Of a DNA stretch of 64,000 nt, positions 1-64,000 are shown piece after piece. Within the stretch, counting starts at the first letter, position 1. Each line of letters starts with the position of its first letter. Both the position numbers and the translations under genes were made by a program. Source of the stretch: Zingiber officinale (Eukaryota; Streptophyta; Magnoliopsida; Zingiberales; Zingiberaceae); contig NW_024589893.1 of NCBI RefSeq assembly GCF_018446385.1, forward strand, positions 27,840 through 91,839, written 5' to 3'. The notes beneath the pieces are model-generated. The model worked only from the letters and a program-made list of their open reading frames with translations. It did not search any database and was not told where the DNA came from.

Positions 1-65
1 AATTCTAGAGAAGAAAAAGAGTAGCTGAAAATTTCAGCAATATTCCGTTCCATGGAATTCAATAG

Positions 66-630
66 TCAAGACATAACCATTTGGTCTTTGGCTAGCCAAG
101 CTTCATATCCTGGTGCAGTTACTTCAGGAACTGCCTCCTTTCCATTAATGAAGCCAAGTTTTGATCGACCACCAAGAGCAATAGTGATGGTCCTAGACCA
201 AGGCAAATAATTGTATTCATTGAGTAATACTGAACACAATTTGTGAGAAGTATTCTGCTCAGCATCAAAACTGTTAGAATCAGCAGTTATCTCACTAGAG
301 GATGAGGAAAAATTGTCAGGGTTCATGACAAATATAAAGAATTTAGAGTTTATATAGAAACTTCCTGCTCTGATACCATAAAGAAAACAGAAACGGAAGA
401 GAATGGAATTTAGACAGTGATGTAAATCATAGTTTGATATTCATCTTACACATATTTATACACTTGTCATGGAGACAACATATTAAAGACGATTCTAGAA
501 AATAACACAACCAGCTCAAGAGTTGTTGACTAGAAAATTAAAAACGCCTAGAAAATAAGCAAGAACATAACTGACAAACTTGAAAAATAGAAACATTTGA
601 AAAAGAGAACACATTGAATATCACTTATCA
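66..630 (-). mobile_element. Ty1/Copia remnant: gag start, primer site and part of LTR
   Basis: A short minus-strand frame at 66-326 has the Copia gag N-terminal pattern (LNEYNYLPWSRT, then a KLGFINGK block). Just upstream in the element's sense lies TGGTATCAGAGC (368-379, minus), the primer-binding site complementary to initiator methionine tRNA. LTR sequence should begin near 380 and includes a TATAAATA-type box at about 449-463. The outer LTR end is not clear and is set near 630 only by loss of recognisable sequence. The rest of the element lies beyond the left edge or is lost. It is broken and non-functional as seen. The family call is firm; the LTR extent is weak. Confidence 0.7.
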
Positions 631-1519
631 CTTCTCCACATATTGCCTTTCAACAGTTTTCTTTATCTGATCTCTCGTACAAATGCTATCTGATCTCTCC
701 CAAGCAATCATTGTCATTAAGAAAGAATTGCTCTTGTTCCAACGCAATAAATTTGCATCAAAAAGTAACCGTGAAACTCGCGGGCCACCAAGTCTTTTTA
801 GGACAGAGGGCCAAAGAGCCTGGGGTAACCAACCATGTTGTTTCAAGGTACAGGCATGCAAGGATGTACAGTGGAGTAGCGTCGAACTCATTTCTCTACA
901 ACATAACCGTGCAATCATTAACTGATCAGGAAGAACAAAGGTGGACCACACGTAGCTAATTACGATGGCAGAAGTTGAAGGTCTAGAGGCCTACGCGAGG
1001 GGGCTATTACGACACTGACGCCCCCTTACTTGCGTAGCTCAATTAGTTCAAACGTTTCTGAAATTAACTTTCAACCTTTCGCCATTTGAGTAGTTTGAGT
1101 TTGCTGCATAATAATCAGTTAACTTATTTGTCCATGAACATTCACAACTTAATCTGTATCTTTCATAGTGCAGAAGACCAATTAATATGATTTGGGCGTG
1201 TTCCATATATCAGCTGGTTAGCTCCAATAATTTACTCCAATATGGCTCGACAAAGGAAGAAGAATTAAATAGGACTAACTTCTTGCATTGTTAAATATAC
1301 TGATTCCAATAAACCAAAAACTGAATTTTAATTTATTTATTAGGCATATATAGTTAACATACATTTGTCAAACATCTATGTATGTATTCCATCTCTTTCT
1401 AAATGTTTCTTTCTTTCTTTAAGAAACTTTTCACAATAATCCCAATTCCCAGTAATAATCAGCAGACCAAGGTTCTTTCTTCTATATCGCAGTGCACACG
1501 CACACAAAATGGCAATCAC
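631..1519. other. intergenic, nothing recognised
   Basis: Short frames on both strands here have no recognisable domain and look like chance. This is the space between the Copia remnant and the 3' end of the HOTHEAD-like gene, and part of it should be that gene's 3' UTR and polyadenylation region. Confidence 0.5.
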
Positions 1520-4018
1520 TTATACTCCTGCTGCTCTTCCCAGTCTCTCCCTCAGTATCTTCACTCCCATGTATCTGCGTATCAAACGCACACAAGAAGC
1601 ATATATAAATTAAGTGTACAAGCTAGTGATTAGATTTGTGACTGCAAATTCTACAAGGTCTCTTCTTGGAAGAATTCCAATGATATTATTTGCCTACCTT
1701 CCCATCATCATGACGGTAGCCTGTGGGTTCGTCCCCGGTGACCTGTAGAACGTGGAGCCGTCCACCACCCTGAGCCTGTGTACGCCGAGCACCCGGTACT
1801 TGCCGTCGACCACCTTCCTGACGCAGCAGCCGCCGTGGTAGTGCCAAATGGTGGTGACAGTGTCCCTGCAGAACTGTTCCACCGAGGCGGTGTCGTTGGT
1901 ATGCTTAGGAATCAGGTTCACGTTCGCCCGCACGCTCATGTTCAGTAGCGCTTCCATCGTGTAGGTGTCTTCGATGGTGAGGTCGGCGAAGCGCTTCGTC
2001 CGCACCACTCGCCCGATGCTGCGGATCCCGTACACGCACCGCCGAAGGTCCAAAGGGTGGCTGAAGTAGTTAAAGGTCACGGCCGGCGGAGTGTCCACGT
2101 CGCCGTCGACGAGGTGGATGCCGCCCCGGGACAGCGGCCCGTCTATCTTCTCCAGTATGAAGCCGCCTCGGAACGCCTCCCTCGGCAGGGTTTTCTTTAT
2201 TTCCCTCGCGTACTTTTGCGCCGCCTCGAGGCTCCTCTGATTCGGAGGAATCGTCGAGAGCTGCCCGATCTTCAAGCATACCACCATCAAGAAATTGATT
2301 GAAATTGTAGCTAGAAAGATCAATAACGATGCCGCGCGGAGATGGACGACTACCTCGGCGGACATGACACCGTGATGGCACTTGATGCTGTCCGATGACT
2401 GGCTGAAGCCGCTACTGGCCTCGATGAAGACGCCGCGATGGGTGATGCCGACGGTCTGAATCAGCGACTGTCGTATCGACTTTTTCGTGGGCATGAAGAT
2501 GGAGTTGAGCGGGTTGTCCGCCATCCCCTTCCCGACGTGCGGGTTGTCGACGACCACTGGAATGCCCAATTTCTCGAGATCCTTCCGCGGCCCAATCCCG
2601 CTGAGCTGCAACAACTGTGGGCTACCGATGGCGCCCACCGACAGAATCACCTCACTCCGGCTTCCGTCCTCGAGGAGAGCCAGGTGCCGCTTGCCCGATT
2701 CGTCCTTGAATTCGACCCCTGCCGCTGTCGGCCACCGCCGCCCTGATGTTAATAATACTACATTATCGCAAAATTCTTTTAGTGAGTGAGGAAGCTGAAG
2801 CTTAATTTAATCACCGGGTCCTCCGTCGAAAATGATCCTCTCGACGGTGGCATGGAGGAGAACTCTGAGGTTGCTGTAGTTCGCTGAGGCGAGGAGGTCT
2901 GCGGCAGTATGACGGAAACCGTCCTTGTCAAAGATGGTGCCCCCAATCTTGGTCCCGTAGAGGTGGTCGTAGGTGTAGCCGTTGAAGGGCCCGATGCCAG
3001 CCTCGAGCAGGCCGTCGCGGAGGGCAGCCTGCCACGGAGCAACCTCTGGCCAGTGTACGATCCTCTGCTCCACCCACCGATACGCCTCGTTCACCAGCTT
3101 GGCGTCCCACCCCGCTGCCTTCACGTAGCTGCATAATTATTTCAAAGTTTAACATTTTGTTTTTTCAATAATGCAAAGCAATTGCATAACGACGCTAGCT
3201 AGCTAGCTACAAAATCTAAGACGAGGTCCAATTTTAAGCTCTTTTTAATCGTCTAATTTATTGTGAGAATTAGATCTCAATCGTTAAGAGTCAAAATTAC
3301 TTTTTGGTGTTTTTTAAATTAAACGCCTCAAAAATTTATAATTGCATTTTTGATTGATTGATTACCTTGGACTGGCTCTGGTGTAGAAGCCGGCGTTGAT
3401 GCAGGTGCCGCCGCCCAAGACTCGAGCTCGAGCGTTGATGACGCCATCGGTGGAAATGAAGGGCTGAGATGGTGCAGAAGGGGAGGTGTCCGTGAGGCAG
3501 ATGTGGAAGTTCTGCATGTGAGAAATGTTGGGGTTACCGTACGGCGAGCCACCCCGCTCCAGCACCAGCACGCTGTAGTTCTGGGAGAGAGTGGCCGCCA
3601 AGGGGCACCCAGCGGTGCCGCCGCCCACAATTATGTAGTCGAATCGCTCCTTTTTGGCCTGCGAGAAGCAACTCGCTTCGTGCAGGTAAGGATAAGAATG
3701 CTTCTCGTTGCCGCAGGAATCTGCTGCGTGCAATGAGAAATTTGTTCAGATTATATAAATTGGTAAAATTCCAAGAAAAATCTCTTCAAATTAAAGGTCC
3801 AGTTTAGTTTGATCGATGATCACAGGAATGCAAATTGGAGCGAACAGGGGAGTAAATTCTTCCTTCAAAATGTCGCCTTTTTTAGTCACTGCGCGCACTG
3901 AAACACTTCATGCATTTGCGGTTGCGCTCAATGAGAAGGGAGAAAATCAAAGAAACATACCTTGTGCCGTTTGGAGTACAATGAGGAAGAAGCACAAGAA
4001 CTTGATCAAGAGATCCAT
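1520..4018 (-). CDS. HOTHEAD-like GMC oxidoreductase, complete, six exons
   Basis: Exons on the minus strand: 4018-3961, 3723-3366, 3128-2815, 2742-2354, 2269-1698, 1574-1520. All junctions are GT-AG and the phases close to 581 residues, close to the usual ~590 of plant HOTHEAD proteins. Exon 1 encodes a hydrophobic signal peptide (MDLLIKFLCFFLIVLQ). Residues about 47-58 are the FAD-binding DYIIVGGGTAG; next come RVLGGG and the GMC signature GAIGSPQLLQLSGIGP, then SAE-IGQLSTIPP across an 84-bp intron, the catalytic-site HYHGGC and the closing NPQATVMMMGRYMGVKIL. The last exon is only 55 nt and is easy to miss. Arabidopsis HOTHEAD is tied to omega-hydroxy fatty acid oxidation for cutin and to organ separation, so a secreted flavoprotein acting on cuticle precursors is likely. 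The exact paralogue is not determined. Confidence 0.93.
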
Positions 4019-5492
4019 GAAGAAAGAATTCAGCGATCTTCTATTCCACTTGAAGAAGATGCAGTCTGATCTGTAAATGCAAATTCGGTGCATTTAAGAG
4101 GGACAACAAATAGCACAGTGGTGCATTAAAAGAAACTATATGAAGGCTGAGCTGGAGTGGGGTTGATCATTCATGCTATGAAACTAAGAGCTAGGAGGAT
4201 GAATTTCTCTTAATGATTTCTGCTCTCTCTTTATCTTGTTTTGGTTTTACAACCAATTAATTGAGAAGGAACGCACAGCTGCAGAACAAATCGATGGCTT
4301 CATGGGAGGAGTGTGTGGCTTGGTCATTAGATTTTTCATCTGCAATAATGACGAGAGGCTTCAAAAAATTGGAGGTTGGGGGGGCGTTGTCGTTGGCACA
4401 GAGAATGCGGACAGTTGGTGTCATGAATGCGACCAAGTATGGTGTTAAGAAGTGTGATGAAGGTTCCTTTCCATCCTCCAATTCTATTGGCATCAAATTC
4501 TAACTGCTGATGATCAGTACTCTTTATTCACTAGCAATCAACAATCCTGTTCCAATTTCAGCCAAATTTGACAGCTAAAAGGTGCTGATTTGTAAACATT
4601 TTTACTAGACTACTCAAGATTTCTTTTATGTATAGAATTACTAAGGCTGGCTAGGGATGACCACTAGTCTCCTAATAATCAAGTTCTTGAGTGAATGTCA
4701 AAGTTGAGTCTAGTAGTCTAAGCCTGATAAAAAGGAAGTGGACTGAGAAGGAAAACTCAAGGTCTATTTGTATATCTTGGGGAATTAAGCTAAGTGTGCC
4801 TGCATGAGACTATAAAAGCTACGGATGGAAATGAGTGTCCAAATGATTAGGTACCGTTGTAAGGGATGAGCAAGTTTTAGAGGTGAATGGATTAAGGGGA
4901 AAATGATCACATGTATAATAATTTGTAGTAGTTTTGTTTGAAATACTGGCTTTTATGAACAATGATTTAGTTTAGCAAATTAAGACAATTTGAGACGATA
5001 AATTTAAACATCTGTCTCATCAAGACTCATTTATCAATGATTTCTCTGTGATTTGAGGACTAGCAAGCAAAGGATGGGAGGTTAGAGAAGGTTCAATTTC
5101 AATAATAACATGAATAAAGTATTGTAAATGTCACCACTTGAGTTAGATAATAATTAAGCACCATCAGCTTTAATTATGGAGTGTTATGGAGCCGACTTTG
5201 TTAGTTGGATCTAATTTTCTGATATTTTATTAATGCTTTTATTGATCTGATTTTGTCAGAAAATTTCCTTATTTGAATAAAAAATTAACATTGATTTTTT
5301 TGTTTTAAATACAACAATCACGTGAACGTGAGTTCTTTTCATTTATGATATATATGTGGAATCAAGCTAGGTATGCATCTTGTTCACTTGTTATCCATTC
5401 GTACAACAAAGAGGCCAAGGTCTCTATCTCACAGCTGGTGCCTCAATCACGAACTACAGTCAACACTAATCCTGAATAATCAATCCCTCGAC
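4019..5492. other. upstream region of the HOTHEAD-like gene, no gene seen
   Basis: AT-rich sequence between the HOTHEAD-like start codon and the first LTR of the nested stack. It must hold the gene's promoter, but I could not fix a TATA box. Frames around 4236-4503 show no recognisable domain. Confidence 0.5.
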
Positions 5493-5874
5493 TGATGCGG
5501 AGGGATTCCAAAGTATTAGGATATACATCCTAGGCTTTTTTTTAGTTAACATTTTCTTGAATTATATTTAGCCTTATCCTTAATTTTAGAAAATTAAGTC
5601 TGGTTGATTAATTTTTTATTTAGATTTTTATGAGAGTTTTGAGAGCTACGTAAATGTTTAGGATAAATTATTTTTGATATTAAATTAATTAATTTCGCTT
5701 AAGTCACATTATAACTACATCTCTTTCTTAGCGTCTTTCATTCCTGCTCTTATTTTCTCAAGAAGATTTTTAATCTTAGTTTGATCAACTTCTTATTTTG
5801 TTATTTTTCTCTTATTCTCATCAATTCCTCTGAAATTTTACGCCCCAGAATAATTCATATTCTGTCCAGTGTCA
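5493..5874 (+). repeat. 5' LTR of the old Ty3/Gypsy element
   Basis: Starts TGATG..GAGGGATTCC, ends in CA just before a TGGTATCAGAG-type primer site. It matches the copy at 35407-35880 over scattered blocks, including GATATTAAAT and the AAGTCACATTA/AAGTCACGTTA region. The ends are approximate by a few bases. Confidence 0.75.
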
Positions 5875-8094
5875 GTTGGTATCAGAGTCAATTAAAATCC
5901 AATGAAGGGTCGTCATGAACGTGATCATGGTTGCAACAAGCAAGTTTCGATTGAGGAAGTCCAGCACAGTGATTGTTACGTTCATGATGTAATGATGATT
6001 GGGGATTTATAGAAGCAAGTTGTAGAATTAACCCGACATCTACAGTGTCAGATTTTAAAGATCGTGAGATCTTTGATTGTAACTCTAAGTCTACTTTCAA
6101 GAACTCGTATCACCATCGTACTATGTACTAGGAACACCATAGTCGAGAGGAACGATATAGGGACTTTGGTTTCCGAGTTGATCTTCCTGATTTTTTTGGC
6201 ACATTACAAGAGCAAAGCTTCATTGGTTAGATCAACGAAGTAGAGGGAATTTTCAAGTACAAGGAAATACCTGATCACGTCAAAGTAAAATTGGCCGTTA
6301 TTAAGTTCAAAGGTCGAGTCTCAGCATGGTGAGAGCAACTTCGACGATCACAAGAGAAACAAGGTACATCCAAAATTATTGATTGGGAAAAATTGAAAAA
6401 GCTTAAGAGAACCCACTTTCTTCTCTTTGGCTAAGTGCAAATGTTGTTTCGATGACTTCATAGGTTGAGGCAAGGGACTAGAACCGTTGACGACTATACA
6501 GAGGAATTCTATCAGCATATTTCTCAAAACGGTCTATCCGAGGCCAAGGAGCATACGGTAGCGCGATATTTAGGGGGATTACTATAGCCCTTATAAGATT
6601 CCATGAGCCTCCACTCACTCTAGATTGTTTTAGAGATTTATCAGCGAGCCTTGACCGTTGAAAAGCAATTAAACTGAAGACCCACAAATATGAGCGATCA
6701 AAACAATCAAGTTGTTCACCCTCAGGAGCTATGCCCTTCCCAGCAACCACCACAAGATAACCCTAAGACATTTATCAAGTGCTTTCAATGTGGTGAACAG
6801 GGGCATCAAACTTCAAATTATAAAAGATCCCTAAATTTAAAAAAAAAAAAAAACTCTACTGGTTGATGAAGACATGAAGGATAAACTGAAACAGATTGAT
6901 GAGATGATTTACGATGATGAGGTTCTTTATTGCGATGGTCTTGAGACTCTCATCATACGCAAGAGCCAACTAGTCCCCAAGGAAGAATTGAAAGATGATT
7001 GGCTGAGAACAACATCTTTCACACAACTTGCACGGTTGTGGACAAAGTTTACAAGATAATCATTGATAGTGGAAGTTGTCAAAACATTGTATCCGAAGAA
7101 GTTGTTCAAAAGTTACAGTTGAAGATAGATCATCATCTAAAGCCCTATAAGTTATCATGGCTAAGCAAAGGAAGCGAGGTAACCGTGGATAGGCGTTGCT
7201 TTTTGTCTTTTTCTATTGACAGCAAGTATTACGATCAAGCATGGTGTGATGTTGTGTCAATGAACACATGTCACATATTATTGGGACGACCTTGGCAATA
7301 TGATCACAACATGATCCACAATAGACGTTAGAATACCTACACCATGAGCATCAAAGGGAGTAACATCATATTGGCTCCTCGATGAGAAGGAACCCCTTCA
7401 AATTTGGTAACCAATAATTTTACACTACTTTCTATGTCCAGATTCTTGAACTTGAAGATGTGTTCTATGCTTTGCTTCCTTGTAAAAGTGATGTAGTAGA
7501 CCTAAACTCGAATCTACCAGTTGAGATACAATAACTCATATTCGACCTTATTGATTTGATAGCCGAAGACCTTTCTCTGGGACTTCCCCCTATGAGAGAC
7601 ATTCAACACTAGATTGAACTCATTCCGAGGTCAAGCTTACATAATCGGCCGGCATACCAACTTCATCCTAAGGATGTTGAAGAACTACAACGACAAGTTG
7701 TGGAGTTATTAAGATGAGTCTATATTCATGAGAGTATGAACCCTTGTGCAGTCCTTGCCCTATTTGTGCTAAAGAAAGACGGTTCGTAATGCATGTGTGT
7801 TGATAGTCGAGCCATCAACAAAATCATGGCGAAGTATAGATTTTCGATTCCTCACTTAGATGACATGTTGGATCAACTTTCTGCCTCTAAGATCTTCTCC
7901 AAGATTAATCTTAGGAGTGGATACCACAAGATTCAAATCAAGCTTGGAGATGAATGGAAGACTGCCTTCGAGACACAACATGGGTTGTATGAGTGAATGG
8001 TCATGCCTTTCAGACTGTCCAATGCACTCAGCACTTTCATGAGATTCATGCATCATGTTTTACGACCTTTCATGGAAAAATTTATGGTTGTATA

Positions 8095-9452
8095 TGTAAG
8101 AGCATAGGCACGTGAGAGGGGGGATGAATCACATGTATTTTTAAAAAGTTTCTTTTTTTAACTTTAAAAAATAAGTGCGCAGCAGAATAAAATAAACTAA
8201 GTAAGAAAGAATCGAAACAAAAAATCAAAAATAAAGAAAAGGTCAGTTTTACTTTGTTTGGAATTTTCAATGACTCCTACTCCAAGACTCAGACCCCTTG
8301 GACTTATCGATGGATAATCTACTAAAATTCTCTACCGATAAACTCCTGATAGAGTAATCGAGTATAAAGAATAAGAGGAAAGTATAACAGATCTACACTT
8401 CCTTATGCAATAAAAATAATTGACTTTAAATTAAATTGTTACCCAACACAATGATGTCAAAATGGATATGCTCGTGTGTTGGTATCAATCTGTTGATAGC
8501 AATCGAGCATAGTCGAGTAGTAATATGGCAGCAGTGCAAGGTCATAGTGATAGAATTGTCTTAAGCTTGTGTAAAAGATTATCTATCAGCCATTGGTTGA
8601 ATCCCTCTTTTAAACAGTGTTGGAGATTCCTCCAACAATCCGAGGTGCCTCCGATGGTACTTATCTGATCTAGACTTTAGTCTTTATCCATGGGAGGGCA
8701 CCTCCATTAGCTTCGAGGTGCCTTCAATGTGCTCTAAGGTGTCTCCAATCTCCTCCGAGGTGCCTCCCTGCAGTGAAACTCTATCTTCAAAATTTATCTA
8801 TGCAAGGGTGCCTCTGAGTTGTTTAGGGCACCTCCATTCAACTCCAAGGTACCTCCCCGTAGCTCCGAAGTACCTCGAGCACTTATTTATCTGAGGCTTA
8901 CTCTTTGTACTTCATTCCTGCAAAACACACTAGTCCGAATAATAAAAAATATCCTGCAAAATAAAGTTAGCACATTAAAAATAAAATCAATTTATAACTT
9001 AGATCATGTCTCACTAAGACCAAGATTTAGTCATGGTCTCAACTTAAACTTCCCAAATGGATCTAAGTTGGACCAGCACTTACAACCCCACTGGACCTCA
9101 CTTGCCTACTCTTCCCAATGCTTACCTCACTTACCATTTTCCAACTCACTCGACTCTTGACCCACCAGGTCTTTCTACTAGATGCCCCATCTAGAGTTTA
9201 GCCAATTGTCAGATCCCACGAACCAAACTAGACTTCTTGCCATATATCAACTGATTTGGTCTTTCTATACCAATTATCAGGTCCTCTAGACCTAACTAGA
9301 CTTCATCTTGGTGTCAGGTCCCATCAAGTCTTTTAGTCCTGCACATTTGGTAATCGAGTTAGAAAATACAACATCTAATTTTAAATCATTTATTATTCAT
9401 CAAAACATGAATTTCTTTAGACATCCTTATTTAGAGTCCGACATGAGCTTTG
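8095..9452. mobile_element. solo-LTR-like insertion in the Gypsy reverse transcriptase
   Basis: Gypsy coding sequence stops at the start of its catalytic motif (VVYV) near 8094 and resumes only after 16312. The insert begins TGTAAGAGCATAGG and soon has GGGGGGATGAATCAC and GTGCGCAGCAGAA. These words parallel the start of the gag-only element's LTR (GGGGTGTGAATAG, GCGCAGCGGAA), so this looks like a diverged relative's LTR standing alone. Between 8640 and 8880 the word GAGGTGCCTCC and its variants recur with the complement GGGCACCTCC. The right end is masked by the next insertion. No coding capacity seen. Confidence 0.5.
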
Positions 9453-11268
9453 TGTTAGGATCCTTCGTACTCGGCTAGAGAGAGGGGTGTGAATAGCCGA
9501 CCCCAATTGCTCGCGTTTCTTTCTACAAACTAGGGTTAGCGCAGCGGAAACTAAATGCAGAAAGAAAACAGGAGAAGAAGTCAAACCTCTACGCAAGGAT
9601 GTAACGAGGTTCGGAGATGAAACTCCTACTCCTCGGCGTGTCCGTAAGGTGGACGAAGCCTATCAATCCGTCGGTGGATGAGTCCCCGGAAAACCGGCTA
9701 AATCAAACTCCTTGTGGGTGGAGAAACCTCGCCACAATCACTTGCAACAGCAAGCTAAGAGTACAAGAGAATAGCAAGAACAAAATACAACAGGAATGTA
9801 AACACAGTAGCTTGCCTTCTCGTCGACTGGGGTCCCGGATGAAGTAGCAACTTCACGGACAGATGCAACAAGCAACTCAGCAGCAGCTGATCCAGTCGTG
9901 GAATGAAGCTCACACGAAGCTTCGACAAGGAGGAGCTCAACAAAGCTCAAGCACAACAACACTTGGCAGCAGGAAGGAAGAAGAGAGCAGCAGCCCTCGA
10001 CCCCTTTATACCTGCGAAGAAGAAAAGAAACTAGCCGTTGCGTGCAGCTAGAACCTGATCGATGCGTGGACCGATCAGTAACATCTGATCGATGCGGACC
10101 GATCGGAAAAAGCCGCTTGTTCCATCCCTGATCGGTCCATGGACCGATCGGGGACGGAGAGGCGCCAGAGGGGCTTTGTGCTGATCGGTCCCCAGACCGA
10201 TCAGCCCCTCTTGCGCCTCGATCCTGTTCGGCTTCTGATCGACTCCTGATCGGTCACCAGACCGATCAGTTAACACACAGTATGCTACTGATGTGTTACT
10301 GATCGGTCACCAGACCGATCAGAATATTCTCGGTATCACTGGATCGATCACCAGATCGATCCAGCTCATGGTTTTCGCCCAAACCAAGTCCAAACCAACA
10401 TCCGGTCAATCTTGACCTGTTGGTACATTGCGCCTAGCATCCGGTCACTCCCTTGACCTGCTAGGACTCCCCGCTAAGTGTCCGGTCAATCCCTTTGACC
10501 CACTTAGACTTTTCTCTCCGTACCAAGTATCGGGTCACTCCTATGACCTACTTGGACTTCCCATCACCAGATGTCCGATCACCCTCGATCCACCTGGATT
10601 TTTCCTTGCCCGGCTTCACTTACCAGGACTTTCACCTGGCTTCACTCACCAGGATTTCCACACTGTCTAACATCCCAGTTAGGACTTTCTCACTGCCTGG
10701 CTTCACTCACCAGGACTTTCCAACTGCCTAATATCCCAGTTAGGACTTTCTCATTCACCTAGCTTCACTCACTAGGATTTTCACCTGGATTCACTCACCA
10801 GGATTTCCCGACTGCCTGGCTTCACTCACCAGGACTTTTCCCCGTGCCAAACTCCCTGTTTGGACTTTCCCCGTGCCAAGCCTCCATACTTGGACTTTCC
10901 GCGTGCCAAGCTCCTGCTTGGACTTTTCCCCGTGCCAAGTCTCCGTACTTGGACTTTTCCAGTGCCAAGTCTCCATACTTGGACTTTTCGCGTGCCAAGC
11001 TCCCTGCTTGGACTTTTCCCGAATCAGGTCAACCAAGTCAACCTTGACTTACAGTTGAACCAATAATCTCCCAAACATCTATTCTTGTCCCATATCAAGA
11101 ATAGAACTCTCTCACGAGTGTCAAACATAAACATGCAACTCAACTAGGTCAACCTTGACCTAAGGTTGCACCGACAATCTTCCCAAGTCAAACATCAAAA
11201 TACAACTCGAGTCAAGTCACCTCGAGTCGGGTCAACCAGGTCTACCTTGACCTAAGGTTGCACCAATA
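9453..11268 (-). repeat. 3' LTR of the gag-only element (1,816 bp)
   Basis: Direct repeat of 14590-16307. It begins TGTTAGGATCC on the plus strand and ends at GCACCAATA beside the purine tract. It contains clustered GATCGGTC dyads (about 10050-10345) and the long hairpin array (10395-11011). It is about 100 bp longer than its partner because of indels and a replaced block. Confidence 0.9.
10395..11011. repeat. array of about 19 stem-loop units with covarying arms
   Basis: Consecutive units each made of a 5-7 base arm, a loop and the matching arm, joined by a short spacer (often ACTTTTC or ACTTTCC). Arm pairs include CCAACA/TGTTGG, CTAGCA/TGCTAG, CTAAGTG/CACTTAG, CCAAGTA/TACTTGG, CCTGG/CCAGG, CCAAAC/GTTTGG and CCAAGC/GCTTGG. 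The first four units also have an inner stem GGTCA/TGACC. The arms change from unit to unit while the pairing is kept. A second copy lies at 15460-16050 with one unit fewer. It belongs to the LTR and codes for nothing recognisable. Confidence 0.85.
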
Positions 11269-11904
11269 ATCTCCCCCTTTTTAATGTTTGACAAAACTCA
11301 TAATCAAGTTAGGTTAACCCGATAACCTAACTTAAGTTTTCCAACCATCTTCCAATGTCCAATGTTCTTTCCTTGAACATTCTCTGGACATTCTCCCCTT
11401 AGGTTAACCCTATAACCTAACTTGGGTTCTCCAATAATTCTCCCCCTTTTTGACACACATCAAAAAGAATTCCAATGTTCTTCCTCGAACATTCCTTGAC
11501 ATTCTTCCCCTAGCTTAGGTTAACCTGATAACCTAACTTGGGTTCTCCAATAATTCTCCAATGAACACTCTCCCCTTTTTGACACACATCAAAAAGAAAA
11601 AGGAGAGTATCAAGGTCAAGAGTTTCTTCCTAATGAAAGTCCCATACCTTTCATTGAAACTCTTAATTTCCCCCTTGATACTAAACTCAACAATCAACTT
11701 AGTGATAATCCCATATCACTAATCCTCAAAAGTCTTAAGGAGTAACTCCCCCTAAAAGTCAACTCCCCCTTGACAATTAGGTAAAACTCCCCCTAAAGGT
11801 TAACTCCCCCTTGACCATTGCACCAACAATGTCTTTGTGAGTTCCAAACCTTTAGAAATCCACAAAACCCAACTTCCAGCTGAAATTTCAGAAACTGGCA
11901 CGCT

Positions 11905-12095
11905 CTGATCGGTCCCCAGACCGATCAGAAACCCCATGGATCGGTCCCCAGACCGATCAGGCCTTCACCAGATCGCACCAAGCTCTCTGGTTCTTACTGG
12001 ATCGGTCTGCAGACCGATCCATGCTTCACTGGATCGGTCCACAGACCGATCAGGACTTACCTGGATCGGTCCCCAGACCGATCCAGACTCTGATA
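11905..12095. repeat. cluster of GATCGGTC/GACCGATC dyads
   Basis: Five near-copies of a 24-base dyad of the form CTGATCGGTC-N4-GACCGATCAG lie in the non-coding interior of the gag-only element. More copies lie in its LTRs (about 10050-10345 and 15165-15430). Each copy can fold on itself; the four central bases vary most (CCCA, TGCA, CACA, ACCA). Confidence 0.8.
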
Positions 12096-13055
12096 GGCAG
12101 ATTTCTGAAATTTCCTTCCCGAAATTCAGAAATTCCTAGAAAATTCCAGAAAATTCGAAAAATTGTGAAATTTTGAGGATACATTCCTCATAACATATAC
12201 TATCATGGAAAAATAGTTTTCTATGAAAATAACTTCCATTTTTCAATCTTGATACAAAGTTCAAAAACTTTGAAATAGTTCAAGTTTAACTCAACTTTGT
12301 ATCACAATGTTCAATGATGAATGCAATCACTAGGAAAGCTTCATCAAGGTTTTTCAAATCAATTTTGAAATGATTTTAAACCCTTTAATTTAGGATCATA
12401 ATCTTAGGACTATATGTACATGACTTGTACACAAGTTTTCCCTATGATCCTCCATTTCTTGAATTAGGCTCATCTAGGTACAAGAACTATGCACCTTGAT
12501 CCTAACTCATGATCCTAATATCTCACACACATCTAAAGTGTATCAAACACATCCATGGCAATTTTGATGTGAGATATGGGTTTAGGTATCTTAGACTAAG
12601 GTCTCATGCATTTTCTAAACACAAATTTGATCTCAATATCAAAATATGTTTTTCATCCTTAAATCAATTCAATTGATTATTAATGCAAGAGATGATGACA
12701 TGGCATGGCATATGGCAACCAATCATGGCAAGTTAGCACAAATAAAATACCTAAATTCCCTATCTAAGTATCCTTAGCCTTAGCTAACTTAAAATCTAAC
12801 CCTAGATTGTCCATATATCCCTAAGAGAAAACCAAAATCCCAATTATGGTATTTCTCTAGGTTTTCTTAAATTGTGCCAAATAAGATTAAAATCGATATT
12901 TTTCAAATATGGCACAATTTACTCTTCAAGGAGTAAATTATAATTCTTTTTCATTTTCAAAGGTTATCAAAACCTTGAAAATGCTCCTTGAGTGTCAATT
13001 TCCTCAAAGTTGGGTTAACTACCCTTCTAATTGGAGTTGACACTCTCTAACCCAT

Positions 13056-14588
13056 CTATGGGATAGAGAAGATGCTCCTAGGAACCCAATACCTATTTGA
13101 GCTCATTGGGTTCACTAAATATTCACTAGGGATAACTTCCCTAGCAACCCTCCTAATGACCCTCTTAGGCTTTGAAGCCTTGGTCATTTGGGACTCATCA
13201 AGATCAACTCTAGGGGTGACTCCCCTTGTGACCTTGGTGGTGGTCTTCCTAGCCCTAGGTTTTGTTCCATAATCGAATGGAACATTGTGATAAGTGGGCT
13301 TGACCACTTGGGACTTAGATTTGTGACCCAAACCTTTCTTGTCCTTGGACTTGGGTTTTTGACCCTTAGACCCTAGAGTTGACTTCTCTAAATTTTTAAG
13401 GGCCTTTTCCAAAGTATCAAGTCTTGACCTCAAGATTTGATTCTCCTTCTCTAATACCTCAATTTTTAATTTGTCATTTTTCTTTGAGGTATTCCTAGGC
13501 ATATGTCTAGTAGTTTTGGGATTTCTACCTAGATTATCCTTAACCTTAGATGAGTTATTCCTAGGGTTGACATTTCTAGAGTTGTCCTTATTCAAGCTAA
13601 CATGTTTAGCACCTAAGCACATATATTGATTTCTATAATTAACATGCTTATCATTATTAGCAATTGCAATCAAACTACTAGCATGTGTTCTATTTGAATT
13701 GCAAAAGTGAGCCTTAGAGATTACCTTAGGGTTTGCCTTAGCTCCCCCTATCGATGTGCTCGTCTTCTTGTCCTTGTGAGGTTGCCTCCCCCTCGGACAT
13801 TGGCTCCGATAATGTCCCCTTCGCTTGCATTGGAAGCACACCACGTGCTCCTTGTTCTTGCGTATCGGGACTCCGGCTTCCTTGATCTTGGGCGCCGGTG
13901 GAGTCTTTCTAACCCTCTTTGGACATTTACTCTTATAATGTCCAAATTCCCTACACTCAAAGCACATTATGTGTAATTTGCTAGAAATTAAAATGCTTGA
14001 GTTACCTAGGTTTGAGGATGGATGAAAGCTCTCTTCTTCATCCCTTCCGGAGGTAGAAGCTTCTTCTTCTTGCTCCGTACTTGAGGAAGAACTCTCCTCT
14101 TCTTCTTTAGATGTTGAGTGGCCCTCAACTTCTAAATCCACATCTCCATGAAGTGAGCTACTTAGCTCACTTGACTCCTCTTCATTACTTGAAGTGGAGC
14201 TCCCCTCATGGAACTTGGCCAAATTGTTCCACAATTCCTTGGCATTGTTGTAACCACCTATCTTACACAATATATCGTTAGGTAATGAGAATTCAAATAT
14301 TTTCATTACCTCGTCGTTGACTAGGGATTGGTGGACTTGTTCCTTGGTCCACTTCTTCTTCTCTAGGGTTTCTCCTTTCTTTTCCATCGGAGGCTTGAAC
14401 CCTAATTGAACACAACTCCAATTTTCAAGGTTAGTCATAAGAAAATATTTCATTCTTACCTTCCAAAACGCGAAGTCGTCGTGATCGTAGAAAGGTGGAA
14501 TTGTGATGTCTTCTCCGAGTTGATCCATCTCTAGCTCGTGCTCCCCCGGGTGTTGATCCAACGAAGAGCGACCTCGCTCTGATACCAC
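13056..14588 (-). CDS. gag-like protein of the gag-only element (510 aa)
   Basis: A single open frame starting within bases of the primer site. The N-terminal part (about residues 25-130: PPFYDHDDFAFWKVRMKYFL, then CVQLGF and NAKELWNNLAKFHEG) matches Copia-lineage gag. An acidic, serine-rich stretch follows, then two CCHC zinc knuckles (CFECREFGHYKSKC and CFQCKRRGHYRSQC), a lysine-rich region and a short coiled-coil-like segment (LKIEVLEKENQILRSRLDTL). It would coat element RNA in particles. No enzyme domains follow. This is an element gene, not a host gene. Confidence 0.85.
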   Translation of the reverse strand: MVSERGRSSLDQHPGEHELEMDQLGEDITIPPFYDHDDFAFWKVRMKYFLMTNLENWSCVQLGFKPPMEKKGETLEKKKWTKEQVHQSLVNDEVMKIFEFSLPNDILCKIGGYNNAKELWNNLAKFHEGSSTSSNEEESSELSSSLHGDVDLEVEGHSTSKEEEESSSSSTEQEEEASTSGRDEEESFHPSSNLGNSSILISSKLHIMCFECREFGHYKSKCPKRVRKTPPAPKIKEAGVPIRKNKEHVVCFQCKRRGHYRSQCPRGRQPHKDKKTSTSIGGAKANPKVISKAHFCNSNRTHASSLIAIANNDKHVNYRNQYMCLGAKHVSLNKDNSRNVNPRNNSSKVKDNLGRNPKTTRHMPRNTSKKNDKLKIEVLEKENQILRSRLDTLEKALKNLEKSTLGSKGQKPKSKDKKGLGHKSKSQVVKPTYHNVPFDYGTKPRARKTTTKVTRGVTPRVDLDESQMTKASKPKRVIRRVAREVIPSEYLVNPMSSNRYWVPRSIFSIP

Positions 14589-14589
14589 T

Positions 14590-16307
14590 TGTTAGGATCC
14601 TTCGTACTGGGGTGTGAATAGCCGACCCCAATTGCTCGCGTTTCTTTCTACAAACTAGGGTTAGCGCAGCGGAAACTAAATGCAGAAAGAAAACAGGAGA
14701 AGAAGTCAAACCTCTACGCAAGGATGTAACGAGGTTCGGAGATGAAACTCCTACTCCTCGGCGTGTCCGTAAGGTGGACGAAGCCTATCAATCCGTCGGT
14801 GGATGAGTCCCCGGAAAACCGGCTAAATCAAACTCCTTGTGGGTGGAGAAACCTCGCCACAATCACTTGCAACAGCAAGCTAAGAGTACAAGAGAATAGC
14901 AAGAACAAAATACAACAGGAATGTAAACACAGTAGCTTGCCTTCTCGTCGACTGGGGTCCCGGATGAAGTAGCAACTTCACGGACAGATGCAACAAGCAA
15001 CTCAGCAGCAGCTGATCCAGTCGTGGAATGAAGCTCACACGAAGCTTCGACAAGGAGGAGCTCAACAAAGCTCAAGCACAACAACACTTCGCAACAGGAA
15101 GGAAGAAGAAGAGGTTCTCGCGCAGCAGCAGTCCCGGGCGGAAGACCTGTTTCGCTTGGCCGAGATCCTGGACCGATCAGTGACATCCCTCTGCTACTGT
15201 TGATGGTGACACTCGGCTGACCTTCTTTCATCCTCTCGTCGCCCGATGGATCGGTGTCGATCTCGTCGATCAGGAGATGGGGGATGACGGTGATATCCTC
15301 TGGTGCCGATCGACTCCGATCGGTGCCAGACCACGGTAGTCTCACGTGATATGCGTCGCAACTACTGATCGGTCACCGGACCGATCAGAATATTCTCGGA
15401 TCACTGGATCGATCACCAGATCGATCCAGCTCATGGTTTTCGCCCAAACCAAGTCCAAACCAACATCCGGTCAATCTTGACCTATTGGTACATTGCGCCT
15501 AGCATCCGGTCACTCCCTCGACCTGCTAGGACTCCCCGCTAAGTGTCCGGTCAATCCCTTTGACCCACTTAGACTTTTCTCTCCGTACCAAGTATCGGGT
15601 CACTCCTATGACCTACTTGGACTTCCCATCACCAGATGTCCGATCACCCTCGATCCATCTGGATTTTCCCTTGCCCGGCTTCACTCACCAGGATTTCCAC
15701 ACTGCCTAACATCCCAGTTAGGACTTTCTCACTGCCTGGCTTCATTCACCAGGACTTTCCAACTGCCTAATATCCCAGTTAGGACTTTCTCATTCACCTA
15801 GCTTCACTCACTAGGATTTTCACCTGGATTCACTCACCAGGATTTCCCGACTGTCTGGCTTCACTCACCAGGACTTTTCCCCGTGCCAAACTCCCTGTTT
15901 GGACTTTCCCCGTGCCAAGCCTCCATACTTGGACTTTCCGCGTGCCAAGCTCCTGCTTGGACTTTTCCCCGTGCCAAGTCTCCGTACTTGGACTTTTCCA
16001 GTGCCAAGTCTCCATACTTGGACTTTTCGCGTGCCAAGCTCCCTGCTTGGACTTTTCCCGAATCAGGTCAACCAAGTCAACCTTGACTTACAGTTGAACC
16101 AATAATCTCCCAAACATCTATTCTTGTCCCATATCAAGAATAGAACTCTCTCACGAGTGTCAAACATCAACATGCAACTCAACTAGGTCAACCTTGACCT
16201 AAGGTTGCACCAACAATCTTCCCAAGTCAAACATCAAAATACAACTCGAGTCAAGTCACCTCGAGTCGGGTCAACCAGGTCAACCTTGACCTAAGGTTGC
16301 ACCAACA
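14590..16307 (-). repeat. 5' LTR of the gag-only element (1,718 bp)
   Basis: Starts TGTTAGGATCC right beside the primer site and ends GCACCAACA right before the CTTTG duplication. It holds the second copy of the hairpin array (15460-16050). The block at about 15090-15370 is unlike the matching block of the other LTR, although both flanks are almost identical. Confidence 0.9.
15460..16050. repeat. second copy of the stem-loop array
   Basis: The same order of units as 10395-11011, inside the other LTR. It lacks one CCTGG/CCAGG unit and shows a few single-base differences, one of which weakens the arm pairing of the first unit. Confidence 0.85.
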
Positions 16308-18745
16308 CTTTGTACCTTGATCACCTCTAAATTATTTTTGAGAAACTAAAGGTAGAACACTTGTTCGTAAACAATAAGAAGTGTTCATGGCCTTAGTTTT
16401 GTTTCTTGGATTTATAGTGTCTACTGATGGTGTTCGTGCAGATCCATCAAAGATAGACACAATCTTAAAGTGATAGTAGCCAAAAATCATTCACAACGTC
16501 CAAAGTTTCCATGGATTGGTCTCTTTCTACCGTCGATTCATCCAGAATTTCAGCACCTTGATTGCTTGCGAGTTCATATGGACTGAAGCGGCTACGACTA
16601 GTTTTCAACTAGTGAAGCAAAAGATAATCGAAGCACCCGTTCTAACACTTCCAGATTTTGATAAACTATTTGAAGTAAATTGTAGTGCATCTAGAATTGT
16701 TGTCGATGGTGTTCTAAGTGAATCGAGACGCCCTATTGCCTTCTTCAACGAAAAACTATCCGATGCCAAGAAAAAATACTCTACCTATGACTTGAATTCT
16801 GCGCTGTTGTGCATTCATTAAAGCATTGACGTCATTATCTTGTGCATAAAGAATTTATCTTGTTCATTGATTATGAGACTTTAAAGTACATCAACAACTA
16901 ACACAAGTTAAGTAGTCGACACGCCAAGTAGCTAAACTATTTGCAGGAGTTTACCTTCACGTTAAAGCATCAATCAAGGAGTCTCAATCGCATTGTGGAT
17001 GCTTTAAGTTGCCATTCTTCCCTATTTACTACCAGGATCATTATAGTTGTCAGCTTTGGATCTTTCCCTGCTTTAAGTTGCAATGATTTTATTCTACACA
17101 ATGGTTATATATTTTGTGGAATATGATTATGCATTCCAGACGGTTCCTTAAGGCAGCACACTATCAGTGAATTGCATAATGAGGAATAGCTCGGTCAAGA
17201 TAAGACATTAGCTCTCATCTCGTCCGACTTCTATTGCCCCAAGCTAACCAGTAAAGTAGCTCATTTTGTGGATCGTTGCTTTGTCTGCCAGCAATCTAAG
17301 GGAACCCTCACCAATGCTGATTTGTATACTCCCTTACCAATTCCCGAAACCCCTTGGTGCGAGGTCAATATGGATTTCATATTAGGTTTACCTCACAGCC
17401 AATGGATTGTAGATTCTATTCTAATTGTGGTGGGATGATTCTTCAAGATGGCTCACTTTGTGGTGTGTTGAAAAATCATAGATGTTGTTTGTAATGCCAC
17501 CCTCTTCTTCAAAGAGATTGTGCATTTACATGGTATTCCTCAAACTATCACTTCATATTATACTATTAATTTTGCTAATCAATTTAGGAAGAATTTATGA
17601 GAAAAGCTAGGGACAAAGCTAAACTTCAGCAACACCTATCACCCTCAGACGGATTGTCAAATCGAGGTAGTGAACCAAAGCTTAGTAAATCTTCTGAGAT
17701 GTCTCATAGGAACCAAACTAAAGCAATGAAATCTTGTTTTACCACAAACAAAATTTGTATACAACAAATCAAAGAACAGGACCACCGGTTTGAGCCTTTA
17801 CACTACAAAAAAACTACAATTTAGGGACGAATATTTGGAACGAATAATATTCGATGCAAATTTGCAACAGGTTTTGCAACGAAAACAAAATTTGTCGCTA
17901 ATTAGCAACTAAAATAGCAATGAAATAAATTCGTCGGATATTAGCAACAAATATATTTTCGTCGCAGAATTCGTTGTTAATCAGCGTCGAAATATAAAAT
18001 TTGTTGGAAAATTTATGCAATTTTGCGACAAATCTCTGGATTTGTTGCTAATTTCCAACAAATATATATTCGTCACCAAATTTGTCGCAAATTAGGAACG
18101 AAATTTCAAATTCGTCCCTAATTTTTTTTAGGTTAGACTTTTAAAAATTGGAAGATGACCATAGAGAGCTCAGAATGACACAAAACAAGTTTCTATGGAC
18201 TCGTATCGATCTCCTGATCTTATTAGTAGGGTAAAACATATTTTTATACAAATACACTGATGTTTATAAATTTTTTACACCGAACGAGCAATAAATATTT
18301 TATCTTCCAATTTTTAAAAGTCTAACCCAAAAAAAAATTAGGGACGAATTTAAAATTTTATCCCTAATTTGGGACGAACTTCAGAGTTCGCCCTAGATTA
18401 GGGACAAATTTCTACATTCGTTGCAAAATTTATTTTTTTTCTAAAATCAAAATAAATACGTATAAAATACGGAAGGTGGACCTACAGAGTTCGGAATCGC
18501 ACGAAACAAGTTCCTATGGGTTTGTATCGATCTCCCAATCACAATGATGGCCACAAATATTTTATAAAACTTTTTAATCGTAATAATAATTGGACGGAGT
18601 CTATAACTATAAGCCTTAAGACTTGGCTTAAAAAGAGTTAGAGTTTGAAAATGGTTAGGTGATTTTGATATCCAAAAATCACTCACCTATATATTGTGTG
18701 AAAAAAAATGTTTGAGGCCATCATTGTGATCGGGTGATCGATACT

Positions 18746-19620
18746 TGTAATAAATGTAATAGAACTAATTACGCTAATACAGTAATCTATAATTGCACCA
18801 ATAAATGAACGAGCATGCAATAAACTTTAATAACAGTAAGGGTTAAGAAATTGTGTATCTCCGGTCGAAGCGTCGGACGTGCCGATTGTCTTTAGAGAAT
18901 TGATTGCCGCCCACGATGCAGAGGTTCTCCGGCAAAATCCTCCCAAGATCCGACAACCACTCGCGTCGCTCGTAGGTGCACTCCAAAACAAGCGCCGCAC
19001 TCGGACTCAACCTCAGATCGCGAACCAAGCCTCAGAACTCAGAATAAGGCAGAACAAGGGGAGAGAAGAAGAAGCTGAAGGCAGAAGAAATGCTTTGCTT
19101 CGGTGTGTTTTTCAGAAGGAACAGAGGAAGTGTATTTATACACTTCGAAACAGCGCACGCACCAAAGTGTACGTCGCTTTGCTCCTTCACGCGAACAGAA
19201 CCGCGTCTCTTCGTTCACGCGGACAGAAACAGTGCATCGCGCTGTTTTGATTCCTCACGCGGCGCGGAAAAGGACCGAACCGGAATAGATAAATCAGGCA
19301 ACAAAACCGAATGGAGTGAACCAAACCGGACTGGCAAAAACAGACCGGGCCGCTCGTAAGCGCGAGGCCCACGAGCTGGGGATTTGTACCCCCCCCCTGC
19401 GCCCGATAATCACGTACGTGATGCCCGGTTTATGGATTTCTGGCTCGAACCCCCCAAATCCATTCGATTTGGGCTTGGCCCGCGCATGCGTGTAGGCCTC
19501 CCTTATCATTGCTAAGCAAGGATGGAAGGATTCCATATATAAGGACTTCCAAAGTTCTTAGCTTGGCAATGTGGGACTAAAAACTAAAGGGAGGGGAATA
19601 GTTTGAATTACAATTCAACA
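18746..19620 (-). repeat. 3' LTR of the Copia element (875 bp)
   Basis: Plus-strand ends TGTAATAAATG and AATTCAACA, the same as in the split 5' LTR at 24175-24585 and 34122-34586. Left flank ATACT is the target duplication. Confidence 0.9.
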
Positions 19621-20229
19621 ATCCCCCACTAATTCAAATTATTTTAGAAGAAAAGAAAGATATGTTCTGAGGCTTGGTTGCAATGAGCTTTCAGTGAAAA
19701 TACCTTCCGGTTTGAATTTTCACCTAAGTACACCAATCTTATTCACATAGGTTTGAAGAGAACTGAGTCTTGATCTTAAACCTTTTATATATGTGAAGAT
19801 CAATTGGTAACAACTCATCACTGGCGACGGTTGAATCCTTCTAGGTTGGTGCATTACGGTCATGCCACCGAATCTTGTTTCATAAGTGCTAAGGAGAGTT
19901 GCCTAGACCCCCCACACTGCGGCCTCACAGTTACACTTACATAGGTGAGTTCTCCAAGGATGTACTGCAAGCATCCTGTCATTAAGACCTTGAACTCATT
20001 AAGAGCTCCTAAGCTCATCCTTACTAGCAGTCAAGCATCTATCCAGAGAAGAGACTATGAGATTACATCTCAATCAATTTGATGCTTACGTTTCACCCTT
20101 ATAGCTTGTTTGTACCACATTAAACCTACTTTTTGGGATCTCCAATTAGATAGGTTGGGTTGCCGCTATAGATGAAACCAGGATAGACCTCAGTCTCATT
20201 CCCTTACTGGATCTCTTAATTTTCTCATA

Positions 20230-23200
20230 ATCAAGTCCTTTAGTGAGTGGGTCAGCAATATTATCTTTTGAACTTACAAAGTCCAATGACACCACTCCAA
20301 GAGACACTAGCTCACGAATAGACTTTAATCTTATTCGTACATGTCTCTTCTATTTCTGGTTATACTTGGAGCTTCTAATCTGAGATATTGTTGTTTGATT
20401 ATCACAGTGTACTGAAATTGAAGGTATTGGCTTCATCATCAAGGGAATTCAGAAAGAAGACCCTTAAGCCAATCAGCTTCAGTTACTGTGGTATCCAAAG
20501 CACACAATTCTGCCTCAGATGTAGACCGGGTTATAATCGTCTGTTTAACAGACCTCCAAGCAACTGCACCGCCTCCAAGTGTAAAGACATAACCAGTAAC
20601 GCCTTTACACTCAGCAGTGTCAGCTATTCAACTGGCATCACTATATCCCTCCAGGACTGTAGGGAATCTCTCATACCACAAGCCCAAGGATATAGTGCCT
20701 TTCAGATATCTGAGTACTCTATCTAATGCATCCCAATGCGTTCTATCCGGACAGCTGGTAAACCTGCTCAATTTCGATATAGCAAAAGAAATATCAGGTC
20801 TAGAATAATTTGCTAAATACATTAGACTACCTATTATTTGTGAGTATCTTAATTGAGACACTGCCACACCACTCTTATTCTTGTGGAGAGTTTTTGAAGG
20901 ATCATAGGGTGTGACTACAGATTTAACTTGGCTATAGCCATATTTCTCTAATACTCTCTCAATATAGAGTGATTGAGAAATTGCTATTCCATCAGTTGAA
21001 CGAGTCAACTTCAGTCCTAAAATCATATCAGCACAACTCATATCCTTCATATCAAACTTACCACTTAAGAAGGTCTTAGTCTCATTAATAATAGAAATGT
21101 TAGAACCAAACAGTAGAATATCATCTACATACAAACATAAGATAATACAATTATCACCTTTCATTTTAGCATATACACATTTATCAGAGTCATTCATTTC
21201 AAAGCCAAATGATAACATAGCTCTATCAAATTTTTCGTGTCACTGCTTTGGGGCTTGCTTCAAACCATAAAGAGATTTGACTAACCTACAGACTTTGTTC
21301 TCATTTCCAGAAACTACATATCCCTCTGGTTGATTCATATATATCTCTTCTTCAAGATCTCCATTAAGGAATGCCGTTTTGATATCCATTTGATGGACCT
21401 CAAGATGATATATGGACGCCAATGCTATTAACACTCGGATTGTAGTAATTCTGGTAACAGGAGAATAAGTGTCAAAATAGTCAATCCCTTCTTTCTATTT
21501 GAATCCCTTAGCAACTAGGCGGGCTTTGAATTTATCTACTGACCCATCAGGTTTTAGGTTTCTTTTAAACATCCATTTACATCCTATAGTGTTACACCCA
21601 GGAAGTAAATCTACCAACTCCCAAGTGGCATTAGAGATAATAGAGTCCATTTCACTTTTAATGGCCTCTTTACAGTGCTTAGCTTCAGGAGAAGCCATAG
21701 CATCTCTATATGTCACAGGGTCACCTTCTATATTATAGGTGATAAAGTCCTGGCCTAAATCCGTAGACACACGTTGCCTCTTGCTCCTTCTCGATTCTGT
21801 ATACTCACTAGATTCATCTAGTCTAGAGTGACTTGAGGAAGGTGTACCCACTACGGATAATGGTACCTCTACGGAAGAAGGCTCATTTCTAGTAGAAATA
21901 CTAGATTGAGGTGTTCTCGTCTTCATAGGAAATATATCCTCAAAAAATGTAGCATCGCGAAGTTCTACAATAGTATTTGCATCTATTCCAGGAATTTCTG
22001 ATTTAATAATCAGGAACCTATATGCAATACTATTTTGAGCATAACCCAAGAAGATACCATCTACGGTCTTTGGACCAAGTTTTTTCCTTCTGTGTTCAGG
22101 TACTAGTACCTTTGCCAGGCACCCCCACACTTTAAGGTATTTCAAACTTGTCCTTCGGCCTTTCCAAAGCTCATATGGGGTTTTATCCCTTGACTTCATT
22201 GGGACTCTATTTAGCACATGGCATGCAGTGTATAGAGCTTCCCCCCACATAAAGTTGGGTAACCCAGAACTGCCTAACATGGAATTAATCATATCTTCAA
22301 GGTTTCGATTTTTCTGTTCTGCTATACCGTTGGATTGAGGACTATATGGAGCAATTACCTCATGGATTATGCCTGTATCTTGACAAAATTTTTGAAACAG
22401 GTTCGAGGTAAATTCTCCACCTCTATCAGACCTTAACCTCTTAATAGTTTTATCGGTTTGATTCTCAGCTTCAGATTTAAAAATCATAAATTTATCTAAA
22501 GCTTCATCCTTGATTTTTACAAATAAACATAACAATAACGAGAGTGGTCATCAATGAAGGTAATGAAATACCTTTTATGGTCTCTCGTTATTACACCGTT
22601 AAACTCACAACAGTCAGTATGAATCAATTCTAAAATATCAGAATATCTATCAACTGATTTGAAGGGTTTACGAGGTTGTTTATATTGCACACAAATTTCA
22701 CATTTTTTCTTATCATTTATAGCATGCTTAGGGATCATGTCAAGATTCATCATCCTTTTTACGGTATTAAAATTGACATGTCCTAATCTATCATGCCACA
22801 GATCATAAGACTCAATGTTATATGAACAACCAATATCAGAAGATTTATTTAAAGTAGCATTTTCTACATTGAGTTTAAATAAACCTTCATTAAGGTAACC
22901 TTTTCCAATAAAGGTTCCTAAATGTAATATTATAACTTTATTACATTTAAAGTTCAACTCATAACCAGCACGGACTAACTTTGATCCGCTAATTAAATTT
23001 CGACGGACAGCTGGAACATGATGCACCTCATGCAGTGACAGGACTTTTCCAGAGGTAAACCTCAGGTCAACTTGTCCTATCCCAAACACCCTGGCTGCAG
23101 AATGGTTCCCCATGGTCACGGAAGTGCCTTCAATTATCTGATAAGTAAGGAAGGCTGAGCGATCAGCACAACAGTGTACATTAGCACCTGTATCAACTAA

Positions 23201-24163
23201 CCATTTATTGGGTTGATAGATCAAGTTTAGTTCAGGTTTGAAGGTAACAAACCTATCGCTGGTGTCGTCACTAGCAGTCACGACATTTACTTGTGCCTTG
23301 GACGTATTGCTTTGGTTTTTCTCCTTGTCCTTTCGCTTAGGGCAGAATTTGTCATAATGCCCAACCTGTCCACATGCCCAGCAAGGCTTAGGTTTGGTTC
23401 CAGTTTTCTTTTGAACCTTTGGGTTGGGTTTCATCTTGTTTTTCATTTTCTGATTTTTGAATTTCTTCTTGTCAGATGAGACTACTACATTCGCCTTTGG
23501 AATAAAATCCATGGGCATTCTTGTATCATCATTTTTATGTTGCTTCCGATGTTCTTCTTCGATATTTAAGGCAATCATCAAATCTTCGAGAGAGATTTTA
23601 CCTCTCCGATGTTTAAGAGTCATGCCAAAATCTTCCCAACTCGGAGGCAATTTTTCAATGATTGACAAGACCTGAAATTTTTCAGGTAATGGCATATCTC
23701 CTTCAGCAAGACCATGAATTTGGACTTGGAATTCATGTGTCTGCTCTATCACAGATTTGCCTTCAACCATTTTGAAGTTTAGGAATTTTGCCACAGTGTA
23801 CTTTTCTAAACCAGAATCTTCAGAATTGTATTTTTTATCCAAAGATTTCCACAGCTCTTTAGCTGAAGCGGTTGAACAGTACACATCAAATAGTGCGTCT
23901 AAGAGGGCAGATAGGATTCTCCCATGGCAGAGATAATCCCTTTGCTTAAACCTCTCTAAGGTAGCACTACGGGCAGGTTCCTCTTCATTGGGTGAAGGAG
24001 GGTCTGTTTCTATAACGGAGAATAGCCCTAGCGTAGTAAGCCAAAATTTCATTCGTTGTTGCCAACGTCTGAAGTTTTGCCCGAAAAATCTTTCGGGTCG
24101 GGCGCTAGCCTCATCAGACCCCGTTACCCTATCGTTCATCATGTTTATTGATGCTACAATCAA
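20230..24163 (-). CDS. Copia gag-pol region (broken)
   Basis: Recognisable parts in order: gag core (WQQRMKFWLTTLG), CCHC knuckle CWACGQVGHYDKFC, protease motif VDTGANVHCC, the GAG-pre-integrase H-H/C-C zinc site (WHDRLGHVN, KKCEICVQYK), integrase core with FIDDHSRYCYVYL, reverse transcriptase with LYVDDILLFGS, and RNase H. The frames are near intact but the polyprotein is not continuous. It is the coding part of the element at 18746-34586. Confidence 0.85.
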
Positions 24164-24174
24164 TTCTCTAAAAT

Positions 24175-24585
24175 TGTAATAAATGTAATAGAACTAATTA
24201 CGCTAATACAGTAATCTATAATTGCACCAATAAATGAACGAGCATGCAATAAACTTTAATAACAGTAAGGGTTAAGAAATTGTGTATCTCCGGTCGAAGC
24301 GTCGGACGTGCCGACTGTTTTTAGAGAATTGATTGCCGCCCACGGTGCAGAGGCTCTCCGGCAAAATCCTCCCAAGATCCGACAACCGCTCACGTCGCTC
24401 GTAGGTGCACTCCAAAACGAGCGCCGCACTCGGACTCAACCTCAGATCGCGAACCAAGCCTCAGAACTCAGAACAAGGCAGAACAAGGGGAGAGAAGAAG
24501 AAGCTGAAGGCAGAAAATGCTTTGCTTCGGTGTGTTTTTCAGAAGGAACGGAGGAAGTGTATTTATAAACTTCGAAACAGCGCAC
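24175..24585 (-). repeat. 5' LTR of the Copia element, first part
   Basis: Matches 18746-19160. It stops at CGCAC, where the Athila-type element begins. The rest of this LTR is at 34122-34586 after the second CGCAC. Confidence 0.9.
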
Positions 24586-25950
24586 TGATAAACCCGATTT
24601 TGTCGTGATTTGGGTATCAAATAATTTCACCGAACTCCTTTCTACACTAATGCAGCATAGGATGACTCGGATCGTCTCTCTCAATGAATGTAAACAGTAG
24701 GATGATAGTCTTAGGATCAATTATTGTTGGCTTGGGTTTTCTAGACAAATTGGAATTTAAGAAATGACTTATGAACAAATAGAAGAAATAAGAACCAAAA
24801 TTTATGCTACATTTGCAAATTCAATTCATGGAAAGTAACAAGAAAGGAATCTACTAATCTAAACTACTGCACTGAAAGAAATAGTAACCAAGAATAGCCT
24901 ATTGCAACCATTAAGCAAACCTAAACTGTTTAGACATCAAGAACAGTACTCTTAACCGAAGGTTTCAAAGCAATAGCAAGAGAATTTGAATCAACTATGC
25001 ATTGATCAACTACAACAAACTAAAATTCAAACAGAGATAAAGACATTATCATTTAGAGGATTCAAACTAATCAAATTGGAGAAACCCTAGATTAGATTTG
25101 ATGTGCGTCGGATGAAGAACTCGGCAATGAAGACAAACAGAATAACTTGGCATTGTTGATGATCGGAAAAGCTTCAATCAGAGATGGATGCGGAGCTTCA
25201 AGAAAGAAAGATAACCAGTCGGAAGACGAAGGAATCGGCTCAACCCACCGAATTGCTTCTCCTTCTTTGCTTCTTCTTCCTCGCACGAAGTCGCGGCAGA
25301 AATTGGTGTTCAGATGGTTGAGATGGCATCGCCAGCTGGAAGATGGGTGATGATCGGAGGAAGGGAAACGCCCTTGACCTCAGCAACTCGCCGGCGGTGG
25401 AATGGATCCAGATCAAGATCGTCGGAGCGCCCTCCTCTGTCTTTGACGCGAAGGAACTGTAGAAGTTCCCCCGAATACTGTAGCTTCTCATCCCTTTAAA
25501 TCTAATCTCAGTTCTGTGATGGACGGCTGTGATTATTCTGCCTCTGATCCAACGGTGAATCTTAATCTAAATTTGATCCAAAGGTTCAAATCTTCATCAA
25601 GGGACCTGATCTACTCTCTCCTAGCTCGGATGGACCAAATCTTCAATGGATGGCTTAGATCTCTCTTAATCTTGAATGGACGATCCAGATTACTCCAGAG
25701 CTTGATCTCTTCATTTAAGCTTGGATTCGTGTTCAATCTGGTTTGGTCAACCTCGGATCCATTCCCTTGATGCCTACAAAGAATATAACCAAATATTAGC
25801 ATCAAATACCACAAATATGATATAATTTGCAATTAGGTCCATAAATGGCTCTAACTCATGAAACATGGTGTAAACATGACTTTAACATATGAGAAGATTA
25901 AAATGTATGCCTATATGGATCAAAATGTCATAACAAAATGATAGTTATCA
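24586..25950 (-). repeat. 3' LTR of the Athila-type element
   Basis: 1,365 bp, plus-strand ends TGATAAACCCG and GATAGTTATCA. Nearly identical to 32752-34116. Confidence 0.93.
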
Positions 25951-28900
25951 AATTCCCCCACACTTATTCTTGCACGTCCCGAGCAAGCAAACAAAATAAA
26001 GAAACAACTAGAAACCATCTCCACAATAATTCCCTAGCACTACCTAGAAGATAGTAAAAGAAATTTAACTAAGACCATCTAAAAAATCACAAACAATCAT
26101 GAATTCAATCCAAACAATAATCAGTAAGTATGGTGATTTCAATCCAATTGAAAAACTAAGCAAGATGCAATCTCACAAGGTACTCACCTATTCTAGCCCT
26201 CACACTCAAAAATGCATTTTAGTGGAGCTCACTCAATGTCACTCACAACATTTCACTACCATAAGCTTGCTTATTTTCTAATTCTCCACCACTATAAAAC
26301 ATAGCATACATGAATCATAAGGATTTTATCAACAAGAACTGAAATGGAAACAAAAAGGACAATGAAAGTGAATGAAATAGCAAAAGAAAAGGCATCAATG
26401 AAGAGAATGAGAGTATGGAAGGAATTTACTTGATAAGTTGATCATTTTAATGTAAAAAGAGATGAATACCATTTGTCATTACCAATTCAACATATCAAGC
26501 TAACCTTTCCTTCAATTTCAATGCAAACATAGAATCTTGATACTCTATTGATTTGCAAAAAATTTTCCACTGTTTTCCACTTCAATTTCAGCACTTGAAA
26601 CTAATCCCACATCATGTATCCAACACCTCCCCCCACACTTAAAATTTGGCCGTCTCGGACAATACAAAACCCAAAATGATAACCACTTCGAAACACCATA
26701 TACAGGTACAGATCTTGATTAAATTCTACAGATTTTTTTTTTACCCATGAAAAATTCAGGTTCAAAAGAATAGAATACTCCCAATACTGGTTCAACCGGA
26801 GCTCCAAAGTATCACTGACAAGAATTAGCACATAACTGATCAATAAGAACAACAAACAATTGGTATAATTTGAGTTCTCTGCATTAAAGTCCAATTTAAG
26901 AATATCCAGAATTTGAAACTGGATTCCGAAATCTGCAGCATTAAGACTGAAATGACAGAATTAGAATAACAATGTCTCCATAGAAAATTCATTCTGCAGA
27001 TTTCACTTTTTTTCTTTCTCTGTTCTGTATTCTAGCATCTATTTTCATGTTCAGAAATCTGTATAAAGAAATGACACTCCACAGATATAAATTTACAGAA
27101 ACAATTTCCTAAATCAATTTACAATAAGTTCAGCTATGAATCTAATTCACAACCCACATTACTCATCAGCAACAACTATCAGCTTCTTGGATTGAGTTTC
27201 AGAAATTTACATCCAAAAGAATCCCTTCTTACTCCATGATGCCAAACATATCAGCTTCAGCCCTTCCAATTCCAGGATTACAGCAACACAAGCTATCCTC
27301 AACTGTGCCTTTCAATTCCTAGTTTCAAGATTGATTTTGTCAGCTTTTCCTTACAATTGCAACAGAGTACATGACTTTTCCTCTTCCATTTTAGATATAC
27401 TCCGGAGTCCTTCTTAAATAGAGTAGTACTCCACCATTCTAGTTACCTATCATTTCTACATCCAATTTCCAGCCAGCCATTGTTTTAAAGCTCTGCATAT
27501 CAGTTTCTAGAGTTTGAAAAGGCATGGAAAAGATGATATATCATTTGTTCCTACATCTTATAGGATTTCACTTGGTCTTTTCAATCGTTTAAATGTTGCT
27601 TTGGATTTTTGATACACCTTGGCACCAAATCCTATATTTCCAAACAGATTTCTCCACATTTCTGCCACTGTTTGTGCTCCAAGACAGCTCCTTGATGTCA
27701 ATTATATTTCCATGACCTTCAATTATTAGAGAACTACAACCAAGGATTCACTAGATGAAGAATCAAACTGAACTCTAGATCTTATTCCAAGAATTCTTCC
27801 AGTATTTCAGAATCCCTTACTAAGCAATCCATTTTTTTGATTTCAGAACTGTAAAGTCCAAGTAAACTTAAGAAATTGATTTAAGTTTCAGATTTGAAAC
27901 CATCACGAATTCTTCACAATTGAAACAAATCATTAATTACCAAAAGATATTGAGAGTAGTTCAACTATCCTGCAATCTTTATCCATTCTAGTTCAAATCT
28001 CAACCACAATCAATTTCACATAAGCAATGAACCAAATAATTGATGAATTGATTTCAGTTCTACGATTCCAGATGTTCTGTTAGCTTCATAACTCTCCTTC
28101 TTGAAATAGCTTCAGTTTGTATCCTTACTATCAAATACAGGAATTCTGAATTGCTTCACTGCACTGTTAGTAATTAGAGGCTGCTGTGAGAAGAGTTTCA
28201 AGTAGCTATTTGTAAGGATTTGAGTCTGAATCAAATCAGACCTGTTCTTGTTTCATGTTCAGCTATTTTCTGAATCAAATCAGAGTTTCAAGGTTCAGCA
28301 GGAGCTTCCATTAAAACTGTTAATGCAACCATATAGTTCTGATCTTGTAGAATTTTAGGGACACTTGATGACTAATTTAGTGTTATTGAATTCTGGATAA
28401 ATTTGAGTCTTGAGCGTGTTGCTGCTAGTGACCAACCCTTAAGCATTTCAATTCTGATTCAGAATTCTAATTCAGTTCTTGCACCAATTCCAGTTTAGGA
28501 GCAGGAGTCCTTGATTTAAAATCCACTGTTGTGATTCAGCTTCAACATTTGACATCAGAAATGAATTTCACTACAGCATTGTCAATTTGGAATTCACAAA
28601 ATCAAATCTGGTTCCTATAATCTATTACAAACATTAAGGGTCAATGCAATCCAAACTTAAATCCTGTAAGACTTTTGGCATTGCAGTGATCAGCAGAGAA
28701 CTGGTGAGGAACTCATCACATTCAGAATCAACAACTTAAGCAACTGAATGTCCATCAACTCAGCTTTTATAGTTTTAGAGATTACCATTATTGAATTCAT
28801 TGTAGTGGAGATTAGAAAACAAGATCAGAATAAACCCCTACAACAACATTTTGAATCTGAGTTACAATTCAGAAACAATTTAAAAAATTCTGTTCAGGAA

Positions 28901-31159
28901 AGCAACTTCAACTGCAATCCAAGCAAACTGCAATCAGTTTTAAGGAAGCAATAATTAATTTAAGAATTAGATGCAGCATCAGGTTCAAACTTTTGCTTCA
29001 TGTCCAGCTGCAAGCCATCCTTCTTCTCGAATTCAAATTCTGAAGTAACAGCATTTCAGTTTTAGGATTTCAAAATTCTGATTTTTCTCAACTTCAAATT
29101 TCAGCTTAAATCACAGAGAATTCAGTTTGGAATAAGACATCATTTACCACTAACTTGAAATGAGCATAGATTCACATTGTTTCTGATTAGAGATAGCTTG
29201 AAGATTTGGCACAAAAACATGGCACAGTTTTTGTAATGCAGTTCTTGGCATTTTAATTCCAGAAATAAAGCTAACAGTTCCCTTACTGATCAAGTGTTCT
29301 TCATTGGAAGAAAGGTTTCTATCTCATTCTAAATGTTAGGAGCTCACACCAGCATTGGAAAGCTATTTTCAGCAACAACAATCATTCTGCTGATTTCATG
29401 CACTGCAGTGGAATTGAACAATTCCAGGAACCTCTTCCATTGTAGCTGCATGTTTTGACTCATAGTAGCTCAAATTCTGCATTTTCAGCAATCCCTTCGT
29501 CCAAATAGTTAACCAATTATATAGTGATCATATATCAAATTTAACACATCAGATTCCCTGCAGATTAGTTCAAAATTCCAGCACCAAGGGATTCAGTTTC
29601 AGAACTCTAGTTCTAGGAAAATTTCAGGTTAAGACTTGAAGGATTCAGCTTGAAAAGAGATCTCATTTAGCATTGAATTGATAAGACTTGAGTTCAGTTC
29701 ATTTTCCAATCAGAAGCAACATGATTAGTTGGCACAAACATATTTAAATTTGATGCAGTTTCATGTTTCATGGGGCTAATTTCTTGAATGTACTTCTAGT
29801 CGATTTTCTCTTTTTTTTTTTAGTAGAGAAAACATCAAATGACACTACAAGATGGGCACTCTGAATTAGTTGCAACTTAAGTCTTCAGTAGCAACTTGAC
29901 TTGCTGGAATTTCTGCACTGTCATCCTGCTCTCTTCAATTTCTGCAGCTTTGTCTGAATTTCAGATTTCCAGAATTCATTTCCAGAATCAGAATGCATTG
30001 ATCCAACTCTATAAGATATTAGTCTCAGAAATCTAATTTAAGAGCAACTTAGCACACATGTAAATCCGAAACAATTGCTGAATTCTGGTTCCAGTTTCAT
30101 ACCTCACTGTTTCTTCCTTCATTTCAGATTGAATTTCTGAATTTCATCCTTCATTATTTTGCTCAATGGAATTTCAAAACCTGATAACAAAAGATGACAA
30201 AATAAACTCCAAATCAGTTATGAACTGAAACTGCAAATCTTAATCTGATCTACAATCAGATTATTTCTTCTTACAACAGCTTTCAACTCTTGTTTCCCTG
30301 CATTATGTGCTCACTGATTCGGAACAAGTTCAGAATTTCTGGACCTGAAACTCCTTAGTAGAAGCGTAGGAGCATCCTCTTAAAGTATTGGTACCAAATA
30401 GTGCACTAACAATTGATTGCAGCTCTTGAATTCCACATCCAGCAATTTGATTTAGCTGCAGTTTCCAGATTTCAGGATTTGGTTTTGATTCTAGCAACAG
30501 CCAGTAAGGCCATGTCCCAAACTACATATATATACCCAAACTAATAGCTGCTCTACAGAATTTGTATCTCAAATTGTTCATAACCAGATTGATGTGGGAA
30601 TAGAGCTTTAGCAATTCAATATTCATAAATCCTTGCAAAATCTTTAACATATCCAGAAATTTATCATCTCATCATCTCTCCCCCACACTCAAAACCTTGT
30701 CCATCTTAGCAATCTAACTCATCAAGGATTCAACCAAAACTCTCAATAGAAACATGACAAGCAAAGATGATCAAAGATTAAAATGCTAGATGAGGATGTT
30801 TCAAGAAAATTATGGAGAAAGAAATTAGAAATAATGAGGGAACAAAAATAACAAATATCCTTTATTTCCATACATACATATGCTATTGTGACCTTGAAAA
30901 GAAGCTAAGCAAGTTCTAGAGTTTCAATTGTTGTGAGTGCATGTCACACAAAAGAATAATTAAGTATAGGCTTAAAGTGGTCCTCTCTAGGTAATTTTTG
31001 GCAATCAAACTCAATTAATCAAAATAGAATCCACCACCACACTAACCAATATCATGCAAGTAAAGTATTCAATCATGTAAAATGACCTAAACTTGATGGT
31101 CAAAATTAAAGAACTTTTACCATCTTAAAAGTATTACTAGAACAATTTCATGGAGAATT
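25951..31159. other. long non-coding interior of the Athila-type element
   Basis: About 5.2 kb with no substantial reading frame. From about 26600 to 30660 the text is dominated by a small set of words (TTCAG, GAATTC, AATTTCAG, AATTCTG and their complements) without clean tandem periodicity. At both ends it carries CCCCCACACT words (near 25955 and 30680). It is probably a spacer that keeps the packaged RNA near its usual length. Confidence 0.7.
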
Positions 31160-32554
31160 TTATTCACAATGAAATGCTATGTAGACTAAACAACATGCAA
31201 AGTATAGAAACAAAATGCAAATGTCAAGTATGAAACTAATGAAAAATATAAAGAAAAAAATAAAAAAATAAAAATAAAAACAAGGAACAAACTTCCCTTT
31301 ATTCCGGGTGGTTGCAAACGATTTAGGAGTAAAATCCATGCCAGTATTGGAATGGTCCCTCCCGGTGGTTGGAGTCGATTGAGCTGCAAAATCCACTTTG
31401 GAAGTGGAATATTGTGTATTGAGGTCAAGACCTCTCCTCCCACCATATGCTCCTTGAAACCCCGGAGGCTGAAGACGGTTCAATTTAAGTATCCACTCTG
31501 GAAGCTTATAAAGATGGAAAGTAGACATCCCTCGCAAGCATATAAGGTAAGAAAAAGATGTAACAATATTAGTCCCTATAAAGCATGTATCAAGAAATGC
31601 ATCACATCCAATAAAGTCAATTAATGGTACCTCTATGAAATTTTCTAATAAATCACAAGGAATACTAACCTTGTCATGTTGGAAGGTACCTGGAGGTTCT
31701 AGAATGGTGACTATGACCTCCTCATCATGAGATAATAGCTCAGACTCTAGCTCAGGTGGTGTATCTAAGGGAAGTGATTCTTGGGGCTCTGCTTCGACAG
31801 CATAAGTCCCTACACTCTTATCATCAACATCTGGTTCAGGTGATTCTTGGGGTATTGCTTCCACTGCGTAATCCCCTACACTTACATCATCATCTACATC
31901 AGTACCTGCATCATCAACAACATCTACAAAAACAGTATCAGTAGAGTCAGAAATTCTTACAACTACAGAATCATAACAAGAAATATTAGAGGAGTCCTGT
32001 GAAGTAATAAAATCAAGATCAGGTCTGTCAAAAACACTACAATTCCTCTGCTCAGGCACCTCTACATCCGTAGGAATAATCTCATCAACTCTTATGGTAA
32101 CTGGTTGTCCATTTCTAAATTGCTGAGGGTTGGCTGCCATGGTTTCCAAAAGTTTCATAGCTTCATCAGGTGTTTTGTCAATCAAGGGCCCCCCACTAGC
32201 TTTATCCACCATGTACAAATCAAACGGCGAAAGCCCATCATAAAAATGTAGGACAAGCAACTGATCACTGATTTGATGTTGAGGACAACTGGAGCAAAGT
32301 TCCTTGAATCTTTTCCAATATTCATGTAATGTCTCCTCCTCGAATTGTTGAATACCACGAATCTTTTTCCGCATAGCTATATAATCATTTTGAACTCCCT
32401 GTGGGCTTTGATATGCTGGATATGACTCATCAACTTGTCCTTGTGCAACCTCGTACCTGAAACTTGCATAATCCACAGGTGGATAGTACTGATGTTCAGA
32501 TTGATAGAACCAAGTCTGAGGCTGATAGTACTGACAATATGGATCCATGGCCAA
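31160..32554 (-). CDS. gag-like protein of the Athila-type element (464 aa)
   Basis: A single open frame near the 5' LTR. Residues about 55-150 carry the Retrotrans_gag pattern (RGIQQFEEETLHEYWKRFKE, then CPQHQISDQLLVLHFYDGL and the PDEAMKLLETMA block) typical of Athila-type gag. The middle is very acidic (Asp/Glu/Val repeats at about 200-270). The tail is hydrophobic and phenylalanine-rich, unlike gag, and may be read-through of non-coding sequence. No CCHC knuckle was seen. Confidence 0.8.
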   Translation of the reverse strand: MAMDPYCQYYQPQTWFYQSEHQYYPPVDYASFRYEVAQGQVDESYPAYQSPQGVQNDYIAMRKKIRGIQQFEEETLHEYWKRFKELCSSCPQHQISDQLLVLHFYDGLSPFDLYMVDKASGGPLIDKTPDEAMKLLETMAANPQQFRNGQPVTIRVDEIIPTDVEVPEQRNCSVFDRPDLDFITSQDSSNISCYDSVVVRISDSTDTVFVDVVDDAGTDVDDDVSVGDYAVEAIPQESPEPDVDDKSVGTYAVEAEPQESLPLDTPPELESELLSHDEEVIVTILEPPGTFQHDKVSIPCDLLENFIEVPLIDFIGCDAFLDTCFIGTNIVTSFSYLICLRGMSTFHLYKLPEWILKLNRLQPPGFQGAYGGRRGLDLNTQYSTSKVDFAAQSTPTTGRDHSNTGMDFTPKSFATTRNKGKFVPCFYFYFFIFFFIFFISFILDICILFLYFACCLVYIAFHCE

Positions 32555-32751
32555 AGAAATTCCTGTTCTTATACTGAAACACTAGCAGATAAGATCAGAA
32601 GATACAGGAGCATATAAGATCAAACACATGGATATATGAACATGAAAGCAATTGAAACAAATTTTTTTTTTTCAAATTTTATGTAAAAAGAAAAAAAAAA
32701 CAATCCTAAGGTATCAAACACCGCTACATTCCCCGGCAACGACGCCAATTT

Positions 32752-34116
32752 TGATAAACCCGATTTTGTCGTGATTTGGGTATCAAATAATTTCACCGAA
32801 CTCCTTTCTACACTAATGCAGCATAGGATGACTCGGATCGTCTCTCTCAATGAATGTAAACAGTAGGATGATAGTCTTAGGATCAATTATTGTTGGCTTG
32901 GGTTTTCTAGACAAATTGGAATTTAAGAAATGACTTATGAACAAATAGAAGAAATAAGAACCAAAATTTATGCTACATTTGCAAATTCAATTCATGGAAA
33001 GTAACAAGAAAGGAATCTACTAATCTAAACTACTGCACTGAAAGAAATAGTAACCAAGAATAGCCTATTGCAACCATTAAGCAAACCTAAACTGTTTAGA
33101 CATCAAGAACAGTACTCTTAACCAAAGGTTTCAAAGCAATAGCAAGAGAATTTGAATCAACTATGCATTGATCAACTACAACAAACTAAAATTCAAACAG
33201 AGATAAAGACATTATCATTTAGAGGATTCAAACTAATCAAATTGGAGAAACCCTAGATTAGATTTGATGTGCGTCGGATGAAGAACTCGGCAATGAAGAC
33301 AAACAGAATAACTTGGCATTGTTGATGATCGGAAAAGCTTCAATCAGAGATGGATGCGGAGCTTCAAGAAAGAAAGATAACCAGCCGGAAGACGAAGGAA
33401 TCGGCTCAACCCACCGAATTGCTTCTCCTTCTTTGCTTCTTCTTCCTCGCACGGAGTCGCGGCAGAAATTGGTGTTCAGATGGTTGAGATGGCATCGCCA
33501 GCTGGAAGATGGGTGATGATCGGAGGAAGGGAAACGCCCTTGACCTCAGCAACTCGCCGGCGGTGGAATGGATCCAGATCAAGATCGCCGGAGCGCCCTC
33601 CTCTGTCTTTGACGCGAAGGAACTGTAGAAGTTCCCCCGAATACTGTAGCTTCTCATCCCTTTAAATCTAATCTCAGTTCTGTGATGGACGGCTGTGATT
33701 ATTCTGCCTCTGATCCAACGGTGAATCTTAATCTAAATTTGATCCAAAGGTTCAAATCTTCATCAAGGGACCTGATCTACTCTCTCCTAGCTCGGATGGA
33801 CCAAATCTTCAATGGATGGCTTAGATCTCTCTTAATCTTGAATGGACGATCCAGATTACTCCAGAGCTTGATCTCTTCATTTAAGCTTGGATTCATGTTC
33901 AATCTGGTTTGGTCAACCTCGGATCCATTCCCTTGATGCCTACAAAGAATATAACCAAATATTAGCATCAAATACCACAAATATGATATAATTTGCAATT
34001 AGGTCCATAAATGGCTCTAACTCATGAAACATGGTGTAAACATGACTTTAACATATGAGAAGATTAAAATGTATGCCTATATGGATCAAAATGTCATAAC
34101 AAAATGATAGTTATCA
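32752..34116 (-). repeat. 5' LTR of the Athila-type element
   Basis: 1,365 bp, the same ends as the 3' LTR. The tRNA-Asp primer site follows within five bases in element sense. Confidence 0.93.
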
Positions 34117-34121
34117 CGCAC

Positions 34122-34586
34122 GCACCAAAGTGTACGTCGCTTTGCTCCTTCACGCGAACAGAACCGCGTCTCTTCGTTCACGCGGACAGAAACAGTGCGT
34201 CGCGTTGTTTTGATTCCTCACGCGGCGCGGAAAAGGACCGAACCGGAATAGATAAATCAGGCAACAAAACCCAATGGAGTGAACCAAACCGGACTGGCAA
34301 AAACAGACCGGGCCGCTCGTAAGCGCGAGGCCCACGAGCTAGGGATTTGCACCCCCCCCCCCCTGCGCGCGATAATCGCGTACGTGACGTCCGATTTATG
34401 GATTTCCGGCTCGAACCCCCCAAATCCATTCGATTTGGGCTTGGCCCGCACATGCGTGTAGGCCCCCCTTATCATTACTAAGCAAGGATGGAAGGGTTCC
34501 ATATATAAGGCCTTCCAAAGTTCTTAGCTTGGCAATGTGGGACTAAAAACTAAAGGGAGGGGAATAGTTTGAATTACAATTCAACA
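34122..34586 (-). repeat. 5' LTR of the Copia element, second part
   Basis: Matches 19161-19620 with about 3% differences and ends AATTCAACA followed by the ATACT duplication (34587-34591). Confidence 0.9.
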
Positions 34587-34591
34587 ATACT

Positions 34592-34920
34592 AACCCATAG
34601 GAACTTGTTTCATGCGATTCCGAGCTCTGTAGGTCCACCTTCCGCATTTTATACGTATTTATTTTTATTTTTGAAAAAAAAAAATTTGCAACGAACTTAG
34701 AAATTCGTCACAAATTAGGGACGAAATTTCAAATTCGTCGCAAACTAGGGACGAAATTTCAAATTCGTCGCAAATTAGGGACGAAATTTCAAATTCGTCC
34801 CTAATTTTTTTTTTAGGTTAGACTTTTAAAAATTGGAAGATGACCCTAGAGAGCTCGGAATGACACGAAACAAGTTTCTATGGGCTCGTATCGATCTCCT
34901 GATCTTATTAGTAGGATCAA
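34592..34920 (+). repeat. right-hand part of the CACTA-like element
   Basis: Continues the element after the ATACT duplication. It holds about four tandem copies of a ~33-bp unit built from AGGGACGAAATTTC and AAATTCGTCGCAA at about 34700-34800. Its inner segment is the reverse complement of about 18450-18530. Confidence 0.7.
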
Positions 34921-35406
34921 ACATAATTTATCCAGAACAAGAATTAAACATAATTATGAAATTGTTTATAGACGAAACTCATCTCGGGTACTGGATTTAG
35001 TTCTTATTTTACATCTAGAACAAACTAACCCCAAGGCTAAGGAGATGATTGAGAATCTTCGTGTCATTCATGAGCAAGTTAAGCAATCTATTCAGGAAAA
35101 CAACACCGAGTGCAAGATTAGGGCAGATCAACATTGACGTCGAGTTCTTTTTGACATTGGTGATATGGTTTGAGTTGTATTAACTCGTGATTGTTTCCCT
35201 ATTGGTGAATACAACAAGCTCAAAGATCAAAAGATTGAACCTTGCGAAATACTATAAAAGATTAATGACAACACTTACAAATTGCGTCTCCCTAGTCACT
35301 TAAAAACTTTTGATGTTTTTAATGTAAAACACCTAGGTCCTTATGCTATGGTACCAGATACACTCATTCTAAACTCGAGAATAAGTTCTCTTCAACTCTT
35401 GGCGAC

Positions 35407-35880
35407 TGATGTAAGAGGGATTCCAAAGTATTCGGATCTCCACCCTTTGGATTTTTTTTTAAATTGGTTATCCATTTATTAAATTTAGTTAACATTTTTC
35501 TTAATTATGTTTAGCCTTCTCCTTAATCTTAGAAATTAAGTATTATTGGTTAATTTCCTATTTATTAAGTTTAGTTAACCATTTCCTTAATTATATTTAG
35601 CCTTGTCCTTAATCTAAGAAATTAAGTCTTGGTTAATTTTCTGTTTAGATTTTTTTTAAATGTTCTGAGAGCAATATAAATCTATGCTTAAATGATGTTT
35701 AGTATAAAATTATTTTTGATATTAAATCAATTGGTTTCATTTAAGTCACGTTACGATTACACCTCTTTCTTCTTTTATTCCCTCTCTTATTTTCTCGAGA
35801 ATGTTTGTAAGTTTAGATTACTTATTTATTATTTCTCTTTTATTTTCTCATTAATTCCTTTGAATCATCTATATTATGGC
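35407..35880 (+). repeat. 3' LTR of the old Ty3/Gypsy element
   Basis: Begins TGATGTAAGAGGGATTCC like the 5' LTR and follows the integrase C-terminal region. An internal segment around TTAGTTAAC..TTAGCCTT is duplicated relative to the 5' copy. The outer end is eroded and set approximately. Confidence 0.7.
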
Positions 35881-36568
35881 CGGCGTCATTGGCCATTAAC
35901 TGTTAAACACTGAATGGCTTAAATTTAATCTTGATACATCGATCCAGCATTGCTGCTTAAATGGCTGAGATCATAATCTGTAATTAATATCGAATCGTAG
36001 GATATATAAATTATATATATCACAAGCGAACTGAACAAATATTTCATTTAAAAGTCAGTTCCTTCTTCAGCATAAACTTTATTTATGCATTCAATCATTA
36101 AAGTGAGTGACCAGAAAATGTAAATTTTAATTTTAGATGTGAAGAAATTCAAATAAGTCAATTTTGGATGATGCATCATGTGGCAAAAAAACGTACGTAT
36201 TCTTTGAACTTGATTTCTCGTGCTCGATCGTGATGTTAAGGGATAAAGATGACACGAGCAGGTGGAGTGGGGATATATCGAGAGAATCATCCATCGAGCA
36301 AAACTTTCCCATAATTCTTTTACTTATTATTATTTTTATTTATTAAACTATGTAAGCAAGTACAAATCCATTATTTTCTAGCCAATTTTCACCAGTTCGT
36401 CATCGTCGCTATAATTTGGTGCAGTTTGGTTGAATTCTTTACTTCGTGGCACATTCGGTTGAACTAAATCTTTGATATCCAAATGTTATAGATGGATGCA
36501 GTTCGATGCTTGACGTGCGAGCGTGAATTAACTCTCGTCTTCTTCATTCTTCTCGCCGTTCACAATTC
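35881..36568. other. upstream region of the ABCG gene
   Basis: AT-rich, no gene or element recognised. It should include the promoter and 5' UTR of the transporter gene that starts at 36569. Confidence 0.5.
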
Positions 36569-38452
36569 ATGATGGAGTCACCGTCGTCGAACACACCGCG
36601 GGACCCCCGCCGCCGGAAATACCACATTCAGGCTGAGTGTTTGTCCTACGATCTTCCCACCAGCTACTGCACACGGCAGCTTTGCCGCTCCCATGGCGAT
36701 TGCAGTACTAGTTCCAGGTCCGTCCTGAAGAATGTGAGCTGCGAGGCGCTTCCTGGCGAGCTCACGGCGGTGGTCGGCCCGAGCGGATCCGGGAAGACAT
36801 CGCTGCTCGCCGTGCTTGCTGGCTTGATACACCCGAGCAGAGTCTCCGGCCAGGTACTCGTCGACGGCCGGCCGATGGAGGTCTCCCGGTTTTGCAGAGT
36901 CTCCGGCTACGTCGCGCAGGAGGACACCCTCTTCCCGCTGCTTACCGTCGAGGAAACGCTGGCGTACAGTGCGCGGCTGAGGCTGAGGGCGACAACCAGA
37001 GAGGCGGCGGCGCACGTGCAGGAGCTGATCAAGGAACTGGGGCTGGACCACGTGGCCGGTTCGAGAGTCAGCGGAGTTTCCGGCGGGGAGCGGCGCAGGG
37101 TGTCGATTGGGGCGCAGCTCGTGCACGACCCGGCGGTGCTGTTCCTCGATGAGCCGACCACCGGCCTGGATTCGGCCGCGGCGCTCCACATCGTGAAGCT
37201 GCTTCGGTCCATGGCGGTGGTGCAGGGGAAGATGGTCGTCACCACCCTCCATCAGCCGGGATTCCGGATCCTCGAACTCCTCCATCGGCTTCTGCTCATC
37301 CATGGCGGCTCCGTTCGACATCAGGGACCGATTTCGTTATTGGAGAGCCGCCTCAAGCATTCTGGCCGTTGCATTCCGCCCCATGTCAATGCCCTAGAAT
37401 TCGCCATGGACGCCCTCGATTTCCTAGATTCCAAACTCACCGTTCCTGAATCAAACACAGCCGCCATTAGAAACTCTAATCCGAGCTCCAAAGAAGACAA
37501 TTTTCACTACGCCAGTTCCAGATTGGGGGAGATTTCCATCCTCTCTAGTCCACTCTTCATCAAAATCCTTAACTCGAGCAAAAAAGGAGACAAATTTCAC
37601 TACGCCAACTCCAGATTAGGGGAAATCTCCATCCTCGCCGGTCGATGCTTCACCAACGCTGCGAGAACCCGCGAACTCTTCGCCGCGAAAGCGCTCCAAA
37701 CCCTAGCCGCCGGCCTAGTGCTCGGCACAATCTTCATGGACGCGAACGACCCGGAGGCCAAGATTGGATTTTTCGCGTTCACCCTCACCTTCCTGCTCTC
37801 CTCGACGAAGGAAGGCCTCCCGATTTTCCTCCGGGAGAGACGGATCCTCGAGATCGAGACGCGGCGGGGAGCCTACCGGGTCTCCTCCTACGTCGCCGCG
37901 GACGCCCTCGTGTTCTTCCCCTTCCTGCTCGCTGCGGCGGTCCTCTACGCCGCGCCGGCGTACTGGTTGGTGGGCTTGCGAGGGGAAACGAGCAACTTCC
38001 TTTACTTCGTCGTGGTGGTGTGGCTGGTGATGCTGACGGCGAACTCCTTCGTGGCCTGTTTCGGTGCGCTGGTGCCGAGCTACATCATGGGAAGCTCGGT
38101 GGCAGCGGGGGTCATGGGCGCGTTCTTCCTCTTCTCCGGCTACTTCATTAGCAAGGACAGAATTCCCAAGTACTGGATATTTGCGCACTACCTGAGCTTG
38201 TTCAAGTACCCCTTCGAGGCGATGCTGTTGAACGAGTACGGCGGGGAGAAGGGGAGGAAGCAGTGTTTGAGCAGGGGTGTGATCCATGGCGGCGACTGCG
38301 TATTTGATGGGGGGATGCTGTTGAGGCAGCAGGGCGTAGAGGAATCGCAGAGGTGGAGCCATGTCGGGGTGATGCTTGGTTTTATAGCCGCCTACAGACT
38401 GCTCTGCTGCCTCATCCTGTGTGTTAGATGTTACAGAAAAGGAGGAGTTTAA
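36569..38452 (+). CDS. ABCG half-size transporter (ABCG5/8/10-like), intronless
   Basis: A single exon of 627 residues. An N-terminal nucleotide-binding domain (about 15-290) has Walker A GPSGSGKT (70-77), Q-loop Gln at about 117, signature SGGERRR (171-177), Walker B VLFLDEP (190-196) and the switch His in LHQPG (228). The ABC2 membrane domain (about 345-620) has six predicted spans with the family words RELFAAKALQTLAAG, LRERRILEIETRRGAYRVSS and LFKYPFEAMLLNEYGGE. Order NBD then TMD, and length, are as in plant WBC/ABCG half-transporters, which dimerise in the plasma membrane and export lipids, terpenoids or hormones. The linker holds a 31-residue tandem repeat (about 306-336 and 337-367) with FHYA(S/N)SRLGEISIL twice; the family normally has one. 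Coding sequence is GC-rich. The substrate cannot be read from sequence. Confidence 0.95.
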   Translation: MMESPSSNTPRDPRRRKYHIQAECLSYDLPTSYCTRQLCRSHGDCSTSSRSVLKNVSCEALPGELTAVVGPSGSGKTSLLAVLAGLIHPSRVSGQVLVDGRPMEVSRFCRVSGYVAQEDTLFPLLTVEETLAYSARLRLRATTREAAAHVQELIKELGLDHVAGSRVSGVSGGERRRVSIGAQLVHDPAVLFLDEPTTGLDSAAALHIVKLLRSMAVVQGKMVVTTLHQPGFRILELLHRLLLIHGGSVRHQGPISLLESRLKHSGRCIPPHVNALEFAMDALDFLDSKLTVPESNTAAIRNSNPSSKEDNFHYASSRLGEISILSSPLFIKILNSSKKGDKFHYANSRLGEISILAGRCFTNAARTRELFAAKALQTLAAGLVLGTIFMDANDPEAKIGFFAFTLTFLLSSTKEGLPIFLRERRILEIETRRGAYRVSSYVAADALVFFPFLLAAAVLYAAPAYWLVGLRGETSNFLYFVVVVWLVMLTANSFVACFGALVPSYIMGSSVAAGVMGAFFLFSGYFISKDRIPKYWIFAHYLSLFKYPFEAMLLNEYGGEKGRKQCLSRGVIHGGDCVFDGGMLLRQQGVEESQRWSHVGVMLGFIAAYRLLCCLILCVRCYRKGGV

Positions 38453-38493
38453 TAATCTTTCTAAAATTTTATTCCAAATGTAAAAACACAACA
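38453..38493. other. 3' flank of the ABCG gene
   Basis: Short AT-rich tail after the stop codon, ending at the first MITE-like repeat. Confidence 0.4.
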
Positions 38494-38791
38494 GCATCTA
38501 AGTAGGGATATTTCCTCTAAATATTTATGGTCCATATTTTTATATTATTTTTTAATTATTTTATTATTTAAATATCTCAATTTTTATAATAAAATATCCA
38601 CCACTATCACATTTTAGTGGATCACACCAGATTTAATTAAATTAAAAAAAAATAAATAAATAAAAGACAGTGGCAAGCGCCACAAGAGGAAATCATTTAT
38701 GCCTAATGATTTTCAATCATCTCTCAAATATCTCCACAATAAGGGATATTTGAGAAGGGGTATCCTCTCCAAATATCTCCATTAGAGATGC
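38494..38791. repeat. MITE-like element 1 (298 bp)
   Basis: Imperfect terminal inverted repeats starting GCATCT at both ends, with the words GGATATTT and AAATATCTCC repeated inside and a block ATTTAATTAAATT..AGTGGCA in the middle. No coding capacity. The superfamily is uncertain because the target duplication is not clear. Confidence 0.6.
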
Positions 38792-38793
38792 TT

Positions 38794-39298
38794 GCATCCA
38801 CAATAGCATGGGATATTCTCCCAAATATTTGTGGTCCTCATTTCCACATCACTCTTCAAATATCCTGCTATTCAAATATCTCAACTTTCACAATAAAACA
38901 TCTCACAATCTAAATATTTATTGGTCTCGCCAATCAAATATCTCACTCTCAAATATCCTCAACTTCACAATCAAATATCCCACCAATTAAATATTTATGG
39001 GTCTCATGACTATTTTATTAACTTACCTATAATTTTATATTTAAATAAAATTAATATATATTTTTAATAATTCCATTTTTGGCGGGGTCTATCATATTTA
39101 ATTAAATTTTAAAAAATAAAAAACTTAAAACAGTGGCAGTCGACCATTTTGATGGACCTCACAAGAGAAAATTATAGAGCATAAATTTATATCCGATGAT
39201 TTCTAATGATCTCTTAAATATCTCCCATAATAAAAAATAATTAAAAGAATAAAATATTTAAAAAATATCTCCTTCAAATATTCTCATTGAAGATACTC
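38794..39298. repeat. MITE-like element 2, related to element 1
   Basis: Directly follows element 1, starts GCATCCACAATAGCATGGGATATT and ends ATATTCTCATTGAAGATAC. It shares the interior block ATTTAATTAAATTTTAAAA with AGTGGCAGTCGACC. Repeated TCAAATATC words suggest an internal expansion. Confidence 0.55.
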
Positions 39299-39626
39299 TA
39301 TAAATTTATTCCAAATGTGTTATAGTGTAGCAAAACATGATAATTTTCATCTCGACATTTAGACAATTCGAAAAGTCAAAGAACAGTTTGAAAATAAAGA
39401 AAAAAATAATAATAATCTATTTTCTTTTATTAAAAAAATTCTATCGACAATTTGAAAATTAAAAAAAAAAACTCATATTCTATACAGTTAATCAGATATT
39501 TCCCAATATATCGACTTCGGATTTGAATAGGAATGCAATCAAATGAATATCGAATTCAGTTCAGATTAGGAATGGAATCAATCAAGTTAAAGTCTAACGT
39601 TTCCTTTCTTGAAGGCATCTCCAGTT
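39299..39626. other. upstream region of the SnRK2-type gene
   Basis: AT-rich with poly-A runs; nothing recognised before the TATA box at 39627. Confidence 0.5.
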
Positions 39627-39634
39627 ATAAATAG
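39627..39634 (+). promoter_or_regulatory. TATA box of the SnRK2-type gene
   Basis: TATAAATA in the context GTTATAAATAGC, 124 bp before the start codon at 39758, a normal plant distance. Confidence 0.6.
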
Positions 39635-39757
39635 CAAACGGAGGCGGTGAGTACCACAACGCTTTGGTCTGCTTCCACTCCAAGCACCGTTTTCTTCTCT
39701 TCTCCCCTCAGGCTTCCGATCGATCCGCACTGCTGCTGCTGCTTCGAGAAGTCATCA

Positions 39758-41508
39758 ATGGAAAGGTACGAGATCGTGAAGACTCTCGGCTCCGGCGAAT
39801 TCGGTGTCGCCCGAATGATGAAGAACAAGAAGACCGGGGAGGTGCTCGCCATGATGTTCTTCCGCCGCGGCGAAAAGGTGCGATTTTGTGTGCGTGCGCT
39901 TTTTTTAGAAGTTTCTCGACGCGATTTCGAACGAATCCCTAATTCCGTCGTCCTCTCCGATTCTGGCGTAGCAGATTGATAAGGATCTTGAGAGGGAAAT
40001 CATAAATCGCATGTCGCTTTTCCATCCCAATGTCATCCAATTCGAAAAGGTTTGCGATCGTCTTCTGCTTATTGTTCGTCCCGAAATTTGCGATATTTTT
40101 TACTCATGCCCAGTTTGTTTCTTCAGTTGTTGTTGACGCCTACGCATCTGGTGATCGCGATGGAGTACGCCGGCGGCGGCGAACTCTATCCTCGCATAGA
40201 GCTGTGTCAGAGATTCACCGAAGACGAGGTTTTCCTTTCTTTCCACAACTCTTGCCAAGAACTCAAAAAGTTTTCCTTTTAGATAGAAATTTGAATTGTT
40301 CAATCTGTTCGTCAGAGTTTTTATTTAAAAAAAACAATTGTAAATTTGTAGTTTGTATTTGATACCATTAATGCAGCTATTATGCTGTGTCTGATACAAT
40401 CCTGAAAAAGTTTTTTGAATTAGCATCTCACCTTTTTGTTTAAATGTGCAGTCGAGATATTTCTTTCAGCAACTGATCAACGCCGTCAGCTACTGCCATT
40501 TCAAGGTAAAAACCCCTCAAGATCACCTTCCAAACAAAATAAAAATCAAACCTTTACAAATTACAAGATCATTAAACGTACCCAAAAAAATTTGCAGGGT
40601 GTTTGCCATCAAGATCTCAAACCGGAGAATGCCTTGCTCGAAGGCAGCTGGGTGCCACGCATCAAGATCGGTGACTTCGGATTCTCTAAGGCAATTCATT
40701 TTCTTGCGTGGTCTAATTACTAACAGACTCAATCAAACATCTCCTTAATAAATGTTTCTTCTTCATCTTATCAACAGTTAATTCACTCGCAACACTCCTC
40801 AAGAAAGGGATTGCTGCTATCCTACCTCAGTCCTGAAATCATGAAGGGGAAACAATACGATGGCAAGGTCAAATTTCGCTCTCTTGCCATTCTATTTCTT
40901 CTCTCAAGTGTTCATCTTAAGATACTTGTAAGAAATGTATGATAAGGGTCTGAAGTATTCGATATATGTTATGGCAGATGGCTGATGTTTGGTCGTGTGG
41001 AGTCACTCTATATACGATGTTGGTTGGGAAATTTCCTTTCGATGGCTCGGGCATTGCAGATACCTATCAGGTACTTGTTGGCTTTTTGCTACTAAAATTC
41101 ATCAATGTGTAAGTTTTATACCATGGACGTTCTGATGTTTAATTTTGTTGCAGAACATTGTTTCAGCTAATTATCCGATTCCTAAGCTGGTCACTGAGAG
41201 TTGCAAAGATTTATTATCCAGGATTTTTGTTGTCGATCCGTCAAAGGTAGTAGCTCTAAAAGCCTCAAAAGCAAACTAGTTCAATTTCAGTTTTTTAGTT
41301 ACTCATCAAAAGGTACATTTTACAGAGAATAACAATTGCTGAAATAAAGAAGCATCCTTGGTTTCTAAGGCTGTTGCCTCAGGCGATGACCGAAGAGGTC
41401 CAGATGAGGTTTTACCATTGTGAGCCTGACGAGGCCCTTCAAAGCTTGGAAGAGATAAAGATGCTCATTGAGGAGGCAAGGACCATTCCGCCATGGCCGC
41501 ATCTATGA
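39758..41508 (+). CDS. SnRK2-type protein kinase, probable pseudokinase, nine exons
   Basis: Exons 39758-39877, 39975-40049, 40127-40228, 40452-40505, 40598-40690, 40778-40867, 40978-41070, 41154-41246, 41326-41508. All introns are phase 0, matching the nine-exon SnRK2 plan, and give 300 residues. The fold is clear: GSGEFG loop (11-16), [24 protein letters not shown] (123-128), DFG (143-145), [15 protein letters not shown], and a [11 protein letters not shown] SnRK2 box near the end. Three key sites are changed: the ATP-anchoring VAVK lysine is Met33 (LAMM), HRD is HQD (121-123), and the activation loop expected as STVGTPAYIAPEV reads [11 protein letters not shown]. The acidic C-terminal ABA box of the usual ~340-360-residue protein is missing. 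Intron 5 starts with GC. Frame and splice sites are intact, so it may be expressed as a catalytically dead or altered regulator; a decaying paralogue is the alternative. Confidence 0.88.
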
Positions 41509-42038
41509 TGGTTTTGTTTGTAAAGTGAAGCTAAAGAAGGAAGAGTGTTGTAAAGTTTAGTATAAGAAACTTTATACAAGTTGTTTCGTTTCAGAAAAAG
41601 GATGCAGATAATACTCTGAAAAAGATATTAGTTGTTGATAAAGATCAACAAATGTTATTAAGTAGATTGCAATATAGTTGGTATGTTTTTTACTTCAGGA
41701 ATATTGATTGACTTGAAATATATCACCGAAATTTATCAAATAAATTTTGTCGAAAATATATAATTAAAGTTGCATTTGTTTGAATCAACTTAATTTAATG
41801 AAGCAATCCAATTAATTTAATAAAAATTAATTATATTTAAATTTTTTTAATCAACTTGTTCTTATCATTGAAATTGACAAACGGACTCCTTGTCCCTCAT
41901 AGATTTGAAATTTTAAAAAAAAAAAACCACAAAAAAAAATTACAATTTCGAATGGCCTCAGAACCGTCCTACGTGTGTGCCTTCCACCCGACTGGCTGAA
42001 GATTCGCGGGAAATATCCGTCGACTAATGAAATTCTCC
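41509..42038. other. intergenic between the kinase and sigma factor genes
   Basis: The first part is the kinase 3' flank, the last part the sigma factor promoter. AT-rich middle, no gene seen. Confidence 0.5.
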
Positions 42039-42044
42039 CACGTG
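42039..42044. promoter_or_regulatory. G-box CACGTG upstream of the sigma factor gene
   Basis: CACGTG in CCCACGTGCC, about 124 bp before the start codon. G-boxes bind bZIP and bHLH factors such as HY5 and PIFs; SIG5 is known in Arabidopsis to respond to light and stress. Binding here is inferred only from the motif. Confidence 0.45.
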
Positions 42045-42167
42045 CCCACGGCGCCAACCACGGAAGCCAACATATCTTGCTCCCTCCCCTTCTCGCCACG
42101 CGTCCTCCTTCCGATCGATCATCGGAGAGCAGCTCCACCGAAATAGCGCCGGCATTCGCGTGTCTCC

Positions 42168-44557
42168 ATGGGAATCGTCGCTGTCCCCAGCTCTGCCTCC
42201 CGATCGGCGTTTGGCGCCTGTGGGCTCGCGGTCCGTCGCTCGCCGGCGCTACGTCGACCATTCGTCGTCTTGGCCTTCAAAGGAGGCCCCGGCCCCAACT
42301 ACTCCGAGGCCGTCGTTTCCCCTCCCGTGAAGGAAACGAAGAAGAGTCCCGGGAAACGGCCCGAGAGAGGTAAGAGCGCCGCCGTCTCCGCCGATGCTTG
42401 TACACGCGATCCGGGCTACGACGAGGTCGCCGCCGCGCTCGAGAACATCTACAAGCTGAGCCCGGAGGATTTCACGGACTGGGAGGCGAAGGGGGTGGGG
42501 AATGTGGTGAGGAACAAGAAGAAGGCGAAAAGGTTAGGACTTGAGGAAAGAGTGAGTTTGAGGCAGCAGAGAAAGGAGGAGGAGAGCGTGGAGGAGGCGA
42601 ATAGCGGCCGGAAGAGGAGGGATTTGAAGGAGGATGAGGAGAAATTAGTGAGGGAGTACTCCATTTCCACCGATTTGAACAGATTGGATTGGAAGAGGGT
42701 GAAGATACCACCAGTTCTTAGCTCGGTTGAGCATACATGGCTTTTCAAGTCGATGCAACCCATGAAGGTAAGATTTTAATTCCCTTTTCCTCATGAGTTT
42801 TATCTATTTCATAAAGATTCCTACTCGATGGATGATTGGATTTAAAGATAACATTCTTTAATTACTGTATGCATCTGATCTCTAGCTAATTAGTACTGAT
42901 GGATATGATTTTAAGTTCTAAGTTCTTACAAGTAGTGTTAGTGATTGAAATTTATTATCTATTTTGGTATTAATAAGCGATAACTATTAATCAAGTTAGT
43001 TGTTGGGTTTATTTTTATAATTTGTTGTTTTATATTTAGAGATCAACAAGGTCAGTGAAAGAGGGTCATACAATCAAACTGCACAATGGCACGTTGAACC
43101 TTGGTAGCTAGCTAGAGATTCATGCATGTTATTTGCTTTTGGGGATTGATTATTGATTAAAATCATCTGGCCTTGTTCACAATAGGCAATCCTTCAAGTG
43201 AAGGAGGAGTTATCTAAGGATCTGAAGAGGGAATCAACTTATGGCGAGCTTGCAGATGCAGTTAACACGAGTGTGCCAATATTAAGAAGGCATTTAGAAG
43301 TTGGCCAAGCAGCAAGGAACAAGCTAATCAAGGTACCCATTTTTTTATTAAAAAATTAAAAATACGTTCTTTTAGATTTGGTTACATTCTGTGTTCAGTG
43401 CACTCATCTACTATAATTATCCTTTGCAACTGTTATCTACATGATTATGATTGAATAGCATTTAACTCTAGTTAATTTACATATTTAGCTACGTTCTTGT
43501 ATTGTTCTCCAATAATAATCCATTGCAACTGTTATCTGCATTATGACTGAATAAAAAAAATCATGATTGAATAACATTTTAACTACAGTTTACCTATTTA
43601 GATATGCTCTTGAATTGTTCCGGAGTATTTCCTCAAGAATTATTAACGCCCACTTCATGCTGTTGCAGCACAACCTCAGGCTGGTTTTATTCGTAATCAA
43701 CAAGTATTTTCCAGAGACTGCAACCGGACATAAGTTCCAAGAATTTTGTCAAGCTGGAGCCAGAGGTCTCATCACTGCCATTGATCGGTTTGAGCCCAGG
43801 CGCGGCTTCCGTCTGTCCACATACGGCCTCTTTTGGATCCGACATTCCATTAGCCGATCAATGACCCTTGCAAGCTTCACAAAAGTTCCTTTCGGGATTG
43901 AGTCGGTACGATCACACTAAGTAATTGTGAATGCAATTCGCAGATCACTGTTTTGAATTTGCAGCTTACGAGGTTTGGGACTAATTTACTGATCGTGCAG
44001 GTCAGACAAGAAATCCAGAAGGGTAAACTGGAACTATCTTTTGAGCTGGGAAGACAACCTACTGAAAAAGAGACAGCCGATCGAGTAAGAATTTCACTGG
44101 AAAGATACAATGATGTGGTGAAGACATCAAGGCCAGTGTTTTCTCTCCATGCGAAGCATATCGTAACGCAAGAAGAATTCATCAATGGCATTACTGATAT
44201 AGATGGATCAGTTGGAGGCGATAAGCATAGACAACCTGCACTTTTACGACTAGCTCTTGACGACGTGGTAAGTTTTATTAATTAAACATCTTTTGAAACT
44301 ACAACAGCTTATGGAAAATCTAGCTAGTCGGTGAGTAATCGGAAACTTGCTTGGTTCTTCAGCTGGATTCACTTAAACCAAAGGAGAGCTTGGTGCTCCG
44401 ACAAAGATATGGACTCGACGGCAAGGGAGAAAGAACCTTAGGAGAGATTGCAGGGAATCTCAATATATCGAGAGAGATGGTCAGGAAGCATGAGCTGAAG
44501 GCACTCCTGAAGCTGAAGCATCCGACTCGAGTCGACTACCTTCGTCGATACATCTGA
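42168..44557 (+). CDS. SIG5: plastid RNA polymerase sigma factor, SIG5 type, five exons
   Basis: Exons 42168-42767, 43186-43332, 43669-43905, 44001-44267, 44363-44557, all GT-AG and phase 0, giving 481 residues. The N-terminus ([19 protein letters not shown], then Arg-rich) looks like a plastid transit peptide. The variable domain holds an acidic/basic stretch. Sigma region 1.2/2 has [32 protein letters not shown], then [21 protein letters not shown] and [16 protein letters not shown]; region 3 has [12 protein letters not shown] and [13 protein letters not shown]; region 4 has [20 protein letters not shown] and the helix-turn-helix [20 protein letters not shown]. The closing [14 protein letters not shown] and the region 2 wording match SIG5 rather than SIG1, 2, 3 or 6. 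It would direct the bacterial-type plastid polymerase to promoters such as psbD under light or stress. Confidence 0.9.
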
Positions 44558-44942
44558 TGCGTTTGTACCTTGCATACCTGTATATAAGATAACTTTTTTT
44601 TTTTTGGTAATCATCAACTTCCTCGTCATATATTCTTAATGAATTTGATATTATACTCAGAAAAATAATAAATTGTTGCATATACATAATAAGTATTGTG
44701 CAGAAAGAAGTCAATATCATTTGGACCAAATTGACAAGGGGAAAACGAGCATTCAACAAATTAATCATCAAAATGTTTTTGGAAGTTCCTTTACTTTTTC
44801 ACTCGAAAAATAAATTAATGAATGGAGCTAGGAAAACAAAGAGTACTTCTGATAGACTCAGGGAAAAAAAACAGAACTTTACTGTTTGGCAGGTGCAGCA
44901 CAAGATCTAATAGATCGCAGTAGGTTTTCTTCGACTTGCATC
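44558..44942. other. space between converging genes
   Basis: The 3' ends of the sigma factor gene (plus) and the PP2C gene (minus) face each other here. It should hold both 3' UTRs. Nothing else recognised. Confidence 0.5.
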
Positions 44943-47768
44943 TCAACAACCGTCCTGGGAGCCTCCACATGGAACGCATTGATCTTGAGTCACTGATAAT
45001 GGAGTAACTTCCATTCTGCCGTGAAGGAATCGAACAACAATGCATGTAATGTTGTCTGAACTGCCACGTGCGAAAGCGGTCTCTGTCAACTTCCTAGCGG
45101 CAGCTTCCGGTTCCTCTTCCATTCTCACAAGTGAAACTGCATCCTGTAGCGTTGAAAACGGACCCATAATTTCTAAAAGACAGTAATAGTGCTATAGTGA
45201 ACGGAATCACACGGGCAGAGGTACTGTATTGGAACAAAATGCATAGGATAAAATTCATCTTCAAATATGCATTTTGCTTAAAGATAACCCTTGTAAAAAC
45301 AGGTAATGCAGCGAGTATTAACAAAGCAGCTATCTTCTGAGGTGGGATTAGAAAATGAAAAAAAAGTTATGGCCAAAGATATTCTGATACAAATTTTTCA
45401 AACAAGTGGATCTAACCTCGTTTGGCACGACGTCCCAAAGCCCATCACTAGCCAAAACCAGGAATTCCAACTCTTCATCCACCAGTTGTTCCTGACAGAA
45501 GGATGGAGACTTGTTTAAGTTGCATGCAAAAAATTGTAAGGTTATGTTATTTTTTGCAAATGCAAACAAGCTCACGGATTGCTATTGTGTACCAGAGATT
45601 TATGGAACATACAAGAAAGCATGCAAACTTCTTGGAAGTTATTTCATGATGTATTGCTTATGCAAAGATTAACATGGTCACTATTATACTATATATTAAA
45701 GTGTGTCCATTTTATTAGCTCAGCACGCCACATGCCATTCTTAGAAGGAAAAAAAAATGTTTTTCTTCTCTTTTTTCTTGCAAAGTTTCCCCTTTGAGTT
45801 GAGCACAGCCCCTCCCCCATCTTTCTGGTCAGCACCCGTGCATGTGAGGCTCTCTCTCTCCATGGGCCACCCTGCTAACTTACAGCAGGTGTGGATAATC
45901 GTCTTGTTATTATAATATTAGACAATCTCAGAGCCATAAAATATGTGCACAAATCTTATAGAACTAAAAAGGCCATGTGGGAAAAAGTTCAACTAAGTTT
46001 CTGCAGTACAACGGAATACCTGAATCTCTGGCTCTGCTAGAACAAATTGTTTCAGAAGGCGGTTGCCAAATGCTCGAGACATTGCTAATATGCCTCCAAC
46101 CCTCCAGGTACCTATGAGTGTACACAATCGACCAAAGTCAATTTTCAATTTGAATGCAACCAGTTTCCTTGAAAAAATAATCAGAGTGCAATTAATGGAC
46201 AAATTTCGTGAAGAGATGTCACATTGCAGAATACAGAGCAGGAACCTCTGTGATGATATCTAAACGAACTGTTTTAGTGATTGTGATTAACCCCAAACAG
46301 CAGAGCTGCTAAAGTTGTAATCACAATGACAACGTCAAAAAACATATTTCCAAAACGCTAGCAGACTCACCAGCCCACATGACAATTCCTCCAGCATCCT
46401 CAATTCTCTTGCGCTCGTCACTTCTATTCGGCTTGTGATCGTCAGAGAGAGGAATTGCTACAACCAAGAATTATTTAGTTTAACAGCTTGTGAAGGAAAG
46501 GTATTTTACATGATAAAGTCAGGAGAGAGATAAAACATGAAACTGAAATATAAAGTGAGAACCCCAAATGCATCGTATGCTGTAGCATACATCAATTAGT
46601 GTCAAGCTACATGAAAAATTTGGATAACGGATACTTACTTGACTCTGTACACCATTAATGATATATTTCTTTTACACATTTGTAAATTGTTACCATCAAG
46701 TATATGATTGTAATTAACCAACAAAGAGTACAAAATTTATGAAACTCACAATATTAATTTAAAAAAAACTTTGATTTTTCAGATCAAGTAATTTATTTAG
46801 GGTTGTATTTAAGTTTATAGGAATCATGAAGATCTTTTCCTAAAAACAATAAGCATGGCAATCTCTTCTTCCATAGAAGGAATCAAATGACTGCAGAAAA
46901 TCCAGATGATAAGTAGATTGCAAGCAGACTCATACATCATATAAAGACTCAAGCCTGTTATCACCATTTATGATAGACTACATGAATATTATCCCTACAT
47001 TAAAGTCAATGCAAGATTATACCACTGATAATATATAATCACTTTCAGTTAGCTTAACACAAATTTTCTTTTACTGTCCTATCCCTCACACTTTCAACTC
47101 TAATCAATTTATCTTTGTAAACTATTGAATTTATTTATAATTTTGAAAGTTTATAGGAATCATGAAGATCTTTTCCTACAAACAATAAGCATGGCCATCT
47201 CTTCTTCCATAGAAGGAATCAAATGCCTGCAGAAAATCCAGATGATAAGTAGATTGAAAACAGACGCATTCATCATATAAAGACTGAAGCCTGTTAGCAC
47301 CATTTATGATCAACTACATGAATCTTATCCCCTACATTAAAGTCTATGCAAGACTATACCACTGATAATATATAACAACTTTTAGTTAGATTATGACGTC
47401 GGCCAAGATAGCAATTATCCTGCTGACAGCCGAGAAAGGGGGTCGGAGGAGAAGGCAAGAAGAGAAAACCATCGTCGTCTAAATTTTTTCGAAAAAAGGA
47501 AATTTTATTTAATAATCGAGGATTAATTTCTCAAACAACTAAACACATATTTATATAGATTTTCAACCTTAAGACACAAAGAAAGTAATTAAATCTCAAT
47601 ATATAGACTTCAATTCCTAACTTGTAAAGAAAGGAAAGAAATTTTAAAAGAAATAAAAATTATTAACGGACTAACAATTCTAAAATTCCTAAACCGACTC
47701 AAAATACAAAATATTAGAAATTACTAAAAATACCAAAAAAATACAAAATTACCAAAAAAAATAATTAC

Positions 47769-47800
<32 letters not shown>

Positions 47801-50800
47801 TCTTCGGATCCTCCTGCATCAGTCACCCCGGGTTGAAAGAACTCGTCCTCGAGTTTAGAATAGTTTCATATGGTAGTCCGGGAGGAAGATGATCTGACAC
47901 CAAATTGGCAAAATCTACTAAGTGCAGTTTTGCACATAAATATTCATGATTCATGTCCTCCATTATGGTGCCTTCAACCGGGATATTTGGACCAATCTTG
48001 CACATTTGCTCCAATGTGATTGTGAAAATGGCATGGGAATGACTTGACTGATTGTTCATATTTGTACTTCCAGTTGCTTGATTCAGTGAACCTTGTTCTA
48101 GACATGAAGCCATCTCCTTTTGAGTGCTAACAAAAATTGATCCAGCCAATGTTATTGCCCCATTTGATGTCCACCGTATCCGCACTAGAACCTTCCCGGG
48201 CATTGTCAACTTCCCAGAATGTCCATTGACAGCTTCAATTTTGCTGACAAATGAACTATTTAGCAAATCACTCACTTTTTTCAATATCTCAATGAATGAG
48301 ACACGTAGTTGAAATTCTGCTTGATTCTTCAAAGCCTCAACTTCGCTAAATAAATAATTCATAACTTGAGGTATAAGACCTGTTTGAGAACCATCCTTAC
48401 ATGCAGTTCCCATGGTGTACCCATGATGTACGTTTTTCCTAACCCCGTTTGACCATATGCGAGAACAATAGCATTGTATCCTTGGAATAAGCCATCTACA
48501 AGTGGAGCAACGCATTCCTCAAATATGGGGGACGATGGAGTACATGTGGTTTCATCATCCCTATACAATATCTTGCTTTCAAAGAATGACGGCAATGGTG
48601 GAAACAACAATCGCAAGGATACTTTAGGAGGAAGATCTTCTCGAATAAATTCAGCACAATGTGAAAATAATTATTGCACCTCGTCAACTTCGTCATCATC
48701 GTAGATCAATTCATACAATCAGTTACTTGATATAATTTGATAAAGGTTCAAAATTAACTTGCTGGACAGAACATGAATTCATAACGAATAAAGGATCATC
48801 ATTAGGCATTTTGTCCACTCCATAATCATCATATACCGGCTCCCTAATCATCTCGGTCTTGTCTCCAATTTGATATCGAAATTCCTCTTTAATTTCTTAT
48901 AGATCAAATTCCTCTTCTAAATCATCTTCGAATCTGTCCCGGTCAACTCAAGCTTCGAAGCTATTATTTTTCATGGCGAAACCTAATCGTCCCTAGAACA
49001 AAGTTTGAGTGTACCCTAAAGGAAAAAGGTGATTTTCATCTTCTTTTTCATCTTCTCCCCATCCTTAATCTTGGTTTTACCCTATCTATCTCGTGAGCGC
49101 CACAAGTGCTCCCACCACAACAATGCTAGATTCTTGAGTTTGATGGCAATCAACTTCACCTTCATCCGATCTGAAACTTGCTTATAGTTGAAGATCCACT
49201 CCACTTTGTTAATCCAATCAATAAAATTTTTTATCTGTGACGAACCAGAAGTAGATCAACTCGAAATCTAAGGTCTCCATGTCAATCCTTTCGACCATGT
49301 ACCTCACCATCATTAAGATTTCGCATCGTTACCAGTACACGCTGGGTTAAATCTGTGATTGTCTACATAAATCCTCAATCTCGTCCTGGGTACTACGACC
49401 ATGTTCGAGACTTTCTCAAACCTGCCTTGCATGACCATGATGACCTTCTATTAGATCTGATGCTCAACTTCCTCAAATTGGAACCTGCCTACTTTGATAC
49501 CAATTGACGTCAGGCAGCGATTATCCTATGAGCTGACAAGAAGGGGGTTTGAGGAGAAGGAAAGAAGAGAAAACCGTCATTCTCCAAATTTTCTCGAAAA
49601 AAGAAAATTTTATTTAACGACGGAGGATTAATTCCTCAAACAACTAAACACATGTTTATATAGACTCTAAACCTTAAAACACAAAGAAAGGAATTAAATC
49701 CGAATATATAGACCTCAATTCCTAACTTGTAAAAAAAAGAAAGAAATTTTAAAAGAAAGGAAAAATTATTATAAGTCTCACAGTTCTAAAATTCCTAAAC
49801 GGACTAAAAATACAAAAAAAAAATTACAAAATGATAGCAATTACCAAAAATAACTAAAATACCAAAAAAACCAAAATTACCAAAAACTAAAAATTACTAA
49901 AAATAATAATAATAAATCTTCGGATTCTCCTACATCAAAGTAACCCAAATTTAATTTTCCTATCCTATCCCCTCACACTTTCAACTCTAATCAATTTATC
50001 TTTGTAAACTATTGAAGTTATTTATCATTTTGAAAGTTTATAGGAATCATGAAGATCTTTTCCCAAAAACAATAAGCATGGCAATCTCTTCTTCCATAGA
50101 AGTAATCAAATGCCGGCAAAAAATCCAGATGACAAGTAGATTGAAAAAAGACACATACATCATATAAAGACTCAAGCTTGTTAGCACCATTTATGATCAA
50201 CTACATGAATCTTATCCCTACATTAAAGTCTATGCAAGACTATACCACTGATAATCTATAATAACTTTCAGTTAGATTAACACAAATTTTCTTTTCTTTT
50301 CGTGTCCTATCCCTCACACTTTCAACTCTAATCAATTTATCTTTTGTAAACTATTGAATTTATTTATCATTTTGAAAATGCCCACATCAATTTTAGTCAA
50401 TAGCATGCTAAGATAGTAGCAAGTTTAACATAAACTCATTAAGAAAATAATTCATTAACTATTTAAATGGTATCAGTTATTGCCGTCTCTAGGAAGAGAT
50501 TAAAAAGCAATTTCAGCAATGGAATTGGCAAGTTACAGGTGAATCACCAATTAATCAGGTTCCACAGCAATGATTAAAACAAAAACCAATGTCAATCCTT
50601 CTAGAGACCGAAGAGGGATACGTTAATCTCATCAGGCCGTTAATCCTCTTTTGTGCCTAGTGCTATAATTAGTAAGTGCCTTATAGTGCAGGTTGACAAA
50701 TATAAATCTTTCCAATCATAGTTCCAGTAAAAAGAAAGGAAAGAAAGAAGGATCAAGATTGTAAGTCACCTTTTCCTGCCTTACATATTACAGCACGTGA

Positions 50801-52209
50801 ATCACCCACATTAGCTACAAATAATTGTTTGCCTATCAGAACAGCAGTAGAGGCTGTCGAACCATCATCTCTGGTAGTGTTACTTTCGGATGCTAGGAAG
50901 TCTGAATCAGTTCTTTTAAATGTTTCGCCTGCAAATTTAGAGTAGAAAGCTGAAAAGATTGAAAAAGACTGCACAGAAAATTGCCTATAGAAGACTACAA
51001 AACCAACAAGCAACTTGACAAGATTGTTAGTACTTATTGCAACTTTTGTATCCACCATGAGTAGTGGATGCTTTGTTAGGTTGTTGAACAGGTGTTCCTT
51101 CAAATATTCAGAAGCACGTGGACCGCCGTGTCCTGTAATAGAAATTGTCTACATGACAATATTCCATGCTCAAAAATAAATAGAAATTAAAAAATATATA
51201 TAGAATGAACAAAACCATCAAATATTCCAAAAAGGCTGATCAAATTTCCATCAATTTCTGCTGATTTATGATCATAGTTATCTTCCATGCTTGGCCTTTT
51301 CCCCTTAAAGCTAGCATATCCACACTGCCAACTTGCATCCATGCTGCAAACAATCCTTAAGATGAAATATATACACAAAATCCAGATAATATGCATATTA
51401 TAAGGAATTTCCAGGACATAGAGTGAGATATTTTAGTCCATAAGTATTGAGGTTAGATAATAGAAATTTACTACTGGTTGTAACTAAGAAACATAAAGAA
51501 AAAATATAAAAGTTCCTGCGCTCATTATTTTGTAATGCCCATATGTCCTTCCTCTAGGAATTCCTAGTGAAGGCAAAGCCAAAGAAAGGTAGTGACAACA
51601 TCTGTGAGTCCCATGTACTTGGGTTTCACAACGTGTATTTTACCCCACAATTGAATTCTAAGGCAATACCACTATAATAATATCTAGACATTCAAATCAC
51701 TTCTAATTTATAATTACATTATATAGAGTTTTTCTGGTCTTCCCTCTACTTCTTACAATAAACTCTGATCATTTCAACTTGTCTATTATACTCTGCCTTG
51801 TGTGGAATAGGACAGTGCAATAAGAGTAAAAAAATAAAAACTGAGATTATCCATGCGCCAAAATTTTCTCATCTTACTGAGCTACAATAAGGGAGAAGAA
51901 CTTAAGTATTAGAAAATATTCATGCGCAGTTTTGAGCAGTTCCATGATGGAATCATGGGAGCATCAAATAACTCTCAAAACATATTTATAAAGAGAATAT
52001 AAACAAAGCAGTTTCATTAAACAGAAAGAATAATCAACTAAGGCGCCACTTTTATATACAAAATGATCATATGGAGAGTACAACCAATTGGTTTCGGCCT
52101 ACCTTTTCCATCCTCCACTTGTGTAATCGCCATTTACTTCACGATCCTTTTCAGGGGATACATTGGCGGTAGCTTGACGCTCCACAGCTAGACCTGAATC
52201 CACCATCAT
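44943..52209 (-). CDS. protein phosphatase 2C, complete, eight exons
   Basis: Exons 52209-52103, 51343-51216, 51132-51034, 50928-50770, 46457-46371, 46111-46020, 45491-45417, 45143-44943. All junctions are GT-AG and the phases close to 315 residues. PP2C motifs in order: [27 protein letters not shown] (metal-binding Asp), [74 protein letters not shown] and [13 protein letters not shown]. All metal-coordinating aspartates are present, so a working Mg/Mn-dependent Ser/Thr phosphatase is expected. It resembles the short plant PP2Cs of the WIN2/At4g31750 group, not the ABA-receptor clade A. Intron 5 (46458-50769) is 4.3 kb because of repeats and a retroelement. Confidence 0.93.
47394..47821 (-). 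repeat. 3' LTR of the kinesin-carrying element
   Basis: 428 bp, partner of 49505-49937. It ends in an AAT microsatellite (about 47769-47798) and TCTTCGGATCCTCCTGCATCA. Confidence 0.85.
47905..48545 (-). pseudogene. captured fragment of a kinesin-4 (KIN-4) motor domain
   Basis: The minus strand encodes pieces of a plant KIN-4 motor: [21 protein letters not shown], the P-loop [81 protein letters not shown] and the switch [16 protein letters not shown], ending at AKLHLVDFA. Introns of the parent gene are absent, so it was copied from mRNA. It covers only the middle of the motor and lies between the gag fragment and the 3' LTR of the element. It cannot make a working motor. Confidence 0.85.
49505..49937 (-). 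repeat. 5' LTR of the kinesin-carrying element
   Basis: 433 bp, starts TGACGTCAGGCAGCG beside the primer site, ends TCCTACATCA. Confidence 0.85.
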
Positions 52210-53684
52210 CCTTGCAATTCTCAAGCCAAATTCCTATCTCAAGGAGGTCCCAAACCCTCTTTCCACCCTCGTTCCTTTGAACAAAGCCACTTAAGACAGC
52301 ATTATATACCATCTATATTTCTGATCACCTGCCGTACAAGAATATCATGCCAAAAAAAGATGAAAAAATTTCCTAAATGTAATGTTTAGCGAGGGAGGAA
52401 AAGAAGAGAACACCCAGTTTTTCTTTCTTTCTTTTTTTTTCCTTCAAAAATTCCACCTTAAGACATCAATTCGCTTCATCATAAATACTGCATCGATCGA
52501 TGACTAAAACTACAGCCGCGCTCTTTTCAATCATAACTAAAACATCGAGACGGGAGAAATAGGAGAACATTTATGGAAATTATCCCAGATACCAATCCAA
52601 GCTAAAGGAAAGGACGGAAAGGTCGTCACCTGAATACAACCTCCAGATCTAAGAACTCCTGGATCCGAGGCCGCCGGGGTCAGATCGTCGTGACGGTGAT
52701 CGGAGAAATATAAGGAAGAGAGGAAAAAGAGGAGATGGGGTAGAAGGAAGAGGAGCAGGCGGTGGTTCCTTTTGGTCTCGGTTTTAGTTTTAGCTCGAAA
52801 TAATTGGTGGGTTTCGTGTGGGTTGGCACGGGGCAAGCCAAGAACTTGGCAAGTTGGTGCCAGTAGCCACCGTAACGTACCGATATGTCATAATCTTCCC
52901 GTTTTCTAGACTCTATCCAAAGCATTGGATTTGGCACGGGTAGAGCTGGCTGACTACTCATCCGGGGTGGGATGGGTCGGTCTACAGTGGGTAGTCATTT
53001 GGCACGGTGGGATGGACTAATTCATCATTTTGACGGATTATGGATTAGATAGGTAGCCCATTAAAATTTAAAAAATTATTAAAGTTTCATATTTTTGATG
53101 TTTTTTAGAAATGTTTTATCAATTAAATTATCTAAAAATAGATATTTTAAATATAAACAGACATAAATGAATATTCATGTGTATGAAAAATATTATTTTT
53201 TTAAATTATAATAATAAATTGACATAAAACTTAGTATACATGTGTTTCTCAATCCGTGTGTCAACCCAAGTCCGTCGCAGGCTGACTTAAACGAATTACG
53301 GGCCTAGGCGGGTCGGGGCACGCTGGACTTGAATTAATAAAATTACAATCAAATACACTTAAATTGTTTGACGAGATAGGTCAATCTGACAGACACAACT
53401 CAAATTGACGGCTCTAAACATAAGGTAATAAATTTTATTAAAAGTTAAATGCATGCGAGTTGGTGCAATTATATCGACATGAATGTTTATTTTAATATAT
53501 CTTAAAATTAATTTCAATAGATGTAAAACACCTCATCTTTTCCATATAAATTATTGTTACGCTGAGACAAATGCCTCTAGAGACTTAATCACATAAGAGT
53601 TATCCTGGGTTGTAGTCTATCCTTTAAGTGACTTCAGAAAGTATTATTATAAAAAACATAGCTTCTCCCTTGTGATCCCGCTAA
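52210..53684. other. PP2C upstream region and degenerate repeats
   Basis: The first 600 bp should contain the PP2C 5' UTR and promoter (pyrimidine-rich on the minus strand around 52430-52450 and 52700-52760). From about 52960 to 53460 the text has GGCACGGTGGG, GGGCCTAGGCGGGTCGGGG and AT-rich segments that look like worn transposon ends, but I could not assign a family. Confidence 0.4.
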
Positions 53685-54002
53685 GAGCATTTGATATTTC
53701 TCCCAGATATTTATGGTCTTGCATCCACATCATCAATCAAATATTTCATTTCTTAAATATCCCAAATCTCATAATTAAATATTAAACAAATCAAATATTT
53801 ATAATACTCTACTATCAAATATTCCAAATTTCATCGTTAAATATATATTTTAAATTTATTTATTAGAAAATAATGAGAGAAATCACGAGTCCTAGTGATT
53901 TCAAATCCTTCGTAATATTTCTTTCCAATATGAGATATTTATTTGAAACAGATATTTCTCCAAATATTTGCTATCTCAAATATCCCATTGGAAAGGGATA
54001 TC
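53685..54002. repeat. MITE-like element 3, same family as 38494-39298
   Basis: Starts GAGCATTTGATATTTCTCCCAG and ends ATCCCATTGGAAAGGGATATC, with AAATATTTATGGTC and repeated CAAATATT words as in the other two. Confidence 0.5.
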
Positions 54003-54027
54003 ATGGAGGATGATCCGGTGATTTTTT

Positions 54028-54031
<4 letters not shown>

Positions 54032-54076
<45 letters not shown>
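54032..54076. repeat. (TA)n microsatellite
   Basis: About 45 bp of pure TA dinucleotide. Confidence 0.95.
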
Positions 54077-54077
<1 letters not shown>

Positions 54078-54432
54078 CGATGGAATATAGGTAGTCCTAT
54101 AAATATTTAATTTATGAGATATTTAATGGCAAAATTTAAAATATTTAAGGAATAAAATATTTGATTTATGATATAATATCACGTATATTTGAAAAAAAAA
54201 ATATTCAATTTATCTTATGCTCTAATAAAATAGGGCAATGGTAAGTTAATAGTCAACTACAAACGGAGCAACCATCTTCAACCACAAAACTTATTTTGGT
54301 GCACTTTCAACACCAATTTGGTGTCATTTGAGCACCAAAAATTTTTCAACTCCAACCAATGCACACCATTTCCTACACTAAAAGAAATATTCTTTAGAAT
54401 ATTCTATTTTTTCCATCTTATAATTTATTATT

Positions 54433-54741
54433 CACAATGCACACACAACATTATTATTTTTACAGATGAAAGGACATCACAATGCACACACCATTATTAT
54501 TATTTCAGGAGATGGGACATCACAATGCACACACAACATTATTATTTTTACAGGCGACGAGACATCACAATGCACACACCATGATAATTATTTCAGGAGA
54601 TGGGGTATTACAATGCACACACAACATTATTATTTTTGCAGATGAAGGGGCATCACAATACACACACTATTATTATTATTTCAGGAGATGGGACATCACA
54701 ATGCACACGTAACACTATTATTTTTGCAGGTGACGGGACAT
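54433..54741 (+). repeat. minisatellite of alternating 45- and 43-bp units
   Basis: Seven units in strict A-B-A-B-A-B-A order (45, 43, 45, 43, 45, 43, 45 bp) all starting CACAATGCACAC or a one-base variant. A units read on as AACATTATTATTTTTACAG, B units as CATTATTATTATTTCAGG. A partial eighth unit follows at 54742. It expanded as an 88-bp pair. Confidence 0.92.
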
Positions 54742-55737
54742 CACAATGCACACACAAATCTTATACAATGCATATAATTTTTTCCTATATAATGGCATAC
54801 TAGACATGACCATCACAATGCACCTTTACTCTTGAAAAAAAATGAGTTCGAATTCTCGTTCATCATCCTACTCAGTTGAAGAAGATAAACATTTATGTCA
54901 TGTTTATCTTCATATCTCTCAAAATCCAATCATAGGAATCAACCAAAAAAAGGATCAATTTTGGGTAAGAGTTGAAATAGAGTATAATCAAGATCCAAAT
55001 TTTAAAAATTCAGAGCGACTGAGAAGATCATTAAAAAAAAAAATGGATACTATCATTGCTATTGGACAAATTGAAGAATTGAATCCAAGTGGAGCATCAG
55101 AGGAAGATATTGTAAGTTGTTTTCATTATTTCTTTTGTAGACTACCTAAGTTGTTTTCAATATCTAATTTAGTTATTAATTTTGTTTCATAATTGTATTA
55201 TTTTCTTACAGATGAATTGTGCTCAAATGTTATTAGTACAATACCCTAATTACTCAAAGTGCTTTAAATTTGGACATGTGTGGAGCATTCTTCAAGGTAT
55301 TAAGAAATTCAACAGTGACAACGTCAAAACTGCATCTAGGAGAGTGCAATGACAAACTGCTCAAGCTGATTATTCTTAATCATATAATCTCGAGAAAGAT
55401 GTTTATTCACCTTCATCTCCACATGTCTCTTCGTTTAACATCACTGATTCAGATAGTGGTGATACTTCAACTAAACAACCTATTGGGGTAAAGAAAGCAA
55501 AACTGAAGAGAAAGAATGAACAACAATTCAGTAAAATGGTTTCACAGAATGATGAACTTGTTGCGGCGTTGGATCAAAGTACCAATGTTGCTATGTTCAA
55601 GGAAGATAATAAAATTTTATTCAAAGATTTGAATATCATTGCTGATCCGATAATGCGTGAATTTATTCGTGGTGAACAAGTCAGAATTATGCAAAAGAGG
55701 ATTGAAAATCAAAAATCTCAATCAATTCTACATCAAG

Positions 55738-57918
55738 GACTCGAGCTCGGAAGGGAAAGCAAATAATGAATCCGCGGGAGGAGGATCCCAACATTCAATC
55801 CACCGATGATGAGATCGAGCATCTTCTGAATCTGACATCCGAAATACAAGGAAGTACCGATGCAATTACTTCTAAGGTTCGGGAACTTCCTCCTCTAAAG
55901 TCTTCTATTTTCACTAAACATTTTGAGAAGATCACTCTTCCGTCGGGAGAAATACGTGCAAAATGTACGGCTTTGGGTCGTTGAAACGACATGTAAAAAC
56001 GAAGCACCCGACGGAATATGGACTCGACCGTTTTCAAACACAATTATCAAGATTTTCTTCAACTAGCGGTAGTACCGATTCCGGTTTATTTTTATATTCG
56101 GATAATAAATTAAGAGAATCATTAGCTAAATTTGTTTCCGTAGAACATCTTTTTTTTAGTTTTGGATCTAAATGCACATTTGAAGATTTTTGTAAAGAAT
56201 CTCTTAATCCATGTGCTAAACGTGTTCCTAGGACTACACTTACTCGTACAATTAAAAAATTAGTAAAACAAGGAAAAAAGAATTTAATTGATGAATTTAG
56301 TAAATTAGATAATAAAGTTTCTTTATGTTCCGATATTTGGAGTGATCATTGGCAAACACATTCGTATATGGGTGTGACTTGTCATTGGATCGATAACTCT
56401 TGGAACCTCCAAAAAAGATTATTAGCTTATAGAGTTTTTGATGAATCACATAATGCTCATAATATCGCACAATTATTATGTTTAATTTTAGAAGAATATG
56501 GTTTAACTCATAAAATATTTTCAATATCATTAGATAATGCTAGTTCTAATACCGCTTGTATAGATGATCTAAAATTTGTTTGTCAACCTATTATTGGAGG
56601 TTTATTTTTTCATATTCGTTGTGTATGCCATGTTTTAAATTTATGTGTTCAAGATGGTTTAAAAATTTTAGAAAGTTATATTAAACCAATTAGAATTGTA
56701 ATTTCTTATTTATGGTCTCATCCATCTATAATGAAACAATGGGTAGGTTTTGTAAAATTAATGGAATGAGACCTAAAAAATTTCCACGTGATGTACCAAC
56801 ACGTTGGAATTCAACATACCAATTATTACAAGATTCATTTCAATATAAAGAATTATTATGTTCATTTTTTGCACAAAACACTAATACTAATATATATTTA
56901 TTTTCACAACAATGGAATATTTGTAGTAGTATTTGTGAAATTTTAAAAGTATTTAATGATGCAACCGAACAACTTTCCGGTGTTTATTATCCCACTGCTC
57001 AATTAGTTTTAGAAAATTTTTCTAATATAGTATTAGTTTTAAATGAATATATTAATAATGAATCTTTATCTCCTTGCATCTTAGCTATGAAAACTAAATG
57101 GGAAAAATATTTTTATTTAATTCCTGAAATTTATTTAATTGCATTTGCTTTAGATCCTAGATTTAAATTAGAAGTTTTACAAGAAATGTTAACTTTATAT
57201 TATGATGCTTTAATTCCAATTAAAGATTCTTCTTCCCCTGATCCAGCTAATATTATATATAATGTTAGAATTTATTTATATGATATTTATAATCAATATT
57301 ATGCAAAATATGGAACACAAATTAATATTTCTGAAATTCAACAAACTACTAGTAGTAATTTAAAACTTACAAAAGCACAACTCTTATTAAAAGAACGGAC
57401 AAAACGTCCACGGGGATCCTCAAGTTCCACACAGGAACTTGAGAATTATGATCGCAAAAGAAATTTTAGCTTGTCCAGTGTCAACTGTTGCTGTGGAGCA
57501 GACGTTCAGTGCCGGCGGCAACATATTAGATGAACGACGATCAACTTTGTCTCCCGACTCATTGGAAGCCCAAGCATTACTGGACGATTGGACCAGAGCG
57601 GAGAAAAGAATCCAAGGAATGCAACTTTCAGATGACGAAGTTGAAGATTTTGATACTGAAGGAACAAATACGACAGGAACAGGAAATGGAAGTGAATGAA
57701 AATGTAAAAGGATAAAAATGTAAAAGAACTACGTGGGCTTTGATTCCCCTAAAGGGATACGTAGGCAACTTAAATAAGTGCAAGCCCTTTTTTTAATAAA
57801 TTTTAATTTCTAATTTTTAATGTTTAATGTTTAATTTTTAATTTTTAATTTTTTTAACATATTAATCTTGAACCGTGACGAACCGTCGAACCGTCGGTTC
57901 CGAACCGTGGTCAGGTCT
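55738..57918 (+). mobile_element. hAT DNA transposon with a disrupted transposase
   Basis: A 2.18-kb element flanked by eight-base near-duplications ACATCAAG (55730-55737) and ATATCAAG (57919-57926), the target size of hAT elements. Its ends are weak inverted repeats (GACTCGAGCTCGG against AGACCTGACCACGG). It sits inside exon 2 of the Harbinger ORF1-type gene. It carries one transposase gene and ends in repeated GAACCGT words. Confidence 0.8.
55766..57699 (+). pseudogene. hAT-family transposase, broken by about three frameshifts
   Basis: The N-terminus (55766-55984) leads into a BED zinc finger (GEIRAKC, then SLKRHVKTKHP in another frame from 55963). The catalytic core follows (LCSDIWSDHWQTHSYMGVT, then HIRCVCHVLNLCVQDGLK). 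A second shift near 56740 leads to KFPRDVPTRWNSTYQLLQD. The C-terminal dimerisation domain has CPVSTVAVEQTFSAGGNILD after a third shift near 57450. The total length (~640 codons) is normal for hAT, so the copy was complete before decay. It acts on element DNA only. Confidence 0.85.
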
Positions 57919-58500
57919 ATATCAAGGAGAAGGATCTAGGATCAATTCGTCTCAAGAAGAAGGACAAGGATCTCAAGATCCTTTGAATGATTCCGGTAAA
58001 TTTTATGATTATTTCGGTGGTTTATTAGGAGTTGATTTTCCAGAATATTAAATATTGATTTGTTTAGTATTACAATGTTATTGTGGTTATTTAAATGTAT
58101 GTTTACTTTAGTGGTTGTGGCATCTTTAAATTGTATGATGGAGTTATGTATTTTGAAATTTTAAATGTTTAATTGTGTGTTTGTTATGAAATTGTCAATA
58201 TTATAAATTTTAATATATTTATAATCTTAGTAATATAACAAATATTTTAAATATTAATTATTTAAGTTAATAACTAATATAAATTTATAATATATAAAAT
58301 TTACATAATAAATTCAATTAAATTAAATAATTTTAATTTATAATATTTAAGAATATTTTAAATATAAATTTAATATTATAATAAATTATATATAAAAAAT
58401 TCGTACTCGCACCATTTTGGTGCAAGTTTTGAGATTTCCATTGGAAAGGATTTGATATCTCTTTTACACTAAAATGGTGTAAAAGGGCACCGATTGGAGA

Positions 58501-60477
58501 TGATATATCTCAGGGCTTACGTGACTTCTCTTTGTTGGAAAGGACCATTTTAGGGATTTAAATTAGTTAATAATAATTAAATATTATGATATTGAATTCA
58601 TACTGTACTTAATAAATAAATAAATAAAATTATAGAATACGAAGTGCAAATGCATTTTAAATTGAGATCAAACAAAATTCATAGATACTCAGATAAGAAG
58701 TATATTAATCTAAATCAACATTAATTTAGATTTAATTTGATGAAGTTATGACTTAATCAAATTTAATTAGATTAAATTGATTATTTAAAGAGTTAGAATT
58801 TTAAAAAAATATTATTTTTTCTTCTTTTTATTCTCTTTAATTAGAGCTATAGTCTGATTTTTTTATTATTATCTATATAGATTTTATTAGGTATGAATTA
58901 AATACATTTTAAATTAAAATCGAATTGACATCGAATAAAATTAATCGGATAAGTACGGAGATAAAAAATATATATATTGGTCTAAATTAAGATTAATTTA
59001 GACTTGAGTTAATCAAGTTCCATTGAAAAAATTTTAATGAGTTAAATCAGTTTAGCCTATTTAAATGAGTTAATTATGTTTTTTTTTAAAAAAAAAAAAT
59101 TTATTCTCTATTTTTTTCTTTTTTATTCTCTTTTACAGCCTCATTTTCACCGTTTCACATGCAAACCTGCGTTCACAGTCATGACCACTCCCTTTGTAGC
59201 TAGGTCCTCTTCCCTGAAAACATAGTTATCGACATGGATGTTATCGGCTATGGCGACCACAACCGAATCGATATGTCCTCTGCACCGGCATACCATTACG
59301 AGTTAAACAAGCAGTTATGGATTGAGGTCTTGCACGAGATATTGGAGCACGACCTCGCGCTATGCTCACAGACCGACTATCTCTACCTCACTATCAATGA
59401 CACGCTCTCTAACAACATATTAGCGTCCAGGCCTTCTATCGTGACCTCTAAATTTTCAACGTCTATGAATTAAATATTATTATCGATAAATTAATTTAAT
59501 AATTTCTTAAATAATTTTAAAAAATCATTCAACAATAATTTAAAATTATGTCAAATATACAAAAAAGCGAGATAATAATGTGCTCGCACGAAGTGAACTT
59601 GGATTTCTTGATGGACTTAACCAACTCGAGATCAGTCCTGTCTATCTCTCAGTTCTAGACTCATCCCCGAATATTCTTATGATTTACCCATTTTTAGAGA
59701 GTGCAAGGTTGCCTTGAGATGACCAATTTACCTTTTGGCTTCAATGAGAATGAATGATAGGTAAAGTGATAAAAGTTAAAACTCTAAAACGCACTTGGCA
59801 ATAAGGTTGCCAATTTGGATGGGTTGATTGAATTTAGATCGGATCAAATAAAGATTTTTAAAAAAATCTAACCCGAATACGAATACAATATGAAAATCTT
59901 AAACCCGAACTCAAACTCAAATAATCCAATTAAAAATGACATTTTTTATATTTTCTCTATAATTCTTTATTTTTATCTCAATATTTTATCATTATCATAT
60001 TAACTTTATATTAAAAACATTTAACTTTTAAAATAAAATTTAATTTAACCTTTAAAAAATCTACTAAACTTTAAATTCAGATTTAGTTTAAAATCTACTA
60101 AAATTTAATTTAACATTTAACTTTATTTTTAACACCCCTACTTTATGAATCTAGAGGACAACGAGAAAATGGGTCGGACATTGAAAGACACAAAGGCAGT
60201 AACTATAAGGATAACAATTTTCAACTTGCATGCAAAGGAGATAGATACACAATTAGAGTACGTCAATATAAGCGCAGCTGCTTCTTTGCGAATGTTTTCA
60301 ATTTCTTTGGGAAATTGACACAATTCTGATAACTCCAAGAACATGTTACCAAAATCAACCGGTGAAACAGAAGCAACAAAGCCGTTAAGTTCCAGTTGAA
60401 CGATATAATCTCTTTCCGATAAGCCTATGATTTGTTGCGCTAATGCCATGAACTGTTATGCATAGTAGCCACTATGT
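58501..60477. other. AT-rich intergenic region, two unassigned short frames
   Basis: Very AT-rich. A GC-richer plus-strand frame at 59234-59473 (79 residues) and a minus-strand frame at 60138-60449 just downstream of the acyl-CoA synthetase stop match no family I know. Part of 60300-60477 must be that gene's 3' UTR. Confidence 0.5.
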
Positions 60478-63400
60478 TCACTTCAAGCTTTTGTATAGGT
60501 CATCAATGACACTCTGAAAAGTAAACAAATTGCATTAGCATTGAGATCAAAACATAAATATAGGTGAGACTTGTCGTAGAGTTTGAGAACATATATAGCC
60601 CATGATATTGTGACTACTCACACAACTTTTTCCATGTTCCAAGAAGGGTTGGAAAAGAAAGATTTGTTTGTACCTTATAATACTTTAGTAGTTGTGGCCT
60701 CTTCTTTTTGTATGTTGGGGTAAGTAGGTCGCGTTCCATATCGAACGGTATTGGATCAAGGTGAACAGCTTTAATAAACTCAAAGCCTTTCAACTGCAAG
60801 AATGTGAGATGTGATATCAAATATTGCATCTGAAAAAATAATAGGTAGACAAGGCAAGAGTTAGGACGACTCACATTCTTTCCTTTACCAATCTTCATTA
60901 ACTCACCCAAAATGTATTCTTTTGCCTTCTGATTTTGACAGAGCATGGAAAAATCCCCACTAATGCCATTTGCTAGAGCCCATTGTTCAAGAGCTTGCAT
61001 ATTGGGGTTGACTATAGCAACAAGGACTGACTCAAAACTATTTCCGTAGATCCATATCTGAAACGAGTTATTGAGACGCAATGTAAATCAATCATAAAAT
61101 TTCCCTATGATCCCATAATTTTCAGGTTCATGTGCCTGAGATGCAAGCTAATCAAATGGAAATTATAAAAATAATAACTATGAGGATGAATTATATTTTT
61201 GGTACAATATGTGGCAAGCAATCACAATTATTGTTTTTGTTTGTGTCAATCCAACACAAAACTTTATTTGATTTAATTTGGTTTTTATTTGTTCGGAAAC
61301 AATTTTATTTACATGATGAACCATGTGAACGATCGCAAAAGAGATACATATTTCATGTAAAAGAATACAAGTTGAGGATGTTTCTAAACGTTTCATGCAA
61401 AATTGCAAAAACACAGTAACAATACATACAACAAAAATAGTTCTTTGTCAGTTGCTACTAGGAAAGAGACGTACCGAATCAATATCCGATACAAGGCCAT
61501 ATATGTTCTCCAAATTTTCAACAGCAACATATTCTCCCTGTGAAAGTTTAAAAATATTTTTCTTTCTGTCTATGATCTTCATACTTCCATCAGGCTGCCA
61601 CTCGCCAATGTCACCTAAAAACCAAGAACATGAAATTTTCAAAACTTCATATCCTTGTTTGGTTTGTGAAAACGAACACTGAAAACAGAAAATTTACATG
61701 ATACATATACTCAGTAAGGATGCCGAGACAAACCTGTGTGAAACCATCCATCAATCATAACCTCTTCTGTGAGATCTTCTCTTTTGTAGTATCCTGCAAA
61801 CAATGTATCTCCTTTGATGCATATTTCTCCACGAGGAACCTTTGAAAGAGCATCATAGTTCATCTCAGGAACTGACTCCAACCGCACATCGACATTTGGT
61901 ACAGGTGGGCCCACAGTTCCAACCATCGAAAAATCATTAGGTAATGACACAAATGTCCCAGCACATGTTTCCGTAAGACCTAGCATTCAAAATTTATTTC
62001 AAAAAGCAAGTAAATTAGCTACAAAATTTAGCACCAACAGTTAACATACTCAACATTGTAATTTTCATAATATGAACTTTGTAATAGTTCAACCTTGATA
62101 TAAATATTCTAAATGAAAATTTTGAACTACCAAATCCTTTAATTTAGCTTCAAAAAATTTAAGGTTACTAAACTTTGTTAATGTTTCAAACATCCAACAC
62201 TTTTTATACCATATCCTTGCACAACGTGTGCACATGTCACTACTCTTAGAAATTGTTCTATGTGGGTCGCTAGAGGAGCAGCTCCAGATAGGATGAGTCT
62301 TACATTTCCCCCAAGCCCTTGTTTTACCTGTGAATATGTTGTAAAGTTCTTCAGTAAACATGTAAGGATAGGTATTAGGACTACTACAACAACAATCAAA
62401 GCTTTTATCCCACTAAGTGTGGTCAACTGTATGGATCTTCCTATACTATTGGGAAGTATTAGGACTACTAGTAGCAAAAATTCAGAAAAGCACACTTCAT
62501 GATAGCAAACTCTACTGATCATTCAAATCACCTTGTCAAATACCAATCTATCGCAAATTGTAGCTGCCTTGTCATGCCTCCTTCCTTGCATCATGTTGTA
62601 AAGTTTGCTGCAACACTCCAGATGTAAATGCATAACCAATAAAGAAAAAACAATACCATAAAAAATGGGATAACTAAAAACTAAAACACACACACACACA
62701 CACACACACACAAAGGCAAACAATTCAATGGGCAGTGTTGTACTCTCCACCAAGAAGGGTTCACTGTGTAGTTTTTCAGTTACAAACTCCCTGAAATCTT
62801 AGTCCTGTACGCTTGAAGCCAAAAGCAACAATTGAATGAACAAGGCGCAAAAGAAAAAAAGAACAGTCAAAAGTCCTTGATTGTTTGTGCATCCATTTTA
62901 AAGCTGGAGAATGCAAATTTGATTGAAGATTGGAGAGAGAGGTGTAATGAAAAAGCTCGAGATGGATTAAGGAGCCTTTCCGTGAATCGTATATGGTGAG
63001 TCACATGTACAGTTACAAGATGGTCTAAATGTATATTCAAAAGGAGAATCATATTAGTGCCATAAAAAGAAAATAACTTACTATTTATATGAGAGGTTAA
63101 ATAATGTCTTCTTCAGTATGCCCCCTGATGAAATCTTGGCCTGCAGCCCTGTGAAACGAGTGGACATATCGAGTAAGGCAGAATTTCATATTTGAAGGTT
63201 AAGAAAATAGTTAGATATAAAATATAAATACATAGACGAACTCAAAGATGCATGCATCAAATTAGTTTCTTGATCTGTAATGACCCAGTCTTAGATAAAA
63301 AAAAACATCATTTTTTAAAGTCTTTTTGAGAGTTCCAAAGAACTTTAGCCCTCTTTATTAAATTTATTTTTCATGTTGTGGCAGCTATAACCAAATTTCA

Positions 63401-64000
63401 AAATATTTCAATGAATTACAGTTCATACAACACAATGAATAATATAAGCATTCACAAAGTACCTGAATAAATGCGGTCAAGCACTCGAGGAACAGCACAA
63501 AAGACTGTTGGTTTCAATTCACCAATATCTTCTACCAATAATTTGACATCCTGAATATAAATAACTTAATGTAACTGAAGGCTATTTTTAGTCAAGGTAC
63601 AGTCTTGAGCTGGAAGACTTACTCCGCGCCAAAATCCTATTGAAGCCCCACAGTAAATGAACATCTCCTCAATAACTCGGTCAAATATATGTGCAAGGGG
63701 AAGATATGATATATAAACATCATCTTCATGCAACTTTAAGGATTCAAAAACAGGAGAAACAAGGTATTAGATGGAACCAAAGAAAATTGCAGGGATAATT
63801 TATAAAGTCAATTACCTGCTCATTCACAGAAAGAAGAAGTCGATCTACACCGGAGATGAGAGTAATTATGTTCTTGTTTGATATCAATACACCCTTGGGG
63901 TCACCGGTTGTGCCACTGGTATACATAATTGTGCATATATCATCCATCTTCTTTACAGGAAGATCAAATTGTGTATCGCATCCCTGTATGTAGCAGCCAT
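60478..64000 (-). CDS. long-chain acyl-CoA synthetase (LACS), 3' eleven exons, cut by the window edge
   Basis: Exons on the minus strand: 63983(or beyond)-63816, 63733-63623, 63550-63463, 63148-63082, 62607-62532, 62327-62210, 61979-61734, 61614-61475, 61057-60875, 60793-60674, 60513-60478. All phases agree, giving about 450 C-terminal residues of the usual ~660. AMP-binding motifs: [17 protein letters not shown] (ATP loop), [96 protein letters not shown]. The end is [21 protein letters not shown]. It activates free fatty acids to acyl-CoA, for example for cutin, wax or storage lipid. The last intron acceptors are normal; the acceptor at 63734 is a weaker AAAG. Which LACS paralogue it is cannot be decided without the N-terminus. 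Confidence 0.93.
62686..62712. repeat. (CA)n microsatellite in a LACS intron
   Basis: About 27 bp of CA repeat in the intron between the exons ending at 63082 and starting at 62607. Confidence 0.9.

Follow-up and report, generated by a model that had tools for sequence, protein, structure and literature searches.

Hairpin units with co-changing arms in the U3 of a Sirevirus-like, gag-only LTR element of Zingiber officinale

Introduction

Why does a long terminal repeat (LTR) carry a long series of short hairpins whose arms differ from unit to unit and yet pair? The question is raised by a 64,000-nucleotide stretch of Zingiber officinale contig NW_024589893.1 (the window), for which a reading of the sequence alone had proposed that folding, and not sequence, has been kept in such a series. 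Matched changes in the two arms distinguish a need for the fold from a need for the sequence, and the large copy number of the array (3990 first-look candidates) makes the two testable by cross-species comparison. A puzzle raised before is why such elements retain hairpins to which silencing may also be drawn (PMC10760457).

Results

The element and its coding content

The sense strand of the element that carries the hairpins is the minus strand of the window. Its main features are as follows.

14590-16307, minus strand: 5′ LTR (sense TGTTGG...TAACA), from motifs and the 5-bp flanking repeat
14576-14587, minus strand: primer binding site with junction CA-AGTGG-TATCAGAGC, by motif match (PMC2829016)
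13056-14528, minus strand: gag from its first ATG, with CCHC knuckles (open frame 13056-14591, 511 aa)
11440-11447, 11746-11753, 11763-11770, 11787-11794 and 11804-11811, minus strand: further polypurine tract (PPT) octamers, by motif match
11271-11278, minus strand: terminal PPT AGGGGGAG, with AT between it and the LTR, by motif match
9453-11268, minus strand: 3′ LTR, starting with TA instead of TG, from LTR comparison
10005-10010, minus strand: TATAAA, the sole TATA[AT]A on the sense strand in 9400-16400

The 5-bp flanking repeat is CAAAG, at 16308-16312 and 9448-9452, and the same sense-strand scan of 9400-16400 found no TATA[AT]A in the 5′ LTR of this copy. Gag has a Pfam zf-CCHC match (E 1.6e-5) and, as read by eye only, a putative coiled coil downstream of the CCHC knuckle. 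It is the sole sense open reading frame of at least 120 aa in the element interior; pol was not found in the element, where the other sense linker frames reach at most 60 aa and seven of seven have no Pfam family above the cut-off. The short form seems usual among the copies seen, since 17 LTR pairs, picked by eye among the matches listed, are spaced 4,971-6,292 bp apart. Among 84 scored gag matches (of 135,766 first-look candidates), 34 have no stop, in a search that bears on gag alone.

Judged by motif, the non-coding signatures of the element match those published for Sireviruses. The published 5′ LTR/primer binding site junction, CA-A(T/G)TGG-TATCAGAGC (PMC2829016), is exact in the window and has eight exact occurrences in the fetched loci with duplicates removed. 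In the same set, 27 of 28 readable junctions have the attachment site AGGGGGAG-AT/TG, the sole exception being the window's own 3′ LTR, with TG changed to TA. The 550 bp that precede the 3′ LTR contain six PPT octamers, and two more lie inside gag; the published mean near the 3′ LTR of Sireviruses is four (PMC2829016). A CGG-CCG palindromic cluster lies upstream of TATA, with GATCGGTC/GACCGATC hairpins at 10130-10322 and TATAAA at 10010-10005. An inverted repeat flanks the PPT, with arms at 11279-11292 and 11187-11200 that match at 13 of 14 bp, the left arm bordering the octamer. Compared with the published Sirevirus means it is short and reaches deeper into the LTR, and nearly half of classic elements have such a repeat too (PMC2829016).

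Hairpin units of the array

10395-11011, minus strand: hairpin array of 19 units in the U3 of the 3′ LTR, from stem search and unit matching
10395-10597: long units D1-D5 of this array
10609-10833: run of A and B units of this array
10847-11011: C units of this array
15460-16050, minus strand: partner array in the 5′ LTR, from alignment and stem search

The sequence-only reading had placed about 19 successive hairpins at 10395-11011, and this was confirmed: 19 units were located (18 by ungapped matching to ten templates), all six arm pairs that it quoted are present, the inner stem GGTCA/TGACC is common to the first four units (D1-D4), and the partner array at 15460-16050 has 98.8% identity in aligned bases, with 26 gap columns that amount to about one unit. 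On the plus strand, type A units read CCTGG-CTTCACTCA-CCAGG, type B units pair CCTAA.. with ..TTAGG, and type C arms are CCAAGT, CCAAGC or CCAAAC with their complements; the short units are set apart by GGACTTTCC-like spacers. The array lies between the PPT and TATA and starts 257 bp inside the LTR.

The array holds nine perfect stems of at least 6 bp, whereas 100 dinucleotide shuffles gave 1.27 on average and never more than 4. Crude hairpin density is not extreme, as the array's stem-bp total is reached by 35 of 317 same-size sliding windows; most of the top 20 hairpin-dense windows listed lie inside this element, and one, at 58201, is AT-rich. Rfam gave no matches in 9400-16400 at gathering scores.

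Neighbouring palindromes

Palindromes are not confined to the range 10395-11011 that had been given for the array; they are also found at 10072-10386, in 11012-11270 and in the linker at 11904-12086.

10072-10364, minus strand: palindrome cluster with near-constant arms GATCGGTC/GACCGATC and a CGG-CCG core, between the array and TATA, from stem search (PMC2829016)
11012-11268, minus strand: U3 start with GGTCAA/TTGACC palindromes, from stem search
11904-12086, minus strand: linker palindrome cluster of the GATCGGTC type, from stem search

The 257 bp of 11012-11268 include ten W-box-like TTGAC/GTCAA cores, where shuffled sequence has 1.17 on average and at most 5. Such cores are linked to WRKY factors. 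The linker CGG-CCG palindromes at 11904-12086 stand in an element with no detected env; published linker copies of the palindromic motif accompany an env gene (PMC2829016).

The palindrome zone by TATA (about 330 bp before the first unit; ~10065-10394 and 15114-15430) differs strongly between the two LTRs of an element in all nine readable pairs (three of 12 were unreadable), with flanks that are 97.8-100% identical between paired LTRs. Single-base gaps in this zone fall at the middle base of CAG/CTG in 41 of 126 cases, against a background of 5.2%, and two LTRs have 45 CG and 10 CWG there, against 26-28 CG and 28 CWG in their partner LTRs. These differences could possibly result from nanopore miscalls at methylated CHG sites or from real hypermutation. 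Elsewhere in the window, a direct repeat of 1365 bp and 99.6% identity (24586-25950 and 32752-34116) probably represents the LTRs of another element.

Covariation among the units of one array

The units provide 14 distinct arm pairs, in which Watson-Crick pairing holds at 67 of 70 outer pairs. With arm partners shuffled, the mean is 48.5 and the maximum 61 of 70, and none of 100,000 shuffles reaches 67, a result that is not a strict probability because shuffling breaks the relatedness of the arms. At least six two-sided replacements link seven distinct five-pair stems. The proposal that arms differ from unit to unit and yet pair is borne out by these counts. Tandem expansion alone would account for repeats within the A, B and C types, and not for the differing paired arms or the slot changes given below; the array is not only an expansion of one palindrome, because compensatory arm change is seen both between units and between lineages at orthologous slots.

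Covariation between two source lineages

From 80 loci we cut 79 arrays (one locus, with no right anchor, was dropped), of which 73 are distinct, with 12 to 27 units each by template matching. A second source lineage was traced via locus L063. Three single-copy slots were then read in 89 distinct loci, with LTR pairs and alleles unmerged. D2 pair 2 is C-G in 51 loci and T-A in 18, with no mixed pair and 20 unread; D3 pair 2 is T-A in 49, C-G in 17 and T-G in one, with 22 unread; and D4 pair 1 is C-G in 33, T-A in 18, and T-G and C-A in one each, with 36 unread. Mixed pairs make up three of 189 readings, unread loci apart.

A strict D2 pattern classed 44 of the 89 loci (27 as lineage I and 17 as lineage II) and left out 45, including copies with a broken outermost D2 pair. 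When these loci were read with no letters fixed in advance, the majority letters of the two lineages differ at seven of 68 stem sites and three of 92 loop sites. The seven stem differences are one complete pair each in D2, D3 and D4, and a one-sided change of G to A in D5 that is seen in 10 of 15 lineage II loci. Under independent and uniform change, three or more complementary pairs would arise among seven changes with a probability of ~1.4e-5. The slot changes themselves represent only about three events, and the one-sided D5 change weakens the result only slightly and does not alter the weight that we give to each explanation below. Arm letters have changed with pairing kept or renewed, both among the paralogous units of an array and between two lineages at three orthologous slots, where whole base pairs were switched; both observations support the earlier proposal of compensatory change.

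Two further apparent double changes, D5 A-T to G-C and CCCGG/CCGGG in type A, were not counted, since CWG sites occur in both of their arms and are possibly miscalled. Lineage II also has an extra tandem unit, CAGAGA/TCTCTG, alternating with CGGAGA/TCTCCG (loci L085, L086 and L082); TCTCCA occurs in L082, and the fourth L085 copy reads CGGAGG.

Strand and stem constraint

The sequence-only reading had proposed that folding of RNA or single-stranded DNA has been kept, and here we found no strand-specific support for sense-RNA folding. In a nearest-neighbour network of unit variants (188 changes at stem sites and 120 at loop sites), stem decay has no strand bias, with pair loss to sense G-U in 40 cases and to sense C-A in 41. 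Fold z-scores of the whole array are similar, at -7.9 for sense and -8.3 for antisense (30 shuffles each; the sense value is -6.1 when 20 shuffles are used). Folded unit by unit, 62 of 73 arrays are slightly more stable as sense than as antisense strand; since the whole-array z-scores are alike, we attribute this to composition.

Stems are generally no more conserved than loops: counted by copies, stem change is higher than loop change in five of ten unit classes and lower in the other five, and the A loop hardly varies. Some one-sided breaks are common, namely C.C at the outermost pair of D2 (26 of 58), T.C in D3 (12 of 65), C.A at pair 3 of A (77 of 424; in 56 of these 77 the unit is the first of type A in its array) and C.A in Ct (23 of 247). 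Common and private stem breaks differ only weakly after cleaning. At thresholds of 2, 3, 4, 6 and 10 loci, stems without CWG give p values of 0.079, 0.028, 0.025, 0.049 and 0.16; over the same thresholds p is 0.067-0.12 for all classes, 0.17-0.68 for D1-D4 alone and 0.005-0.35 for B and C alone. A first allele signal of this kind (p 0.003) weakened once LTR pairs had been merged and 68 of 1370 units removed, which either had been displaced by indels or belonged to another class.

Discussion

The proposal that folding and not sequence has been kept stands in part: pairing was kept or renewed through change, while the strand comparisons gave no support for sense-RNA folding and one-sided breaks are common. 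Kept folding of U3 hairpins, at the RNA or DNA level, is the best explanation of the array that we can offer, and we offer it tentatively. As part of the same explanation, the element would be a gag-only Ty1/copia retrotransposon of Sirevirus type, and the array would form the upstream portion of its U3 palindrome module. Since the units keep no common arm sequence, a single sequence-specific protein would not be what reads the arms. The kept trait would rather be a U3 nucleic acid that folds into short hairpins, which could be the 3′ U3 of genomic RNA, its single-stranded cDNA or extruded DNA. The short hairpins may serve to space the loops and the GGACTTTCC-like spacers, and the array is probably part of the element's cis-regulatory region. 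With more reserve, we suggest that the U3 could be a selected structural array in which only pairing matters; if true, the palindrome clusters of Sirevirus LTRs would be RNA/cDNA folding elements and more than repeated enhancer sites.

Given the results that speak against selection on folding (no strand bias, one-sided breaks and a weak allele contrast), template switching from arm to arm could also yield two-sided changes. Here pairs would be renewed by mutation with no selection on the fold: the polymerase, in reverse transcription or in a later replication, would fold back and use one arm as the template for the other, turning a change in one arm into a matched pair at once. The few intermediates (the three mixed readings among 189) are consistent with this, as are the two-sided steps of the variant network, eight of which kept pairing and two did not (two of the eight come from one unit of another class), the adjacent outer G-C pair that D4 of lineage II also gained (read by eye) and the range of 12 to 27 units over the 73 distinct arrays. 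Four exact inverted-loop patterns occur zero times in the 73 arrays, against 376 (A), 205 (B) and 173 (Ct) forward forms, which argues somewhat against frequent template switching; steps from mismatch to proper pair are seven of 23, where about one third is expected at random. On this evidence we regard renewal by mutation as somewhat unlikely.

An ordinary Sirevirus repeated-motif enhancer, made of decayed tandem dyad sites for DNA-binding proteins and with the apparent covariation reflecting a few inherited unit types, would suit the position of the array, whose start 257 bp inside the LTR and upstream of TATA is within the 200-400 bp after the PPT/LTR junction at which Sirevirus motifs start (PMC2829016), as well as the nearly invariant A loop and the enriched W-box-like cores beside the array. 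Described motifs have one consensus per element, with 66.5-100% identity (PMC2829016), yet the array arms differ between units and pair, and both sides changed at orthologous slots, which makes this account improbable. That the hairpins are kept as, or merely recognised as, host small-RNA templates is suggested by analogy with maize Sireviruses, whose palindromes are small-RNA hotspots (PMC5311732, PMC10760457); with no evident benefit to the element that would keep pairing, we consider it very improbable. The packaging or dimerisation role that had been suggested for element RNA is unlikely, because the array lies in U3, upstream of TATA, and not in the 5′ leader.

The sequence-only reading knew of no described LTR with this design; that there is none is not supported, as palindrome clusters in the U3 of Sireviruses, with their location, were published by Bousios et al. 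2010 (PMC2829016), so a hairpin-rich LTR design is not unknown. Against this known background of hairpin-rich U3 regions, coordinated change of the two arms is unusual, and what appears to be new here is that three single-copy slots differ between source lineages by a complete, still-pairing base pair. Among the titles and abstract openings listed, none describes compensatory arm change in such LTRs. Bousios et al. 2016 reportedly concerns a palindrome-rich cis-region of maize Sireviruses that, like the U3 studied here, is hairpin-prone and variable. Work on maize links Sirevirus palindromes to small RNAs (PMC5311732, PMC10760457).

Compared with the repeated motifs described for Sirevirus LTRs (PMC2829016), the element is alike in its many U3 palindromes upstream of TATA and in the CGG-CCG cluster that adjoins the array. 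It differs in that most of the 14 distinct arm pairs of the array lack a CGG-CCG core and in that two-sided changes separate units and lineages; in that the CGG-CCG cluster is placed further in, about 0.9-1.2 kb into the LTR; and in that TATA is ~1.26 kb into a 1.8 kb LTR and not in the LTR middle. The element also agrees with the definition of TR-GAG non-autonomous LTR retrotransposons, which have LTRs and gag, or gag and AP, as their only domains (PMC6022998); gag is the only domain found here. That name says nothing of U3, and the non-coding signatures of this element point to Sirevirus.
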